From: Bacteroidales bacterium
Lineage (GTDB): Bacteria; Bacteroidota; Bacteroidia; Bacteroidales; VadinHA17
DNA length: 63,388 nucleotides
Assembly (NCBI GenBank): GCA_021157415.1
Contig: JAGGWN010000002.1
Span: forward strand, 1-63,388
Direction: 5' to 3'
The notes beneath the pieces are model-generated. The model worked only from the letters and a program-made list of their open reading frames with translations. It was not told the DNA's origin and did not search any database. Below, piece after piece: positions 1 to 63,388 of the stretch. A program made the position numbers and the translations under genes. Each line of letters begins with the position of its first letter. Position 1 is the stretch's first letter.

Positions 1-1
1 A

Positions 2-151
2 TTAACGGTAGTGTGGCATGTATTGAGAGAAGAGGAACCTTTTAATCCAAAAATGTTGCCCATCTATAATCCGGAAAAGATGATCCGGAAGGTGAAGTAT
101 CATCAGAGAGAACTTGAAAAATTGGGAAAATTGGGATTTTTATCAGCGTAA
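2..151 (+). mobile_element. C-terminal end of an IS110/IS116-like transposase (partial)
   Basis: An open frame enters from the left edge and runs 49 codons to a TAA. The peptide contains WHVLREEEPFNP and ends with a basic, Lys-rich helix (KYHQRELEKLGKLGFL). A W-H-[VM]-L element followed by an E-P-[YF]-N/D-P turn near the C-terminus is typical of IS110-family transposases, which carry a DEDD catalytic domain followed by a transposase_20 domain. Only the last part is visible, so intactness cannot be judged. The family call rests on this short tail and could be wrong. Confidence 0.5.
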
Positions 152-742
152 AGGCCGGCTATTTTTGTGATGGCAATGTCCTTTTTGTTTATTGGACAAC
201 CTCGTTTTCAAACAGGCCCATTTATTTTTAGCACAAAAGAATAAGTTAATACATGTATATATGTCAAACTTGAAGAGGAAAATCGTTATCCAAAACGTTA
301 ATCTGGAATTTATTTACTCAAATGATTTTTAGAGAAAAGATAGTATAATCCGCACGTTCCTGTCTCCAAGCTGATGTTAAAAAATTGTTAATGTTTATCT
401 TCTTTCCGGTTATTCCAAAAAAATAACCGGATTCCAATAACAGTGAATATAACATATGATGCATTTTTTCTATAACAACCTCCTTTAAATATTTTTTTTG
501 GCCCGGTATCTTGATCTACATTAATCTACATTAAATGTATATCAGAATTGTTTCCTTAAGTTATTTTTAACTTTTTCAGATTGTAAAATGATACATACAA
601 TAATTTTTCAGAAATAATTTTACATTTGCTATGAAAAAATAATTTATATAGCTTAGTTTAACAAACTAACTTAATTCAACAAACCGGATTACTTTGATTC
701 TTACTTTCTCAATAAACAATATTTCATCATCTTAACTAAATA
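152..742. other. 590-bp non-coding region upstream of the M16 protease
   Basis: No convincing ORF. It begins with the presumed downstream end of the IS110-like element; this family often lacks terminal inverted repeats, so no end can be drawn. A perfect 9-bp hairpin (CCGGTTATT / AATAACCGG, loop of 7) lies at 406-430 without a clear U-tract. The last 150 bp are very AT-rich and hold a candidate promoter. Confidence 0.5.
621..628 (+). promoter_or_regulatory. Candidate -7 element for the M16 protease gene
   Basis: TACATTTG matches the Bacteroidota -7 consensus TAnnTTTG. A T-rich stretch, not a perfect TTTG, lies about 20 bp upstream. Transcription would start near 635 and give an A/T-rich leader of about 110 nt. 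Confidence 0.35.
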
Positions 743-3559
743 ATGTTTACAAAAATGAAAAACTCCCTGTTCCGTTATCTGACAATTCTCTTTCTCCTTA
801 ATTCCATAACTCTTACGGCCCAGCAGGAAAATCAGACATTACCTCAGGATCCCGAGGTAGTCGCTGGAACCCTTAAAAACGGCCTGAAATATTACATCCG
901 GCACAACGAAAAACCCAACAAACGGGTAGAATTCAGGCTGGTAGTCAATGCCGGATCCATTCTTGAGGATGACGACCAGCAGGGGCTGGCCCATTTCTGT
1001 GAGCACATGGCTTTCAACGGCAGCAAGCATTTCAATAAAAACCAATTGGTGAATTTCCTGGAAGAATCGGGCATGCGTTTCGGTGCTGACCTGAATGCCT
1101 CCACCTCCTTTGACGAGACTATCTACCAGTTTCAAATTCCTTCCGACCGACAGGGTCTGGTAGATTCGGCTTTTTTAATACTTGAAGACTGGGCTCATAA
1201 CCTGCTCTTCGACCCCAAAGAAATAGACAAGGAAAGAGGCGTCATCCATGAAGAATGGCGACTGGGTCTGGGTGCCCAGGACCGGATGCAGAAAAAATAT
1301 TTCCCGGTACTTTTCAGGGGCTCCCGCTATGCCAAACGACTCCCCATTGGCATGATGAACATCGTCATGCACTGTAAATATGAAACCCTGAAAAGGTTCT
1401 ATCGCGATTGGTACCGTCCTGATCTGATGGCTGTGATCGTTGTGGGAGACATTGATCCAGCCGCCGCAAAAAAACAAATACTGAAACATTTCAAAAAAAT
1501 TAAAGATCCTAAACCCGAAAGGGACAGGAAAGTGTACGGACTGTCTGACAATACTAAACCCATTATTGCAATAGCCACAGACAAAGAAGCTACGAGCAAT
1601 CAGGTAGCTGTTTTCTGGAAACATGCCAAGACCCATCTGATTACGGAAAAGGACTATCGCCGTTCGCTGATGATGTCCCTGGTCGCCGGGATGCTGAATA
1701 ACAGGTTTTATGAGATCTCCCAAAAACCGGATTCCCCGTTTATGTACGCCGGCTGTGGTTATGGCGGTTTTCTGGTGCGTACAAGAGATGCCTGGCAGTG
1801 TGTTGCCATCCCGAAAACCAACAAAATACAAGAAGCTTTTTCCACTTTGATCAAGGAAAACATGCGCGCCAAAAAATACGGATTCACCCCGGGGGAGCTG
1901 GAACGGGAAAAAGCCGAGATCAGAAGCAGCTATGATAACATGCTCAAGGAGAAAAACAAAACCAACTCCTCTGACTATGTCGAAGAATATATCCGTAACT
2001 ACCTGGAGCAAGAAGCCTTTCCAGGCATTGAAAACGAATATGCTCTGGTGAAAAAGATGCTTCCGGGAATCACGCTGGAGGATCTGAACAATGTCATTGA
2101 TACCTTGATTACCCGGAAGAATGTGGAAGTTCTGGTCACCGGACCGGACAAAAAGGACAACATTGTCCCGGATTCTATGTCTTTATTGATTGCCTATAAA
2201 ACAGCGCTTGTAGCTCCTGTCACTGCCTACGTAGATAAGAAAATAACTAAAAACCTCATTACGGAACCACTCCCGGGGTCCCGGATTGTCAGCACCCAAA
2301 GGAACGACACTTTCGGTTTTACGGAAGTCAAGTTAGGCAACGGAGTAACTGTCATCCTGAAACCCACCACCTTCAAAAATGACGAGATTCTGATGGATTC
2401 CTATAATTACGGAGGCAGCTCACTGGTACCCGATGACAAGGCCTTCATGGCACGTATGACCCCTACGGTGATAACACAAAGCGGTGTCGGACCGCTGAAT
2501 GCAACCGATCTGAATAAATTCCTTTCCGGCAAGCAGGTTTCCGTTTCCCCTAAAATAGGGGAGCTCACCGAAGGAATCTCAGGCAACAGTACCCGGAAAG
2601 ACTTTGAGACCATGCTTCAACTCACCTATCTCTACTTCACCCAACCCCGGAAAGACCAAGAAGCGTTCCGGGCTTTCCAGTCAAAATTATCATCCCAGGT
2701 TCGTTTCCTGCGATCCAATCCTCAAATGGTGTTCATTGACACTCTGTACAAACTATCGGCCAGCAACAATCCACGCTATTTTCAGATTCCTTCCGCAAAA
2801 CAGGTCAACGACCTTCATCTGGACGACATCCTGGCGTTTTACAAAGACCGTTTCGCCGACGCCGAGGGATTCCATTTTTTCTTTGTAGGTAATTTTAAAG
2901 TTGACACCCTCCTTCCCCTCTTGCAGAAATATCTGGGCAGCCTGCCGGCCATAAACCGGAAAGATGCGTGGAGGGATGTGAGTCCGGAATTTCCGAAGGG
3001 TATCACAAAAGCTACAGTGCATAAGGGCTCTGAGCCAAAGAGCATGGTAGCTCTGCTGATGGAAGATCAATTTGACTGGAGTGCTAAGAACAAGGTGATC
3101 TTTAACATGACCATGAACATCCTGAACATCCGGTTACGTGAAATCATGCGGGAAGATGAAAGCAAAGTGTATGGTGTAGGAATCCAGAAGTCCACCTCGA
3201 AATATCCCAAACCTGAATACAATATCCTCGTCAACTGGGGTTGTAGCCCCGAAAACGTAGAGGGTTTGATCAAAACGGTCTTTCAGGAAATGGATTATCT
3301 TAGGAAGAACCTCCCCACCACAGTAAATCTTGAGAAAGCCCGGGAGACCATGATCCGTGAGTTACAGACCAACAACGAGAAAAACAGCTACTGGCTGGGG
3401 AAACTGAAAGGAAGTTTTGTGAATCAGGACAAGCTGCTTACCCGCGAAGAACTGGAGACGATCATTCAGAGCATCACACCGGCAGATATTCAAGAGGCCG
3501 CCCGGCATTTTTTTACCCCGGACCATTACCTGCAGGTGGTGCTACTGCCGGAGAAATAG
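743..3559 (+). CDS. M16 family zinc metalloprotease (pitrilysin-like), exported
   Basis: A 938-aa double-length M16 peptidase. The zinc-binding motif HxxEH is intact (H84-F-C-E87-H88), and the third ligand is expected in KERGVIHEEW around Glu170. The order is signal peptide (about 1-27), catalytic M16 domain, inactive M16_C domain, then a second degenerate M16 pair over about 500-930, as in bacterial two-in-one pitrilysins. Residues 5-27 form a hydrophobic signal sequence ending TLTAQ, so the enzyme should act in the periplasm on peptides. Met5 (base 755) is an equally good start. It stands alone with its own promoter; the GH97 gene follows 129 bp later. No gene-level oddity is seen. Confidence 0.9.
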   Translation: MFTKMKNSLFRYLTILFLLNSITLTAQQENQTLPQDPEVVAGTLKNGLKYYIRHNEKPNKRVEFRLVVNAGSILEDDDQQGLAHFCEHMAFNGSKHFNKNQLVNFLEESGMRFGADLNASTSFDETIYQFQIPSDRQGLVDSAFLILEDWAHNLLFDPKEIDKERGVIHEEWRLGLGAQDRMQKKYFPVLFRGSRYAKRLPIGMMNIVMHCKYETLKRFYRDWYRPDLMAVIVVGDIDPAAAKKQILKHFKKIKDPKPERDRKVYGLSDNTKPIIAIATDKEATSNQVAVFWKHAKTHLITEKDYRRSLMMSLVAGMLNNRFYEISQKPDSPFMYAGCGYGGFLVRTRDAWQCVAIPKTNKIQEAFSTLIKENMRAKKYGFTPGELEREKAEIRSSYDNMLKEKNKTNSSDYVEEYIRNYLEQEAFPGIENEYALVKKMLPGITLEDLNNVIDTLITRKNVEVLVTGPDKKDNIVPDSMSLLIAYKTALVAPVTAYVDKKITKNLITEPLPGSRIVSTQRNDTFGFTEVKLGNGVTVILKPTTFKNDEILMDSYNYGGSSLVPDDKAFMARMTPTVITQSGVGPLNATDLNKFLSGKQVSVSPKIGELTEGISGNSTRKDFETMLQLTYLYFTQPRKDQEAFRAFQSKLSSQVRFLRSNPQMVFIDTLYKLSASNNPRYFQIPSAKQVNDLHLDDILAFYKDRFADAEGFHFFFVGNFKVDTLLPLLQKYLGSLPAINRKDAWRDVSPEFPKGITKATVHKGSEPKSMVALLMEDQFDWSAKNKVIFNMTMNILNIRLREIMREDESKVYGVGIQKSTSKYPKPEYNILVNWGCSPENVEGLIKTVFQEMDYLRKNLPTTVNLEKARETMIRELQTNNEKNSYWLGKLKGSFVNQDKLLTREELETIIQSITPADIQEAARHFFTPDHYLQVVLLPEK

Positions 3560-3688
3560 ACGGAGGGCATCAAGCTGGAGTGTGAAGCCTAAAGCACAAG
3601 GATGAAGTGATGAAGTGATAAAGCGAAGCAAGAAAACAGGTAATTAATAGGAACTTATAAAATAGTCCATTAGTAAAACGATTGGAAT

Positions 3689-5581
3689 ATGAAACATAAA
3701 GTTCTTGCATTTCTCCTGATTACGTTTTCACTTCTTCAACCGTTATCCGGGGTTTCCCTGCAGGTTGCCAGCCCGGACGGAAAATATCTGGCCATTGCCG
3801 GCACCAATGCAGAAGGTTTGTTTCAATACCAGGTCTTCTATGCAGGAAGAAATATTATCGAACCTTCCACAATGGGGTTCTTGCTATCCAACGGAACCGT
3901 TGTCGGGAAATACATGGATATCATGGCCCGGTCTTACAGTATGGCAGACACCACCTGGACGCCTGTATATGGTGACCGGAGCAAATACCGGGATCATTAC
4001 AACCAACTCAACATCACCTTGCAGGATCATTCGGGCTATCTTCTGCAACTGATCTTCCGTGCCTACGATGAAGGGATTGCTTTCAGGTATCATATTACCG
4101 CCAACCCGTTTGGCAAGGAACTCTTCATTCATAAAGAGCTGACGGAATTCTCCCTGCCTGAAGGAGCTACGGCCCGGGTTACTTATTCAGCTCAGGGACA
4201 TTATGTTAATATCCCTGTTGGAGAAATAGCACAACCTGCCGAGCGACCTTTGGTGATCCGTGAAGACAACGGAATCTTTCTGGCCATTGGAGAGGCCGGA
4301 CTGATAGACTATGCCAGGATGCGGCTCATAACCTCTTCGGATAAGAAAAACACCCTGGTCTCATCCCTGGCCGGGGATGTTATCCTGCCTGTACCCGGGA
4401 ACACGCCCTGGCGTTTTATTATGGCCGGTGAAAAAGCGGGAAAGCTGGTTGAACATCATTACCTGCTCCTCAACCTGAACGAACCGTGTACCCTTGGCGA
4501 TGTGTCCTGGATCAAGCCCGGAAAAGTAATCCGGGAAGTGACCCTGACCACACAGGGGGGAAAAGCCTGTGTTGATTTCGCCGCAGCACACAATCTGCAG
4601 TTTGTGGAGTATGATGCCGGATGGTACGGCCCGGAGTACAGTGACACCTCGGATGCCACTACCGTCACTCCGGATCCGCAACGGTCAAAAGGCCCGCTGG
4701 ACCTGCAGGAAGTGATACGTTACGGCAAAGAAAAAGGGGTCGGCATCATCCTGTACGTAAACCGCAGGGCGCTGGAGCGACAGCTTGACACCATCCTGTC
4801 CCTGTATGAAAAATGGGGCGTCAGGGGTGTGAAATACGGTTTTGTAAGGACTGGACCCCAGGGGTGGACAGCCTGGCTGCATGAAGCCATCCGGAAGGCC
4901 GCAGCCCATCATCTGATGGTTGATGTGCATGATGAATACCGGCCAACCGGTTTCAGCCGCACTTTCCCAAACTTCATGACCTGCGAAGGAGTCCGGGGGG
5001 ATGAGGAAAGCCCGACCAACGCTCACACACTGGTCACCATGTTCACCCGCACCATTGCCGGCCCGGCAGACAACACCATTTGTTATTATTCAAACCGGGT
5101 GGAGAAAAAAATGGGCTCTCATGCTTCTCAACTGGCCAAAGCGGTATGTATTTACAGTCCCTGGCAGTTCTTGTACTGGTATGACCGGCCGGAAGGATCT
5201 CCGGGGAGCAAACCCGGTGACGACAATACCATCGGGAATGAACCCGAATTAACATTTTTTGACCAGGTCCCTACCGTTTGGGATGACACAAAAGTTATCG
5301 AAAGTGCCATAGGAAAGTATGGAACCGTTGCCCGCCGTCACGGAGAAGAATGGTTTATCGGATCTATCAACGGTGATCAACCCCATACGGTAAAAATACC
5401 CATGACTTTTCTTAAAAAAGACATCAAATATACCGCAACTGTTTTTTCCGATGATCCTTCGGTACACACGCGCACCCATGTGAAAATTGAAACAAAAACC
5501 CTGAATCATCACAACACTTTTACATTCCCCCTGAAGCCTAACAACGGACTGGCCATGATCATCAAGCCGGAAACAAAATAA
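3689..5581 (+). CDS. Glycoside hydrolase family 97 (SusB-like alpha-glycosidase)
   Basis: 630 aa with a signal peptide (1-22) and the GH97 order: N-terminal beta-sandwich (about 25-280), TIM barrel (about 285-540), C-terminal sheet. Recognisable blocks are EYDAGWYGPEY (307-317), VKYGFV (381-386), VDVHDEYRPTGFSRT (411-425) and TCEGVRGDEE (431-440). Retaining GH97 enzymes have an Asp nucleophile in the V-K-x-D-F strand. Here that position is Gly384, as in the inverting, calcium-dependent SusB group, so Glu416 and Glu433 are the likely catalytic acids and bases. Expected to cleave alpha-glucosides or related alpha-glycosides in the periplasm. The gene ends 290 bp before a convergent gene, with an AT hairpin between them. 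Confidence 0.9.
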   Translation: MKHKVLAFLLITFSLLQPLSGVSLQVASPDGKYLAIAGTNAEGLFQYQVFYAGRNIIEPSTMGFLLSNGTVVGKYMDIMARSYSMADTTWTPVYGDRSKYRDHYNQLNITLQDHSGYLLQLIFRAYDEGIAFRYHITANPFGKELFIHKELTEFSLPEGATARVTYSAQGHYVNIPVGEIAQPAERPLVIREDNGIFLAIGEAGLIDYARMRLITSSDKKNTLVSSLAGDVILPVPGNTPWRFIMAGEKAGKLVEHHYLLLNLNEPCTLGDVSWIKPGKVIREVTLTTQGGKACVDFAAAHNLQFVEYDAGWYGPEYSDTSDATTVTPDPQRSKGPLDLQEVIRYGKEKGVGIILYVNRRALERQLDTILSLYEKWGVRGVKYGFVRTGPQGWTAWLHEAIRKAAAHHLMVDVHDEYRPTGFSRTFPNFMTCEGVRGDEESPTNAHTLVTMFTRTIAGPADNTICYYSNRVEKKMGSHASQLAKAVCIYSPWQFLYWYDRPEGSPGSKPGDDNTIGNEPELTFFDQVPTVWDDTKVIESAIGKYGTVARRHGEEWFIGSINGDQPHTVKIPMTFLKKDIKYTATVFSDDPSVHTRTHVKIETKTLNHHNTFTFPLKPNNGLAMIIKPETK

Positions 5582-5833
5582 ATAAAACAAATACAATTTT
5601 ATCGTCATACATGGGAACACCGATATAAAAATTCTTATTTCTGCCTCTTCCGGCAATCTTATCCCTTTCCTGTTCAGCTTTTCTCCAGGCCTCTTTCAGA
5701 AAGCTCATCATGGAACCCAGGTATATCTTTTGCCCGACACCCGACAGGAGAAGGGTGCAGGTTGCGAAAGTCATGCTCCCAGTCAAACTCCCCGACTCAT
5801 CAAACCAATTTATATTCCACCCGGGAATATATG

Positions 5834-5879
5834 TATTTAAATATGTATTTAATTATTTATTTAAATACATATTTAAATA
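5834..5879. repeat. AT-only hairpin repeat, copy 1 (convergent intergenic)
   Basis: Perfect 19-bp inverted repeat: left arm 5834-5852, right arm 5861-5879, loop of 8 nt. Only one base pair in the stem is G-C. The core is ATTTAAATA. It lies between the converging GH97 and Gfo/Idh genes, and the Gfo/Idh stop codon falls inside the right arm. It may act as a bidirectional transcription end. Related copies lie at 21813-21856 and about 60741-60791. Confidence 0.7.
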
Positions 5880-7225
5880 AATTCTCCTTTCGGTTCCCAT
5901 CCCGGTTCATAACTCCTGCCCCACAGTTTCATGGCATCCTTATCCAGGATATGACCATTGGAAGGATTAATCTTCAGTTTTTTTCCGGTACGTGAAGCAA
6001 TATTGGCCAGATGACATAACAAAGTGCTCTTACCTCCTTCATCTATGGGAGAATCCAGTTTGGCTTTTCCACGGATGGCCTCAAAGAAATTTTCAATATG
6101 TAAGGTGGTCATACCTCCGCCTCCCCCCAGGGCTGTCCCTGCCTCACCCAGGCCGGATTTGCTGTCTTTCATCAGTTTTCCCCTCCTGTCATACATCCGG
6201 TACCCGCCTCTGTCAATATAAAAGGTTCCTTCGGATCCATAAACGATCGTTCCCCGACCGCTACCGTAGGTACTATATCCGTTTCTGCTTTTCCCGTCCC
6301 ATTTTATCGTCCGGCCTCCGGCAAAAGTAAAGGTAGCATCCATGGTATCATACATCGTCCATCCGTCGTCCGCAAAATGATATTTCCCGGCATTTACAAT
6401 CACTTTTTCCGGATAATCCACCTGCAGGGCCCAGCGGGCAATATCCACCTCATGGGTAGCGTTGTTTCCCGTTTCTGCAGTACCAAATCTCCATCCGTAC
6501 CAATGCCAGTTGTAATCAAACACATTATCCACATATTGTTCCCTGGGGGCAGGTCCCTGAAACAGTTCCCAGTCCAGACCCGCAGGCGGAGGAGCAGGAA
6601 CCGGATTTTTCACACGGCCGCGGGCATTGGTATAAAAAGCCTGTGCCAGATAAGGTTTACCGATTGCTCCTTCGTGGATCATTTTGATGGCTTCGATGCT
6701 TTCCGGTGCCGAACGTTGCTGGTTGCCCATCTGCACAACTTTTTTATATTTCTTCAGATAATCCAATAGTACTTCACTTTCTCTGGGATTGTGAGTGAGC
6801 GGTTTCTCGACATACACATTTTTCCCGGCTTCCAGGGCCATCCAGGTAGCCGGGGCATGCCAATGATCCGGGATAGCGAAGAACATCGCATCAACCTTCC
6901 TGTCTTCGAGGGCCTTGCGGAAGTCATTCAGCAAAGCGGGGGTATAACCCACCTCTTCATTAAAACGGCTGGCTCCTTTCTCGCGTCGCGATTTCATTAC
7001 GTCAGCGATGTAGGCTACATGCACGTTGTCTTTGTTTTTGGCCATGGCCTCAAGGTAGCCGGGGAAACGTCTGCCTGCGCCTACCAGCGTCACGGTCAGC
7101 CTTTCATTGGCCCCGATAATGCGTTTGTAACTGACAGCAGGAAAGCCGGAAGCCCCTAATGTCAGGGCGGCAGCTCCCAACGCAGATCTCCTAACAAAAT
7201 CCCTTCTTGAAGATTTTTCTTTCAT
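5873..7225 (-). CDS. Gfo/Idh/MocA family oxidoreductase with twin-arginine signal
   Basis: 450 aa. The N-terminus SSRRDFVRRSALGAAAL is a Tat-type leader, so the folded, nucleotide-loaded enzyme is probably exported to the periplasm. The Rossmann domain begins at about residue 38 (TVTLVGAGRR), and the family motif EKP occurs in NVYVEKPLTHNPRES. The C-terminal alpha/beta domain contains HWYGWRFGTAE and a Gly-rich stretch (GLGEAGTALGGGGGM). The gene lies 11 bp downstream of the DUF1080 gene in the same transcription unit. Exported Gfo/Idh enzymes paired with DUF1080 proteins oxidise the C3 hydroxyl of glycosides to 3-keto-glycosides. The exact sugar is unknown. Confidence 0.85.
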   Translation of the reverse strand: MKEKSSRRDFVRRSALGAAALTLGASGFPAVSYKRIIGANERLTVTLVGAGRRFPGYLEAMAKNKDNVHVAYIADVMKSRREKGASRFNEEVGYTPALLNDFRKALEDRKVDAMFFAIPDHWHAPATWMALEAGKNVYVEKPLTHNPRESEVLLDYLKKYKKVVQMGNQQRSAPESIEAIKMIHEGAIGKPYLAQAFYTNARGRVKNPVPAPPPAGLDWELFQGPAPREQYVDNVFDYNWHWYGWRFGTAETGNNATHEVDIARWALQVDYPEKVIVNAGKYHFADDGWTMYDTMDATFTFAGGRTIKWDGKSRNGYSTYGSGRGTIVYGSEGTFYIDRGGYRMYDRRGKLMKDSKSGLGEAGTALGGGGGMTTLHIENFFEAIRGKAKLDSPIDEGGKSTLLCHLANIASRTGKKLKINPSNGHILDKDAMKLWGRSYEPGWEPKGEFI

Positions 7226-7236
7226 GATCGCTTGAT

Positions 7237-8631
7237 TTACTCGTCAAAACAATTATTCAGTTCAAGTATCTTAATATTTTTAAAAGACACCTCGTATCCA
7301 TGATCCTGTAACAGGATATATCCTTCCTTTGCCTCTCCGAAATGAGGCCACACATTGTATTTGCTGCGTGCCACCAGGGCTTTCCACATCTGTCCGCAAC
7401 GGTCATACTCCACCACCTTAATGTTATTGATCCAGTGTTCCACATGACATCCGCGCACGATGATACGGGCACGGTACCAGCCGCCTATTGTCTGGCGGGT
7501 GTATCCCTGCAGTTGCGGTGTAGCAGCGTGTGCGGGGATAAGATCATAGAGCGAGGCCTGTGTCCGGTTACCATTCGTACCCTTTTTGGCATCAGGATGG
7601 TTTTTGTTATCAAGGACCTGAAACTCACATCCTATGGCCGAGCCGCCATTTTTGTTGAGTGTGGGATCCACAAAATATTTAATGCCGCTATTGGCACCCT
7701 TGGTCAGTTTGAAGTCCACCTGCAGGACAAAATTACGATAAGTCTTGTCGGTGATAATATCTCCGCCCCCTCCTTCTTCGCCTCCATTTGAAGGCAATAC
7801 GGTTAATATACCCTTGTTAATCACCCATCCATGATCCGGAAAATGGTCTAATTTGGCTCCACGCCAGCCGCTGGTCGTCTTACCATCCCACAGGAGCTTC
7901 CAGCCTTCTGCTTTTTCCTGCTCCGTAAGGTGATTATTCAAATAGCTAATTACCGCCACATTCGGATCCGGGTTTATCCGATGTGCCTGTGGATTTTTTG
8001 TCATGATCCGGATATTCTTCCAATAAATCTTTTTCCCGGCAAGGGCTTTATTGTTGCCTATCGCATGTACCTGTAATCCGATAAATCCCGAAGAGGTCAT
8101 ATCATCCACCAGATTGGCACACTGCACACCGTTTACCCAGGTTCTGATGGAGTTCCCTATGGCTTCCACCCTAAAATGATTCCAGTATCCCATCAAAAAT
8201 GCCGCTTTTCCTTTCGGATTACGTTCCAGGTTATAAAGCCAACCCCTCCTGGCTTCATCATAGATACCTCCGGTCCATCTTCTTGGCGAAGGGTCTATCT
8301 CAACCTGGTAGCCATGCACCCTGCCGTTCATATACTCTTTGGTGCTCTCGCTCCTGATCTGCACTCCCGAGTTAAAGGAAGGTTCCAGCAACACGTCAAA
8401 CTCCAGAATGAAATTCCCGAAATGCTCTTTGGTACAGAGAAAACTGTTGGGCGAATTCAGCACGGTTTCACCCACAAGCATACTGTCTTTTGCGTAATAC
8501 TTGGCTTTTCCGTTAAGCTGTTCCCATCCTTTCAGGTCTTTCCCGTTGAACAAATACCGCCAGCCGTCCTGAGCGTCAATGGCCGGAACAATCAACAAGC
8601 TCATCACAATAAATAAAAAACTTTTTTTCAT
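7237..8631 (-). CDS. Tandem DUF1080 (3-keto-glycoside hydrolase-like) protein
   Basis: 464 aa with a signal peptide (MKKSFLFIVMSLLIVPAIDAQ). It contains two DUF1080 concanavalin-like domains, about 24-212 and 240-458. Each begins with a W-x-x-L-[FW]-[ND]-G-K motif (GWRYLFNGKDLKGWEQ and GWKLLWDGKTTSGWRG) and each has the G-x-E-[FV]-Q/Y-Q-V/I strand. DUF1080 members hydrolyse or eliminate 3-keto-glycosides made by Gfo/Idh dehydrogenases. The next gene in the operon is such a dehydrogenase, which supports that role. A duplicated domain in one chain is common in Bacteroidota and Planctomycetes. Exported; substrate unknown. Confidence 0.85.
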   Translation of the reverse strand: MKKSFLFIVMSLLIVPAIDAQDGWRYLFNGKDLKGWEQLNGKAKYYAKDSMLVGETVLNSPNSFLCTKEHFGNFILEFDVLLEPSFNSGVQIRSESTKEYMNGRVHGYQVEIDPSPRRWTGGIYDEARRGWLYNLERNPKGKAAFLMGYWNHFRVEAIGNSIRTWVNGVQCANLVDDMTSSGFIGLQVHAIGNNKALAGKKIYWKNIRIMTKNPQAHRINPDPNVAVISYLNNHLTEQEKAEGWKLLWDGKTTSGWRGAKLDHFPDHGWVINKGILTVLPSNGGEEGGGGDIITDKTYRNFVLQVDFKLTKGANSGIKYFVDPTLNKNGGSAIGCEFQVLDNKNHPDAKKGTNGNRTQASLYDLIPAHAATPQLQGYTRQTIGGWYRARIIVRGCHVEHWINNIKVVEYDRCGQMWKALVARSKYNVWPHFGEAKEGYILLQDHGYEVSFKNIKILELNNCFDE

Positions 8632-8923
8632 GGTTATAAATTTTTTTCAGAACATATTTATAGCATCACATAATAAAAGATAAAAGTAAACAAATATCCG
8701 TTATGGTCTATTCGAAAAAGAATTTGTAGCCGGCAGAAATCCCAGGGATGCCAGAAACGTATCTGCTTCACAGAGGATTATTAATTTTAGCTGACATCAA
8801 AGCTAATCCGTTCATATACGACAAATAATCTTTTTGCAATTAGATTCATTTTCAATCTTCATGTTCCTTTCGTTAGCAAAAATATTCAACGATATTCTCA
8901 TCGCAGGGGAATTGCTCCTGGCG

Positions 8924-9247
8924 TTATGGTAAAAGATCCTCCCTTTGCGGAGTAAACACATCCAGGATCACAGCCTCTTCCAGAGCCAGCACCCCATGGG
9001 GCACATCCGGAGGTGTGTAAAAACTGTCCCCTGCTGAGAGGAGTTCTTTTTCCCCGTCTATCTCGACTTCGAAAGATCCTTTATGTATATAGCTTACCTG
9101 TTCATGGGGATGAGAATGCACAATTCCGCGGGCTCCTTTTTTAAAACGAACCTCCACCATCATCATCTTTCCACCATGTGCGAGTATCTTACGACTCAAA
9201 CCATCTCCCGGGAATTCTTCGCGGATCTCATTATTTTTTATGAACAT
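8924..9247 (-). CDS. kdgF: KdgF-like cupin (unsaturated uronate processing)
   Basis: A 107-aa single cupin. The metal site is seen in VHSHPHEQ (His44, His46, Gln50) and His84 (PDVPHGV), and the C-terminus ends in L-D-V-F-T-P-x-R-E-D. This layout, including ALE-x-A-V-x-LDVF, closely resembles KdgF, which converts 4,5-unsaturated monouronates from polysaccharide lyases to the linear 4-deoxy-5-keto form. No signal peptide, so cytoplasmic. It sits alone between the DUF1080 gene and the GH95 remnant and may be left over from a uronate-using PUL. The name is given from sequence pattern; an unspecified cupin is the alternative. Confidence 0.65.
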   Translation of the reverse strand: MFIKNNEIREEFPGDGLSRKILAHGGKMMMVEVRFKKGARGIVHSHPHEQVSYIHKGSFEVEIDGEKELLSAGDSFYTPPDVPHGVLALEEAVILDVFTPQREDLLP

Positions 9248-9266
9248 AACACTTCTATTTGTGATT

Positions 9267-9740
9267 TTACTTCTTGATTGGTTTTAGATTTCCGTTAAAA
9301 GTATATGTCATCCCTTTTTCGGGCGTCAAATAATATTTCTTATCCCCGTAAAGGATCTCCACCGGTATTTTCTTGCCGGCATGAACGGTCACTTGTTCCG
9401 GTTTATGTTCTTTCCATTTTATATCCACCCGAAAATCACCCCTTGCTTTGAGTCCTCTCACCTCTCCGTGATCCCATGCTTGTGGGAGGGCAGGCAACTG
9501 CAATGAAACCCTGTTAAACAAGGCACTGTGATCCCGCACATGATCCGTATGAAGTTGCCTATAGGATTTTCTTTCTGCCCGTGTCAGAATGTCCAGGCAT
9601 TCTTTTTCAGGATCAACAGACCGATCGAAACCCAATGTCTGCGGATTATAATCTGTCGCGGCAGTAAAAAGCAAAGTCACTTCTTTACCATTCTCAATCA
9701 ATAATAAAGTATCTACCTGAGTCAATTTCCCATGTTTCCG
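9267..9740 (-). pseudogene. GH95 alpha-L-fucosidase remnant with internal deletion
   Basis: The open frame gives 152 codons from a TTG, with no proper start. The first half (EVTLLFTAATDYNP ... DHSALFNRVSLQL) is the end of the GH95 N-terminal domain. The second half (LPALPQAWDHGEVRGLKARG ... KKYYLTPEKGMTY) is the end of the GH95 C-terminal domain. The ~230 N-terminal residues and the whole catalytic (alpha/alpha)6 barrel between the halves are gone. The join lies near 9495-9505 and keeps the frame. It cannot be active. The sulfatase stop lies about 20 bp away, so both were probably in one operon. Confidence 0.8.
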
Positions 9741-9760
9741 GTTTTATGAATGCTCCCTGA

Positions 9761-11347
9761 TTATTCAGAGATATATTCCGGGTCGGGAAGTGTATCTCCA
9801 TACATACCCCGGAGACTGTCAAGCTGCATTTTCAAGTTGCCTATTATCCCGCTATACTGCCGGTCATGATAAAGGTTTTTCATTTCATGCGGATCATTTT
9901 TCAGATCAAAGAATTCCCATTCGTCAAAATCATAATAAAAATGGATCAGTTTGTAACGCTCGGTCCTTATGCCATAGTGACGTCGGGTAAAATGCTCAGA
10001 GGGGAACTCATAATAATGATAATACAAGGTTTTTCTCCAGCTTTCCGGAGGATGCTCGTTTTCCAGCAAAGGCTTCAGGGAGACCCCCTGGATAGCTTCC
10101 GGGATCTTTGCCCCGGCATAATCCAGAAACGTAGGAGCAAAATCAATATTTTGCACAAGTTCTTCTATTTCCCCTTTTCTTTTAAAGCCAGGATAACGCA
10201 TGACCAGAGGTGTTCTGAATGACTCTTCGTACATAAACCGTTTATCGAAGTAACCGTGTTCTCCCAGGTAAAATCCCTGATCCGAGGAATAGATAACGAT
10301 GGTATTTTTCGTCAGGCCCGTTTGATCAAGGTAATCCAGCAGGCGGCCGACATTCTGATCCACCGAGGCCACGCACCTGAGGTAATCGGTCAGATAGCGG
10401 CGAAGTTTCCAGACCGCCAGCATCTCCCCGGAGAGTTTCATCTTTTTAAAGGCTTTGATTTTCGGATCATACTCACGGTCCCAGGCAGTCCGCTGTGCAG
10501 GGTTTAATCTTTTGAGCATACCCTCCATAAATTTCCGGTAACGCGTTTTTATTTCTCCTTCCTTATCCACCATTTTCAGATCATAGGCAATATCCATATC
10601 TTTGATCACACTCATTTTCTGTTCTTTGGCTGCCCTTCTTCCGGCATAATTATCAAAATAATTATCCGGCACAGGGAAATCCTCATCCTCGTATAGAGAA
10701 AAGGTAGTGGTATCCGGCATCCAGGGCCGGTGTGGAGCTTTTTCGTGTACCATTAGACAAAAAGGTTTGCTTTTATCTCTGGTTTTCAACCACTGTATTG
10801 CATAATCTGTAATCAGGTTGGTCACATATCCCGTAACCCGCTTCTTTTGTCCCATCTCAATAAAGTCGGGATTATAATATTGTCCCTGACCAGGTAATAT
10901 ATTCCAGTAATCGAATCCGGTAGGATCACTTTTCAGATGCCATTTTCCAACGATAGCCGTCTGGTAACCGGCTTTCTGTAAAAGTTTCGGGAAAGTTTCC
11001 TGACTACCGTCAAAGTTATTGTGACCGGCCCGGTTGATATACAACCCATTTCGGTTACTGAATTTACCGGTAAGCAAGGTGGCCCGGCTGGGAGCACACA
11101 AGGAGTTGGTCACAAAAGCCCGGGTGAATATCACCCCTTCGTTAGCAATCCGGTCGAGGTTGGGGGTTTTGTTCAATTTCCCGTTATAACAGCTCAATGC
11201 CTGATAGCCATGATCATCCGACATAATGTAAATAATATTAGGACGGGGAGATTTCCTTGTTTGTGAAGATTTGTTTTTGCAACCTCCCGATGCAAAAATT
11301 ATAAACACAAGAGAGATCACTTCCCAAAAGAACCATTTTTCCTTCAT
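9761..11347 (-). CDS. Sulfatase, GlcNAc-6-O-sulfatase-like (S1 family, CAPSR)
   Basis: 528 aa. The formylglycine signature is C84-A-P-S-R, so maturation by an anaerobic or aerobic sulfatase-maturating enzyme elsewhere is needed. The N-terminal metal-binding block is IMSDDHGYQALSCYNG, and HEKAPHRPW and YSSDQGFYLGEHGYFDKR match the S1_11 / N-acetylglucosamine-6-sulfatase type; a DUF4976 domain closes the C-terminus. A hydrophobic leader ending in SGGC (Cys23) suggests a lipoprotein. It is clustered with GH20 and GH29 genes, which fits a sulfated HexNAc and fucose glycan. The exact subfamily is inferred from motifs. Confidence 0.88.
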   Translation of the reverse strand: MKEKWFFWEVISLVFIIFASGGCKNKSSQTRKSPRPNIIYIMSDDHGYQALSCYNGKLNKTPNLDRIANEGVIFTRAFVTNSLCAPSRATLLTGKFSNRNGLYINRAGHNNFDGSQETFPKLLQKAGYQTAIVGKWHLKSDPTGFDYWNILPGQGQYYNPDFIEMGQKKRVTGYVTNLITDYAIQWLKTRDKSKPFCLMVHEKAPHRPWMPDTTTFSLYEDEDFPVPDNYFDNYAGRRAAKEQKMSVIKDMDIAYDLKMVDKEGEIKTRYRKFMEGMLKRLNPAQRTAWDREYDPKIKAFKKMKLSGEMLAVWKLRRYLTDYLRCVASVDQNVGRLLDYLDQTGLTKNTIVIYSSDQGFYLGEHGYFDKRFMYEESFRTPLVMRYPGFKRKGEIEELVQNIDFAPTFLDYAGAKIPEAIQGVSLKPLLENEHPPESWRKTLYYHYYEFPSEHFTRRHYGIRTERYKLIHFYYDFDEWEFFDLKNDPHEMKNLYHDRQYSGIIGNLKMQLDSLRGMYGDTLPDPEYISE

Positions 11348-11550
11348 GTTTTTCGTGGTGTTAAAATTTCCAACAAATTTATCAGTATAATTCTAAAAAC
11401 AAAAAAGATTGATATGACAAGCCCCGATATGTCAACATATTTATTCTCCCTTGGCCCCAAAGGCTAAAACGGATCATCATACTATCATTCCCGCTTAATA
11501 TTCATTTAATATCCTAAACCGGCATAGCTTTCGAGTAGCTGCAGCTTAGT

Positions 11551-11610
11551 AAAGGATTAACCCAACCAACGCATCATTTCAGCTCTTTCGAGCTTCCCGA
11601 TGTATAATTT
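11551..11610 (+). repeat. Dispersed intergenic repeat R1, copy A
   Basis: Shares with 24408-24463 (opposite strand) and 58716-58780 the string ACGCATCA(G/T)TTCAGCT, preceded by GGATTAACCC-A and followed by TTCGAG-TTCCC-ATG-x-x-TAAT. Non-coding, between the sulfatase gene and the SusD remnant. The shared stretch in this copy is shorter on the left than in the other two. Confidence 0.75.
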
Positions 11611-11612
11611 TT

Positions 11613-11644
11613 AAAAAAAAGAGGCTACTTCCCCAAGCAGCCTT
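11613..11644 (-). terminator. Intrinsic terminator after the SusD remnant
   Basis: Read on the minus strand it is a 10-bp stem around GGCTGCTT / AAGTAGCC with one mismatch and a GGGG loop, followed by eight T. It lies 20 bp past the SusD remnant stop, so the vanished susCD operon probably ended here. Confidence 0.75.
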
Positions 11645-11664
11645 CTTTTCATCACAATCATATT

Positions 11665-11886
11665 TTAATTTACATTCCAAATACGGGTATTCAGATCGTC
11701 TTTGTCCTTCACGGCCTCATAATTTTTACCGTTCAGTTGTTTTTCGCTGGCCGGATATAGCCAACGAACCGGAGGCCAGTGCTGCCCGCTTTGTACATCT
11801 TCCAGGAAGTTTAAAACCGGTTTATCCAGACGGCGATACTCTGCCCAAGTCTGTGGCATACCACCATGAAAAACTACAAAGTATCA
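11665..11886 (-). pseudogene. C-terminal remnant of a SusD/RagB-like lipoprotein
   Basis: About 73 codons remain, preceded in frame by a stop at 11884-11886. The peptide has TWAEYRRLDKPVL and then PPVRWLYPASEKQLNGKNYE and a terminal TRIWNV. It lines up with the end of the intact SusD at 52668-54425 (E-L-R-R-T-R-H-P ... VERLKYPTSEVANNYDNY ... PIFWV). The other ~500 residues and any susC partner are missing. The 150 bp upstream of it hold nothing recognisable. Confidence 0.75.
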
Positions 11887-12037
11887 TGGACCGAGTATTT
11901 CTTTTATAACCCGCAGAAATAATTTCCACACGAAGCATATAACACTCTTTATCCTCAGGCATTTAGTACCTTGGTTTGCTGTTTTTCATTATTCCGAGTA
12001 CCTCTAAGATCGCGTACCTCCTAAGCAAGTCCCACGC

Positions 12038-14425
12038 TCATTCCACCAGCACCTCATCGATAAAAACCCAGGCTTTTTGGCCGGCACCCGGATGCCAATC
12101 GGGACAGTCCCCCCGGTTTATCACAAGGATACGCACATACCGGGCTTTTGTGGGCGGGATCTTCAAGACCAGGTCTACAGCCCTGGGTTCAGGTTGGTTT
12201 TTCAGCGGACGGTGCAGGATTCCCCGGGTCATAAAATGTTTGCCTCCGGCAGAAACAAAGACTTTCACTTCTTTGGGTAAAAATATCCAGGCACCCTGGG
12301 CTTGCAGACACCCTACCGTTACCCGGTGCACGGTATCGGCTTTTCCCAAATCAAGTGTAATCACCGGGCTCACACCTTCCCATCCCAACCAGCGTCCATT
12401 GTGAGCATCGACTCCTCCCCTGAGACAATCGGTCAAGATCGGTGTCCCCGGATTATATTTGGGTGACGGTGGTATTGATACCTGCACTTCCATGCCAGCA
12501 GCTTTGTGGATCCTAAAGATCTTCGTCGTAATCCTGCCGATGATCTTTCCATGGCGAAAAGCAGCTGCTTTAATCTTTACCTCTTTGCCGGTGATCTCTA
12601 TCGGTCCCTGATATAACGGGGAGGCAGGCAAAGGAACACTTCCATCCAGGGTATATCGGATAGGAACTCTGCCGTGTTCGGTAGATAAACGGATAAGAAG
12701 GCCCTTTCGTACCGAATCCTGTACGGATGAGATCCTGACATTATACATACTGGGAGCATAACCAATCCCCAGGTTTTTCAGGCGTATCAGGCTATATTCC
12801 AAGCGGTTGACAAAATCATCCCATGTACGCAGGGCTTTGGGAGTCCATCCGACCTCGGCGATGGCCAACAAGCGGGGGAACAACATATAATTGGCATCTT
12901 TCTCATTCTTTATTGATTCACCCCATAAGTTCCCCTGGGTTCCCAGCACAAGTTTGGCTTCTTCCGGCAACAATGATTCCGAAACAGGGTTATACGAATA
13001 AGCCGTTGAGAGCAAACACTGTGAGTAGCCATACAGCGGCTCCAACTCGGGATCCCCTTGTTTCAGATCCAGATAACAATATTTTGTAGGGGTCATAACC
13101 ACCTTGTGGCCCATTTTGGCAGCCCGGATGCCTCCCTGTTCGCCACGCCAGGACATCACTGCCGCATTGGGAGCCAGCCCTCCCTGCAGGATCTCATCCC
13201 AGCCTATCAGTTTCTTACCCAGACCATTCACAATCTTCTCCACACGGCGTATGAAATAACTCTGCAACTCCTCCACATTCTTCATTCCTTCTTTTTTCAT
13301 AAGATCCCGGCACAACCTGTTTGTTTTCCAATTCGTTTTATTGCACTCATCACCCCCGACATGAAACCAGGGACCGGGAAACAGAGGCAACACCTCCGAC
13401 AATACCCCTTTGATAAAACGGTAGGATTCTTCCTTAGCCGGACAGATGGTGTTATTCGATGCAACACCTCCTGTGGCAACATAGTAAGGTCCCTGTCCGC
13501 AGGCGATCTCCGGATAAGAAGCAATGGTAGCTCTGGAGTGTCCCGGCATATCTATTTCAGGTACAACGGTTATAAAGCGGTCTGCAGCATATTTCACGAC
13601 CTCCCTGATCTGATCCTGCGTGTAATATCCCCCGTAGGTAGCCTTTTCGCCTGGTTTCTGTGAAGGACGACCCCACCAGGGCATTTTGTTATAATCCACC
13701 CTCCAGGCTCCTATTTTCGTCAGTTTCGGATATCCTTTCACTTCGATACGCCATCCCTGATCATCGGTCAGATGCCAGTGAAAAGTATTCATTTTATAAC
13801 GGGCCAGATAATCCAGGTTTTTCCGGATAAACTCCAGCGGCAGGAAATGGCGGCTCACATCCAGCATATCACCACGCCATGCAAAACGAGGTTTATCAAA
13901 TATTGTCACGCACGGCAACTGCCAGACATCCGCAGTGTAAGAGGAATCTTCCAATTGGGGGGGGAAAAGCTGGCGCAAGGTCTGCATTCCGTAAAACGCA
14001 CCGGCCGGTGTTGTTGCTGTAATGGTCACCTTCTCAGGCTGAACTTTTAAAGAATATCCTTCCCGGCCAAAACGGTTCTGATCACCATGCAGTAAAACTA
14101 CGATCGCCCGTCTCCCCCCCGGCAGATCTCTCCGGAATTCAGGTGTCAACACAAAAGAAGAGGAAGTATTGACGTACCCGGCAAAAATCTCCGCCGCCTT
14201 TTGCAAAGCTGCAGTACTGTCCGCAAGATAAAAAGAGGTCCTTTTATCCAACCTGAATATTCCGTCCTGTTTAGTCAACTCCAGCGGTTTCGGGATGATC
14301 TTTACATCCGCTGCCTCCGGGATCTTTCGTGAACAGGAAAAAAAGGGAAAAATCACAAACAAGAACAACAAACCGGATATAAGCCGATAATTTTTTTTCA
14401 TCTGTTTCATATTTTTTATGTCCAT
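12038..14425 (-). CDS. GH20 beta-N-acetylhexosaminidase, lipoprotein
   Basis: 795 aa. Domain order: lipoprotein leader with Cys31 in FPFFSCS, GH20b N-terminal domain (about 40-175), GH20 TIM barrel (about 178-520), a short chitobiase-like Ig domain (about 560-640), and a C-terminal F5/8-type carbohydrate-binding domain (about 660-795). The catalytic Asp-Glu pair is D359-E360 in FHVGGDEC, and FHWHLTDDQGWR at 215-226 is the usual substrate strand. It removes terminal beta-GlcNAc or beta-GalNAc. Met9 (base 14401) is the more natural leader start. It is followed 18 bp upstream in the operon by the GH29 gene, so the two are co-transcribed. Confidence 0.93.
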   Translation of the reverse strand: MDIKNMKQMKKNYRLISGLLFLFVIFPFFSCSRKIPEAADVKIIPKPLELTKQDGIFRLDKRTSFYLADSTAALQKAAEIFAGYVNTSSSFVLTPEFRRDLPGGRRAIVVLLHGDQNRFGREGYSLKVQPEKVTITATTPAGAFYGMQTLRQLFPPQLEDSSYTADVWQLPCVTIFDKPRFAWRGDMLDVSRHFLPLEFIRKNLDYLARYKMNTFHWHLTDDQGWRIEVKGYPKLTKIGAWRVDYNKMPWWGRPSQKPGEKATYGGYYTQDQIREVVKYAADRFITVVPEIDMPGHSRATIASYPEIACGQGPYYVATGGVASNNTICPAKEESYRFIKGVLSEVLPLFPGPWFHVGGDECNKTNWKTNRLCRDLMKKEGMKNVEELQSYFIRRVEKIVNGLGKKLIGWDEILQGGLAPNAAVMSWRGEQGGIRAAKMGHKVVMTPTKYCYLDLKQGDPELEPLYGYSQCLLSTAYSYNPVSESLLPEEAKLVLGTQGNLWGESIKNEKDANYMLFPRLLAIAEVGWTPKALRTWDDFVNRLEYSLIRLKNLGIGYAPSMYNVRISSVQDSVRKGLLIRLSTEHGRVPIRYTLDGSVPLPASPLYQGPIEITGKEVKIKAAAFRHGKIIGRITTKIFRIHKAAGMEVQVSIPPSPKYNPGTPILTDCLRGGVDAHNGRWLGWEGVSPVITLDLGKADTVHRVTVGCLQAQGAWIFLPKEVKVFVSAGGKHFMTRGILHRPLKNQPEPRAVDLVLKIPPTKARYVRILVINRGDCPDWHPGAGQKAWVFIDEVLVE

Positions 14426-14443
14426 TCCTTTAATATAATTTTT

Positions 14444-15928
14444 TTACTTTGCCAATCCTGCAAATTTAAAGGTAAAAGCCAGATTTTTAGCCCCTGTAAA
14501 AAGTGTTGTGTTATAGGGAGGCATTTCGACCACCAGATTCCTGCCTGAATTTTTCCATAAAAGCTCTCCATTATATCCCAACAGGGTAACTTTCATCCCC
14601 GGTTTTCCTCTCACATTTTTCACCACAAGTTGTTTCCCCGGCCATTTGGGGCTGATCACGTACAGATCATTGTTTTTCCGGGTAAAGAAAAGTTCCTTCA
14701 CTGCGTAGCCGGGTTCCGGATTTATCGTTTGCTTCAGGATGTACTCTCCTCCAAGGTAATGTTGTTTCGGCTTGAAGTTTCGATCTCCTTTGGACCATTG
14801 GACCGGTTCTTTCCATTTCCTGGTACCATAAATAGCTTCTCCGTTCATCTGCAGCCAGGTCCCAATCTGCATCAACCTTTCCTGCATAATTACCGGTATT
14901 TTACCATGAGCAGTAGGACCTATATCCAACAAGAGATTTCCGCCATGACTGACAATATCCACCAGTAACAGTACGAGGGCCCTGGCTGAGTTATAATCCT
15001 CCAGGTCCTCGGCCCGGTTGTATCCAAAAGAAAAACCCATACCCCGGCATTCTTCCCACGGACGATCATAATCAACAGATGCCTCATATTCGGTAGTAAA
15101 ATACCCCCCGTGATGTTTTCGTATGCCTTTTCCCCATCGATCATTGATCACGATGGTTTTACCTACCGGGGAATCATTGAAGAGCCATGCCAGCAACTCA
15201 GGAGTATGCCATTTCTCAGCAGTCATCTCCCATTCACCATCCGCCCAGATCAAATCAGGTTGATAGCGGTTGATAAGATCTTTGAACTGAGGAAAGAAAT
15301 GCTCTGTAACAAATTTCTCCCGGTCCATCTGCCATAAGGGATGGAACCATTCGTACAGAGAATAATAGATTCCGAACTTAATGTCCGTTTTCCGTATGGC
15401 CTGTTGCAATTCACCAAGCAGGTCTCTATGCGGGCCTATATCCATACTGTTCCAGGGGAATCCACGATCATTGGCTTGTTTATTGGGCCACATACAATAC
15501 CCGTCATGATGTTTGGATGTTACAACAATGTATTTTGCACCGGACCGTTGGAAAAGCCGCACCCAAGCTTCCGGGTCATACAACTCAGCCTTAAACCGCT
15601 TGGCAAAATCATAATAAGTAAAATCCCTGCCATATGTTTGTGTCTGATAATCTGACACTTCTGTTCCTTTAAAATTGCCATTTCCAAACAAGGTCTTGCT
15701 CTGCAGCCAATATTGATACCATTCGGAGTAGGTCCCTTTAGGGGTCCAGGCTGGCACAGAATATACTCCCCAATGAATGAATATACCGAATTTGGCATCT
15801 TCAAACCATCCGGGTACAGCTCGTGCATCAATAGATTCCCAGTTGGGTTCCACTTTTTGCTGGGCGGGTGAAAGAATCGGAAGAAACAGTAATAAAACAC
15901 CAATTACAAAAACAAATGCATTTTTCAT
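14444..15928 (-). CDS. GH29 alpha-L-fucosidase
   Basis: 494 aa with a Sec signal peptide (1-23, ending SPAQ). The GH29 barrel is clear: FGIFIHWGVYSVPAW (48-61), TSKHHDGYCMW (137-147), and the nucleophile Asp230 in LIWADGEWEM. The acid/base is less conserved and not assigned. A short beta-sandwich follows to the end. Expected to remove alpha-L-fucose in the periplasm. It is in tight tandem with GH116 (12 bp) and GH20 (18 bp), so a three-enzyme minus-strand operon GH116-GH29-GH20. GH29 here is intact while the neighbouring GH95 fucosidase has been lost. Confidence 0.93.
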   Translation of the reverse strand: MKNAFVFVIGVLLLFLPILSPAQQKVEPNWESIDARAVPGWFEDAKFGIFIHWGVYSVPAWTPKGTYSEWYQYWLQSKTLFGNGNFKGTEVSDYQTQTYGRDFTYYDFAKRFKAELYDPEAWVRLFQRSGAKYIVVTSKHHDGYCMWPNKQANDRGFPWNSMDIGPHRDLLGELQQAIRKTDIKFGIYYSLYEWFHPLWQMDREKFVTEHFFPQFKDLINRYQPDLIWADGEWEMTAEKWHTPELLAWLFNDSPVGKTIVINDRWGKGIRKHHGGYFTTEYEASVDYDRPWEECRGMGFSFGYNRAEDLEDYNSARALVLLLVDIVSHGGNLLLDIGPTAHGKIPVIMQERLMQIGTWLQMNGEAIYGTRKWKEPVQWSKGDRNFKPKQHYLGGEYILKQTINPEPGYAVKELFFTRKNNDLYVISPKWPGKQLVVKNVRGKPGMKVTLLGYNGELLWKNSGRNLVVEMPPYNTTLFTGAKNLAFTFKFAGLAK

Positions 15929-15940
15929 GGGATTGCGTAT

Positions 15941-18526
15941 TTATTTATGGTAAAGATAAACAGGAATTCCCGCCTTGGGGTTATTGGGTCTGATATTGAT
16001 CGACAGAAAAGCATTTTGTCCAGAAGTTTTCATATGAAAGGATTTTTCCCCATACCCCACCAGGATCAGTTTCTTCAGTTGCAGGGTTCCGTGCATAACA
16101 TGGATCGTCACATTTTTACCTGTTTTGCCGGAAGAAATAAGTATTTCGCCCCAGGCCTCCCCGTCAGACCAGAAATACTTCCCGTTCCGGCTGGTGAAAG
16201 TCATTTCTTTTGTCACTCCCGAATAATGAAAACCGGTCAGGGCCAATACAGCCGACCAACTGGCCATAGCTCTTCCGTAATGATGACCGCATTCGGCCTC
16301 ATCAAAAGGGCTGCGTTTTTCCCCGTCATACCGGTTTCTAATATTCCGGATATTTTTCAATCCGTTGTCCGTCTGCTGTTCAAAAAGCATGCCTACGGCT
16401 GCCGTATATTCGAAACCGGTCATCATCTCTGTAAAATAAGGGAACGGGTTCTCCGGTCTTCCATAGGGATAACTGGCCATCACCAGACCAGCCTCGTTGC
16501 CTGCAGTATAACAGCGAAAACAATTAAAGCGATCAAACCCGGAGTTCCGGTAGTTGTATTTCATAATGCTGTGCAGCGTCGTTTTCACATGTGCAGGCTG
16601 TACCAGGTACCCCAGCCCGCTCACATGGGCGGCATACTGTCCCACCAGTTGATCCACCAGACAACCTTCCCCCAGTTGATATTCGGGATGGGATATCTTC
16701 CGGGAGCCCATCCCCACGATCAGGCCCGGCTCTATTTCCCCGGAATCAGCGGGCACCTGTACTTTATGGATATAATATTCTCCATTGAAAAGATTTTTGT
16801 CCGTCCAGGTGCTCCCTAGCACAAACAAGGTGTGACAAGTGTCTGCAAAATGCTTATCCCCCACATAGCGGGCCATTTCTTCGACAGCGCGCAGAGCCCC
16901 CAGGTACCATATTTCCATCTGCGGATTGGGACCGAAATATTCCACATCCATGGTATTGTGCTGAACTCCTTCCATGACCCCGTCCCGGTTAGCATCCCAG
17001 CTACCCGGCAGCCAGGCAAAATAAAGTGCCTTCTTAACCTGCGGATACAGGCTTTTCATAAAATCATCATCCCCTGACAATTGCCAGTCACGATACATTT
17101 TAATGATCGCTCCCATCTGTCCGTCGGCAGCTGCATGACCAAACCTTTTGCTTTCATGGGGCGGCAGTTTGACCCGGAAGTTCATCATCCCGTTGTTTTC
17201 CGTGGCAAGGCCAAACTCGATATATCTACGGTTTCTGGCCAGTGAACCATACAAAAACCCTGTTGCCTGTTCATAGTTCCACACATGGGTACAGGAGCCC
17301 ATACAACATCCCGAACGGTCATTGCATCCCTCCCAGGCATAGAAATTGCCATTCGAGATGCGAAAACAGGTTTGTGTGCGTAAGGTGCTGGTGTTGAATA
17401 ACGCTGCTTCTTTCACTGCTTCCGGCAGATCGCTGTTGCAGAAGGTCTGCACGAACAGCACTGTTTTCTTTTCCAGGTCCGGCAATTCTGGCAATACTTT
17501 ACGGATCACATCCCATGCATCCGTATAGTGTTCCGAATAATAATTCAACAGCATGCTGTCCGACCAGGCTTTGCGGTTGGGAAAATCCCAGGTAAGATAA
17601 AAATCAAGGGTGCGCGTTTCCCCTGCCGGAATGGTTACTGAGGCGGCCAGGGAAGCCATGGGTTTCTTGTCCAGCATACCCGGGCGCTCTTCCAGCCTTC
17701 CGTCCCTGCTGAAATCGTCCCAGAAGTCCAGCAGGGAAGTACCCCATCGCCAGGGTTTCCAATGTGTACGGTAACTTACATGATCGGCTGTGGTGGTAAC
17801 AGCCATGGTCCCCCATTGTTCGGCTCCGGGATTCACTCCTGAAGAAGACATGAAAATCCCTTTCAATCTATTTTCCTCCCTGAATTCGTTCCGGTTTCCA
17901 ATCGCCAGTCCGCCATGACCGTCTTCCCCTATAAAATTCTGCATGGAATAACATACGGAAGCGTCAAGGTTGTCTCCTGAAACGTTTTGTAATACCACCC
18001 GGAACACGGCCAAAGGAATTCCGCTATTATCGGGATCGCCGGGGATCATAGGATTAAAAGCTCTTATCGTCACCCGGACAGGCACGGTAGAATCCCACAG
18101 GTGTACCTGTCCGAACGGATATGCCGCATCAAAGGAAGCATGCCGGAACCGGGGCCACCCATGATTGGTGGCTACCGCTCCGGAGGAACCTTCATAGGCA
18201 AACAACGGCATCGGCCCTTCCAGTATTTTGGTGATCTTTTTATCCCCTTTATTAACATATACTGCAAAAAAAGGAGCTGTTCTTTGTATCCCCGGCCCCG
18301 GATTATAACCTTTGGCCGGCCGGTTCATGATCTCCCAGTCCTGCAGGTTTCCCCTGCCACCGAGCGATATGGTGCCTGTGCCGATCCCTCCTACCGGCAG
18401 GGCAATTTTATCCAGATGATGCTCATCATAGTGCTTTAATACCGGCCACTCCGTAGCCTGTCCGAATGAAAAGATATGGATCATACCTGACAAAGAAAAC
18501 ACCCATAGGACACGTGATACTTTCAT
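15941..18526 (-). CDS. GH116 family glycosidase (GBA2 / DUF608 type)
   Basis: 861 aa, signal peptide to about residue 23 (FSFGQ). The N-terminal GBA2_N beta domain starts with LPVGGIGTGTISLGGRGNLQDWEIMNRP, and the (alpha/alpha)6 DUF608 barrel covers about 375-860. The presumed nucleophile is Glu419 in CTHVWNYEQA, and the presumed acid is the Asp ending HNTMD (523-527). GH116 enzymes are beta-glucosidases, beta-xylosidases or N-acetylglucosaminidases, so the substrate cannot be fixed. First gene of the GH116-GH29-GH20 operon; its promoter must lie in the 211-bp divergent gap before the membrane-protein gene. Confidence 0.88.
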   Translation of the reverse strand: MKVSRVLWVFSLSGMIHIFSFGQATEWPVLKHYDEHHLDKIALPVGGIGTGTISLGGRGNLQDWEIMNRPAKGYNPGPGIQRTAPFFAVYVNKGDKKITKILEGPMPLFAYEGSSGAVATNHGWPRFRHASFDAAYPFGQVHLWDSTVPVRVTIRAFNPMIPGDPDNSGIPLAVFRVVLQNVSGDNLDASVCYSMQNFIGEDGHGGLAIGNRNEFREENRLKGIFMSSSGVNPGAEQWGTMAVTTTADHVSYRTHWKPWRWGTSLLDFWDDFSRDGRLEERPGMLDKKPMASLAASVTIPAGETRTLDFYLTWDFPNRKAWSDSMLLNYYSEHYTDAWDVIRKVLPELPDLEKKTVLFVQTFCNSDLPEAVKEAALFNTSTLRTQTCFRISNGNFYAWEGCNDRSGCCMGSCTHVWNYEQATGFLYGSLARNRRYIEFGLATENNGMMNFRVKLPPHESKRFGHAAADGQMGAIIKMYRDWQLSGDDDFMKSLYPQVKKALYFAWLPGSWDANRDGVMEGVQHNTMDVEYFGPNPQMEIWYLGALRAVEEMARYVGDKHFADTCHTLFVLGSTWTDKNLFNGEYYIHKVQVPADSGEIEPGLIVGMGSRKISHPEYQLGEGCLVDQLVGQYAAHVSGLGYLVQPAHVKTTLHSIMKYNYRNSGFDRFNCFRCYTAGNEAGLVMASYPYGRPENPFPYFTEMMTGFEYTAAVGMLFEQQTDNGLKNIRNIRNRYDGEKRSPFDEAECGHHYGRAMASWSAVLALTGFHYSGVTKEMTFTSRNGKYFWSDGEAWGEILISSGKTGKNVTIHVMHGTLQLKKLILVGYGEKSFHMKTSGQNAFLSINIRPNNPKAGIPVYLYHK

Positions 18527-18737
18527 GGTAAATGATATATTAGAAATTATAACACATAGAATATTAATTATTTACAATCTTCCCTTAGGATCATATAAAT
18601 ACAGATAAAAGTAATTAAGTTCCTGTATTCTTAAAAATTTTAATCTGTAAAAGTTAAGTTTTATCTTTTTAGTTTTATCAATTATCTTATATTTATCGTT
18701 TCAAAAGATCCGAACCAATCATTTAATAAACAGACGT

Positions 18738-19607
18738 ATGAACTATAAAAAATTTCCATTTTATCAGCAAACGACACTCGAACTGATTTTTAACAATACC
18801 GTTGAGATCTACCGAAAATTCTTCGGTTGGTTATTTTTCTATAGTTTCCTGTTTCTGCTATTGATGAATGTTATCTCCGGTTATCTGATAGCAGACCAGT
18901 TCCAGGACCTGGAGCAACTAGTAGATCATCCCGAACTTATGGTTGGGGTTTTCAGCAGCCTCGGAAAATATTTATTTATTTTCTGGCTCGGATATTCATT
19001 GTACTATCTTTTCATTCATTATTTCATTATTGTTAAATATCTGGAACCGGAAAAAAGCCACGGTGTCATGTTTATGGATATCCTTAAGAAATATTACCTG
19101 AAATATCTGATAATCACGCTGCTGTCGTCTTTAATCATTGGTCTGGGAACCATGATCGGCATATTGGCCCTGATCATTGGATCTGTTGTAGCGGCTATTT
19201 TCCTGAGCGTAAGTCTGGTTCCCATTACACCTATACTTATTGTAGAAGAAACAGGGATATGGGAAACGATAAAAAGAAGTTTCCGGCTGGTGTTGAAAGA
19301 TTTCTGGCAGATTTTGGGCTTCCTGATCATTTTTTATCTTATTTATATGCTTTTCTCCCTCATCTTCGGAGCCATTGCCATGGCCCCCTATGCCGGCAGC
19401 TTTTTCTTCAATTTGCTGCATCCTGCTGAAGACACCTCGACTATAACCAATTCGTTTCAACTTCTGAACCAACCTGTTTACCTGATACTAAATTCACTTT
19501 TGACCGCACTGATCACACCCCTGGTCCCGGTTTTTACCGTCTTGATTTATTTTCATCTGAAATTTAAGGAAGATCAGGAAGGAAAAATGATGGAAGAAGC
19601 AGGATGA
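18738..19607 (+). CDS. Integral membrane protein of unknown function
   Basis: 289 aa with about six hydrophobic segments: roughly 30-50, 75-100, 115-150 (two), 190-215 and 250-280. The segments IIGLGTMIGILALIIGSVV and FWQILGFLIIFYLIYMLFS and the short loops resemble DUF975 or GDPD-membrane-domain proteins, but no diagnostic residue is visible and I do not assign a function. Its start ATG has no competing upstream start. It is divergent from the GH116 operon and convergent with the GH172 gene (35 bp apart), so it is probably a separate housekeeping unit inside the PUL region. Confidence 0.7.
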   Translation: MNYKKFPFYQQTTLELIFNNTVEIYRKFFGWLFFYSFLFLLLMNVISGYLIADQFQDLEQLVDHPELMVGVFSSLGKYLFIFWLGYSLYYLFIHYFIIVKYLEPEKSHGVMFMDILKKYYLKYLIITLLSSLIIGLGTMIGILALIIGSVVAAIFLSVSLVPITPILIVEETGIWETIKRSFRLVLKDFWQILGFLIIFYLIYMLFSLIFGAIAMAPYAGSFFFNLLHPAEDTSTITNSFQLLNQPVYLILNSLLTALITPLVPVFTVLIYFHLKFKEDQEGKMMEEAG

Positions 19608-19642
19608 TTGACGAATGACTTCTGTAGTCCGTTAGGATTTTG

Positions 19643-20815
19643 CTACTTCCCGTTGATTACCAGCCTATCATTAGAGGGCAATGGCGGGAAAGGGTTATGG
19701 GGTTCAGTCTGATACCAGTAAGCCACTGAAGAAAGATCATCCTGCAAAGGCAGATAACGTCCTCCACTCTGCCAGCCCAGTGCCTGGATCGTCACCTTCA
19801 GGTTGCTGTCAAACCTCACAGGATCAGTAATATGCCAGCGATACTCCCCTACCCGGCTCAGATATTTCCCAAACGCTCCTTCCACAAAATAAAATCCTGA
19901 ATAAGGGGAAGAGAAAGTGGTATATTCATCACGGCCATCCTCGCCAGCACGCATCTCAAAACCATAGGATCCGTTGAAATAATCTTCTTCTCCGGTGCCG
20001 CATATCGTCGGGAATTTTGTATCCCCGTCGATAAAGAATTTCACTTCTCCTTCGCCCCACCAGCCGGGACTAAAGGCTCCGTGAGAGAGATAGGTGCCCA
20101 CATACTGTCCCCGGCCGCTGATCCCGTCCACAATGGTATAAACCTTTTTATAGGGCAACGGGTTCACCCGGCGAAACTGAGCATGGAAATAAGCCACACC
20201 CAGCGGCACTTTGGTCTCCTGGTAGTCAATCTGATAATACAGGCCTGCCGCTTTACTGCTTTTGTTCTCCATGGTAATGCGGCATTTTTTACGGAACGGC
20301 ATCTGCCAGTAGCTGTTAAAGCCGCTGCGGGGATTGATACACATGGCCAGTGAAGCTACCAGCGGTTCGTTGCCCTGGCCCCATCCTGTCAGGAAGAAGT
20401 CACCCACCGGCACCTCCACGGAAGGATTTTCCTCATCATCCCAGTAGATGCGTAAGATCATCAGACGGTAGATCCCCGTAGGAGTCATCCAGATATGCCG
20501 GACGATCCCTGGACCCTGGATGTTTGCCAGTGTAAAAGTATCACCCGGCATGATTTTGATATAGGGATTCACTTTCCATCCCTGTCCCAGCTCACGGGCA
20601 GCATGGGCAGCAGTCCCTTCCTTTAGGGTAGCCATGCCCCCTTTCCCTTTTTCCCCGGTAAAATTCTCCGGACTGACCGAGCGGGACTTTGCATCGTTCA
20701 AACGATACAATGTATTCAGATCATTATTGAGCGTAACAGCATCATTCCCCTGCTGATGGCAGGAAACCAAAGCCAATACAGGTAATACAATAACAAGAAA
20801 GATGAATTTTTTCAT
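19643..20815 (-). CDS. GH172 (DUF2961) family glycosidase, lipoprotein
   Basis: About 390 aa from the start chosen here. An in-frame start 26 codons earlier exists, but Met at 20815 directly begins a good lipoprotein leader (MKKFIFLVIVLPVLALVSC). DUF2961 features include GPGIVRHIWMT, a W-D-D-E-x-x-P-S-V-E-V-P-V-G-D-F strand, and CGTGEEDYFNGSYGF, with the acidic pair used as catalytic Glu residues in GH172. GH172 members act on alpha-fructofuranosides, D-arabinofuranosides and related linkages. The 42-residue spacer after the lipid Cys is disordered. Likely outer-membrane or periplasmic; part of the same glycan region. Confidence 0.85.
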   Translation of the reverse strand: MKKFIFLVIVLPVLALVSCHQQGNDAVTLNNDLNTLYRLNDAKSRSVSPENFTGEKGKGGMATLKEGTAAHAARELGQGWKVNPYIKIMPGDTFTLANIQGPGIVRHIWMTPTGIYRLMILRIYWDDEENPSVEVPVGDFFLTGWGQGNEPLVASLAMCINPRSGFNSYWQMPFRKKCRITMENKSSKAAGLYYQIDYQETKVPLGVAYFHAQFRRVNPLPYKKVYTIVDGISGRGQYVGTYLSHGAFSPGWWGEGEVKFFIDGDTKFPTICGTGEEDYFNGSYGFEMRAGEDGRDEYTTFSSPYSGFYFVEGAFGKYLSRVGEYRWHITDPVRFDSNLKVTIQALGWQSGGRYLPLQDDLSSVAYWYQTEPHNPFPPLPSNDRLVINGK

Positions 20816-20933
20816 AATAACAGGTATTAAAGGGTTAGTTCTCCATAAAAATACAAAACATTCCAATACAAACGGGTTCGTCACCATAAACATCCTTTTA
20901 ATTAATTTTTTTTTATAAAAATCCGATTATGGA

Positions 20934-20941
20934 TATATTTG
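20934..20941 (+). promoter_or_regulatory. Candidate -7 element for the BamE-like gene
   Basis: TATATTTG fits TAnnTTTG exactly. A run of nine T is 20 bp upstream in place of TTTG. Leader of about 95 nt to the ATG at 21042. Confidence 0.35.
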
Positions 20942-21041
20942 GTTACTATGGATATATATCAGTTTATATGGGTCCGGACCTGTTGATCTGATCATGATAT
21001 TATCCCTGATTATTTTTATTAAATTATTAAAAATTAAAACC

Positions 21042-21778
21042 ATGGTGAAGTCATTTTCATTTCTTGCTCTTTTTTCTGTTTTAGGAATTCTTCTATTATC
21101 CGCCGGATGTGGCAGCAGCAACATGAGTCTGAATTCAGCCAAAAAAACCAATGATTTAAAACCGGGCATGACTTATGATGAAGTTGTTTCCATACTTGGC
21201 AAACCCAAATCCTCACGCTTTGAAAACAGCCGGTGGATCAACAGGTGGGTCTTACAGGAGATGTGGGTAGGTTATGTCCCTTACGATATGGTTTTCGATC
21301 CCCAAACCAAAAAACTCCTTTCCTGGTCGCGCAATGAGAAGGATTTTCAGAAAAAACAGGAAAATCTGAAAGCAGTCGTCGATGCCGTGGAGGAAGTAAA
21401 CAGCCAGTCAGGCGAAGGGAATGCCGCTGTTAACGGGCCCAATGACGTTAACCTGCAACGACAGTTTGCCATTAAGTTGTATCGTTTTTCAGCTGTCGGT
21501 GGTGGCCAGACCGGCGGTACCGAAACCGTCTTTAACTTATGTCCCAACGGAACATTTTACAAGACCGGAGAAACCGGTTACAGCGGTGAAGGCTGGGGAA
21601 GCGCTTCCCGGGGGGCAATTCAGGCAGATGGCACATTCAGGGCAATATGCAACAGGGGAAGATTACTATCATTCAGAACGGGAAAGCATGGGAATACTCC
21701 TACACCCGTGTCGAAGGGGATTATGTGACGATCAACGGCACAAAATACGGCATTGCCGGCCAGCCGGAATGTAAGTAA
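21042..21778 (+). pseudogene. BamE/SmpA-domain lipoprotein, frameshifted in a G-run
   Basis: The ATG at 21042 gives a lipoprotein leader (VLGILLLSAGC). A BamE/SmpA fold follows (LKPGMTYDEVVSILGKPKSS). In the written frame translation ends at 21728 with an unlikely tail. If one G is restored in the six-G run at 21610-21615, the frame continues as GNSGRWHIQGNMQQGKITI, then NGKAWEYSYTRVEGDY, then GTKYGIAGQPECK, and stops at 21778. That tail is a plausible beta-sheet lipocalin-like end. So this is either a recent single-base deletion, a phase-variable tract or a sequencing error. The role is unknown; BamE-like domains occur in many envelope lipoproteins. Confidence 0.75.
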
Positions 21779-21812
21779 AGATCGTTAACCTCTGAACATT
21801 AATAATATATAT

Positions 21813-21856
21813 ATTTAAATAAATATTTAAACACATATTTAAATATTTATTTAAAT
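21813..21856. repeat. AT-only hairpin repeat, copy 2 (convergent intergenic)
   Basis: Perfect 18-bp inverted repeat without any G or C: arms 21813-21830 and 21839-21856, loop of 8 nt (ACACATAT). Lies between the BamE-like gene and the convergent GH3 remnant. Same ATTTAAATA core, stem length and loop length as the copy at 5834-5879. Confidence 0.7.
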
Positions 21857-21888
21857 CAACCCCGAACTATAAACCCGGAACACCAAAC

Positions 21889-22769
21889 CTATTTCTTTTC
21901 CAGCCAGAACGTCCCTTTCAGTTGCATATCTTCCGAGCTACTGCCTACAAACACATCAAACCTTCCCGGTTCAACTGTAAAATCCATATTTTTTCCGTAA
22001 AAACCCAAATCACGAGGAGTAAGAAAAAAAGATACCTTTTTCTTTTCCCCGGGTTTCAGGTGAATTCTTTCAAAACCCCGTAATACCTTTTCATAAGTGA
22101 TCACCGAGCTGACTACATCGTTGACGTAAAGCTGTACTATTTCATCCCCGGATCTTTTTCCGGTATTTTCCACGGAAAAGGAAACTTTCACACGATTCAT
22201 CAATCCGGCAGTATCAGGATAGATAACCAGGTTCTTATAAGCAAACGTCGTATAACTCAATCCATATCCAAAGGGAAACAGAACACCTGAAACACGGGCT
22301 TTTCCACCGGAACGGTCACCGGGCATAAAAGGAAAGGCATAAGGGATCTGTCCGACAGATTTAGGAAAGGTTACAGGCAGCTTCCCTCCCGGATTGTAAT
22401 TACCGAACAATACATCAGCAATAGCTGTTCCGGTAAATTCTCCCGGGAACCAGGCTTCCACAATGGCCGGCACATGTTCCGCACACCAGTTGATTGTCAC
22501 AGGACGTCCGTTAAGCAATACGAGTACTACCGGCGTTCCGGTACGATACACTGCCTGTATCAGTTCACGTTGTCTTCCGGCGTCATTTGTGACAATAAGT
22601 CCCTAACCCTCTTCTCTACAGGTTGGAACGGATCTTCATACACATCCTTTTCCCCATTTTTATTGAGATCAATCCATCCGTCATGATAAAGGTTCCTGTT
22701 TTGCTGTGTAAAAGAGGGGGCAATACTGATCACCATGACCATACATGCTAAAAATACTTGTTTTTTCAC
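21889..22769 (-). pseudogene. GH3 beta-glucosidase (BglX-like) with ~460 codons deleted
   Basis: The 5' part (22560-22769) encodes a signal peptide and the GH3 N-terminus up to VEKRVRDLLSQMTPED, then hits a stop. The 3' part (21889-22551 and a few codons before it) resumes in another frame at GRQRELIQAVYRTGTPVVL and runs through the GH3 C domain and fibronectin-III-like domain (PGEFTGTAIADVLFGNYNPG; YGLSYTTFAY). The whole TIM barrel with the nucleophile Asp is missing. The join at about 22570-22580 (minus-strand CCGGAAGACAA) fits both sides, which points to deletion between short direct repeats. Inactive. Confidence 0.88.
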
Positions 22770-22837
22770 GTTAAAAATTTTTATTTGTTACTCATAGTAA
22801 AACTGTTCGTGAGCTCGCTGTGTTCGTTTCATACCAT

Positions 22838-24331
22838 TTAATTCTTTATTTCAAACAGGCCCGTATTTCCTTTGGCCCATACCTTCATCAGGCTATCCAC
22901 CAGTTCCGGCCGGGAAGAGGCAATATTCCGGTTTTCATAAGGATCGGCAAGGTGGTCATACAATTCGGTGACCGGCCGGGCAGTCCTGAAATAGCGGGTC
23001 AGGCGGTAACGGGGCGTCCGCATGGTGATCCCGCGACGGTAATAACTATAAGCTACCTCATCCCAGTCCGGGTCATCCGGATCCTTTAGTAAAGGGACAA
23101 AGCTTTTTCCGTCCACAGGAAGCGTATCCCTGATGCCGCATAACTCCATCAAAGTAGGATATATATCCACTGAACTAACTATCTTCTCACAGACCGTATT
23201 CTGTTTCATACCGGGCACCCGCATCATAAAAGCGCTGCGCAGGGCCCATTCGAAGACCGTATGTTTTCCCCACACCCTGTCATCACCCAAATGCCAGCCA
23301 TGATCTCCCCATAAGATTACGATGGTATTGTCAATCAGCCCCTGCCGGTCGAGTTCATCGAGGACTTTTCCCACCTGCGCATCCACATAACTGATGGCTG
23401 CAAAATAAGCATGTCTGAGTTTTCGGGCATAGGCTTCCGACACCGGATTTTTCAGCGTGGGATGTTCTTCCCCCAGCTTATATGAGTTGAATTCCCCACT
23501 GTTATGCAGGCTGGCCGCATTGACATTCCGGGGAATATCAGGTGACGGGGTCAGAGACAGTTTGTTTTCATTGTACAGATTCCAGTATTTTTCAGGAGCA
23601 TTGAAAGGAAGGTGCGGTTTAAAAAATCCCACCCCCAAAAAAAAAGGTTGTTTTTTCCCGGCCAGTTCCCTCAACTTCTTCACGGCGAGTTGTGCTGTCA
23701 GCCCGTCAGGGTACCCGCTATCCGGAACTTCAGCACACTCATAAGGTTTTACCTCATATTTTTTTGTATTGCGGTTACTCCCATCGGCATATCCGAAAAA
23801 GGCATTCCATCCTGTACCCCATTTGCCGGCATCAAATAACATCTCATCCCAACTATGCGGCAGTTCCAGGGAAGCCCTTTCCGGGTTTCCTGAGTAAGGA
23901 TACAGTTTCCCATCCGCATAGTGGCTTATCTTCCCGATACCTACCGTGTAATAACCATGATTCCGTAAACGTTCGATAAAAGTTTCGGGTACATCATGTG
24001 TCTTTGCCTCCCCAATATAATGCCGGCAGGCATCATTGGATAAGGCGCCCCTGTTGCGTGGCAGAAATCCGGTAAGCAAACTGTAGCGAGAAGCTCCACA
24101 GGTAGGCACCGTGACAAATTCATGCGTAAAAAGGATTCCCTTCCGGGCCAACCTGTCCATGTTCGGACTCTGAATCAGTGAATCACCGTAACAATGCAGT
24201 TCCGGCCGCAGGTCATCCACAATAATAAATAATACGTTGGGCTTCGCCTTTGTTCTTTTTTGTGAATGACAAGATAAAATACCTAAAACAAACAACAGGA
24301 TACCCACTAAATTGAACCGACTTTTCATCAT
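22838..24331 (-). CDS. Sulfatase, iduronate-2-sulfatase-like (S1 family, CGASR)
   Basis: 497 aa lipoprotein (LGILSC, Cys21). Metal-binding start FIIVDDLRPELHCYGD and the formylglycine site C78-G-A-S-R, where Ala replaces the more usual Pro. ILWGDHGWHLGDDRVWGKHT matches the iduronate-2-sulfatase group, which has this second metal motif. The C-terminal part (YRRGITMRTPRYRLTRYFR) is the usual closing subdomain. Acts on sulfated uronates or fucose in the periplasm; the substrate is not certain. Lies 68 bp upstream of the broken GH3 gene in the same direction. Confidence 0.88.
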   Translation of the reverse strand: MMKSRFNLVGILLFVLGILSCHSQKRTKAKPNVLFIIVDDLRPELHCYGDSLIQSPNMDRLARKGILFTHEFVTVPTCGASRYSLLTGFLPRNRGALSNDACRHYIGEAKTHDVPETFIERLRNHGYYTVGIGKISHYADGKLYPYSGNPERASLELPHSWDEMLFDAGKWGTGWNAFFGYADGSNRNTKKYEVKPYECAEVPDSGYPDGLTAQLAVKKLRELAGKKQPFFLGVGFFKPHLPFNAPEKYWNLYNENKLSLTPSPDIPRNVNAASLHNSGEFNSYKLGEEHPTLKNPVSEAYARKLRHAYFAAISYVDAQVGKVLDELDRQGLIDNTIVILWGDHGWHLGDDRVWGKHTVFEWALRSAFMMRVPGMKQNTVCEKIVSSVDIYPTLMELCGIRDTLPVDGKSFVPLLKDPDDPDWDEVAYSYYRRGITMRTPRYRLTRYFRTARPVTELYDHLADPYENRNIASSRPELVDSLMKVWAKGNTGLFEIKN

Positions 24332-24407
24332 AAGGCCCTCCGGAAATTATGTATTCAGAGCATCAAATTAAAAGAATTTTCGATAAAAAACCACTTCAAT
24401 AATCTCA

Positions 24408-24537
24408 AATTACACATCAGGGAACTCGAAAGAGCTGAACTGATGCGTTAGTTAGGGTTAATCCGGTATGATATATAAACATCCTTTGCTCCCTTGAAGC
24501 TTCGTGAAAGTGATCCGCAACGGAAAACATTTTTGTT
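24408..24537 (-). repeat. Dispersed intergenic repeat R1, copy B
   Basis: On the minus strand the core reads ACGCATCAGTTCAGCTCTTT and is followed by CGAGTTCCCTGATGTG. Further upstream it shares CAAAAATGTTTT and GGATCxCTTTCxC with the copy at 58659-58780. It fills most of the space between the sulfatase start and the LacI operator. Confidence 0.75.
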
Positions 24538-24572
24538 TTTCTATTGCAGCTTCCTGGATAATTTTAAAAATG

Positions 24573-24594
24573 TGTGCGTGTACGTACACGCACA
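24573..24594. promoter_or_regulatory. Perfect 22-bp palindromic operator for the LacI regulator
   Basis: The half-site is TGTGCGTGTAC and the second half is its exact reverse complement, with no spacer and a central C-G step as in LacI-family operators. It ends 13 bp before the -7 element and so covers the -33 region. A bound repressor would block the promoter. Confidence 0.7.
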
Positions 24595-24607
24595 TTAAAA
24601 TAATTTA

Positions 24608-24615
24608 TATCTTTG
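24608..24615 (+). promoter_or_regulatory. Candidate -7 element of the sugar-acid operon
   Basis: TATCTTTG fits TAnnTTTG. The start of transcription would be near 24622, about 20 nt before the LacI gene ATG at 24641. Confidence 0.5.
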
Positions 24616-24640
24616 CAGAAATAATATAATTTTAAACAAA

Positions 24641-25684
24641 ATGAAAAAGGTAAGCATCAAGGACATAGCGCAAAAAGCAGAGGTGTCCATCGGGACGGTT
24701 GACCGTGTCATTCACAATCGTGGCAGGGTATCGGGAAAAACACGGGAAAAGGTTCTTGCAATATGCCGGGAGATGGATTACGAGCCCAATGTTCTGGCCC
24801 AAAGGCTGGCATCAGACAAGACCTTTGTGTTTGCGACCTTTACTCCAAAGCCCAAAAGAGACAATTCTTACTGGAAAACGCCCCTGGACGGTATCAAAAA
24901 AGCAGCCGACGAACTGTCGGGTTACCGGGTTCGGGTAAAAACTTTTTTTTACGATCAGGAAAATGAAGAATCGTTCAGGCAGGAATCCCTGAATATTTTG
25001 CTGGAAAAACCAGACGGGGTACTGATCGCTCCGCTGTTTCATCGCGAAGCCCGGGACCTGGCCCGGAAACTGGAATCCTACGATATCCCGTTTGTATTTA
25101 TTGACTCCAAAGTGGAGGATACCAATTACCTCAGTTTTTTCGGACAGGATTCCTTTCGCAGCGGATATCTTGCAGGCCGTCTGATCTGGTTTCACCTGAA
25201 AAAGAAAGGAGAAGTGATCATTGTCAATTTCTCCTCCGACCTGGAAAACCATGTGCATCTGAAAAACAGAGAGAAGGGATTGAAGCAGTTCATGGAAAAC
25301 CATCATTTCAGGGGAACATTGACAAGTCTGACCATAGATCCCAAAGAAGAGCTGGTACTTACTCACACGCTTTATGAAAGGCTGCATCACAAGACCCAGG
25401 GTCTGTTTGTCACCTCCTCGGCTCATAAGGTGGCCCGGAGTCTTCAGAAAATCGGCAAAGACAATGTTCTTTTCGTCGGTTATGACCTGACACCCGACAA
25501 CGTGACGTACCTGAATAAAGGAATCATTGATGTTCTTTTGTGTCAGAAACCCATGGCCCAGGGCCACGAAGGGATTATGGCTCTCTTCAACCATTTGGTC
25601 AGAAAGAGAAAAGTGGGAAAAGACCACTCCATGCCCATCGAAATAGTGGTGAAGGAAAATTTCCAGGACTATTCGGATTTTTAA
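24641..25684 (+). CDS. LacI-family transcriptional regulator
   Basis: 347 aa. Helix-turn-helix at 3-50 (VSIKDIAQKAEVSIGTVDRVIHNRGRVSGKTREKV) with the LacI hinge region (EPNVLAQRLAS) and a periplasmic-binding-protein-like effector domain over 60-340. The VSIGTVDRVIHNRG form, with D-R rather than S-R, is typical of the Bacteroidota group that senses sugars or sugar acids. It is the first gene of a nine-gene metabolic operon, and a perfect palindrome overlaps its promoter, so it probably represses itself and the operon until a pathway intermediate binds. The ligand is unknown. Confidence 0.9.
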   Translation: MKKVSIKDIAQKAEVSIGTVDRVIHNRGRVSGKTREKVLAICREMDYEPNVLAQRLASDKTFVFATFTPKPKRDNSYWKTPLDGIKKAADELSGYRVRVKTFFYDQENEESFRQESLNILLEKPDGVLIAPLFHREARDLARKLESYDIPFVFIDSKVEDTNYLSFFGQDSFRSGYLAGRLIWFHLKKKGEVIIVNFSSDLENHVHLKNREKGLKQFMENHHFRGTLTSLTIDPKEELVLTHTLYERLHHKTQGLFVTSSAHKVARSLQKIGKDNVLFVGYDLTPDNVTYLNKGIIDVLLCQKPMAQGHEGIMALFNHLVRKRKVGKDHSMPIEIVVKENFQDYSDF

Positions 25685-25749
25685 TATGACGTGGGGTGGC
25701 TTATCATTCCTTCGTGACACTTTGCCTATACCTATTAAATAATTACTAC

Positions 25750-26601
25750 ATGAAACCACTCAATTTTGATGATCTGAAAGAAAAAGTTTGTGTTTTGACC
25801 GGAGGAGGGGGGGCTATTGGCGCTTCCCTGGCAGAATTTCTGGCACGCGGTGGTGTACGCATAGCCATTCTGGACCTTAACGGTGTGCGTGCGAAGGAAG
25901 TGGCTGAACAGGTCAAACGGAAAACGGGCACCCCTGCCCTGGGGATCAAAACCAATGTTCTGGAGAAAGAATCCCTTGAGCAGGCCCGAGCGACCATCCA
26001 TAAAGAATTCGGGAAGGTGGATTTTCTGATCAACGCTGCCGGAGGCAACTCTCCCAAGGGAACCACGGAGGCAGAGTTTCTGGAATCGGTATCGGATAAA
26101 GATCTGGAAAATTCCATCTATGGTCTTGACATAGAAGGATTTCGCTGGGTCTTTGACCTAAACCTTTCGGGCACTCTGCTCCCAACTCTGGTATTTACCA
26201 AAGATATGCTGGAGCTGGGCAGTGGCGCAGTAGTCAATTTTTCCTCCATGAGTGCCCTTCGTCCATTAACACGTGTCGGAGCATATTCCGCCGCCAAGGC
26301 TGCCGTCACCAACCTGACCGAATGGCTGGCCGTACATCTGGCCAAAAAAAACATCCGCATCAATGCCGTAGCACCGGGGTTCTTCGTGGGAGAACAAAAC
26401 CGCTTTCTCCTTTTTGATGAAAAGACGGGAAAACTATCTCCCAGGGGTAACAAGATCATCAGGAACACTCCCATGGGAAGGTTCGGAGATTACGAGGAGA
26501 TCCATGGCACGGTAGCTTTCCTTCTCTCCGGTATGGCCAGCTTCATTACGGGCGTGACCGTTCCGATTGACGGTGGTTTTAACGCCTACTCGGGCGTTTA
26601 A
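25750..26601 (+). CDS. uxuB: SDR oxidoreductase, UxuB/YjmF-like D-mannonate dehydrogenase
   Basis: 283 aa from the ATG at 25750; a longer frame starts 18 codons earlier but has no family similarity. Rossmann motif TGGGGAIG, catalytic S-x12-Y-S-A-A-K (SSMSALRPLTRVGAYSAAKAA) and the long C-terminal loop GFFVGEQNRFLLFDEKTGKLSPRG, which marks the short-chain fructuronate reductases of Gram-positives and Bacteroidota. Converts D-fructuronate to D-mannonate with NAD(P)H in the cytoplasm. It lies 65 bp after the regulator. The uronate isomerase gene further down the operon supports the assignment. The substrate could also be another keto-uronate. Confidence 0.8.
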   Translation: MKPLNFDDLKEKVCVLTGGGGAIGASLAEFLARGGVRIAILDLNGVRAKEVAEQVKRKTGTPALGIKTNVLEKESLEQARATIHKEFGKVDFLINAAGGNSPKGTTEAEFLESVSDKDLENSIYGLDIEGFRWVFDLNLSGTLLPTLVFTKDMLELGSGAVVNFSSMSALRPLTRVGAYSAAKAAVTNLTEWLAVHLAKKNIRINAVAPGFFVGEQNRFLLFDEKTGKLSPRGNKIIRNTPMGRFGDYEEIHGTVAFLLSGMASFITGVTVPIDGGFNAYSGV

Positions 26602-26725
26602 AAACCCGATCGCTGACTGTAAGTGATTGATATTTCCATGATGGAACAGATAGACATCCGAACTTCTAACATACGGCTTCTGCTAATCTTATCAGAAAGG
26701 AATCACTTAAAAAGATATTACGAGA

Positions 26726-28009
26726 ATGAAAAAAAATGTAATCGTCGCACAATCCGGAGGACCTTCTCCGGTCATCAACAATTCATTACGCGGGATCATT
26801 GATGCCTGCAGGGCTTTTCCCGGTCATTTCGGGACCCTTTATGCCGGATGGCACGGGATTGAGGGAGTGTTGAAGGAAGAGTTGCTGGACCTCTCGGCCC
26901 AGAAAGAAGAAGAAATCGCTTTGCTGAAAAACACTCCGGCAGCAGGCAGTATCGGCACCTGTCGTTATAAACTGAAAGAGCATCAGGACAAGGATTTTGA
27001 ACGTATTGTAGAAGTGTTCCGTACACATAATGTGGGATATTTCTTTTACATCGGTGGTAACGACTCTCAACACACCGCTTATAAAGTCAGCGAGATATGC
27101 CGGGAAAAAGGGCTGGATGTCATTGCTGTAGGCGTACCCAAGACTATTGACAATGATGTGGGTGACAGTGCTTTTAAGCTGATCGACCATACGCCCGGAT
27201 ATGGTAGTGTGGCCCGTTACTGGAGTCACATTGTACAGAATGCAGAAGAGGAAAACCGGGGTTCCTCACCGGCCGACCCGGTGCTGATATTGCAAGCCAT
27301 GGGCCGCAAGATCGGGTTTATCCCGGCAGCAGCCCGTCTGGCCGACCCCGACAGAAAAACACCTTTGCAGATATACCTGGCTGAATCCGGGGTCAGTCTG
27401 CCCGAACTGGCAGACCATGTCAACGACCAGCTTAAAAAAGACGGCCGTTGTCTGGTGGTGGTAAGCGAAGGCTTTGATACCGGAGATCCGGGAGATGTGA
27501 AAGACTCGTTCGGACATACCAACTTCGGAGCTACTAAAATAACAGTCTATCAGACCATCATCAACTACCTGAACGAAAAAGGGCTGAAAGCCCGGGGAGC
27601 CGCCCGTGGTCAGGTGATGGGCACCGACCAGCGCGATACTGCCATCTATGCCTCTGCCGTTGACCTGGATGAAGCTTATCAGGTGGGGAAAAAGGCTGTA
27701 GAGATCGCCTTGCATGACGGCAACGGCTGGATGGCCACTATCCTGCGGGATCCGGGACCGATCTATACCGTACACTACGATAAGGTGCCACTGGAAAAAG
27801 TGGCACTCTCCGAACGTACTTTCCCTGAAAAATGGATCGCCGGAAACCGGAGAGATGTGACAGATGCATTCCTCGATTACGTCCGGCCCCTCATCGGCAG
27901 CGACTGGCCTTCTGTGCCGCTGATAAACGGAATCCAGCGTTTTACACGCTTTGAACCCATCTTCGCACAACAAAAACTGCAAAAATATACACCACAAGCT
28001 TATCAATAA
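26726..28009 (+). CDS. PfkA-family phosphotransferase (PPi-type phosphofructokinase-like)
   Basis: 427 aa, related to 6-phosphofructokinases. GGNDS (110-114) and PKTIDND (138-144) carry the Asp and Lys that mark PPi-dependent enzymes, where ATP enzymes have GGDGS and PGTIDND. QAMGRKIGF replaces the usual M-G-R-x-A-G-x region. The C-terminal sugar-phosphate motif is altered: ARGQVMGTDQRDTA instead of an LG-x-x-QRGG-x-P block. It can be a fructose-6-phosphate or sedoheptulose-7-phosphate phosphotransferase. Given its operon it might act on another substrate such as gluconate; that is inference. It starts 124 bp after uxuB. Confidence 0.8.
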   Translation: MKKNVIVAQSGGPSPVINNSLRGIIDACRAFPGHFGTLYAGWHGIEGVLKEELLDLSAQKEEEIALLKNTPAAGSIGTCRYKLKEHQDKDFERIVEVFRTHNVGYFFYIGGNDSQHTAYKVSEICREKGLDVIAVGVPKTIDNDVGDSAFKLIDHTPGYGSVARYWSHIVQNAEEENRGSSPADPVLILQAMGRKIGFIPAAARLADPDRKTPLQIYLAESGVSLPELADHVNDQLKKDGRCLVVVSEGFDTGDPGDVKDSFGHTNFGATKITVYQTIINYLNEKGLKARGAARGQVMGTDQRDTAIYASAVDLDEAYQVGKKAVEIALHDGNGWMATILRDPGPIYTVHYDKVPLEKVALSERTFPEKWIAGNRRDVTDAFLDYVRPLIGSDWPSVPLINGIQRFTRFEPIFAQQKLQKYTPQAYQ

Positions 28010-28103
28010 AACCAATGCAGATCATGCAGATCAGTACAGAAAAAAAGAGAGAAATCTGCGTGCACCTGCAAAATCTCCATGAAACTAAAAAATGAAATAA
28101 AAA

Positions 28104-28988
28104 ATGGATTATCAGAAAATCTTGAAAGATCTTAAGCCGGAAAAAGAATTTTTCATTGGCATTGACTCCGACGGTTGTGTTTTTGATTCTATGGAACCCA
28201 AACAGAAAGAGTTTTTTTGTCCCAATGTATTACGATATTTCGGGTTGTTACCGGTTTCGAAAATCGCCCGTGAGACCTGGGAGTTTGTCAATCTTTACTC
28301 CCGCACCCGTGGTATTAACCGTTTCCTGGCCCTGTTGGAATTTGCACGTTTACTGTCGGGCCGTCCCGAGGTAGCTGCACGCGGCCTGGAGGCACCTGAT
28401 TTCTCATCCCTGAAAACCTGGACCCGGAAAGAAACCAAATTGGGGAACCCTGCTCTGAAGGAATATGCCTCGCACACCGATGATGCCATGATCCACAGGG
28501 TGCTGGAATGGTCGGAGAAAGTAAATGAAGAGATCGGCATGTGGATAAAAGGTCTCAAACCTTTTGCCGGGGTACGCAAATCTCTGGAGATCATCAAAGA
28601 CAAGGCTGATGCCATGGTAGTCTCACAGACCCCGGTAGAAGCCCTGGAAAGAGAATGGGAAGAAAACAGTATCGGAGGCTATGTACGCATTATCGCCGGC
28701 CAGGAATACGGTACCAAAACGGAGCACCTGGCACTGGCCGCCAAAGGAAAATATGCGGATGATCACATCCTGATGGTAGGAGATGCTCCGGGCGACATGA
28801 AAGCAGCCCGCACCAACGGGGTACTCTTCTTTCCCGTCAATCCCGGTCATGAAGAAGCATCGTGGGAACGATTCCACAAGGAAGCGCTGGGCAGGTTCTT
28901 CGAAGGCACCTATGCCGGAGCATATGAGGAAGCATTGGTGGAAGAATTTGATAAATATTTGCCGGAAGAGCCAAACTGGAAAAAATGA
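28104..28988 (+). CDS. HAD-superfamily phosphatase
   Basis: 294 aa. Motif I is DSDGCVFDS with the nucleophile Asp21 and acid Asp23. A large helical cap follows (about 40-170), motif II is VVSQTP (Ser near 204), and motif IV is MVGDAPGDMKAA with two Asp. The family is C1-cap HAD, and members include phosphoglycolate and sugar phosphatases. In this operon it may clear a stuck sugar-acid or sugar phosphate or finish a bypass. The substrate is not visible from sequence. Cytoplasmic, no leader. Confidence 0.75.
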   Translation: MDYQKILKDLKPEKEFFIGIDSDGCVFDSMEPKQKEFFCPNVLRYFGLLPVSKIARETWEFVNLYSRTRGINRFLALLEFARLLSGRPEVAARGLEAPDFSSLKTWTRKETKLGNPALKEYASHTDDAMIHRVLEWSEKVNEEIGMWIKGLKPFAGVRKSLEIIKDKADAMVVSQTPVEALEREWEENSIGGYVRIIAGQEYGTKTEHLALAAKGKYADDHILMVGDAPGDMKAARTNGVLFFPVNPGHEEASWERFHKEALGRFFEGTYAGAYEEALVEEFDKYLPEEPNWKK

Positions 28989-29114
28989 AATCTAAACCTT
29001 CAAATTCCATATGAATTCGATGAGAGACTCCTGTATCTTGAAATGCATTTCTCTGTCTGAAGATCAGGCAGGGCAGTTGTTCTCTGAAATTTATAGTTTT
29101 AATTTTTTACACTT

Positions 29115-30398
29115 ATGATCTATTTTGAAGCCGGTTCTGAAAAAACAGTCCTAAGCTCCGGTGATCTCCGGGAAGGTCTTTTTAATGCTTTGGACAAGGC
29201 CGGCAGGTTTCACAAGGTACTTGCCATCCCCCCCGATATGACCCGTTTCCATTCGCGTGCCGGCGAGCTTACCCGCTATGCCCTGGAATATTTTGGCCGG
29301 GCCCTCACAGATATTCTCCCGGCACTGGGCACCCACACGCCTATGGCACCGGAACAAATCAAAACAATGTTCGGGGATGTCCCACTTTCCTTGTTCCGTG
29401 AGCACAACTGGCGTAAGGATATCATCACCCTGGGCCATGTTCCCGGGGATTATATCCGTGAGATCTCCCGGGGGAAACTGTCATTCGACTGGCCGGCACA
29501 GGTCAATCGCCTGCTAAAGAAAGGAGGTCATGACCTGATTCTTTCACCCGGTCAGGTGGTACCCCATGAAGTCATCGGCATGGCCAACTACAATAAAAAT
29601 ATTTTTGTGGGTACAGGCGGATATGAAGGGATTAACAAAAGCCATTTCCTGGGTGCCGTATATGGCATGGAGCGGATCATGGGACGGGCTGATAACCCGG
29701 TCAGATCGGTACTGAACAAAGCTTCCGAAATGTTTGGAAACCAACTCCCCCCGATTCTGTATATACTGACGGTGATCGGCATGGATGAAAACGACCGGCT
29801 TGTAACCCGTGGTCTCTTTATCGGTGATGACGACGAAGTCTTTTACCGGGCTTCCGCCCTGTCAGCCAAAGTAAACATCCAACTACTGGACAGGCCGTTG
29901 AAAGAAACAGTGGTTTATCTGGATCCTGCAGAATATAAAAGCACCTGGCTGGGCAACAAAGCCATTTACCGCACACGCATGGCGCTGGCTGACGAAGGAG
30001 AACTTATCATACTGGCACCCGGCATATGTGAATTCGGAGAAGACCGGGAAATAGACCGTTTGATCCGAAAATACGGGTATTCCGGTACGGATATCATCCT
30101 GAAACAGGTGGAAAACAACCCGGATCTGGCCGGCAATCTGGCAGCAGCCGCCCATCTCATCCACGGATCCTCCGAAGGAAGATTTCACATCACATACTGT
30201 CCGGGACATCTTACCAGAGAAGAATTGGAACAAACAGGCTTCAGTTATGGCAGCCTTGATGAGATGGAAAAAAGATTTAGTACAGCTTCCCTGAAAGACG
30301 GATTCAACACCCTTCCTAATGGAGAAGAGATATATTATATTTCCAACCCGGCCCTGGGATTGTGGGCAGAAAAAAAGAAATTTTTAAACAAGAGATAA
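29115..30398 (+). CDS. LarA-superfamily nickel-dependent racemase/epimerase
   Basis: 427 aa, DUF2088-type. His74 (LGTHTPM), His151 (VVPHE), Lys161 (NYNK) and His177 (INKSHF) match LarA residues H108, H174, K184 and H200. The spacing H-K 10 and K-H 16 is identical to LarA, so the nickel-pincer nucleotide should bind. Family members racemise lactate, malate or phenyllactate, or epimerise D-gluconate at C2. An operon context of uronate and gluconate genes favours a mannonate-gluconate type of epimerisation. No larB, larC or larE for cofactor synthesis is in this window. It overlaps the next gene by one base (TAATG). Confidence 0.85.
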   Translation: MIYFEAGSEKTVLSSGDLREGLFNALDKAGRFHKVLAIPPDMTRFHSRAGELTRYALEYFGRALTDILPALGTHTPMAPEQIKTMFGDVPLSLFREHNWRKDIITLGHVPGDYIREISRGKLSFDWPAQVNRLLKKGGHDLILSPGQVVPHEVIGMANYNKNIFVGTGGYEGINKSHFLGAVYGMERIMGRADNPVRSVLNKASEMFGNQLPPILYILTVIGMDENDRLVTRGLFIGDDDEVFYRASALSAKVNIQLLDRPLKETVVYLDPAEYKSTWLGNKAIYRTRMALADEGELIILAPGICEFGEDREIDRLIRKYGYSGTDIILKQVENNPDLAGNLAAAAHLIHGSSEGRFHITYCPGHLTREELEQTGFSYGSLDEMEKRFSTASLKDGFNTLPNGEEIYYISNPALGLWAEKKKFLNKR

Positions 30399-31396
30399 TG
30401 AAACAGATCAACTGGGGTATCATTGGTTGTGGCAAAGTAACCGAAATAAAAAGTGGGCCTGCCTTTAACAAGGTAGAAGGCTCCCGTCTGGTTGCCGTCA
30501 TGCGTCGCGATACCGCGCGGGCCCGGGACTACGCTCGCCGTCACGGGATCTCCCGCTGGTATGACAAAGCTCAGGATCTTATCAACGACCCGGAAGTGAA
30601 TGCCATTTATGTTGCCACTCCTCCTTCCTCGCATGCAGAATATGCCATTGCAGCCATGCGGGCAGGCAAACCGGTATATGTCGAAAAGCCCATGGCCCGC
30701 ACCTATGAAGAGTGTCTGGAAATGAACCGTGTCTCGGCAGAAACCGGCATGCCGCTTTTTGTAGCCTACTATCGCCGTCGGCTGCCGGGGTTTCTGAAGA
30801 TCAAGGAATGGCTGGAAACCGGAAAGATAGGCACCCCCAGACTGGTATCGCTGCGTCTGTTATTGCCTCCCCGCCGGGAAGACCTGGACCGTCACAACCC
30901 GCCATGGCACGTGATCCCGGAGATATCGGGAGCCGGCTATTTCTACGACCTGGCTTCGCACCAGTTCGATATCCTTGACTATTTTTTCGATCCCGTGAAA
31001 AAGACGCAATCGGTGGTCACCAATATGGCCGGTCTGTATGAAGCGGAAGATACGGTAGTGGCTGATTTTACCTTTGACACAGGTGTGCTGGGCCAGGGCA
31101 TGTGGCATTTTGCTGCCGCCCCGGAAGACAAGACGGATACCCTGACCATATACGGATCGGAAGGATCCATTCATTTTTCCACATTCGAGACAATTCCCGT
31201 CAGACTGGTCACCGGAACGGGTACCAGGGAATATCATTATAACAACCCGGAAAATATACAATTTAATCTTATCAAAACCGTAGTGGCAGAGCTGCAAGGA
31301 AAAGGCAAAGGGCTGTGCCCGAGCACAGGCATATCAGCTGCCCGCACCAGCCGTGTCCTTGAGAACATCGTCAAATCATATTATGTAAAAAGATGA
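30398..31396 (+). CDS. Gfo/Idh/MocA family dehydrogenase (cytoplasmic)
   Basis: 332 aa, starting at the ATG that overlaps the LarA stop codon; a longer frame starting inside the LarA gene is not used. Rossmann GIIGCGKVTEIKSGP near the N-terminus, EKPMARTYEE with the catalytic-site Lys, and a C-terminal beta domain. No export signal. Family members oxidise sugars, inositols and sugar acids with NAD(P). Its position between the LarA homologue and a PdxB-like gene, all translationally coupled, says it handles an intermediate of this pathway. The substrate is not known. Confidence 0.85.
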   Translation: MKQINWGIIGCGKVTEIKSGPAFNKVEGSRLVAVMRRDTARARDYARRHGISRWYDKAQDLINDPEVNAIYVATPPSSHAEYAIAAMRAGKPVYVEKPMARTYEECLEMNRVSAETGMPLFVAYYRRRLPGFLKIKEWLETGKIGTPRLVSLRLLLPPRREDLDRHNPPWHVIPEISGAGYFYDLASHQFDILDYFFDPVKKTQSVVTNMAGLYEAEDTVVADFTFDTGVLGQGMWHFAAAPEDKTDTLTIYGSEGSIHFSTFETIPVRLVTGTGTREYHYNNPENIQFNLIKTVVAELQGKGKGLCPSTGISAARTSRVLENIVKSYYVKR

Positions 31397-32532
31397 AAGT
31401 CATTGCAGACGATAAGATCCCTTTTTTAAGGGGGGTGTTGGAACCTTATGCGGAAGTAAACTATCTACCCGGGGCACAGATCAGCCGCAAGGATCTGTTG
31501 GATGCGGATGCCCTGATCACCCGCACCCGCACGATCATAAACCGGGACCTGCTGGAGGGAACCCCGGTCAGGTTCATCGCTACAGCCACCATCGGCTATG
31601 ATCACATTGACACGGCGTATCTGGCAGAGAAAGGGATCCGCTGGACCAATGCGCCGGGATGTAACTCCGGCTCGGTGATGCAGTACATCGCAGCCGTGCT
31701 GGCCTGGCTGGGACACAACAGGAACCTCCGTTTCAAAGATACTACCCTGGGCATCATCGGAGTGGGACATGTAGGTTCAAAAGTTGCACACATGGCCGGA
31801 GCGCTGGGTATGAACATCCTGCTTAACGACCCGCCCCGTCAGCGAAAAGAAAGGTCTGCCACATTTGTTTCTCTCACCCGCCTTTTGCAGGAAGCCGATA
31901 TTGTCACGCTGCACGTGCCGCTGAACAAAACCGGTGAAGACAAAACCCTGGGCATGGTTGACGAGCTTTTTATGAGCCGGCTGAAACCGGGAGCCATCCT
32001 GATAAACAGTTCCCGGGGCCCTGTGGTGGTAGATGCGGTATTGAGGGAAGCCATGCGCTCGGGACACCTGAAAGGACTGATACTGGATGTATGGAATCAC
32101 GAACCGGACATAGATCTGCCTCTTATGGAAGTTACCGACATTGCCACACCACATATTGCCGGGTATTCGGCTGACGGCAAAGCCAACGGCACTTCCATGT
32201 CCGTGCAGGCTCTCTCCCGTTTTTTCGGCCTGCCACTGACCAACTGGTATCCCGAGAATATACCCCCGCCGGAAAACCCTGTTATAACCTTCCGTAATGA
32301 ACAGACAGACCTGCAGGAAACACTGATCAAAGCCATCCTGCACACCTATCCCATCGAAAGGGACGATAAAAATCTCAGAAACAATCCCGGGCAATTTGAA
32401 TACCTACGGGAAAATTATCCTGTTAGAAGAGAATTTCATAATTATTCTATTGATATGAAAAAAGAAAATCAGACATTAAACAAAATATTCAAAACTCTGG
32501 GATTTAACATTATTAAAAATAATCAACTATGA
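31393..32532 (+). CDS. pdxB: PdxB-like 4-phosphoerythronate dehydrogenase
   Basis: 379 aa D-2-hydroxyacid dehydrogenase. NAD-binding GVGHVG at 123-128; catalytic Arg in NSSRGPV, Glu in WNHEPDID and His in TPHIAGYS. The C-terminal ~100 residues match the dimerisation domain found only in PdxB (DUF3410-like), as does TATIGYDHIDT. PdxB oxidises 4-phospho-D-erythronate in vitamin B6 synthesis. The gene overlaps the preceding stop by 4 bp (ATGA) and the following gnd start by 4 bp. The link to sugar-acid catabolism could be supply of erythrose 4-phosphate by transketolase, or an undiscovered use of this enzyme. Confidence 0.85.
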   Translation: MKVIADDKIPFLRGVLEPYAEVNYLPGAQISRKDLLDADALITRTRTIINRDLLEGTPVRFIATATIGYDHIDTAYLAEKGIRWTNAPGCNSGSVMQYIAAVLAWLGHNRNLRFKDTTLGIIGVGHVGSKVAHMAGALGMNILLNDPPRQRKERSATFVSLTRLLQEADIVTLHVPLNKTGEDKTLGMVDELFMSRLKPGAILINSSRGPVVVDAVLREAMRSGHLKGLILDVWNHEPDIDLPLMEVTDIATPHIAGYSADGKANGTSMSVQALSRFFGLPLTNWYPENIPPPENPVITFRNEQTDLQETLIKAILHTYPIERDDKNLRNNPGQFEYLRENYPVRREFHNYSIDMKKENQTLNKIFKTLGFNIIKNNQL

Positions 32533-33983
32533 AAAAGAAAGCAGATATTGGATTGATTGGCCTTGCCGTTATGGGTGAGAACCTGGTACTCAACATGGAG
32601 AGCAAAGGTTTTACCGTAGCTGTCTTTAACCGAACCGTTGAGAAAGTGGATCGCTTCCTAAACGGAAGAGGGAGCGGGAAGAACTTTATCGGGACCCACA
32701 CCCTGGAGGAACTGGTAGAGTCACTGGAGCGTCCGCGCAAGGTGATGATGCTGGTAAAAGCCGGCAAACCGGTGGATGACTTTATTGAAAAGCTGATCCC
32801 TCTTCTGGCACCGGGCGACATCATCATCGACGGAGGCAATTCCCATTTCCCCGACACCATCCGTCGCACAAAATATGTGGAAAGTAAAGGCCTTTTGTAC
32901 ATTGGCACCGGGGTGTCGGGAGGCGAAGAAGGTGCGCTGGCCGGTCCTTCCCTGATGCCGGGCGGGTCAAGGGAAGCCTGGCCGTACGTTAAAGACATAT
33001 TTCAGAAGATTAGCGCCAAGGTGGAAGATGGGACCCCTTGTGCCGACTGGGTAGGCGATAACGGGGCAGGTCATTTCGTCAAGATGGTGCACAACGGCAT
33101 CGAATACGGAGACATGCAGTTAATTTCAGAAGCCTATTTTATCATGAAGAAACTGCTGGGCATGACCGCAGATGAGATGCATGAGGTATTTGCCGAATGG
33201 AACAAAGGAGAGCTTGACAGTTATCTTATCGGCATCACTGCGGATATTATGGCTTTCAAAGATAAGGACGGAGAGCCGCTGGTGGAAAAGATTCTGGATG
33301 CTGCCGGACAGAAAGGCACCGGCAAATGGACCGGTATTGCCGCCCTCGATGAAGGGGTGCCCCTGACACTGATCGTCGAGTCGGTATTTGCCCGTGCCCT
33401 GTCGGCACAGAAGGAAGAAAGGGTTGCTGCGTCCAAAGAACTGCCGGGGCCGCAACCTGCTTTTGAAGGAGATAAGAAAGCTTTTATCGAAGAGCTGCGC
33501 ACAGCCTTGTATGCCTCAAAAATCATCTCTTACGCACAGGGTTACACCCTGATGCGTGATGCTGCCAGGACCTATGACTGGGATCTGGATTTCGGCCGCA
33601 TCGCTCAGCTATGGAGAGGAGGATGTATCATCCGTTCTGCCTTTCTCGACAAAATCTATGAGGCATACCGCAATAATCCGAACCTGCCCAACCTAATCCT
33701 GGATCCTTATTTCAAATCCATCGTCGAAGGAGCCCAGGCGAGCTGGCGCAAAGTGGTGAGTGTGTCTCTGGATAACGGCCTGCCCGTTCCCTCCATGGCT
33801 GCTGCCCTCACCTATTTTGACGGGTATCGTACCGGCCGCCTGCCGGCCAATCTGCTACAGGCACAGCGCGACTATTTCGGCGCTCATACTTACGAACGCA
33901 TCGACCGGCCACGGGGTGAGTTCTTTCACACCAACTGGACCGGACACGGAGGAGATACCGCTTCAACAACCTATAATGCATAA
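32529..33983 (+). CDS. gnd: 6-Phosphogluconate dehydrogenase (decarboxylating)
   Basis: 484 aa, the long form. Dinucleotide motif GLAVMGENL (11-19), IIDGGNSHFPDT, SGGEEGALAGPSLMPGG and VKMVHNGIEYGDMQLISEAY with the catalytic Lys and Asn-Glu residues are all intact. C-terminal helical domain with RGGCIIRSAFL, and HTNWTGHGG near the end. It makes ribulose 5-phosphate, CO2 and NAD(P)H from 6-phosphogluconate. Translationally coupled to pdxB by a 4-bp overlap. No glucose-6-phosphate dehydrogenase or lactonase is near, so its 6-phosphogluconate probably comes from gluconate made in this operon. Confidence 0.95.
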   Translation: MKKKADIGLIGLAVMGENLVLNMESKGFTVAVFNRTVEKVDRFLNGRGSGKNFIGTHTLEELVESLERPRKVMMLVKAGKPVDDFIEKLIPLLAPGDIIIDGGNSHFPDTIRRTKYVESKGLLYIGTGVSGGEEGALAGPSLMPGGSREAWPYVKDIFQKISAKVEDGTPCADWVGDNGAGHFVKMVHNGIEYGDMQLISEAYFIMKKLLGMTADEMHEVFAEWNKGELDSYLIGITADIMAFKDKDGEPLVEKILDAAGQKGTGKWTGIAALDEGVPLTLIVESVFARALSAQKEERVAASKELPGPQPAFEGDKKAFIEELRTALYASKIISYAQGYTLMRDAARTYDWDLDFGRIAQLWRGGCIIRSAFLDKIYEAYRNNPNLPNLILDPYFKSIVEGAQASWRKVVSVSLDNGLPVPSMAAALTYFDGYRTGRLPANLLQAQRDYFGAHTYERIDRPRGEFFHTNWTGHGGDTASTTYNA

Positions 33984-34049
33984 CCATCTCACCTTCCTTC
34001 TCTCCACGGAGAGAAAGGGGGAGAGCCTCAGAAACAAAACGTAAAGATC

Positions 34050-35450
34050 ATGAAATCTTTTCTTGATGATAATTTTCTATTACAGAATAAAACAGCCGAA
34101 CGCTTGTATCATGACTATGCCGAGTCGCAACCTGTCATTGACTTCCACTGTCACCTACCGGTAAAGGACATTGCCGAAGATCGCCGGTTCGGGGATCTGC
34201 AGGAAATCTGGCTGGCAGGAGATCATTATAAGTGGAGGGCTATGCGCACCAACGGGGTGGATGAAAGATATTGTACCGGAGAGGCTTCTCCCTGGGAGAA
34301 GTTTGAAAAGTGGGCCGGCACAGTGCCTTACACCTTACGTAACCCCCTGTATCATTGGACACACCTGGAATTAAAAAGATATTTCGGAATCACGGACCTG
34401 CTCAACCCGGATACAGCAAAAAAAATATGGGATAGTGCCAACAGAAAACTGCAACAACGGGATTATTCCTGTCGGAACCTTCTGAAAAAAATGAACGTTG
34501 AGGTGGTGTGCACTACCGATGACCCGGCAGACTCACTGGAAGATCATGAAAAGCTGCAGACAGATTTCCCCGAGGTTAAGGTTTATCCGGCTTTCCGTCC
34601 CGACAAAGCCATGGCCGTGGAAGATCCTGAATCCTACAATGCCTATCTCAATAAGTTGGCAGAGGCAGCGGATACGGAAATCTCCGGCTATCAGGATCTG
34701 CTGGAAGCACTCCGCAAAAGACATGATTTTTTCAATGATCATGGCTGCCATCTCTCTGATCACGGCATAGACACATTCTATGCCGAAGAATATACGGAAG
34801 AGGAAGCAGACAAAATTTTCCGCAAAGTACGTACAGGGGAAAAAGTATCTTTTTCAGAAGCAGGCAAGCTTAAAACAGCGCTGTTGACAGCTTTTGCGGA
34901 GATGGACTACGAGAGGGGCTGGGTACAACAGTACCATTACGGAGCTATGCGCAACAATAACACCCTGATGTATAAGCAACTGGGGCCGGATACCGGATTT
35001 GATTCCATAGACGATCTTCCGGTAGCCAGAACGATGAGCCGTTTTCTGGACCGTCTGGCCAGCCGTGAAAAACTGACCAGGACCATCCTGTACAATCTGA
35101 ATCCGGCCGACAATGAGCTGGTGACCACTATGGCAGGGAATTTTCAGGACGGCAGTGTGCCGGGTAAGATTCAGTTTGGCGCTGCCTGGTGGTTCCTTGA
35201 TCAGAAAGAGGGCATAGAAAAACAACTCAATACTCTCTCATCCCTGGGTTTACTCAGCCGGTTCGTAGGGATGCTCACCGACTCCAGAAGTTTCATGTCT
35301 TATCCCCGACACGAATACTTCAGGCGGATCCTGTGTAACCTTGTAGGCGATGATGTAGAGAAGGGTCTGTTACCGGATGATTATTCCCTGCTGGGGCCGC
35401 TGGTCCAAAATATTTGCTACAATAATGCAAAAGAATATTTCAACTTTTAA
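34050..35450 (+). CDS. uxaC: Uronate isomerase (D-glucuronate/D-galacturonate isomerase)
   Basis: 466 aa, normal length. The metal-binding strand DFHCHLP (His33, His35) is near the N-terminus, followed by CTTDDPAD, WVQQYHYGAMRNNN and GMLTDSRSF, all UxaC hallmarks. Interconverts D-glucuronate and D-fructuronate, or D-galacturonate and D-tagaturonate. It follows gnd by 66 bp and precedes transketolase by 74 bp. Its presence makes a hexuronate the likely entry substrate of the operon. Confidence 0.95.
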   Translation: MKSFLDDNFLLQNKTAERLYHDYAESQPVIDFHCHLPVKDIAEDRRFGDLQEIWLAGDHYKWRAMRTNGVDERYCTGEASPWEKFEKWAGTVPYTLRNPLYHWTHLELKRYFGITDLLNPDTAKKIWDSANRKLQQRDYSCRNLLKKMNVEVVCTTDDPADSLEDHEKLQTDFPEVKVYPAFRPDKAMAVEDPESYNAYLNKLAEAADTEISGYQDLLEALRKRHDFFNDHGCHLSDHGIDTFYAEEYTEEEADKIFRKVRTGEKVSFSEAGKLKTALLTAFAEMDYERGWVQQYHYGAMRNNNTLMYKQLGPDTGFDSIDDLPVARTMSRFLDRLASREKLTRTILYNLNPADNELVTTMAGNFQDGSVPGKIQFGAAWWFLDQKEGIEKQLNTLSSLGLLSRFVGMLTDSRSFMSYPRHEYFRRILCNLVGDDVEKGLLPDDYSLLGPLVQNICYNNAKEYFNF

Positions 35451-35524
35451 AAAACTATGTATTTTTGGGCTTATTTAACCATTCCTGCATTTTTCATTTT
35501 TTCAAATAAAATAATCATCTAATT

Positions 35525-37558
35525 ATGGACACAATTACCAAACGAGCGGCAGACAACATCAGGATACTGTCTGCCGCCATGGTTGAAAAAGCCCAGTCGG
35601 GCCATCCCGGCGGAGCTATGGGTGGGGCTGATTTTATACATATCCTCTATTCAGAGTTTCTGAACTTCGATCCTTCGGATATGACATGGACTAACCGGGA
35701 CCGTTTTTTTCTCGATCCAGGTCATATGTCCCCCATGCTCTACTCCGAACTTGCTCTGACGGGGCATTTCTCACTGGATGACCTGAAACACTTCCGGCAA
35801 TGGGGCAGTCCCACGCCGGGACATCCGGAGAAAGATCCCAGGAGGGGTATTGAGAACACCTCCGGGCCGCTGGGGCAAGGTCATGTTATGGCCGTGGGAG
35901 CAGCCATCGCTGAACGTTTTCTGGAAGCCCGTTTCGGCAACTGGATGAAACACAATATCTATACGTATATCTCCGACGGGGGTATCCAGGAAGAGATCTC
36001 ACAGGGAGCAGGCCGCCTGGCCGGGCATCTGGGTCTCGGCAATCTCATCATGTTCTATGACTCGAATGATATACAGCTCTCTTCGGAGACCAGCGATGTG
36101 ACTTCCGAGAATACGGCCCTGAAGTATGAAGCCTGGGGATGGCATGTACAGTCCATCAACGGTAACAGTCATGATGCGATCCGGAAAGCTTTGCGTGAGG
36201 CACAGAAAGTAACAGACAAACCCTCCCTGATCATCGGAAAGACGGTGATGGGAAAAGGAGCCGTAGATGAAGACGGGAACAGTTTTGAACGCAAAGTATC
36301 CACACACGGCATGCCGCTAAGCAAAGCAGGTGCCGACTTCAAAAAGACCGTGGAGAATCTTGGCGGAGACCCCGACAACCCGTTCATGATCTTTCCGGAG
36401 GTGTCCGATTTCTACAGCAAAGTGCTAAAAGAAAAACGGGAGTATGCCGAATGGAAAAAAGAAGAACAGGCCAGATGGGAAAAAGCCAATCCCGAACTGG
36501 CTGAGAAATGGAATCGTTATTTCTCAGGAGCCCTGCCAAAACTTGACTTCAGTGAGATCAACCAGAAAGAGAACATCGCCACCCGGGCTGCTTCGGGGAC
36601 GGTACTGGGCTGGCTGGCCGACAAGGTCGATAATCTTATCGTTACCTCTGCCGATCTTTCCAACAGTGACAAAACGGATGCTTTTCTGAAAAAAACCACA
36701 ATACTGAAACGGGGCGACTTCTCCGGCTCTTTTCTTCAGGCAGGCGTTTCCGAGTTGACCATGGCCGCCGTGGCCAACGGCATCGCTCTACACGGAGGGA
36801 TCATCCCGGTCACCGGCACTTTTTTCGTCTTTTCCGATTACATGAAGCCTGCGGTACGTATGGCTGCCCTGATGGAATTACCAGTAAAATATGTATGGAC
36901 CCATGATGCTTTTCGCGTAGGTGAAGACGGGCCTACCCACCAGCCGGTAGAGCAGGAAGCTCAGATCAGGTTGCTGGAACAGTTGAAAAATCACTCTCAC
37001 AGGGATTCTTTGCTGGTATTGCGTCCTGCCGACGCCCATGAAACCACCATAGCCTGGAAACTGGCATTGGAAAACAGGAGTGCGCCTACGGCACTCATCC
37101 TTTCCCGCCAGGGCATCAAAGACCTTCCTGCCCAAACTTCCCGGTTTCAGGAAGCCCTCCGGGCCGACAAAGGAGCCTACATCGTTTCCAGGGATCCCGG
37201 CAAACCCGACGTGGTACTTGTCGCCAACGGATCCGAAGTCTCCACGCTGGTGGAAAGTGCAGAAATGCTTAAAAAAAAGAAAAGCCTTTCAGTACAGATC
37301 GTATCAGCTATATCCGAAGGTCTTTTCAGACAGCAGTCTGAAGAATACCGTCTGGAAGTATTGCCTGAGGAGATCCCAACCTTCGGCCTGACGGCAGGTC
37401 TTCCCAGCACACTACAAGGCCTGGTGGGATGCAAGGGCTTTGTTTACGGGATGCGTTCTTTCGGTTATTCTGCCTCCTATAAGGTACTGGATGAAAAAAT
37501 GGGATTTACGGGTGAACATATCTATGAAGAGATCACCGCTTTCCTGGGGATCCGGTAA
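35525..37558 (+). CDS. tkt: Transketolase
   Basis: 677 aa, full single-chain transketolase: pyrophosphate domain with GHPGGAMGGADF and PTPGHPE, the ThDP/Mg region HNIYTYISDGGIQEEISQGAG, pyrimidine domain with the catalytic Glu in VGEDGPTHQPVEQ, and a C-terminal domain. Moves two-carbon units between pentose and other sugar phosphates, so it takes the ribulose 5-phosphate from Gnd into glycolysis. Last gene of the operon; a strong terminator lies 20 bp after the stop. Confidence 0.95.
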   Translation: MDTITKRAADNIRILSAAMVEKAQSGHPGGAMGGADFIHILYSEFLNFDPSDMTWTNRDRFFLDPGHMSPMLYSELALTGHFSLDDLKHFRQWGSPTPGHPEKDPRRGIENTSGPLGQGHVMAVGAAIAERFLEARFGNWMKHNIYTYISDGGIQEEISQGAGRLAGHLGLGNLIMFYDSNDIQLSSETSDVTSENTALKYEAWGWHVQSINGNSHDAIRKALREAQKVTDKPSLIIGKTVMGKGAVDEDGNSFERKVSTHGMPLSKAGADFKKTVENLGGDPDNPFMIFPEVSDFYSKVLKEKREYAEWKKEEQARWEKANPELAEKWNRYFSGALPKLDFSEINQKENIATRAASGTVLGWLADKVDNLIVTSADLSNSDKTDAFLKKTTILKRGDFSGSFLQAGVSELTMAAVANGIALHGGIIPVTGTFFVFSDYMKPAVRMAALMELPVKYVWTHDAFRVGEDGPTHQPVEQEAQIRLLEQLKNHSHRDSLLVLRPADAHETTIAWKLALENRSAPTALILSRQGIKDLPAQTSRFQEALRADKGAYIVSRDPGKPDVVLVANGSEVSTLVESAEMLKKKKSLSVQIVSAISEGLFRQQSEEYRLEVLPEEIPTFGLTAGLPSTLQGLVGCKGFVYGMRSFGYSASYKVLDEKMGFTGEHIYEEITAFLGIR

Positions 37559-37574
37559 TAACATACGTCAACAA

Positions 37575-37604
37575 AAAAGCCCGCTCTGCAGAGCGGGCTT
37601 TTTT
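37575..37604. terminator. Strong bidirectional terminator
   Basis: Perfect 20-base palindrome at 37579-37598 (GCCCGCTCTG and its complement) with A-run before and T-run after. Serves the transketolase gene on the plus strand and the convergent TlpA-like gene on the minus strand. Confidence 0.92.
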
Positions 37605-37623
37605 GTTGCATGGCTGTTGACAA

Positions 37624-38715
37624 TCAATCCAACAATTCAGCCAGTTTCTTTTTCAATGCATCTCCTCTGAGATTCTTAGCGATGATCTTGCCATCTTTAT
37701 CCAACAGAAAATTAGATGGAATGGAACGTACTCCGTACTCTTTGGCGACATCTGCTTTCCACCCTTTCAGATCGGAAACCTGTGTCCAGAGCAGCCCGTC
37801 CTTCTTAATGGCTTTTATCCAGTTGTCCCGGTCATCATCCAGCGAAACGCCTATAACATCAAATCCTTTGTCATGATATTTTTTATAGGTTTTCACAAGA
37901 TTGGGGTTCTCGGCACGACAGGGGCTACACCAGGCAGCCCAGAAATCAATTAACAGATAATGTCCGAAAAGGGAAGAAAGGGTCACCTCTTGCCCTGTGG
38001 TATCCGGCAGGGTGAAATCCAGGGCCGGCTGGCCCAGGGCAACTTTTTTCTTGGCTTCGGCCCATTCACGTAATTCCTTGACAAAATCAATCTGATTAAA
38101 AGAAGAGTCCAGCTGATCAAGATACTTTTCGATCTCTTCCCCTTCCATGCTATAAGCCATACTCCTCAACAAATAAGGAGATACCAGAGACTGAGGATGT
38201 TCCTCCATAAATATTTTCTCAACATTTTGCTGTTTTTTGGTGATTGAGTCATATTGATCCTCGATCTTTTTCGACAAGTCTTCATTCCCTGTCATTTTAG
38301 CCTGCTGCCATTGGCCGTACAGGTCTTTAAATTGTTTTTCAAATGGTTTCATGGTCTCCTGATAGGCATTATATTCATCCTGATAAGGAGAACCTTCAGC
38401 TTTTGCAAGCCAAAGAGAATCAACATTCCCGGTAATTTTCAGCTTATTGTTTTCAAGAAACAACAACAGGTAACCACGCTTGTCCTGCACCTGAAGATAA
38501 TACACATCGGGATGCTCGAGTGTTCCTTCCATTTTGAAGTTTCCGTCTTTTATCTCAGCCGAATCAACATGGACGATTTCCTGATTTTCTTGTTTTGACA
38601 GATAAACTTTCCCCGCCACAGCCCCATCCAGGTGGCCTGTAATCTTATAACGGGGGGTATTGTTACATGCCCAGAAGCCTGCAACCATAAACAATAGAAT
38701 AATAACTTTTTTCAT
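37624..38715 (-). CDS. TlpA-like thiol-disulfide oxidoreductase with DUF4369, lipoprotein
   Basis: 363 aa. Lipoprotein leader with a Cys near residue 16 (VAGFWACNN), an N-terminal DUF4369 beta domain (about 20-130), a helical linker (130-230) and a thioredoxin fold (about 228-363) with the active site W-C-S-P-C. Members of this group keep outer proteins or cytochrome cofactors reduced in the periplasm of Bacteroidota. Its own unit between two convergent or tandem neighbours. No partner gene suggests a client. Confidence 0.9.
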   Translation of the reverse strand: MKKVIILLFMVAGFWACNNTPRYKITGHLDGAVAGKVYLSKQENQEIVHVDSAEIKDGNFKMEGTLEHPDVYYLQVQDKRGYLLLFLENNKLKITGNVDSLWLAKAEGSPYQDEYNAYQETMKPFEKQFKDLYGQWQQAKMTGNEDLSKKIEDQYDSITKKQQNVEKIFMEEHPQSLVSPYLLRSMAYSMEGEEIEKYLDQLDSSFNQIDFVKELREWAEAKKKVALGQPALDFTLPDTTGQEVTLSSLFGHYLLIDFWAAWCSPCRAENPNLVKTYKKYHDKGFDVIGVSLDDDRDNWIKAIKKDGLLWTQVSDLKGWKADVAKEYGVRSIPSNFLLDKDGKIIAKNLRGDALKKKLAELLD

Positions 38716-38823
38716 TCGTACAGAATTAGATGATTAAATTAAATAAAATACTATAAAGAATTGTGTTGTTCCGGTAAAGGAGGTAAAGATAGGGATAAAC
38801 AATTGCTTAAAAAAGCATTTCAT

Positions 38824-39897
38824 TTAACAAAAATAGTTTTGAAGTATATCTCTGGCTGCCTTGTATGGATCTGCTTTTCTTTCCATCACCACCTTCTCTG
38901 TTTCTGCAATTTTCTTCCTGATTTCCTCATCACCGTAAAAGTGCTGCTTCAGCCCTTCGTTCAGGGCCTCAAAAAACCAATAGCGTGCCTGCTGTTTACG
39001 TCTCTCGTCAAAATAGCCGTTCCCTCTGGTAAAAGCCATATATTCCAACAGGGTATCCCAGGCTTCCGTAATCCCCTTGTTTTCAACTACAGAACAAGTT
39101 CTCACGCGAGGCAGCCATCCGGAGGCAGATAAGGGAAAAAGATGCAGCGCCGATTCGTATTCCTTTACCGCTTTGGCGGCTGCTTCCCGGTTTTCCCCAT
39201 CGGCTTTGGTGATAAGGATCATATCCGCCATCTCCATGATCCCTCTTTTCATACCTTGTATTTCATCGCCGGCACCTGCCAGCATCAGCAACAGGAAAAA
39301 GTCAACCATAGAGTGTACAGCCACTTCGGACTGTCCCACCCCAACGGTCTCGACAAAGACCACCTCATAGCCGGCCGCTTCGCACAACAGGATTGTTTCA
39401 CGGGTTCTGGATGCCACGCCTCCCAGTGAACCTGCCGTAGGGGAGGGTCTTATAAAAGCGTTCGGACTGGCAGCCAGTCTTTCCATACGGGTCTTATCTC
39501 CCAGGATGCTCCCTCCGCTTTTCTGACTGGAAGGATCAATGGCCAGAATGGCCAGTTTTTTTTCATTTTCCGTCAGATAAACACCCAATGACTCAATAAA
39601 ACTGCTCTTTCCTACACCGGGTACTCCGGTAATCCCTACGCGTATGCTGCCGCCGGCATGAGGCAGACATCCTGCCAGAATCTCTCCGGCCAGGGCCTGG
39701 TGGGACGGTAACGAACTCTCCAGCAAAGTGATCGCCTGGCTCAACAGGGAGATGTCTCCGGCAAGAATACCCTGAATGTACTCTTCGGGAGTCAATAGTT
39801 TCTTCTTCTTCCGTATAAAATTATTGACTGCCCCGGGGCTGATCCCCTGTGCAGAAGAAGTATCCGTCTTATTTTCTTTTTCTTCCACTTCCTGCAT
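38824..39897 (-). CDS. meaB: MeaB/ArgK-type GTPase (methylmalonyl-CoA mutase chaperone)
   Basis: About 357 aa from the Met chosen here. An in-frame ATG 15 codons earlier sits inside the stem-loop and T-run of a terminator (39925-39956), so 39897 is the better start. Walker A GVPGVGKSS, IDPSSQKSGGSILGDKTRM, and the metal/G3 block FVETVGVGQSE and G4-like ITKADGENR are the MeaB set. It guards and reloads adenosylcobalamin in methylmalonyl-CoA mutase, used for propionate formation. The mutase itself is not in this window. Confidence 0.93.
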   Translation of the reverse strand: MQEVEEKENKTDTSSAQGISPGAVNNFIRKKKKLLTPEEYIQGILAGDISLLSQAITLLESSLPSHQALAGEILAGCLPHAGGSIRVGITGVPGVGKSSFIESLGVYLTENEKKLAILAIDPSSQKSGGSILGDKTRMERLAASPNAFIRPSPTAGSLGGVASRTRETILLCEAAGYEVVFVETVGVGQSEVAVHSMVDFFLLLMLAGAGDEIQGMKRGIMEMADMILITKADGENREAAAKAVKEYESALHLFPLSASGWLPRVRTCSVVENKGITEAWDTLLEYMAFTRGNGYFDERRKQQARYWFFEALNEGLKQHFYGDEEIRKKIAETEKVVMERKADPYKAARDILQNYFC

Positions 39898-39924
39898 CCC
39901 TGTTTCAGTGACGAAGATAATAAC

Positions 39925-39956
39925 TAAAAAAAAGGGACGCAAGGTTTTTGCATCCC
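39925..39956 (-). terminator. Intrinsic terminator after the DUF1573 gene
   Basis: On the minus strand GGGATGCAA / TTGCGTCCC forms a 9-bp stem with one G-T pair and a 5-nt loop, followed by seven T. It lies 26 bp after the DUF1573 stop and excludes the upstream alternative start of MeaB. Confidence 0.8.
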
Positions 39957-39981
39957 TATCATGTTATTAATATCCACAGTT

Positions 39982-41085
39982 CTATTTTTTCTTTGCCGGT
40001 GGTTCTACGATCCCTGTGATCCTTAACATGGTTGTTGGAGAATCCGGATCATTCGTGATCACCGTAATGGACTTGCTCTGGCGACCCTTATAAGCGCCCG
40101 TATGGAATATCGCCTTTATATTGCTGGACTGCCCCGGCTTGATCACTTTCTCTTTCGGGCTGACAGCAGTACACCCGCAACTTGAACGCACTTTATGTAT
40201 CACCAGATCACTTTTGCCGGTATTGGTAAAGACAAATTCATGTTCTACTTCGGAACGTTGCAGAGCTTTTCCAAAATCATAACTTTTTCCCTTAAAACTA
40301 ATATGAGGAGCCTTCGCCCGCTGTTCGGGTGTGAGTTTACTGAAATCCTGCTCTATAGAAGCAGAGACCACCAGTCTTGAATTACTTTGCTCTTTCCCGT
40401 TGAGCTTCAACCACACCCGGTCAATCACAAAACCCCAGTCATTTTTCTTATTTGCATCATAAGTCACCTCAATGTAACCTTTCTGGTTGGGTTTCAGAAC
40501 AGGGGGAACCGCTTTTAACGTAAGATGCGACGGAACCCGGGTGAATTCAATCTTTATATCATGGTCTGAGGTATTAATGATCTCGTCTTTCCTCACTTTT
40601 TTCTGGTGCTTGTATGTCCTGGTAAAAGCTACATGGTTGGCCTTTAGCCTGAGCCCGTCAATCTCGTAAGGATAAATATCCTTTACCGTTTTGGGACGAG
40701 GCTCTACAAAGCCCATGATTCGCAACATCACCGGTCCGGAGGAAGCATTGGAATATATAGTAATGGTTTTGGAAAACTTGTTGGGCCGGTTTCTCGGATT
40801 ATAAGCTACCCGTATAAAACCTTCCCCTCCGGGGGGAATCGGCTCTTTCGACCAGGTAGGTGTGGTACAGCCACATGAGGATACCACCCGCTGAATGATC
40901 AAAGGCTGACTGCCGGTATTCCTGAATTTGAAATCATGGATAACAACCCCTGCTTCCTCTTTGATTTTTCCAAAATCATAGATCTTCTCCTTAAAGACAA
41001 TGTTCGGCGTTTTCTGTTGGGAAAGTACCGGAAGTCCAATTGCCATTATCGCAATCACCACTGCAAGCCTATAAAAAACTTTCAT
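39982..41085 (-). CDS. Tandem DUF1573 (ASH-type) exported protein
   Basis: 367 aa, signal peptide to about residue 22 (GLPVLSQ). Two DUF1573 beta-sandwich domains, about 27-120 and 255-360, each with an N-terminal F-x-x-x-x-Y-D-F-G-K strand and a conserved SSCGCT-x-P/A-V motif. A middle domain of about 120 residues joins them. Common in Bacteroidota; proposed roles are surface or periplasmic binding, but no function is shown. Monocistronic with its own terminator; transcribed away from the TolB/Omp85-like gene. Confidence 0.85.
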   Translation of the reverse strand: MKVFYRLAVVIAIMAIGLPVLSQQKTPNIVFKEKIYDFGKIKEEAGVVIHDFKFRNTGSQPLIIQRVVSSCGCTTPTWSKEPIPPGGEGFIRVAYNPRNRPNKFSKTITIYSNASSGPVMLRIMGFVEPRPKTVKDIYPYEIDGLRLKANHVAFTRTYKHQKKVRKDEIINTSDHDIKIEFTRVPSHLTLKAVPPVLKPNQKGYIEVTYDANKKNDWGFVIDRVWLKLNGKEQSNSRLVVSASIEQDFSKLTPEQRAKAPHISFKGKSYDFGKALQRSEVEHEFVFTNTGKSDLVIHKVRSSCGCTAVSPKEKVIKPGQSSNIKAIFHTGAYKGRQSKSITVITNDPDSPTTMLRITGIVEPPAKKK

Positions 41086-41264
41086 TTTCTGTTTTTTTTT
41101 GGTTAATATAATTTACTTCCTTTACATGCCTATTCAATAAAGTAAACAAACCGTCTCGTTTTACGTTCAAAAATTAAAGAAGTTCAATTTTATAAAATAT
41201 AAATTAAAATTTAACTGATTTTAACTATTTTTAACGTTTCTCATGTAATGTTTTTTTGGTTTTT

Positions 41265-44200
41265 ATGAACCGTGGAAGAAAATTGAGAGGAAAGGTTTTG
41301 TGGGGGATGTTTTTTCTCACGGGACTGCTGATTGCCGGTATACCTGCCCGGGGTCAGTTTTACAACGGTCATCAAATGACATTCGGGAAGAACAGGGTTC
41401 AATACAACACTTTTTTCTGGTCTTTCTATCGTTTTGAGCAATATGATGTTTATTTCAACGAATACGGACGTCAACTGGCCGATTACACAGCCGAAGTGGT
41501 ACAAAAAAAACTTTATGAAACAGAAGATTATTTTGACTACACCCTGAACAAAAGGCTTATCTTCCTGGTATACAACAAACTGTCAGACTTTCGTCAAAGC
41601 AATATCGGACTGGAAGGAGAAAACGCGGAAAACAACATAGGAGGGATCCGTTATGTGATAGACAACAAGGTATTTGTGTACTTCAACGGAGATCATATCC
41701 GGTTTGACCGGGAGATCGGGGCAGCCATCGCACAGGTGTTAATCGATGAAATGATCAACGGAGGAGACCGTAAAGACAAAGCGTCCGCTTCAGCCAGGAT
41801 CTCCCTCCCCGACTGGTTCACCAAAGGCCTTATCTCCTACGTCTCCGACCCGTGGGACCTCACCCTTGAAAACAGGGTTAAAGACGGAATTTTAAGCAAA
41901 AGGTATGAGAAACTGAACCATCTGGAACGAGATGATGCGGTCTGGGCAGGACATTCTTTCTGGCGTTATATTGCAAAAGAATATGGCGACGCGGTAATCC
42001 CAAATATCCTGTACCTGACACGTATCAATAAAAATCTGGAAAAAGGGTTTTATTACGTCCTGGGTAAAAAGATTAAAGAGTTGTCGGCCGACTGGGTGGC
42101 ACATTACAAAAATATATATGCACCGGAAGAAGAAGGAAGGGACGATCCCACAGGGACCCCCCTTCTTAAAAAAACCAAACCCAAACATGTCTATAAGCAA
42201 ATAAAGGTCAGCCCTGACGGAACACACATTGCTTATGTAACAAATGAACTGGGGCGATACAAGATCTGGATGTACGACGTAGGCACCCACAAAAAGAAAA
42301 AGATCTATGCCCATGAACCCCGTGTCGAGCAGATTATAGACTATTCTTATCCGGTGGTTAGCTGGTATCCCAACGGTCGCATGCTGGCTTTTATTGCCGA
42401 ACAGAATGGCGGACTGGACATATTTTTTTACCGGCTGAATTCCAGAAAAACAGAAAAAATAAATCTTCTTTATTTTGAGAAGATTCTGGATTTTGATTTT
42501 TCCGATGATGGGGCACAAATGGTGTTCTCGGCAGTAAAGAACGGGCAAACTGACCTTTATGTCTATGACCTGGCCTCCGGTACCAATGTCCAGCTAACCA
42601 ACGATCTGGAAGATGATCTTCATCCGCGTTTTATTAATGAGTCACAACAGATCCTGTTTAGTTCAAACCGGAGCTCTGACACCCTGGTCCTAAAACAAAA
42701 ATCCTCCAAACCTAAAACGGTTCCGTTTCACGATTTGTTCATTTATGATTATAAATTAAGGTCCAATGTTTTAAAACGGCTGGCCGAAGGGATATACTGG
42801 GACAAAAATTATCCTGCCCAGGCCGGAAAAAAAGAATTCCTCTATCTGGGCAACCAGAATGGCATTGTCAACCGTTATGCCGCCAGCTTTGACAGTGGCA
42901 TTGCTTACATTGATACAGCGGTACATTACCGTTATTTCACTATTTCCAAACCACTGACCAATTACAAGCGCAATATTCTTGAACAGGATTACTCTCAGGA
43001 ATCCGGACTGGGTGGAGACATTGTTTTTACCAAAGGAAGATATATTCCCGAATACGACACCCCTGATCTGGGGGATAAGCCTTTCGGAGATTCTCTGGCA
43101 CCTACGGCTTACCGGGAGGTCATGAACAAACAATATCACTCACAAGACAGTCTGGAGCAACTCCGGCAAAAACTTATCGCAGAAGATCGTCAGCGGCGCG
43201 ATACCCTTACCAGGCCGTTGTACACCTATTTCGAAGATAAGAACCTGATTGATATCAACCATTACATCTTCGAACAGGAAAAACAAAATTATTACAACCA
43301 TCTCATCCTGGGAAAATATGCAGATGTTGATCTCGACACAGCAAAGATGAAATTCCCCGCCATTCGTATCTATGAGACGGCTTTCTATCAGGATTATTCT
43401 TCCAACCAGCTGGATTTCAGCTCACTGAGCAATTCTTATCAGTATTTCAGCGGCAGCGGGATGTATTACAACCCCGGCATTAACGGTCTTTTTAAAATCG
43501 GGGCAAAAGATCTTTTTGAAGATTACAGAATCACGGCCGGTTTTCGCTTTTCGGGCGACTTTACCAGTAATGAATACCTGATCAGTTTTGAGAATCTGAA
43601 AAACAGGCTCGACAAGCAATTGGTTTTTCACCGGCAGTCATACAAAGCCAATAATTATCAGACTAACTCATACGAGAAAGTCACGTCGCAGCAGATCTTT
43701 TTTATTGCCAAATATCCTTTCAGTCAAGTAATGGCCCTAAGAGCCACTGCCAGCATTCGTACGGACAGAATGGTAGCTCTCGCCACCGACAATGCCAACC
43801 TGCAACAACCCAACACGTTTACTCCCTGGGCAAGTGCAAAACTGGAATATATCTTTGACAACACCCGTTTCAGAACCGTCAATATCTATTTCGGTACCCG
43901 TCTGAAAATATTCGGAGAAGCTTACTATCAACTTAACAACTGGAAATCGGATGTATATATTCTGGGAGCGGATATCAGGCATTATCAACGTATCCATCGT
44001 GATTTTATCTGGGCTACCCGTCTGGCCGGGAGTTCCTCTTTCGGTCATTACAAGCTCTTGTACTATCTGGGCGGAGTGGATAACTCCCTGCTGAACATGT
44101 TCAATCCGGAAAAAAACTTCAACCAGAATATCCCTGTAGATTATTCCCGGAACTATATCTTCCAGACCCTTGCCACGGATATGCGAGGATTCCATCAGAA

Positions 44201-44573
44201 TATCCGCAACGGAAGCAATTTCATTTTGTTGAATTCCGAACTCAGACTGCCTCTTTTCAGATACCTGGCCAATCATCCTCTGGGCTCCAGGTTCCTGAAC
44301 AGTTTTCAAGTGGTGGGTTTTGGCGACCTTGGCACAGCCTGGAATGGTCTCAGCCCCTATTCCGGACAAAATGCCTATGACAAAAGGATTATCAAAAACG
44401 GACCTCTTACTGTCACACTGGAAACCAACCGGGAACCTTTTGTGGCCGGTTTCGGCTGGGGAGCCAGGGCCCTGGTATTCGGATATTTTATCCGTTTTGA
44501 TATGGCCTGGGGGGTGGAAAACTTTATCGTCCGGCCGCATATGTTCCATCTGTCATTTGCTACTGATTTTTGA
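41265..44573 (+). CDS. TolB-like propeller protein with Omp85-type C-terminal barrel
   Basis: About 1102 aa from the ATG at 41265; an upstream TTG three codons earlier is less likely. Signal peptide ends near PARGQ. Then a peptidase-MA-like region without an HExxH zinc motif (about 35-270), a WD40/TolB-type propeller (about 285-560, repeated DGTHIAYVTNELGRYKIWMYD units) and a beta-barrel C-terminal domain like surface antigen Omp85 with terminal Phe (FATDF). Large outer-membrane protein conserved in Bacteroidota; the role is not known. The following TauE/SafE gene starts 4 bp after its stop. Confidence 0.8.
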   Translation: MNRGRKLRGKVLWGMFFLTGLLIAGIPARGQFYNGHQMTFGKNRVQYNTFFWSFYRFEQYDVYFNEYGRQLADYTAEVVQKKLYETEDYFDYTLNKRLIFLVYNKLSDFRQSNIGLEGENAENNIGGIRYVIDNKVFVYFNGDHIRFDREIGAAIAQVLIDEMINGGDRKDKASASARISLPDWFTKGLISYVSDPWDLTLENRVKDGILSKRYEKLNHLERDDAVWAGHSFWRYIAKEYGDAVIPNILYLTRINKNLEKGFYYVLGKKIKELSADWVAHYKNIYAPEEEGRDDPTGTPLLKKTKPKHVYKQIKVSPDGTHIAYVTNELGRYKIWMYDVGTHKKKKIYAHEPRVEQIIDYSYPVVSWYPNGRMLAFIAEQNGGLDIFFYRLNSRKTEKINLLYFEKILDFDFSDDGAQMVFSAVKNGQTDLYVYDLASGTNVQLTNDLEDDLHPRFINESQQILFSSNRSSDTLVLKQKSSKPKTVPFHDLFIYDYKLRSNVLKRLAEGIYWDKNYPAQAGKKEFLYLGNQNGIVNRYAASFDSGIAYIDTAVHYRYFTISKPLTNYKRNILEQDYSQESGLGGDIVFTKGRYIPEYDTPDLGDKPFGDSLAPTAYREVMNKQYHSQDSLEQLRQKLIAEDRQRRDTLTRPLYTYFEDKNLIDINHYIFEQEKQNYYNHLILGKYADVDLDTAKMKFPAIRIYETAFYQDYSSNQLDFSSLSNSYQYFSGSGMYYNPGINGLFKIGAKDLFEDYRITAGFRFSGDFTSNEYLISFENLKNRLDKQLVFHRQSYKANNYQTNSYEKVTSQQIFFIAKYPFSQVMALRATASIRTDRMVALATDNANLQQPNTFTPWASAKLEYIFDNTRFRTVNIYFGTRLKIFGEAYYQLNNWKSDVYILGADIRHYQRIHRDFIWATRLAGSSSFGHYKLLYYLGGVDNSLLNMFNPEKNFNQNIPVDYSRNYIFQTLATDMRGFHQNIRNGSNFILLNSELRLPLFRYLANHPLGSRFLNSFQVVGFGDLGTAWNGLSPYSGQNAYDKRIIKNGPLTVTLETNREPFVAGFGWGARALVFGYFIRFDMAWGVENFIVRPHMFHLSFATDF

Positions 44574-44577
44574 TACT

Positions 44578-44946
44578 ATGGCAACAACACAGCTTATTAT
44601 TTTGCTTATTACAGGACTGCTTGCCGGTTTTGTCAGCGGGGCCATGGGCGTTGGCGGCGGAGTCATCATCGTCCCTGCCCTGGTTTTTCTGCTGGGGATG
44701 ACACAACATGAAGCCCAGGGAACCAGCCTGGGCGTGCTGGCTGTTCCCGTGGTTTTACTGGGAGCCATCAACTACTACAAAAACGGATATCTGAACCTGA
44801 AATTTGCTCTTATTCTGGCACTGGCATTTTTCATCGGAGGCTATTTGGGCTCGGCAACAGCCATAGCCCTTCCGGACAGACTGTTACGCAAAATCTTCGG
44901 AGGGTTGATTTTTGTTGTCTCATTAAAAATGATTTTCGGAAAATAA
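44578..44946 (+). CDS. Half-size TauE/SafE (TSUP) membrane transporter
   Basis: 122 aa from the ATG at 44578; a longer frame begins inside the preceding gene and is not used. Four hydrophobic segments with the TSUP signature GAMGVGGGVIIVPAL near the N-terminus and QGTSLGV in the second segment. Family members usually have two such halves (about 250 aa) for export of sulfite, sulfonates or other organic anions; this is one half, so it may act as a dimer. Four bp after the propeller protein and directly abutting the M20 gene, so the three form one unit. Confidence 0.85.
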   Translation: MATTQLIILLITGLLAGFVSGAMGVGGGVIIVPALVFLLGMTQHEAQGTSLGVLAVPVVLLGAINYYKNGYLNLKFALILALAFFIGGYLGSATAIALPDRLLRKIFGGLIFVVSLKMIFGK

Positions 44947-46146
44947 ATGGGCTCTGATATCTTAAATAAAATCCGGTATTTGGCAGATCAATACCAAGCA
45001 GTGTGGGGACAGTGGCGGCATTACCTTCACCGTTATCCCGAGCTTTCCTTTAAAGAATATAACACACATCAATATCTCAGTGACCAGCTTAAAAAAGTCG
45101 GGATCCATGAGCAACAGACTGTGGCCGGGACAGGCTTACTGGCCCGTATCGAAGGGAAAATACCCGCCGGAAAAACCCTGGTATTACGGGCCGATATGGA
45201 TGCGCTTCCCCTCGAAGAAGAAAACGACGCCCCTTACCGCTCACAGAACTCAGGCATCATGCATGCCTGTGGCCATGATGTACATATGACCTGTGTATTA
45301 GGTGCCGCCAAAATACTGGCAGAGATTCGTGAACACTGGGAAGGCACGGTGATCCTGCTGTTTCAGCCTGCCGAAGAAAAGGCGCCTGGTGGTGCCCGTC
45401 AGGTGGTAGAAAGCGGACTTCTCACCGGATATCACCCTGATCTTATCCTGGGACAGCACGTCGACCCCACCCTGGAAGCCGGTACAGTAGGTTACCGCCC
45501 GGGGAAATATATGGCTTCATCGGACGAACTGTATCTGACCGTTACCGGCAAGGGAGGGCATGCCGCCCTGCCTGACAGAGTAACCAATACCCCGTATGTA
45601 GCCGCCAGGATACTTACAGGCATGGAAGACCTGGTGGAAAAGAAATCTGCTGCAGACTACCCCTCCGTCCTGCGATTCGGAAAAGTGGAGGCCGCCGGCG
45701 CCACGAATGTCATCCCCGACAAAGTCACGATGGAAGGCACTTTCCGCACTTTTGACGAGACCTGGCGCAAGACCGTGCACCACAAGATCACCACCCTGGC
45801 AAAAGAAGTGGCAGACCAATACCATACACAGGCAACACTGGTGATACGAAAAGGCTATCCCGTCCTGGAAAATGACCCGGCCGCCACCTCCAGAGCCATG
45901 AGCTTCTCGGCACGTTTTCTGGGAAAAGATAATATCGTGCCACTGGAACTACGGATGACTGCAGAAGACTTTGCCTATTACTCACGCATAGCCCCTTCGC
46001 TCTTTTTCCGCCTGGGAGTTACCGCTCCGGAACAAAAAACCGTACATCACCTGCACACCTCCCGCTTTGATATCCACGAACCGATACTCTCCCTGGGCGC
46101 CGGTCATCTCGCCTGGCTGACTTATTGCTTTCTCCGGGAGTTATGA
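44947..46146 (+). CDS. M20 family metallo-amidohydrolase
   Basis: 399 aa, cytoplasmic. Metal-site motifs: ADMDALPLEE, HACGHDVHMTC, QPAEEKAPGGARQVVESG, and EDFAYYS near the C-terminus. This is the N-acyl-amino-acid/hippurate amidohydrolase type (YxeP/AbgB-like). The lid domain covers about 185-295. The ATG directly follows the stop of the transporter gene, so they are co-translated. Together they might export or process a small acyl-amino acid, but the pairing may be incidental. Confidence 0.9.
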   Translation: MGSDILNKIRYLADQYQAVWGQWRHYLHRYPELSFKEYNTHQYLSDQLKKVGIHEQQTVAGTGLLARIEGKIPAGKTLVLRADMDALPLEEENDAPYRSQNSGIMHACGHDVHMTCVLGAAKILAEIREHWEGTVILLFQPAEEKAPGGARQVVESGLLTGYHPDLILGQHVDPTLEAGTVGYRPGKYMASSDELYLTVTGKGGHAALPDRVTNTPYVAARILTGMEDLVEKKSAADYPSVLRFGKVEAAGATNVIPDKVTMEGTFRTFDETWRKTVHHKITTLAKEVADQYHTQATLVIRKGYPVLENDPAATSRAMSFSARFLGKDNIVPLELRMTAEDFAYYSRIAPSLFFRLGVTAPEQKTVHHLHTSRFDIHEPILSLGAGHLAWLTYCFLREL

Positions 46147-46796
46147 AAATATTTCACAAAATGGAGGCAGTCACTTTTCCGTTTTAACCCACATTGCAGC
46201 CAGGGACTCTGAAATATTTGACGACGAGTTATTTTCAGAAAATAAGTACCACTACTGATTGTTTACGGGAGAATGGCTTTGTTTTGTATCCCATTAGCTC
46301 GTAAATCTCTTTTGCTTTGGTTGTAGGTTCTGTACACTGACATTATAAAGTCTTTCTTTAACCTTGCCCAAACCTAATATTACGTGACGCCGGATTCTTC
46401 TGTCAAGTCAATAACTCTCGCACAACTGGTAAAGGATATAACGCTTACCAGTGGTTTTAATCCTGATGTAAAACATATAAAACGGGCTGTTTTTTATGGC
46501 TTTTCTCGAATCAGTACGCAATGTGGGTTAATTTCCCATGTCGATTCTAACCACAAGGCTACTCTTAAAATCCCTTTGCTGTTCATTTGTCTATGGATTT
46601 TTATTCCCCCTTCTAAAAAAATAGTTTATTTTTACCCCCACAAATCAACATAGAACCATTCTTTTTATTTTCATAATTATGGTATCCATTTCCATTGAAA
46701 TAAACACCTCCTAAAAAGATCTGGTTTGAATGATATAATTGGTTTTAGAAGTTTATTTGATTCCCTTTTTTTAATTTGTTTTCAATATTTTAGTTA
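46147..46796. other. 650-bp non-coding region, AT-rich, with repeat R2
   Basis: No supported gene. A 90-codon open frame at 46384-46653 is simply the sense of the R2 repeat and has no protein features. The GC drop begins here and marks the left edge of the TonB/SusCD module. Confidence 0.6.
46377..46535 (+). repeat. Intergenic repeat R2, copy 1 (uninterrupted)
   Basis: Part a (46377-46453, TATTACGTGA through AACGCTTACC) matches 54504-54575. Part b (46458-46535, ATCCTGATGTAAAACAT through GGTTAATTT) matches 54731-54803. In this copy both parts are adjacent. Non-coding. Confidence 0.8.
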
Positions 46797-48854
46797 ATGA
46801 AAAGAATAAGTCTTTCCCTTAAAATACTTGGTTCATTATTTTTATCATCTTTCACAGGAATACTAATCGCTCAAGAGATTGACTCACTTTCCTGCTTGGA
46901 TTCGTTACCATCACAAACACTAGAAGAGGTGGTAATCACGGCCAACAGACATGCATCCCTCCAGATCAAAACACCTGAAGCAATCAGGGTGTTAAATAAC
47001 AAGTCTATTCAAAAGTTTCAGTTACGCACTGCCCCTGAAGCACTTCTGCTGACACCTGGAGTATTTGTACAGAAAACAAATCATGGCGGGGGTTCTGCTT
47101 TTCTGCGAGGGTTAACCGGGAACCAAACCCTTCTGCTTGTTGATGGCATCAGACTCAGCAATTCAACAATGCGTTACGGACCAAATCAATATTTTAATAC
47201 CATAGATGTTTTTAGCGTTGAAAAAATCGAAGTCTTGCGTGGAAATGGTTCTGTCCAGTATGGCTCTGATGCATTAGGAGGTACCATACAGGCATTCAGT
47301 CACGAACTGGTGACTACTGAAAAACCAACTTGGGGAAGCACTCTGCTTACAAGGATTGCAACACAAGGTATGGAGCAGAGTATGCATGGTAGAATAAATT
47401 ACAGTAATAAACAAGCCGCTTTCACAGCAGGAGTCACATGGCGGAATTTTGGCGACATTGTTGGTGGCGACACTACAGGTCGTCAAACTCCCACCGGCTA
47501 CCGGGAACTTGATTATGACTTAAAAGGTAAGGTATTCCTATCACCATCATCCGATCTAACCTTGGCTTACCAGAGTGTACATCAGAGCGACGTACCAGTA
47601 TTTCATAAAGTAGCCCTTGAAAACTATGCTGTGAATAAAATGGATCCCCAAAAAAGGAAACTGGCTTATATAAGACTAAATCAGAAGCTGAATACCGGAA
47701 TAATGAAATCTGCAGTATTCACAGCCTCTTTCCAGCACAACGAGGAGGGCAGGGAACTTCTCAAAAACGGCTCTTCCATCTTACGCACTGAGAATGATCA
47801 AGTACGTACATTTGCTTTTTCGGCAGAAGCGTTTGCATCGAACAAAAATGGCTGGTCGGCGAACACTGGTCTGGAAATATATAACGATTTGGTTAACAGC
47901 CACCGCAACGATAAAGATCTGTTGACTGATGTGGCAGTTACAAAACGCGGATTATATCCCGATGGAGCCACGATGACGAGTATTGCAGCTTTTAGTATGC
48001 ATACATTTGATCTACAAAACTGGAATATTACAGCCGGAGCACGGTTTAATACATATATTATTAAAGTTAAAGATGAGGCTGTAGGCATGACAAAACTGAC
48101 ACCTACAGCACTTGTAGGTAATTTCGCAATACTCAGGAAGTTGAATAAAACATCCAATTTGTTTGTTTCATTGAATACAGGTTTCAGGGCACCTAATATT
48201 AATGATCTTGGCACATTGGGCATTGTTGATTTCAGGTACGAAACCCCGAATTTTGATCTTAAACCAGAGCATTCATTACAGTATCAGATTGGCTATAAAT
48301 ACAAGGAAAGTAAATTCAGATGTGAAGTATACTTATACCGTAACGAGTTATACAACTTAATTGTGCGTAACAGGGTTGTTGGTGACAGCATTGAAGGGTA
48401 CCCAGTGTACATGAAAGAAAATGCCGAACGTGCTTATATTCAAGGTGCTGAAACAGCTTGGGATTTAGAGCTAAATAAGTCATGGATGGTTAGTGGCAGT
48501 TTGACATATACCTATGGACAAAATATTACACGAAACGAACCAATACGACGGATTCCTCCACTTTTCGGTCGTCTGGCGGTGGAATATAAACTCAAGGACT
48601 GGTGGATTAATCTTGAATGGCAAACTGCAGGGAAACAAGACCGTCTGGCCTCCGGTGATATTGATGATAACAGGATTCCCTTTGGCGGCACACCGGGTTG
48701 GAATATTTTTAATATCAACACCAGTTATAAAGTACGGTTTATTAAAATCGATCTGAGCCTGATAAACCTTTTCAATCAGGATTACAGGTTTCACGGCTCA
48801 GGGGTGAATGGATACGGCAGATCGGCTTTCATTTCACTAATAATAAACATTTAA
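46797..48854 (+). CDS. TonB-dependent outer-membrane receptor
   Basis: 685 aa. Signal peptide to about 25 (GILIAQE), then a candidate TonB box in LEEVVITANRH, a plug domain (about 45-165, VLLTPG-type LLLTPGVFVQ, LLLVDGIRLSN, VEKIEVLRGNGSVQYGSDALGG), and a 22-strand barrel ending in an aromatic-rich strand with terminal Ile. No carboxypeptidase-like N-terminal extension, so it is of the siderophore/cofactor group and not SusC. AT-richer than the core genes around it. No linked lipoprotein or ABC transporter; the ligand is unknown. Confidence 0.88.
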   Translation: MKRISLSLKILGSLFLSSFTGILIAQEIDSLSCLDSLPSQTLEEVVITANRHASLQIKTPEAIRVLNNKSIQKFQLRTAPEALLLTPGVFVQKTNHGGGSAFLRGLTGNQTLLLVDGIRLSNSTMRYGPNQYFNTIDVFSVEKIEVLRGNGSVQYGSDALGGTIQAFSHELVTTEKPTWGSTLLTRIATQGMEQSMHGRINYSNKQAAFTAGVTWRNFGDIVGGDTTGRQTPTGYRELDYDLKGKVFLSPSSDLTLAYQSVHQSDVPVFHKVALENYAVNKMDPQKRKLAYIRLNQKLNTGIMKSAVFTASFQHNEEGRELLKNGSSILRTENDQVRTFAFSAEAFASNKNGWSANTGLEIYNDLVNSHRNDKDLLTDVAVTKRGLYPDGATMTSIAAFSMHTFDLQNWNITAGARFNTYIIKVKDEAVGMTKLTPTALVGNFAILRKLNKTSNLFVSLNTGFRAPNINDLGTLGIVDFRYETPNFDLKPEHSLQYQIGYKYKESKFRCEVYLYRNELYNLIVRNRVVGDSIEGYPVYMKENAERAYIQGAETAWDLELNKSWMVSGSLTYTYGQNITRNEPIRRIPPLFGRLAVEYKLKDWWINLEWQTAGKQDRLASGDIDDNRIPFGGTPGWNIFNINTSYKVRFIKIDLSLINLFNQDYRFHGSGVNGYGRSAFISLIINI

Positions 48855-49343
48855 GACAGAGTATGAATGGCATATAACCCCATAGATTAAATGAAGTAAA
48901 GAAGAAGACAGTAACTGCGCTCATAATATAAGACTTAACCCAAGTTGAAAATTTCGAATCAAATATTCATAATAAAGCATCCGCCTCAGGCAATATTGCA
49001 TTTTCTATAAATCCTTATAATAAGATTATAGCATTTCTGAAGTCATTATGTAGTAACCCCCATAGCGGAACGCAAAGGCGGATTAAGCATATCTTGCTTC
49101 AATATATTTAAAACGATTTAAATTTTGGCATTTATTATATTTTATCTATTTTTGCGTACATATTATATGTTGTTTTGTTGTTGCAAATTGTCATATCAGA
49201 TCATTAGAAACAATAAACCAATATTTAACAATTCATGAAATTACGAAAGCTATATATTAATTATATCTTCAGTCATTTACAAGTTTCATTAAACGATTTA
49301 ATTTTCTTCATTTTTTATTAACTTAATTTAAAACCTTTTTATT
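48855..49343. other. 490-bp non-coding region before susC
   Basis: No ORF. An 8-bp inverted match ATCCGCCT / AGGCGGAT lies at about 48980 and 49077. The susC promoter is in the right half, and about 180 nt of 5' leader remains after it. Confidence 0.5.
49124..49154 (+). promoter_or_regulatory. susCD promoter, Bacteroides type
   Basis: A -33 TTTG at 49124-49127 and a -7 TATTTTTG at 49147-49154 are separated by 19 bp, matching the consensus in sequence and spacing. Transcription would start near 49161. Confidence 0.65.
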
Positions 49344-52300
49344 ATGAAGAGAAATTTATTTTTTACGTTACTGCTTTTTATAGCGGTATTAGGTAATGTG
49401 TTTGCTCAAGGGCGAACCATTACGGGAACTGTGACATCCCAAGAAGATGGGTCCAGAATTCCCGGAGTTAATGTGATTGTTACAGGAACGCATATCGGAA
49501 CTGTCACAGACGCTAATGGTTTTTATTCCCTGAAAATTCCACAAAACGCAACTGAACTAGAGTTTTCATTCGTTGGGATGAAGACTGTTACTAAGACAAT
49601 TGGAAAATCATCTGTTATAGATGTAATTATGGAGCCGGAAACACAAAATGTAGGCGAGGTTGTTGTAACAGCTATGGGAATGAAACGTGATAAAAAATCA
49701 TTAGGATATGCTATCAGCAAGATTTCCAGTAAAAATTTGGTTGTTGCAGGGAACACTACAAACCCTGTTGTTTCCCTTTATGGAAAAGCTGCAGGAGTTG
49801 GGGTTACTATAGGTGCCGCCGGGCCTACGGGTGCTGTTAATATCAAAATCCGTGGTGCAGCCGGTTTGGAATCCAGTGCTAACACACGACCTTTATTTGT
49901 TGTGGACGGAGTACCAATATACGATCAGGGAAGTAGTATGGCTACAAGAGGTTGGGATCCACTGAATTCATTTGACTATGGCTCCGGTATTAATGACATT
50001 AATCCGGAAGATATCCAGTCTATTGAGATTTTGAAAGGGGCAAAAGCTTCAGTGTTATACGGAAGTGAAGGAGCTAACGGCGTTGTCCTCATTACTACAA
50101 AAAAGGGAGCCAAAACAAGAGGTCTGGGGGTTAATCTAAATATTCAGCATACCTGGGAACAACCTCATTCATACATAGATTTTCAGAATGAGTTCGGCTC
50201 CGGGATTAATGAATATGATATGGATACAGTTACCTTACCCAATGGATCACAGGTGCGTAAATTCATAGCATCCCGATATAACTTTGGACCTAAATTTGAC
50301 GGGAGTCCGATTATGTTTATAGACAGCATTGTACGTCCCTATCAGGCATATCCCGACAATTTTATTGACTTATTCAGAACAGGGAGTAGCGATAATATTA
50401 CTTTTGCCATTTCCGGTGGGAATGAAAAAGGTAATATGCGTTTGGCATATACTAATTTTAATTATCAGGGCCTTCTGGACAATTTTTACCAGAAAAAGAA
50501 TGTATTAAGTTTTAGTGGGTTAATGCATGCATCCGATTTTGCGACATTTGAGATAAATTCAAATTTATTTAGTGTCAAAACACATAATAGATATCCTAAC
50601 ATTGGATCTTTAGTTGCTTGGGGAATTAACAGGGATTATCCTTTTAATGCCATCAAAAAACTATATAAAAATCCTGATGGCTCTAAATTTTCCGCAGAAG
50701 GATTGGGATGGCCCGGACAGTTTGCTCCATCTTATTTAATGGACATCCTATGGCAACAATATGAAAACAGTCATTTGGATGATAAATTTCACTATATCGG
50801 ATCAGCCCGGACCACATTACATTTCACAGATAAATTTTATTTTGTAGGACAAGCCGGTATTGATTATACAAATACCGATTATACAACAAAAGAGCCACTT
50901 ACCCGGTTTAATCCAAATGCAGGAGGTAAATATGCATATAAAAGAAGTTATTATCTCGTTCAGAACTACCGTGGTTTTTTAAACTATGAAAATCAATTTC
51001 TTGGAAATTTGCATTTACTCACTTTCGTAGGTGGATCTATGAAGCAGGAAAATTATACTAACATTAATGTATCTTCCTATGGGTCTTTTATCTATCCGAA
51101 TTTTTGGAGTATTGACAACGGTTCAAACTGGCCGGATTATGGCTCAAGAGGACGGGTGAGAGGTAATAATTATGGATCTAAAGTTGTGTATAGTGTCATG
51201 GGGTCTGCAACACTCTCCTGGAAAAGTGAATATTATCTTGAAGTACAGGGACGTAATGACTGGTCATCTACCCTTGATCCGAAAAACAACTCATATTTCT
51301 ATCCTGGGATTGCTTTCAACTGGAACTTCTCCAACTCTTTACATATTCCGTATGTAAATTTCGGTAAACTGCGTGTTTCCTGGGCTGATGTTGGACGTGC
51401 TGCACCAGGATTCTACTATGCTTACCAGAGCTATTCTACAAGCGTTTTGAACAATACCAACGCCACTGTTATCAATCCTCCGGGAACACTTTTTGCAGGA
51501 GACATAAAGCCCGAACGCAAAAGAGAATTTGAAATTGGCTTTGATGGCAGACTCTTTAAACAAAATCGTGTTGAAACCAGTTTCTCTTTTTACAGAAACA
51601 ATGTTTATGATCAGATTATGGGAGTAGACCTTTCACATGTGACGGGGGCCAGTTCCATAAAAATAAATGCCGGAAACGTAGCTAACTGGGGTTATGAATT
51701 TTTCGTCAAAGGGGCTGTGTTCTCTACCAAAAAAATGAGATGGGAACTTACTTACACGGCTGCTGTTCAAAAATCAAAAGTAAAAAAACTATATACCGGC
51801 ATTACTTCCAAAACTATTGGTTCCGTAGGTCAAAGTGTGACGGTCACTGCAGCTGAAGGGGAACCTTATGGACAAATCAAAATGTATGACTATTTAACCG
51901 ACGGGCATGGGAATCGTGTCGTTGATAATAATGGTTATTATGTGCTTGATAAATCTAAAAAAGTACCTGTTGGGAATATCTCTGATCGGTTTTTTGGAGG
52001 CGTTGGGAGTGATTTCTTCCTTTCAGGTTTTAATTTTCATATTGGCCTTGATTACAAATTCGGAGGTTCTATTTTCTCTTACTCAAACTATTATCTGCTA
52101 GGGATGGGTATATCCAAAAGCTCATTGAAATATAGGGATGAAGCCCATGGAGGTCTTGCTTATTATATTTCTAATACCTCTGGCGAGAGAGTTTTAGTTG
52201 ATCAAGGAGATCCTGCAAATGCTAAAGATGGCCGTATTTATCATGATGGAGTCATTACCCCTGGTGTCGTTAGAACAGGTGGTACGGATGAAAATCCAGA

Positions 52301-52634
52301 GTATGCACCAAATACAACAATTTTAAGTGCAGCAGAATATTACTCCTCTTATATCCATGACATGAGCCAAGATTTTCAGCCTGATAACATCTATAAGAAT
52401 AATTACATTAAGCTGAGGGAACTGTCCGTTTCATATACTATACCAGAAAAGATTTCTAAAAAAATGGCTTTACAGAAATTGTCGGTAAGCTTCATCGCAA
52501 GGAATTTGTTTTATTTATACAAATCCATTCCGAATATTGATGCTGAATCTACATTAGGTACAAACTCATTCGTCGAATACTCTTTTTTCCCGTCAGCAAG
52601 AACTTTTGGCATGGGACTTAATGTTAGTTTTTAA
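49344..52634 (+). CDS. SusC/RagA-family TonB-linked outer-membrane transporter
   Basis: 1096 aa. Signal peptide to about 22 (VFAQG), carboxypeptidase-D regulatory-like domain (about 24-98, TITGTVTSQEDGSRIPGVNVIV), TonB box and SusC motif in VGEVVVTAMGMKRDKKSLGYA, plug domain (about 120-240, KIRGAAGLESSANTRPLFVVDG) and a barrel ending GMGLNVSF. Imports an oligosaccharide or peptide together with the SusD lid 33 bp downstream. No enzyme gene is linked, so the ligand is unknown. Confidence 0.95.
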   Translation: MKRNLFFTLLLFIAVLGNVFAQGRTITGTVTSQEDGSRIPGVNVIVTGTHIGTVTDANGFYSLKIPQNATELEFSFVGMKTVTKTIGKSSVIDVIMEPETQNVGEVVVTAMGMKRDKKSLGYAISKISSKNLVVAGNTTNPVVSLYGKAAGVGVTIGAAGPTGAVNIKIRGAAGLESSANTRPLFVVDGVPIYDQGSSMATRGWDPLNSFDYGSGINDINPEDIQSIEILKGAKASVLYGSEGANGVVLITTKKGAKTRGLGVNLNIQHTWEQPHSYIDFQNEFGSGINEYDMDTVTLPNGSQVRKFIASRYNFGPKFDGSPIMFIDSIVRPYQAYPDNFIDLFRTGSSDNITFAISGGNEKGNMRLAYTNFNYQGLLDNFYQKKNVLSFSGLMHASDFATFEINSNLFSVKTHNRYPNIGSLVAWGINRDYPFNAIKKLYKNPDGSKFSAEGLGWPGQFAPSYLMDILWQQYENSHLDDKFHYIGSARTTLHFTDKFYFVGQAGIDYTNTDYTTKEPLTRFNPNAGGKYAYKRSYYLVQNYRGFLNYENQFLGNLHLLTFVGGSMKQENYTNINVSSYGSFIYPNFWSIDNGSNWPDYGSRGRVRGNNYGSKVVYSVMGSATLSWKSEYYLEVQGRNDWSSTLDPKNNSYFYPGIAFNWNFSNSLHIPYVNFGKLRVSWADVGRAAPGFYYAYQSYSTSVLNNTNATVINPPGTLFAGDIKPERKREFEIGFDGRLFKQNRVETSFSFYRNNVYDQIMGVDLSHVTGASSIKINAGNVANWGYEFFVKGAVFSTKKMRWELTYTAAVQKSKVKKLYTGITSKTIGSVGQSVTVTAAEGEPYGQIKMYDYLTDGHGNRVVDNNGYYVLDKSKKVPVGNISDRFFGGVGSDFFLSGFNFHIGLDYKFGGSIFSYSNYYLLGMGISKSSLKYRDEAHGGLAYYISNTSGERVLVDQGDPANAKDGRIYHDGVITPGVVRTGGTDENPEYAPNTTILSAAEYYSSYIHDMSQDFQPDNIYKNNYIKLRELSVSYTIPEKISKKMALQKLSVSFIARNLFYLYKSIPNIDAESTLGTNSFVEYSFFPSARTFGMGLNVSF

Positions 52635-52667
52635 TGTTACTTGTAATAAATTAAAAGAAATGTTATC

Positions 52668-54425
52668 ATGAAAAAAGTATTATTTATATTAGGAATGTTC
52701 CTGTTGATCTTTCCAAGTTGTCAAAAAGAGCTTGAGGAACAATTCAAAAACCCAATGGTTTATACTCCGCCTTCAGACCAATTAGCCCCTGGTTTATTTA
52801 CAAAAGCTCTTACCCAATGGAAATTTTACATTATGGACTATGGAGAGTACTGGTGGCAGTTTAGTGGTAATGGCATGCCTGAATATTCCCAAGTTGCATC
52901 CCGCTATATTACTCCCAGATATTCTTGGTATACAGATTTCGGAGATTTGGTTAATGGCAACGGCTTTGATCAATCCGGATTCAACTGGTTTAATGATTAC
53001 TATACCCGCATGCGTAACTGGGGAATACTCCGTGACCTACTTGCCGATATGCAAGGAAAAGAATATGATGATAATGTCATTTATTTCAAACTTACCTCTA
53101 TTATCAAAGATTGGGGCGCTCTGCGAAACATTGATCTTTACAATTCCATTCCTTACAAGGATGCATTCAATGGTACCCATGGTGTTTTCTTTGTTCCTTA
53201 TGATGATCCAAAAGAGACCTATGAATCTATTCTGGATGATTTGAAATCAATCGCTGATGAATTGCCTTCAATTTACAGCAAAATGTCACCTGAAGCCAAA
53301 AGTATACTTACAGTACAAGATCTTGCGCTTAAGGGTGATGTTACAAAATGGGTTCAATATGCCAATGCCTTGCGTTTGAAATATGCTGTAAAATTATCAG
53401 GAATTGATGAGGCATATGCAAAAACACAAATTAGTGATGCTATTCAGAATCTTCCGCAGGAAGATTTAGTATGGGATGTTCCTTTCATTGATCCTGCTTC
53501 CTCACTTCCGGGAGGTGGCACCTTTCATAGAGGTCTTTATGAGCGGGCTTATTGTACATTCATCCCAAACATCATTATGAACAGAATGAATATTCATGAT
53601 TCTATTTACGAAGTTGGTATTGATGATCCGCGTCTTCCTGTTATTGCACTCCCCACTAAATATAATGACTATAGAGGTGTTTCATTGAATGCTGATGCAC
53701 AGGAAGCAGGGTATAATGCCGGAGATAAATACTATCCCTATGCTGATGATCTGAATAATTCTAAAGAGAATAATTCCAAGTCAATGTACAGTATGGTTAC
53801 CATTACCCATAACAACACACCAGCTGACATGATGACCCTCGGGGAAGTTGATCTGTTCCTAGCTGAAGCTGCTGCCAAGAATCTGGCAACAACACCAAAA
53901 ACGGCGGGAGACTATGTCAAGGATGCAATCATCAATTCCACCAACTTCTGGTATAGTCTGAATGCTACGAGCGAATGGGGCTGGAATGAAGTAGCTTCTC
54001 CCTGGGATACCCTGACACATCCTACTAAACCGGATGCTTCCCTAATCGCAGAATATGCCGATAAAGTTAAAGCGGCTTTCGATGCTACGACAAACATTGA
54101 AGATAAGATGGAAATCATTATGATTCAGAAATATATTCACCTGAATGTGTTGAGACCCTATGAGCTGTTTGATGAATTGAGGCGCACACGACACCCAAAA
54201 ATAGAAAAAATGACATTCCAGGGTGTAGTCATGGCTCCTATGGTAGAACGTTTAAAATATCCCACTTCTGAAGTTGCCAACAATTATGACAACTATCAAA
54301 AGGTCGCTGACCAAGATAACTGGACAACTCCAATTTTCTGGGTAACCGACTCAAAGAAAAATGAAACCTATTATAGAGACGATTATGTACCATTTAATGC
54401 CACAGAATTACCAACTTTTAAATAA
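52668..54425 (+). CDS. SusD/RagB-like nutrient-binding lipoprotein
   Basis: 585 aa. Lipobox FPSCQ (Cys18), then the helical TPR-like core. Features of the SusD-like_2 type: EDLVWDVPFIDPASS, LAEAAAKNLATTPKTAGDYVKDAI, ELFDELRRTRHP and VERLKYPTSEVANNYDNY near the end. Caps the SusC barrel at the cell surface. It is in the same family as the SusD remnant at 11665-11886. A terminator lies 25 bp downstream. Confidence 0.93.
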   Translation: MKKVLFILGMFLLIFPSCQKELEEQFKNPMVYTPPSDQLAPGLFTKALTQWKFYIMDYGEYWWQFSGNGMPEYSQVASRYITPRYSWYTDFGDLVNGNGFDQSGFNWFNDYYTRMRNWGILRDLLADMQGKEYDDNVIYFKLTSIIKDWGALRNIDLYNSIPYKDAFNGTHGVFFVPYDDPKETYESILDDLKSIADELPSIYSKMSPEAKSILTVQDLALKGDVTKWVQYANALRLKYAVKLSGIDEAYAKTQISDAIQNLPQEDLVWDVPFIDPASSLPGGGTFHRGLYERAYCTFIPNIIMNRMNIHDSIYEVGIDDPRLPVIALPTKYNDYRGVSLNADAQEAGYNAGDKYYPYADDLNNSKENNSKSMYSMVTITHNNTPADMMTLGEVDLFLAEAAAKNLATTPKTAGDYVKDAIINSTNFWYSLNATSEWGWNEVASPWDTLTHPTKPDASLIAEYADKVKAAFDATTNIEDKMEIIMIQKYIHLNVLRPYELFDELRRTRHPKIEKMTFQGVVMAPMVERLKYPTSEVANNYDNYQKVADQDNWTTPIFWVTDSKKNETYYRDDYVPFNATELPTFK

Positions 54426-54450
54426 AAAGCAATAGTTAAGATGTGTTAAA

Positions 54451-54480
54451 AGAGGCTGTAACAAAATACAGCCTCTTTTT
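54451..54480 (+). terminator. Terminator of the susCD operon
   Basis: AGAGGCTGT / ACAGCCTCT, 9-bp perfect stem with an 8-nt loop, followed by six T. Confidence 0.9.
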
Positions 54481-54503
54481 TCTTCATGCTTCCCCAAGTC
54501 TAT

Positions 54504-54803
54504 TATTACGTGATACCGGATTCTTCCTTCAAGTTAATAACTCTCGCACAACGGGTCAGGGATACAACGCTTACCGGTATATATTTTGATAACAGTTTGA
54601 TGAACATATTGCAATATTATACCCTAACCTGCTATTTATCACATAATCAGACAGGTTTACGATTGATTTCTCAAAAATCTGATAATGTCTTATATCTGAT
54701 AATGTCCTAGTTGCAATTTGGGTAAATTCCACATCCTGATGTAAAACATAAAACGGGCTATTTTTTATGGCTTTTCTCGAACCAGTACGTAACGCAGATT
54801 AAT
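54504..54803 (+). repeat. Intergenic repeat R2, copy 2 (split by ~155 bp)
   Basis: Part a at 54504-54575 and part b at 54731-54803 match the two halves of copy 1 at 46377-46535. Here about 155 bp of unrelated AT-rich sequence (54576-54730, with a short internal repeat TCTGATAATGTC) separate them. The copies bracket the TonB receptor and susCD genes. Confidence 0.8.
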
Positions 54804-54811
54804 TTTTTTTT

Positions 54812-54819
54812 TACTTTTG
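54812..54819 (+). promoter_or_regulatory. Candidate -7 element for the ferredoxin gene
   Basis: TACTTTTG fits TAnnTTTG; no clear TTTG at -33. The ATG follows 35 nt later. Confidence 0.45.
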
Positions 54820-54853
54820 CCAAACATTTTAAACCCATAAAATAAAAATTATC

Positions 54854-55021
54854 ATGGCATACGTTATTAACGAAGATTGTACAGCTTGTGGCACTTGTAT
54901 TGATGAATGTCCGGTAGAAGCCATCTCTGAAGGTGACATCTATAAAATTGACCCGGAATTATGTACCGATTGCGGTGCCTGCGCAGAGGTTTGTCCGGTG
55001 GAAGCTATTCATCCCGAATAG
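54854..55021 (+). CDS. Two-[4Fe-4S] ferredoxin
   Basis: 55 aa, a typical clostridial-type ferredoxin. The first cluster ligands are Cys9, 12, 15 and 19; the second Cys37, 40, 43 and 47, both as C-x2-C-x2-C-x3-C-P. The halves are tandem copies (ACGTCIDECPVEAI and DCGACAEVCPVEAI). Low-potential electron carrier for anaerobic reactions such as pyruvate:ferredoxin oxidoreductase. Monocistronic with its own promoter and terminator. Confidence 0.95.
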   Translation: MAYVINEDCTACGTCIDECPVEAISEGDIYKIDPELCTDCGACAEVCPVEAIHPE

Positions 55022-55052
55022 TCCGCACAAATAAGTAAGTACATATGAAATT

Positions 55053-55076
55053 ACGGCCTTTCCGGCCGTTTTTTTA
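55053..55076 (+). terminator. Terminator of the ferredoxin gene
   Basis: ACGGCC / GGCCGT 6-bp GC-rich stem with a 5-nt loop at 55053-55069, followed by seven T. It runs into the end of the convergent GldB gene. Confidence 0.85.
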
Positions 55077-56096
55077 TTGCGCCGGGTCATACTCCGACTC
55101 ATTAAGTATCTCCTGATAGTCCAGCGATCTCATCAATTCGTCCAATGTCACCTCTTTGTGCAGTTTCATGTATTTTCGCACAATCTGCCACCCGATCCAG
55201 TTGGCGGCCCGGCCGGGCGACTCGCGCGGAAAGAAGCTGGTAAAAGGAGCATCACGTGTCAGCTTATTGATGGTCATATAATCGGTTTTAAACAGCATCT
55301 TCTGTTCAATAAGATAGGCCCACATCTGCCCCTCATTTGTCATGCACCATTTCATCTGCTCCGCGGTAAAACCGATGATCCTCTCATCTTTTTCATGCGG
55401 CAGCATGGTCTTGACAAAATATAACATTTTCCCTTCATAGATCATCCGGTTGATGACATTCTCAGGTATCAGCGTATCAGCATCCCGCGGCTGATAGGGG
55501 AATTCGACAGATGCCCAGGCATACATGCAATCCGAAGGAATCTTAGCGGGAATCATTTTGCGTTGCATATATTTCGGGATCCCCAGCTGATCATAATAAG
55601 AAACATCTTTCCCCAGATAACGATCCAACCCGATGCCCAAAATACCTTCATCAATAAGAAGAGAAGCATTAAAACCGGATATATAACTATACACGGCCGG
55701 TACTTTCTTCTCCGGAAAATAATATTTGTAATGTTTGAAGGCGGCGGTCAGCTCTTTTTCCTGATCTCCCAGATCGGGAAAAGTGCTCATGACCCTATGA
55801 TATACCTCCCGGTTCGTATTATCCGAAAGAAATACTTTCAACAGTTCATTAAACATGGCAGTGCCGGGCTTACCGATATTAAGCAACTGTATAAACCGGT
55901 TAAAAAAGAGGCCATACTCTTTCTGAAACTGTGGTATATGCATCATCACACTGTCCGGCGGAGGCGTGAAAAGATCTTTTTCCAGCCGTTTGACTTTTAT
56001 CCTAACATCAATATCCGAAACATCCACGTCCAGCGGGTTTCTCCTGCAACCCGAAAAAATTGAGACGAGAAACAACAAAAAGACCCACTTTTTCAT
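55074..56096 (-). CDS. gldB: GldB-like gliding-motility-associated lipoprotein
   Basis: 340 aa from the ATG at 56096, which directly starts a lipoprotein leader (VSIFSGC, Cys17); an ATG ten codons earlier is less suited. The body matches GldB: EKDLF near the N-terminus, then YGLFFNRF, a YFPEKKVPAVYSYISGFN block, IGLDRYLG and the terminal WIGWQIVRKYM. GldB is needed for gliding in Flavobacteria and occurs in non-gliding Bacteroidota as well. Next to a T9SS cargo gene on the same strand, but 135 bp apart. Confidence 0.88.
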   Translation of the reverse strand: MKKWVFLLFLVSIFSGCRRNPLDVDVSDIDVRIKVKRLEKDLFTPPPDSVMMHIPQFQKEYGLFFNRFIQLLNIGKPGTAMFNELLKVFLSDNTNREVYHRVMSTFPDLGDQEKELTAAFKHYKYYFPEKKVPAVYSYISGFNASLLIDEGILGIGLDRYLGKDVSYYDQLGIPKYMQRKMIPAKIPSDCMYAWASVEFPYQPRDADTLIPENVINRMIYEGKMLYFVKTMLPHEKDERIIGFTAEQMKWCMTNEGQMWAYLIEQKMLFKTDYMTINKLTRDAPFTSFFPRESPGRAANWIGWQIVRKYMKLHKEVTLDELMRSLDYQEILNESEYDPAQ

Positions 56097-56230
56097 TTTC
56101 GCTACGATTTTTATCAACACAACCATTTCCGCCGGTAAAATTAACGAAAAGGTTTTAAAACAAAATCACGGAACCTGATCGGAAGAGTCTGTAACTTTCG
56201 TCCCTTCCACCCTTCATACGTGAACCCATC

Positions 56231-57280
56231 CTATTTCCGCACCACCAGTTTTCTCGTTACCACTTTATTGCCGGACGGGTCTTCAATAATCAGGATATAT
56301 ATTCCACTGACCACAGAAGAATTCAACTGGAAATGGTTCTCTTTCGTGTTCATGATCTCAGTCCCGGTCATATTTAGGAGGGAAACAGTATAGTTGGTGG
56401 GTTTATCAACATATATATGATTTTTTGCAGGGTTGGGATACACTGCGACAGGGATCTTTTCCGAAGAAAAAGTGACAACACTTGGATAACCCCATATGCT
56501 GACAGCAAACTCAGGATGGTCAATAAAAGGGTTCCGGTTATGTTGGTAACTGTACACTACTTCATTTCTGTGTCGTTCCAGGTTATCCACCGGATCTTCT
56601 TCATTCCATTTCAGCAAAGTACTCAATTTTGCATGAATAGCTTCTTTGGTTCTGTTATCTGCGGGCAGATAATCAATCATTTCCAGATCAGGTTCTCCGT
56701 TCTCTCCTTCGTACCGGGTAGCCATATAAAAAATCATTCTTGACACATCGCCCTTTACCTCCTTACGAGGCTCCCATACCCAATCCGTGCTGCTGGTATA
56801 GCATCCGGTGATAACCCCATTGTCGTAATAGGGTTCGCTGCAGTTGTCGAACCACCGGTTGTTTCTGGCACTGTTCACGGAAATATCGGCAGGCCGCAAG
56901 TGATGGACGTCCGTTCCGGGACCTTTTGCTGTTCCAAAATCACCTCTGGATTTGGCCCAGATATGTTCGCGATTCCAACCACTGCCCCCGTTGTATTCCT
57001 GTGCAGCATTTACCGACCACCCCGTATAAAATAGAATTATATTGTCAGGATTGGCTGTGTCACGATCTGTTTTTTTCAGAATATCCCACACATCCGTTGA
57101 ACTGCTGGAATAGGGATACTCGGTATGCCCTTTGATAATATTATACAAAGCAGTCTTCAGATTGCCACCCGCAAGTCCATGGGAAGAAGCATAATACCCC
57201 TCCGGGATCTGTGCCGTCAGGATAGCCCCTGATACCACCCACCATAAAAACATAACCGTTCTCTTCCTCAAATAAAACAT
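56231..57280 (-). CDS. Endonuclease I family nuclease with T9SS sorting domain
   Basis: 349 aa. Signal peptide to about 24 (ILTAQ). Endonuclease I domain (about 35-250) with the catalytic stretch GWNREHIWAKSRGDFG and DVHHLRPADISVNSARNN, equivalent to the beta-beta-alpha-metal site of Vibrio/E. coli periplasmic EndA. The last ~75 residues are a type A T9SS sorting domain (VAVYPNPAKNHIYVD ... VSGIYILII ... KLVV). Secreted to the surface, where it degrades DNA for nutrients or biofilm control. Confidence 0.93.
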   Translation of the reverse strand: MFYLRKRTVMFLWWVVSGAILTAQIPEGYYASSHGLAGGNLKTALYNIIKGHTEYPYSSSSTDVWDILKKTDRDTANPDNIILFYTGWSVNAAQEYNGGSGWNREHIWAKSRGDFGTAKGPGTDVHHLRPADISVNSARNNRWFDNCSEPYYDNGVITGCYTSSTDWVWEPRKEVKGDVSRMIFYMATRYEGENGEPDLEMIDYLPADNRTKEAIHAKLSTLLKWNEEDPVDNLERHRNEVVYSYQHNRNPFIDHPEFAVSIWGYPSVVTFSSEKIPVAVYPNPAKNHIYVDKPTNYTVSLLNMTGTEIMNTKENHFQLNSSVVSGIYILIIEDPSGNKVVTRKLVVRK

Positions 57281-57361
57281 TTCGGCGAAGATAGGAAAAT
57301 AAAATCAATGGGAAGGCAGGATGGCTCCCGGCCAGATCATTCTTCTCAAAATCAGGAATCA

Positions 57362-58429
57362 TTATTCTTTATATGTTGTCTTTCCTTTACCAATGGCCTT
57401 ACGTAATTTATCAAAGTTTAACTCCTTCTTATAAAAAGTAATGTTATTCAGAAGATCCAGAAGAAATGCCCCGGCCTCTTTGTCATCCCCCTTAACGGAA
57501 GGATAAGAGATACTGAACACATAATCTCCCTGGGTAAAATTCAAAAAATAAATCCTTTTGGCCGGGGTGTCCTCCTGCACTATGCTGTCTGCTGTTGGTG
57601 ACAAAGGATTCTTATAATACCAGAAAACAAAAGGATATTTTGAAGGGGTGTAGACCTTTTTGATCACAGGGGTCAAAGTAGCATGGTATATTTTCCCTTG
57701 AGTATTGGTTTTTCTGATCATGAAATTTTTCAGAACATCCTGATCATTTGTCCCGAATTTTTCTTTTCGGTTATAGTAGAATTCCATCACCTTGCCGTCA
57801 TTCAGCCTGATCATCGGAAAATAGTTAAAATCAGGATCACCCGGCAGAAAAAAGGTAAAGTGCAGATCCGGGAAATTGGCATACAGCAGAATACCGAATC
57901 TTACTTGCAGGATTCCTTCCGGATCAAAAAAATATTTTTTTAGCAGGCGGGTAGCCACGGGACTTCCCATATTCTTGGCTGTAAGCCAGTCTTCGGTGGC
58001 CCCGCCGGGATCGTTCAGGTATTTATATTTCACAACTCCCCGGTTACTATAGGCATCTTTATTGAGCGGATTCAGCGTTATAGCCAGGTTGAAATCCTGC
58101 AAAGCTCCCTGATAATCTCCCAGTCCTTCTTTACAGATTCCCCGTTGATTCAAAGCATCCGAATTTTCAGGATTGATCTTCAGGATAGCGTCAAAATCCT
58201 TTATGGCCTCCTCATAATCCTTCATCTGGGCTCTGGCATATCCCCGCAGTGTCAATATCCTGATGTTTTTTCTGTTTTTCTTCAGCGCATGATTAAAATA
58301 AGAGATTGCTTCCTGATAATCCCGCCTTTTCAGTTTTTCCAACCCCAAATGATAATAATCCTCTTTCTGGCAGAAAGCCGGCCCGGAGAGGATTGAAAAG
58401 GTAAGAAGGATATTGATCAGGATTTTCAT
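57362..58429 (-). CDS. TPR-repeat exported protein
   Basis: 355 aa. Signal peptide (ILSGPAFCQ); then about four TPR units between 27 and 160 (YHLGLEKLKRRDYQEAISYFNHALKKN and three similar ones). The C-terminal ~190 residues form no domain I recognise and are rich in aromatic residues and Lys. Possibly an outer-membrane-associated scaffold. 81 bp separate it from the endonuclease start. Confidence 0.8.
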   Translation of the reverse strand: MKILINILLTFSILSGPAFCQKEDYYHLGLEKLKRRDYQEAISYFNHALKKNRKNIRILTLRGYARAQMKDYEEAIKDFDAILKINPENSDALNQRGICKEGLGDYQGALQDFNLAITLNPLNKDAYSNRGVVKYKYLNDPGGATEDWLTAKNMGSPVATRLLKKYFFDPEGILQVRFGILLYANFPDLHFTFFLPGDPDFNYFPMIRLNDGKVMEFYYNRKEKFGTNDQDVLKNFMIRKTNTQGKIYHATLTPVIKKVYTPSKYPFVFWYYKNPLSPTADSIVQEDTPAKRIYFLNFTQGDYVFSISYPSVKGDDKEAGAFLLDLLNNITFYKKELNFDKLRKAIGKGKTTYKE

Positions 58430-58658
58430 ATCCTTTTGTTACATATTATATATATGCTGCTAATTTACCAAGCAGATAAAAATATTCCTAATTTTCAGGC
58501 TCTTTTACGAAACTCCCAGCCTTTTTCAGCAATTTATTCGTTTTTTCATTGATATACCAGCTGTTTCCGTATGCTCTTCGCAAACTTTCCTAAAAAAGAA
58601 AACACTGTGTATCGACCAAGCTAAACGTCATAATATCCCACAATCCGCCATTGTAAAG

Positions 58659-58780
58659 CAAAAATGTTTTATATTACGGATCGCTTTCGCATAGTTATAG
58701 CGTAGTAAAGAGGTAATAAAGGAATAAACCCAACGAACGCATCAGTTCAGCTTTTTAGAGCTCCCTAATGCGTAATGTGG
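58659..58780 (+). repeat. Dispersed intergenic repeat R1, copy C
   Basis: Core ACGCATCAGTTCAGCTTTTT followed by AGAGCTCCCTAATGCG, preceded by CAAAAATGTTTT and GGATCGCTTTCGC as in copy B. Longest shared form of the repeat. Confidence 0.75.
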
Positions 58781-58837
58781 ATTTATAAAAAATGAACCAA
58801 TATAAAATATCTGTTTTCCACAACCGTTAATGTTTAT

Positions 58838-58845
58838 TAATTTTG
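58838..58845 (+). promoter_or_regulatory. Candidate -7 element for the C45-type hydrolase gene
   Basis: TAATTTTG fits TAnnTTTG; TTTT in place of TTTG at -33. The ATG is only 23 nt after it, so the leader is very short. Confidence 0.4.
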
Positions 58846-58867
58846 TAATAACTTAAATTTTACGTTC

Positions 58868-60721
58868 ATGAAAAACCCCGGGAAAAAACTTATTATTGTC
58901 CTGGTCCTTCTGTTTATCGTTTATTTGGCATTTCAGGACAGGATCTCCGGAACCTGTCAAATGTATCAACTGGTCACGAAAGCGACAAATGTGATCAGCA
59001 AGGGTGGAGATCATTACACCCTGAAGATAGGAGCCGGTATCGTTGAGGGAAAAGAAAAAGACACAGTGACAGCTATTTTCTCCAGGCGGGGAAACAGTCA
59101 TTTTACGGCAAATGTTTCTTACAATGAAAGCAGGTATGTCATCCTGCAGCGGGGTGACTCCACCAAAGTGATTATTGGCAATCCGGGTCTGCTTATCGAA
59201 GGGAAAAGTGATACGGCAGGTCATTTTGATGTGGCCGGGTTGCTTGGGGAGATTCTGAGGGATTACCCCGGCACACGATTTATCCCGGCCATGTCCTGGT
59301 CGAAAAGAGCAGGGCTGGCTGCCTGGGTATTCCTAAACGGCCATTTTGACCGGCAAACAATCCGGGGAAAGAAGTATCACATCATCCGACTGAATAACAA
59401 GATGGTGGAGGGTGCTGAATTCCGGATGGAAAACCACGGAAACCTCTTCCTTCTGAAGGTAAAAAATAAAGAGCAGCAGATGGCTCTTTCTGTTCTGCTG
59501 ACAAACGAAGCACCTCCGGACCCTGTGCTTCCACCGTCCGGAGGGCTGAAAAAACTAGTTGTCAACGGGGATGAGCTCAATACGTCCATATACCGGGGCG
59601 CCCTGCGTGCGGGAGGCCTCCTTCTGGAAAACATGAAACCGCCGGAACCCGACGGCATCGAACGCCGGTGGGGCAAAGGATTGCTAACCTATGTCAACGG
59701 CAACCGGGTGCTCATTGCACAAGGGACCCATCGTGAACTCGGGGAAGCCCACGGGGCCCTGCTGAAACCCGAGATCCGCAAGCTGGTGGATGCTACCCTC
59801 TACACAATCAACTGGGTATATACTATGGAAAAAAGCCATTGGTTTCTGGATGATTTGCGATCTGCCTACAAAAGAGAAGCTCCTTTTATCCCTGAAAAAT
59901 ACCAGGAAGAAATGAAAGGCCTGGCTGAGACCTCCGGTATCAGCCTGGAAGAAATCCGGCTGACCAATGTCTTTCCGGCCTTGTTCCATTGCTCGGGATT
60001 TGCTCTTTTCGGCGATGTAACCGTAAATGGGAAACTGTACCATGGCAGGATCCTCGATTACATCACCGAGCTAGGCCTGCAATATTATCCGGTCGTGATG
60101 ATATTCAAACCGGACAGTGGTTATGCCTTTGCCAATATCAGCTTCGCCGGCTTCATCGGCTCTGTGACAGGCATCAACGAAAAGCAGGTCACCTTCGGGG
60201 AAATGGGCGGCGGCGGGGAAGGCCACTGGGACGGCATGCCCATGGCTTTCCTAATGCGTGAAGGTATGGAACGTGCCTCTACGCTGGAAGAAGCGTTGGC
60301 CATCTTCCGTAATACCCCACGCACCTGTGAATATTACTATGTTATTTCCGACGGCAAGGGTCCGAATGCACGCGGTCTGGCCACTACTCCTGAAAAGTTT
60401 GAGGTCATCAAACCAGGACAATATCATCCGCTCCTGCCCGAGCCCGTGAAGGATGCCGTACTGATGTCGGCCGGTGACCGTTATAAAAAACTCGCGGAAC
60501 GTGTTAAAGCCGAATATGGCAAAATTGATGCACAAAAAGCTATCCGTCTGATGGACCGGCCCGTAGCAATGAAAGCAGCTCTGCATTCCGTCCTGTTCGC
60601 TCCGCAAACCCTGGAGTTCTGGGTGGCCAATGCAGGCCCTCATACTCCGGCACCGATGGAACCCTACACCCATTATAACATGATGGAGCTGATGAACAAA
60701 CTGGAAATGCAGAAACACTGA
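58868..60721 (+). CDS. C45-type acyltransferase/peptidase family protein
   Basis: 617 aa. An N-terminal membrane anchor (LIIVLVLLFIVYLAF) precedes a ~200-residue extracytoplasmic beta domain. Residues ~265-610 form an Ntn-hydrolase-like domain: ALLKPEIRKLV, then LTNVFPALFHCSGFALFGD with the candidate nucleophile Cys, HGRILDY, GFIGSVTGINEKQVTFGE and GHWDGMPMAFLMREGMERASTLEEAL. It resembles acyl-CoA:6-aminopenicillanate acyltransferase (C45) and phospholipase-B-like proteins, which cleave amide bonds. The HCSGF Cys would be freed only if the N-part is removed. The substrate is unknown. Confidence 0.8.
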   Translation: MKNPGKKLIIVLVLLFIVYLAFQDRISGTCQMYQLVTKATNVISKGGDHYTLKIGAGIVEGKEKDTVTAIFSRRGNSHFTANVSYNESRYVILQRGDSTKVIIGNPGLLIEGKSDTAGHFDVAGLLGEILRDYPGTRFIPAMSWSKRAGLAAWVFLNGHFDRQTIRGKKYHIIRLNNKMVEGAEFRMENHGNLFLLKVKNKEQQMALSVLLTNEAPPDPVLPPSGGLKKLVVNGDELNTSIYRGALRAGGLLLENMKPPEPDGIERRWGKGLLTYVNGNRVLIAQGTHRELGEAHGALLKPEIRKLVDATLYTINWVYTMEKSHWFLDDLRSAYKREAPFIPEKYQEEMKGLAETSGISLEEIRLTNVFPALFHCSGFALFGDVTVNGKLYHGRILDYITELGLQYYPVVMIFKPDSGYAFANISFAGFIGSVTGINEKQVTFGEMGGGGEGHWDGMPMAFLMREGMERASTLEEALAIFRNTPRTCEYYYVISDGKGPNARGLATTPEKFEVIKPGQYHPLLPEPVKDAVLMSAGDRYKKLAERVKAEYGKIDAQKAIRLMDRPVAMKAALHSVLFAPQTLEFWVANAGPHTPAPMEPYTHYNMMELMNKLEMQKH

Positions 60722-60740
60722 TTGACTGAAAGATCAAATA

Positions 60741-60791
60741 AAATATAAATATTTAAATATGTATTTTAATATTTATTTAAATAAATATATT
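60741..60791. repeat. AT-only hairpin repeat, copy 3 (imperfect)
   Basis: TATTTAAATA occurs twice (near 60750 and 60774) in an imperfect inverted arrangement with only one G. Same core as the copies at 5834 and 21813. It lies between two tandem plus-strand genes. Confidence 0.55.
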
Positions 60792-60863
60792 ATAATTCTC
60801 CGGAGGGGTGATTTCTTTCAGGCGAATATCGTTGGATGAGGCGAAACTATAAATTTGTTGCAT

Positions 60864-62075
60864 ATGAAAACTTTTAAACTTGCTTTGCTCGGAACAGGAT
60901 TTATCAGTGATTTTTATACAGGCACCATTCATGGCCAGCGATCCGGTGACCGTGTGCATATCGTTTATTCCAGAACGGAGGCTAAAGCCAGTGAGTTTGC
61001 CCGGAAATGGGAAGTACCAGAATGGACGACCGATATACATAAAGCGGTCAGCCATCCTGACATAGATGCGGTGTTAGTCGGTCTGCCTAATCACAGACAT
61101 CTTGAGGCAGTAAAACTGGCTGCGGAGGCGGGCAAGGCGGTTTTATGCACCAAACCGCTGGGGCGTACGGCGGCAGAAGCCAGGGAAATGCTGGAAGCAG
61201 TGGAAAGTGCCGGTGTATTTCACGGATATCTGGAAGATCTTGTTTATACGCATAAGACCATGAAAGCACTAAATTTCGTTCGTAACGGGGCTCTGGGGGA
61301 TATCTTATGGGTGCGGTCGAGGGAAACGCATCCGGGACCGCACAGCGACTGGTTCTGGAATAAAAAATTATCGGGGGGAGGAGCTATCGTGGATATGGGC
61401 TGTCATTGCATTGAGATCGGAAGAAACTTCATAGGCAAAGATATCCGGCCGGTGGAAGTAATGTGCTGGGCAGATACACAGGTAAAGCCTATTGAAGCAG
61501 AGGATCACGGTATCGGACTGGTGAAATATAACAATGGAGCCATCGGACAGTTTGAGGTCAGCTGGAATTTCAGGGGCGGCATGGATCTGCGTGATGAGGT
61601 GAGCGGGGTGGAAGGCACGATCCGGATGGATCATTTTCTGCGCACGGGATTTGAAATATTCACTGCAACGGGAGAGAGCGGATATGTGGCTGAAAAAGCA
61701 GAGTCTCAAACGGGATGGTTGTTCCCCATAGGAGATGAAACGGGCGCCCTGGGTTATGACAATATGTTTCTGGATATGTTCAATGCGTTGGAAAAAGGGA
61801 AACCCCCGATGGAAGATTTCTATGACGGATACGTTGTCAATGCTATCATTGATGCGGCCTATCATTCTGCTGAGAGCAAAAAGTGGGAAAAAGTTGAACT
61901 GGAGATATGGCGCGGACAAAAAAATGCCGGTAAAAGAAATAACCTCACGGAATATGATGAAAACCACTGGTTGGTAAAAAAAGAAAAACTTCCGAATGCA
62001 GTTGTGAAGCTGATACTGAAAGAAAAGAGTACCGGTAAGATCATACAACGGGAAATACGTGCGGATGAGTCTTAA
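60864..62075 (+). CDS. Gfo/Idh/MocA family oxidoreductase
   Basis: 403 aa from the ATG at 60864 (an upstream TTG is rejected). Rossmann [16 protein letters not shown], the family motif as TKP in [14 protein letters not shown], and [15 protein letters not shown] near the active site. The Lys of the E-K-P motif is kept although Glu is Thr. No export signal, so cytoplasmic. It oxidises or reduces an unidentified sugar or inositol. 142 bp after the C45-type gene. Confidence 0.88.
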
Positions 62076-62140
62076 AAGCATGCTGTGGCCCGCAGAGATG
62101 CAACATTATTTTTCTGTTTTTTCCGGTATCATTTTTTTTG

Positions 62141-62148
62141 TATTTTTG
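62141..62148 (+). promoter_or_regulatory. Candidate promoter of the tRNA-Pro / GIY-YIG unit
   Basis: TATTTTTG fits TAnnTTTG. It lies 33 bp before a broken tRNA-Pro start (62181) and has no other gene to serve, so it is probably the original tRNA promoter and now drives the GIY-YIG gene and the intact tRNA. Confidence 0.5.
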
Positions 62149-62180
62149 CCCCGCTTTACTCCGTGAGTGAGGGGGGTATT

Positions 62181-62336
62181 CGGGGTGTAGCGTCCGCCCA
62201 CCTGATTACAGGTGTTCGGACAAGCAGTCCGGTCCCGTTTCTGCCCGGATCTTCGATCCGGCAGCAGAAACGAGGATCCTCGAAAAATCAGGCAAATCAA
62301 AGATTTGCGATTTTTCGGGATTAGCGCGCGTTCGGG
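62181..62336 (+). pseudogene. Broken tRNA-Pro 5' half invaded by hairpins
   Basis: Pieces identical or nearly so to the intact tRNA-Pro at 62578 occur in order: CGGGGTGTAGCG (62181-62192), GCAGTCCGGT (62224-62233), and TTAGCGCGCG then TTCGGG (62321-62336). Hairpins fill the gaps: 62192-62221, 62237-62271 and 62281-62317. The homology stops just after the anticodon bases, one base before the GIY-YIG start codon. Confidence 0.7.
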
Positions 62337-62337
62337 T

Positions 62338-62601
62338 ATGTATTACGTATATGTCATAGAATCAGAGAGTAGTGGGAGATATTATATCGGGCAAACCGGT
62401 AACCTGGAAGAGAGATTGGAGAGGCACAATAATGGCAGAGTGAAGTCAACAAAAAGCCGGGGTCCGTGGAAACTAAAATATTATTTTGAGTTGAAAACAA
62501 GAAAAGAAGCGGTATCTTTGGAGCAGAAGCTTAAAAATATAAAAAAAAGAGATTTATTGATTAAGTATTGTAATATTCGGGGTGTAGCGCAGTCCGGTTA
62601 G
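62338..62601 (+). CDS. Small GIY-YIG nuclease overlapping tRNA-Pro
   Basis: 87 aa. YVYVIES and RYYIGQT form the GIY-YIG core; Arg26 in EERLERHN and Glu62 in SLEQKL are the catalytic Arg and Glu. Alone-standing GIY-YIG proteins of this size (UPF0213/YhbQ type) are common. Start chosen at 62338 because a longer frame runs through the hairpin region. Codons 81-87 (RGVAQSG) and the stop TAG are the first 24 nt of the intact tRNA-Pro gene, so the protein end is read out of the tRNA. Probably a selfish element associated with the tRNA; that is inference. Confidence 0.85.
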   Translation: MYYVYVIESESSGRYYIGQTGNLEERLERHNNGRVKSTKSRGPWKLKYYFELKTRKEAVSLEQKLKNIKKRDLLIKYCNIRGVAQSG

Positions 62602-62652
62602 CGCGCGTCGTTCGGGACGACGAGGTCGGGAGTTCGAATCTCCCCACCCCGA
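62578..62652 (+). tRNA. tRNA-Pro (anticodon CGG)
   Basis: Complete cloverleaf: acceptor CGGGGTG / CACCCCG, D stem GCGC / GCGC, anticodon stem CGTCG / CGACG with loop TTCGGGA, so the anticodon is CGG (codon CCG), variable AGGTC, T arm GGGAG-TTCGAAT-CTCCC, discriminator A. CCA is not encoded. Its 5' 24 nt are shared with the GIY-YIG gene. Confidence 0.95.
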
Positions 62653-62662
62653 CTGTTTACAA

Positions 62663-62697
62663 AATAACCTCCTGTATAACAGGGGGTTATTTTTTTA
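62663..62697 (+). terminator. Terminator after tRNA-Pro
   Basis: AATAACCTCCTGT / ACAGGGGGTTATT stem with a short loop at 62663-62692, followed by T6-7. Confidence 0.85.
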
Positions 62698-62912
62698 TCC
62701 GTCACAACACCCGTCACAAATACCCAAAGAACCTTCATGCTTTACAAAGATAAACCGATCTTTGAGAAAGTCCAAAAGGGAAAGACATATACCCATTATG
62801 AGATGATTCATCCTTATAAAATACGTGTTTGCTCATGCGTTAAAAAACATAATTTTCCCTGTATAATTTAAGGAGATATTTTGTAAGTTGGTGTCCCTTT
62901 AGGAGCCAGAAA

Positions 62913-63347
62913 ATGAAAAAAGAGAAAAAATTACCGGAGAAGAATGTTGATGAGTACAAACAACAAATAAAGTTTTTAGCTCAATATATAAGTGAAAGCA
63001 TACACTGGTTAAATGAGTTTAAGATCCTTTTTCCGGATAATGATTTACAATATGAACTTTATAATGAGATTGCTCCTAATTTCTTCACTTATCTATCCCG
63101 ATTTTACTTTAATTATTTCTTTCTGCTGATTAGCAAAATGTTTGATCCGATAACGTCAGGAGGGTTCGAAAATCTAACTCTTTATCAAATAGCTAAACTT
63201 CCAAGTGAGATTTTCTCCGATGAAAAAGAAATGATTGAAAATGAAAAAGAGATTGAAAATGACATCAATGTTATCAAGGAAGAAACGAAAACAATTTTAG
63301 AAGCGAGGAACAAAATATTAGCACACAATGATCTTAACACAATATAG
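62913..63347 (+). pseudogene. AbiU2-like HEPN protein, probably truncated by an IS
   Basis: 144 codons. An alpha-helical protein with YLSRFYFNYFFLLISKMFDP and ARNKILAHNDL. The R-x5-H arrangement (Arg in ARNKILAH) is the RNase motif of HEPN proteins, and the whole resembles the AbiU2 group from phage-abortive-infection systems. The reading frame stops right where an IS-like terminus begins, and family members continue past this motif, so the C-terminal part is probably lost. It lies 260 bp after tRNA-Pro, as expected for cargo of a tRNA-integrated island. Confidence 0.55.
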
Positions 63348-63388
63348 TACTCCCCAAAATTAGGACCACTGGTTAAGTTGAAAAAAAG
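63347..63388. mobile_element. Probable IS end (IS3-family-like), partial
   Basis: The last bases, starting with TAGTACTCCCC and continuing AAAATTAGGACCACTGG, resemble the CCCCAAAA-x-T-x-x-G-x-C terminal inverted repeats of IS3/IS150-type elements in Bacteroidota. No transposase is visible before the window ends. Confidence 0.4.

Follow-up and report, generated by a model that had tools for sequence, protein, structure and literature searches.

The window analyzed here, a stretch of 63,388 nucleotides from a Bacteroidales bacterium, carries a small GIY-YIG nuclease gene between a broken and an intact copy of one tRNA-Pro gene, which raises the question of how the nuclease gene came to lie there and why the tRNA gene beside it is whole. 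tRNA genes are essential and often single copy, and elements of the kind proposed here would enter them at fixed positions and yet leave them whole. The evidence indicates that the locus is probably a member of a family of very small homing-like mobile elements that invade and rebuild tRNA genes.

The intact tRNA-Pro(CGG) at 62578-62653 was identified by ARAGORN and by Rfam (RF00005, 65.9 bits). Upstream of the GIY-YIG ORF, positions 62181-62336 hold a second, broken copy of nt 1 to 39 of this tRNA, which shares with it, in tRNA order, the exact repeats TATTCGGGGTGTAGCG, GCAGTCCGGT, TTAGCGCGCGT, and CGTTCGGG. Gapped alignment of the broken copy to tRNA-Pro scored 41, versus 14 with the reversed tRNA, and its extension to nt 39 shows that the copy stops right past the anticodon (nt 36 to 38). 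The copy is ordered as nt 1 to 11, a 32-nt hairpin, nt 12 to 20, an 88-nt hairpin pair, and nt 21 to 28 followed by nt 32 to 39. The original prediction had recognized the broken 5′ part that ends past the anticodon, the nuclease gene, and the intact tRNA, all of which are confirmed by ARAGORN, Rfam, PF01541, and the repeats; the hairpins after nt 11 and nt 20 go beyond that account, as do the mirror-image 3′ form, the arrays, and the hairpin-only copies described below. The features of the locus are as follows:

62132-62149, forward strand: probable promoter of the tRNA unit (TTTTTTTTGTATTTTTGC), today before the broken copy (from sequence), which we take to be of the Bacteroidota type
62181-62191, forward strand: broken copy, tRNA-Pro nt 1 to 11, the original tRNA start (repeats, alignment, leader match)
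62192-62223, no strand: hairpin insert A, 32 nt, between tRNA nt 11 and 12 (alignment)
62224-62232, forward strand: broken copy, tRNA nt 12 to 20, the last letters being the D-loop GG (repeats, alignment)
62233-62276, no strand: insert B, first hairpin, TCCCG...CGAGGA (repeats, fold, alignment)
62277-62320, no strand: insert B, second hairpin, TCCTCG...CGGGA (repeats, fold, alignment)
62321-62336, forward strand: broken copy, tRNA nt 21 to 28 and 32 to 39, ending right past the anticodon (alignment)
62338-62601, forward strand: GIY-YIG nuclease ORF, 87 codons, final 24 nt within the tRNA (PF01541, E 1.9e-17)
62578-62653, forward strand: intact tRNA-Pro(CGG), with nt 1 to 20 supplied by the element on the best reading (ARAGORN, Rfam, leader test)

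The main insert, B (88 nt, TCCCG...CGGGA), lies exactly between tRNA nt 20 and 21, past the conserved GG of the D-loop, and the ends of its two hairpins, read directly from the sequence, are mutual reverse complements. Another copy in the same genome (L002) has an insert at the same place as hairpin insert A, and in the broken copy at tRNA-Pro(TGG) of genome G007 (L236) an insert resembling A has grown to several tandem hairpins. Between 61900 and 62900, only the tRNA reaches the Rfam gathering score, and a known RNA or intron in this region was rejected accordingly. The sequence from 62150 to 62345 folds far better than shuffled sequence (z −6.6 versus 200 shuffles), which favors a reading of the hairpin-bearing copies as functional RNAs (a processing signal, decoy, or regulator), with a nuclease that acts on the tRNA or its precursor in a host regulatory or toxin-like system. 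Taken with the distribution of the copies given below, we regard this reading as quite improbable. Past the tRNA, the DNA at 62654-63388 is by eye unlike that of the sister genomes, and an ORF at 62913-63347 with a HEPN_AbiU2 match possibly belongs to another integrated element.

The nuclease ORF runs from an ATG at 62338 to a stop at 62601, in an open frame that begins at an earlier GTG (62212), and the PF01541 match covers 62338-62598. As the original prediction stated, the first 24 nt of the intact tRNA encode the end of the nuclease: the C terminus reads ...RGVAQSG, with the D-loop TAG serving as stop codon. The Pfam GIY-YIG domain spans residues 1 to 71 of 87, so the protein consists of little beyond the catalytic domain. 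Residues Y5, Y16, G18, R26, H30, N31, and E62 are invariant among 12 aligned nuclease sequences, and Y5, Y16, G18, R26, and E62 are presumably the catalytic residues of GIY-YIG enzymes. The nearest solved chain is 1zg2 (UPF0213; E 2.4e-8), 1ywl also matches (E 0.0048), and PHROGs homing-endonuclease models match weakly (E 2e-5 to 2e-4). By sequence, the product is assigned to the GIY-YIG nuclease superfamily as a UPF0213-like member. The protein is under selection, with dN/dS values of 0.07, 0.10, 0.11, 0.14, and 0.41 in the 5 of 10 nuclease pairs for which the ratio was computable.

The same locus in close relatives shows where the insertion took place. Seven genomes of the genus provided five tRNA-Pro(CGG) loci: three are single intact tRNAs, the empty sites that the original prediction anticipated, one carries the hairpin only, and one is the window. 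Two whole tRNAs in tandem, including the nuclease-free pair that the same prediction had named as at odds with an insertion, were absent at all five. At all three empty sites, the leader aligns to the sequence that precedes the broken copy (z 7.8, 7.5, and 4.7) and shows no match to the sequence that precedes the intact tRNA (z −2.5, −0.7, and −1.1), and TTTTTGTATTTTTGC of the promoter region also precedes the single tRNA in the empty-site relatives L229, L231, and L232. Since the leader matches lie before the broken copy, the start of that copy is the original start of the gene, the sequence now preceding the intact tRNA arrived with the element, and the insertion lies inside the tRNA gene. 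One empty-site relative, G006, retains the neighboring oxidoreductase gene with 92% identity. The reading as an insertion that brought a nuclease gene together with a substitute for the lost tRNA end thus stands, supported by the empty sites and by the recurrence of the layout elsewhere, but two of its details do not. The element is inserted at the D-loop rather than at the anticodon, since the junction is marked by the hairpin that follows nt 20 and the copied segment merely ends near the anticodon, and the proposed likeness to a tRNA intron with a homing nuclease was rejected because a complete tRNA follows the ORF. Insertion in a conserved gene for which empty alleles exist is the situation of homing genes, whereas absence from the same locus in close relatives speaks against a functional RNA.

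Further hairpin copies in the same genome lie at tRNA-Pro(TGG) (two units), at tRNA-Val(CAC), and, by eye, in a tRNA-Asp fragment at a contig end, and three others (C45, C46, and C112) have no tRNA inside approximately 1.5 kb. These last three (L006, L005, and L007, respectively) are window-type hairpins within the short tandem repeats TTCAACTC and GATGAACGAT. The hairpin was matched in 31 of 117 family genomes, and 35 loci were examined, 6 of the window's own genome and one each of 29 others. Twelve of the 35 have a supported broken copy and are followed closely by an intact tRNA, at tRNAs for Pro, Val, Phe, Met, Arg, and Ala and at L029, which adjoins tRNA-Gly and whose copy by eye derives from another tRNA. 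The main hairpin falls between nt 18 and 22 in all 12, of which 2 contain a GIY-YIG ORF and 10 the hairpin without it. Window-type hairpins elsewhere in the genome were associated with presence of the window-type nuclease (8/13 versus 22/104; Fisher p 0.004, on manual counts from genome sets that differ slightly, 117 versus 114, and an arbitrarily chosen threshold of E 2e-19).

Both the hairpins away from tRNAs and the hairpin-only copies (10/12) fit a different account, in which three unrelated accidents coincide: half of the tRNA is locally duplicated in tandem, a REP-like hairpin enters the spare copy and is tolerated there, and a GIY-YIG gene lands in the spacer. The identity of the fragment with the adjacent tRNA in most 5′ forms is likewise compatible with local duplication. 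We judge such a coincidence unlikely in view of how regularly the parts occur together in other genomes. At E ≤ 1e-6, a search of 114 family genomes, drawn evenly from a larger group, gave 137 matches in 77 genomes, and 136 distinct ORFs, not necessarily one-to-one with the matches, were recovered by local search of the stretches around all 137, with identical neighborhoods counted once. An intact same-strand tRNA or tmRNA (one tmRNA) lies within 300 bp of 92 of these ORFs and a same-strand tRNA fragment alone accompanies 30, so that 122 of 136 have one or the other; 14 have neither, 2 of them at contig ends. No intact tRNA on the opposite strand was found within 300 bp of any of the 136, a count that is a better control than the binomial null of 1%, which is an estimate from tRNA density. 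This strand bias would also fit a functional RNA, whereas the association itself (122/136) is hard to reconcile with accidents.

The family and phylum loci together comprise 215 ORFs, 155 of which have a tRNA within 450 bp. The phylum loci are 29 taken automatically beside the window and 40 hand-picked stretches favoring single-contig genomes and arrays (L220, a 101-base duplicate, was omitted), so their fractions do not represent a random sample. In a test taken without the last 24 family matches, a copy of the tRNA on the other side of the ORF scored above every reversed-tRNA control in 120 of the 155 (56/80 in the family part) and was without support in 35. Recurrence of the copy at other GIY-YIG-tRNA loci, on which the original prediction depended, is thus seen and again argues against accidents. 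With this layout found next to numerous tRNA genes of other bacteria, the element gives the appearance of being mobile and widespread.

An insert of 14 to 130 nt is present in 79 of the 120 supported copies, the other 41 having none of that size, and for 47 of these 79, folding of the longest insert equals or surpasses that of 99 out of 100 shuffled versions. The insertion sites are sharp, a further point against accidents. Among 5′ forms, 21 of 47 inserts lie at nt 19 to 21, and among 3′ forms, 26 of 64 lie at two T-loop positions, 16 at 18 nt and 10 at 21 nt from the ARAGORN end, which in our own numbering are after C56 and at 53/54; these counts are of inserts of 14 to 130 nt without N, in places several per locus. 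G19 and C56 are in contact at the tRNA elbow. Complementary ends of at least 4 pairs occur in 31 of 111 inserts, versus 2% of shuffles. Hairpins often stand in for single tRNA arms, which would suit a functional RNA. Four sets of counts weigh against the preferred reading as an element: the hairpins without an ORF (10/12), the insert-free copies (41/120), the copy-free loci (35/155), and the tRNA-less ORFs (14/136).

The nuclease lineages track the tRNA isotype. On a nuclease tree of 119 of the 155 ORFs (copy score above 26, unsupported loci omitted), which is a fast tree from few columns with many open forks, isotype requires 25 changes versus at least 76 in 200 shuffles. The count is again 25 versus at least 68 with one row per locus and form (109 rows), and 12 versus at least 28 for the phylum loci alone (54 rows), although vertical inheritance, for which shuffling does not correct, may account for part of the clustering. 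Form (5′ or 3′) requires 13 changes versus at least 27, and the first four letters of the hairpin require 15 versus at least 24 (47 rows). Neither the tracking of isotype nor that of the hairpin start is expected from unrelated accidents.

The mirror order, with the intact tRNA first, then the ORF and then a 3′ fragment of the tRNA, is commoner than the order of the window: the intact tRNA lies upstream in 68 of the 92 family ORFs that have one and downstream in 24. In the 3′ fragments, the hairpin is often in the T-loop or replaces the anticodon arm. Within one nuclease clade, the same 20-nt hairpin lies in the D-loop of 5′ forms (L091 and L110) and in the T-loop of 3′ forms (L097 and L111), and at four loci (L165, L215, L217, and L224) supported copies flank one tRNA on both sides. 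Occurrence on either side of the tRNA counts against a functional RNA.

The 3′ form at tRNA-Arg(CCT) of G007 preserves a junction between two alleles. On the far side of the fragment, the flanking DNA matches that of the G005 tRNA (z 20.3) and none of the other four genus flanks (z 0.2 to 0.9), and the flank right after the intact tRNA-Arg has no match among the five (0.3 versus G005). The fragment itself, AGATACAGGTTC-hairpin-GAGTCCTGGTGGGGCTAC, is a chimera: by eye, the part left of the hairpin equals the intact tRNA of G007, while the part to the right equals the G005 allele in 18 of 18 positions, versus 15 of 18 for the genome's own intact tRNA, and an A-G mismatch results in the T-stem. 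A chimera of this kind is what is predicted if an element carrying one allele inserts into another, older allele, and it is unaccounted for by accidents; this allele junction comes from one locus, at which the reference G005 has a scarred leader and G007 has an additional hairpin-bearing 5′ fragment upstream. At the 3′ locus of G006, the second of the two to which the flank test was applied, neither flank matched any of the five genus flanks (z −2.4 to 1.4). Mismatches to the intact tRNA amount to 214 of 960 sites beyond the hairpin and 86 of 570 on the ORF side in 3′ forms, and to 77 of 747 and 43 of 457, respectively, in 5′ forms. An old-versus-new allele test across all loci was set aside, being confounded by double inserts.

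At some loci, 3 to 6 ORFs are repeated head to tail beside one tRNA with a regular spacing of 306 to 359 bp. These arrays comprise five units at 315 bp (L188, tRNA-Asp), three at 317 bp (L190, tRNA-Pro), four at 322 bp (L192, tRNA-Pro), three at 306 bp (L193, tRNA-Ser), and six at 357 to 359 bp in Flavobacterium caseinilyticum (L267), where the fetched stretch contains no tRNA, a point against the reading as an element of tRNA genes. In these five, successive units are 85 to 100% identical without gaps; other, less regular multicopy loci show 77 to 88% (L087) or include values under 70% (L195, L213, and L255). The arrays are difficult to reconcile with a functional RNA, and their units also bear on whether the locus is simply an island of the integrase type that uses a tRNA gene as its attachment site. 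Such islands share with the present locus a site in a tRNA gene and a restored tRNA, but units of 306 to 359 bp leave no room beside the GIY-YIG ORF for an integrase with its att sites, the hairpin lies at the D- or T-loop, and both 5′ and 3′ ends are used, which makes an integrase-type island very unlikely. The same units have no room for a Y1 (HUH) transposase as a partner.

A side branch of the nuclease occurs away from tRNAs, where eight ORFs of seven tRNA-less loci form one clade (one change on the tree, which includes 7 of the 11 full-length tRNA-less loci and leaves off L149, L152, L333, and L337). The ORF lies between exact inverted repeats of 10 to 16 bp at L116 (one of two ORFs), L121, L126, L133, L134, and L335, as exemplified by the pair ACCCTGTGAAATAA/TTATTTCACAGGGT, and the four units measured span 281 to 309 bp end to end. 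The neighboring frames at L116 and L133 are pieces of 23S_rRNA_IVP genes (E 2.5e-12, 7.7e-23, and 3.8e-6), that at L121 matches the same family weakly (E 0.0033), and the frame before the other L116 ORF has no match. These units resemble a minimal transposon, and their ORFs show that the nuclease family accompanies inverted-repeat DNA beyond tRNA genes, a setting at variance with a functional RNA.

A contig search extended the distribution. The best 80 of 262 loci, 10 of which repeat family loci, contain 94 ORFs, 69 with a same-strand tRNA within 450 bp, and include the isolates Flavobacterium xanthum DSM 3661, F. sharifuzzamanii, and Pedobacter montanisoli, the first of which has two units at tRNA-Pro(TGG) (L295). 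Among these 80, supported copies also occur on contigs labeled Ignavibacteriota, Calditrichota, Kryptoniota, Balneolota, Chloroflexota, Acidobacteriota, Margulisbacteria, Gottesmanbacteria, and Terrybacteria, and contigs labeled Chlorobiota and Myxococcota have an ORF by a tRNA without a supported copy; the labels are those of MAG contigs, of which single ones may be misbinned (one contig stands under two organisms, L303/L306). Six ORFs on viral contigs are not near a tRNA, and a phage origin was rejected after one IMG/VR scan returned five weak relatives (30 to 39% identity), none beside a tRNA.

Several known systems share individual features with the element. Fungal mitochondrial elements of the Allomyces atp6 type replace the end of the gene that they enter and similarly place a nuclease gene, with a copy of the lost end, inside a conserved gene, but these are mitochondrial protein genes rather than tRNA genes, and such arrays are not known there. 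The GIY-YIG nucleases of the Ssn family are specific for single strands and have target repeats throughout the genome in Neisseria; here too, a stand-alone UPF0213-like GIY-YIG domain is tied to repeated hairpin-forming DNA, whereas insertion in tRNA genes and replacement ends are features of the present element that are not known for Ssn. REP/REPIN elements are paired inverted hairpins with scattered nonautonomous copies, as here, and their partners are RAYT transposases; the partner in the present case is a GIY-YIG nuclease, and the tRNA loop positions are fixed. Integrative elements of tRNA genes also restore the tRNA, in contrast with which the present element has no integrase and shows the loop position, the hairpin, and 5′ restoration. 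Destruction of the target, as in homing of introns and inteins, is not seen, since the adjacent intact tRNA has an uninterrupted D-loop, a comparison valid only if the target is the tRNA sequence.

The closest parallel is SegB, a free-standing GIY-YIG homing endonuclease of T-even phages that cuts within tRNA genes (PMC13096335). According to the sections of that paper used here, its active site and phage recombination genes are required for tandem repeats of tRNA-Tyr plus segB, which form through a short stretch of homology that the 3′ end of segB shares with the 5′ end of the tRNA; GIY-YIG genes often adjoin tRNA genes in phages, with no isotype preference reported in those sections; and the sparing of its own genome is called an open question (PMC13096335). 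The systems have in common the GIY-YIG domain, the association with tRNA genes (here 122/136), and tandem repeats of tRNA and nuclease, and the 3′ end of the window nuclease gene coincides with the tRNA 5′ end, the same relation as the segB homology. The preferred SegB motif, RAWTSGAAC (GTTCSAWTY on the other strand), appears to resemble the T-loop of the 3′ forms. They differ in that the SegB genes are phage genes with a 718-bp repeat unit, with hairpins unmentioned in the main text of the paper (PMC13096335), whereas the present elements split and rebuild tRNA genes of the chromosome, encode little beyond a catalytic domain, and form lineages that track isotype. The open literature, at the level of titles and abstracts, yielded no description of hairpin-bearing GIY-YIG elements that split chromosomal tRNA genes, and the consulted part of a 2006 survey of the GIY-YIG superfamily mentions tRNA three times, all on other matters (PMC1564403).

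On the reading as a mobile element that rebuilds tRNA genes, a unit consists of a tRNA stretch, usually with a hairpin, a stand-alone GIY-YIG gene, and a replacement tRNA end. It sits inside a tRNA gene, most sharply past the D-loop GG or, in the mirror form, in or beside the T-loop TTC. The gene end severed by the insertion remains as the fragment, and the element's own copy of the lost end joins the remainder, making the tRNA whole again by sequence. The data show the insertion within the tRNA gene, the hairpin at its junction, the rebuilt gene, the presence or absence among relatives, the tandem arrays, and the tracking of isotype. The nuclease presumably drives the movement: it would cut the conserved tRNA loop or the hairpin, perhaps on a single strand only, and units would be inserted and multiplied either when the break is repaired from a copy that bears the element or when the tRNA ends of a unit cross over, as the phage SegB does for a tRNA segment. 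The tRNA ends may guide repair, and the hairpin-only copies may be nonautonomous relatives. A point against this reading is that the rebuilt tRNA again has an uninterrupted loop, so that self-cutting must somehow be avoided, as it would be by a nuclease that, like Ssn, sees only single-stranded or hairpin DNA.

More tentatively, and with rather less confidence than in the reading of the locus itself, the elements might constitute a novel class of bacterial mobile elements, ancient and widely distributed, with units of approximately 300 to 500 bp, hairpin ends in the D- and T-loops, and a cargo of one catalytic-domain GIY-YIG nuclease plus a replacement tRNA half or whole. Its lineages would be specialized by isotype, each with its own hairpin, and would swap tRNA alleles, with SegB as a long-armed cousin. 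If the reading as a tRNA-rebuilding element is right, many mostly unexplained small GIY-YIG genes become one system, tRNA allele replacement has an agent, and the tRNA-cutting habit of the phage SegB extends to bacterial chromosomes. Experiments could then also address how a protein with little more than a catalytic domain locates its target without harming the host, and compact site-specific nucleases may be obtained.

Two loci show units or ORFs in altered states. In G070 (L054), the tRNA-Pro past the ORF is reduced to its first part and the acceptor-stem end, giving a unit with a dead tRNA. In the window's own genome (contig C90; L011, 1019-1650), the tmRNA gene is followed directly by a truncated GIY-YIG ORF, which closes with a long inverted repeat and then T's and so looks like an ORF turned into the terminator.
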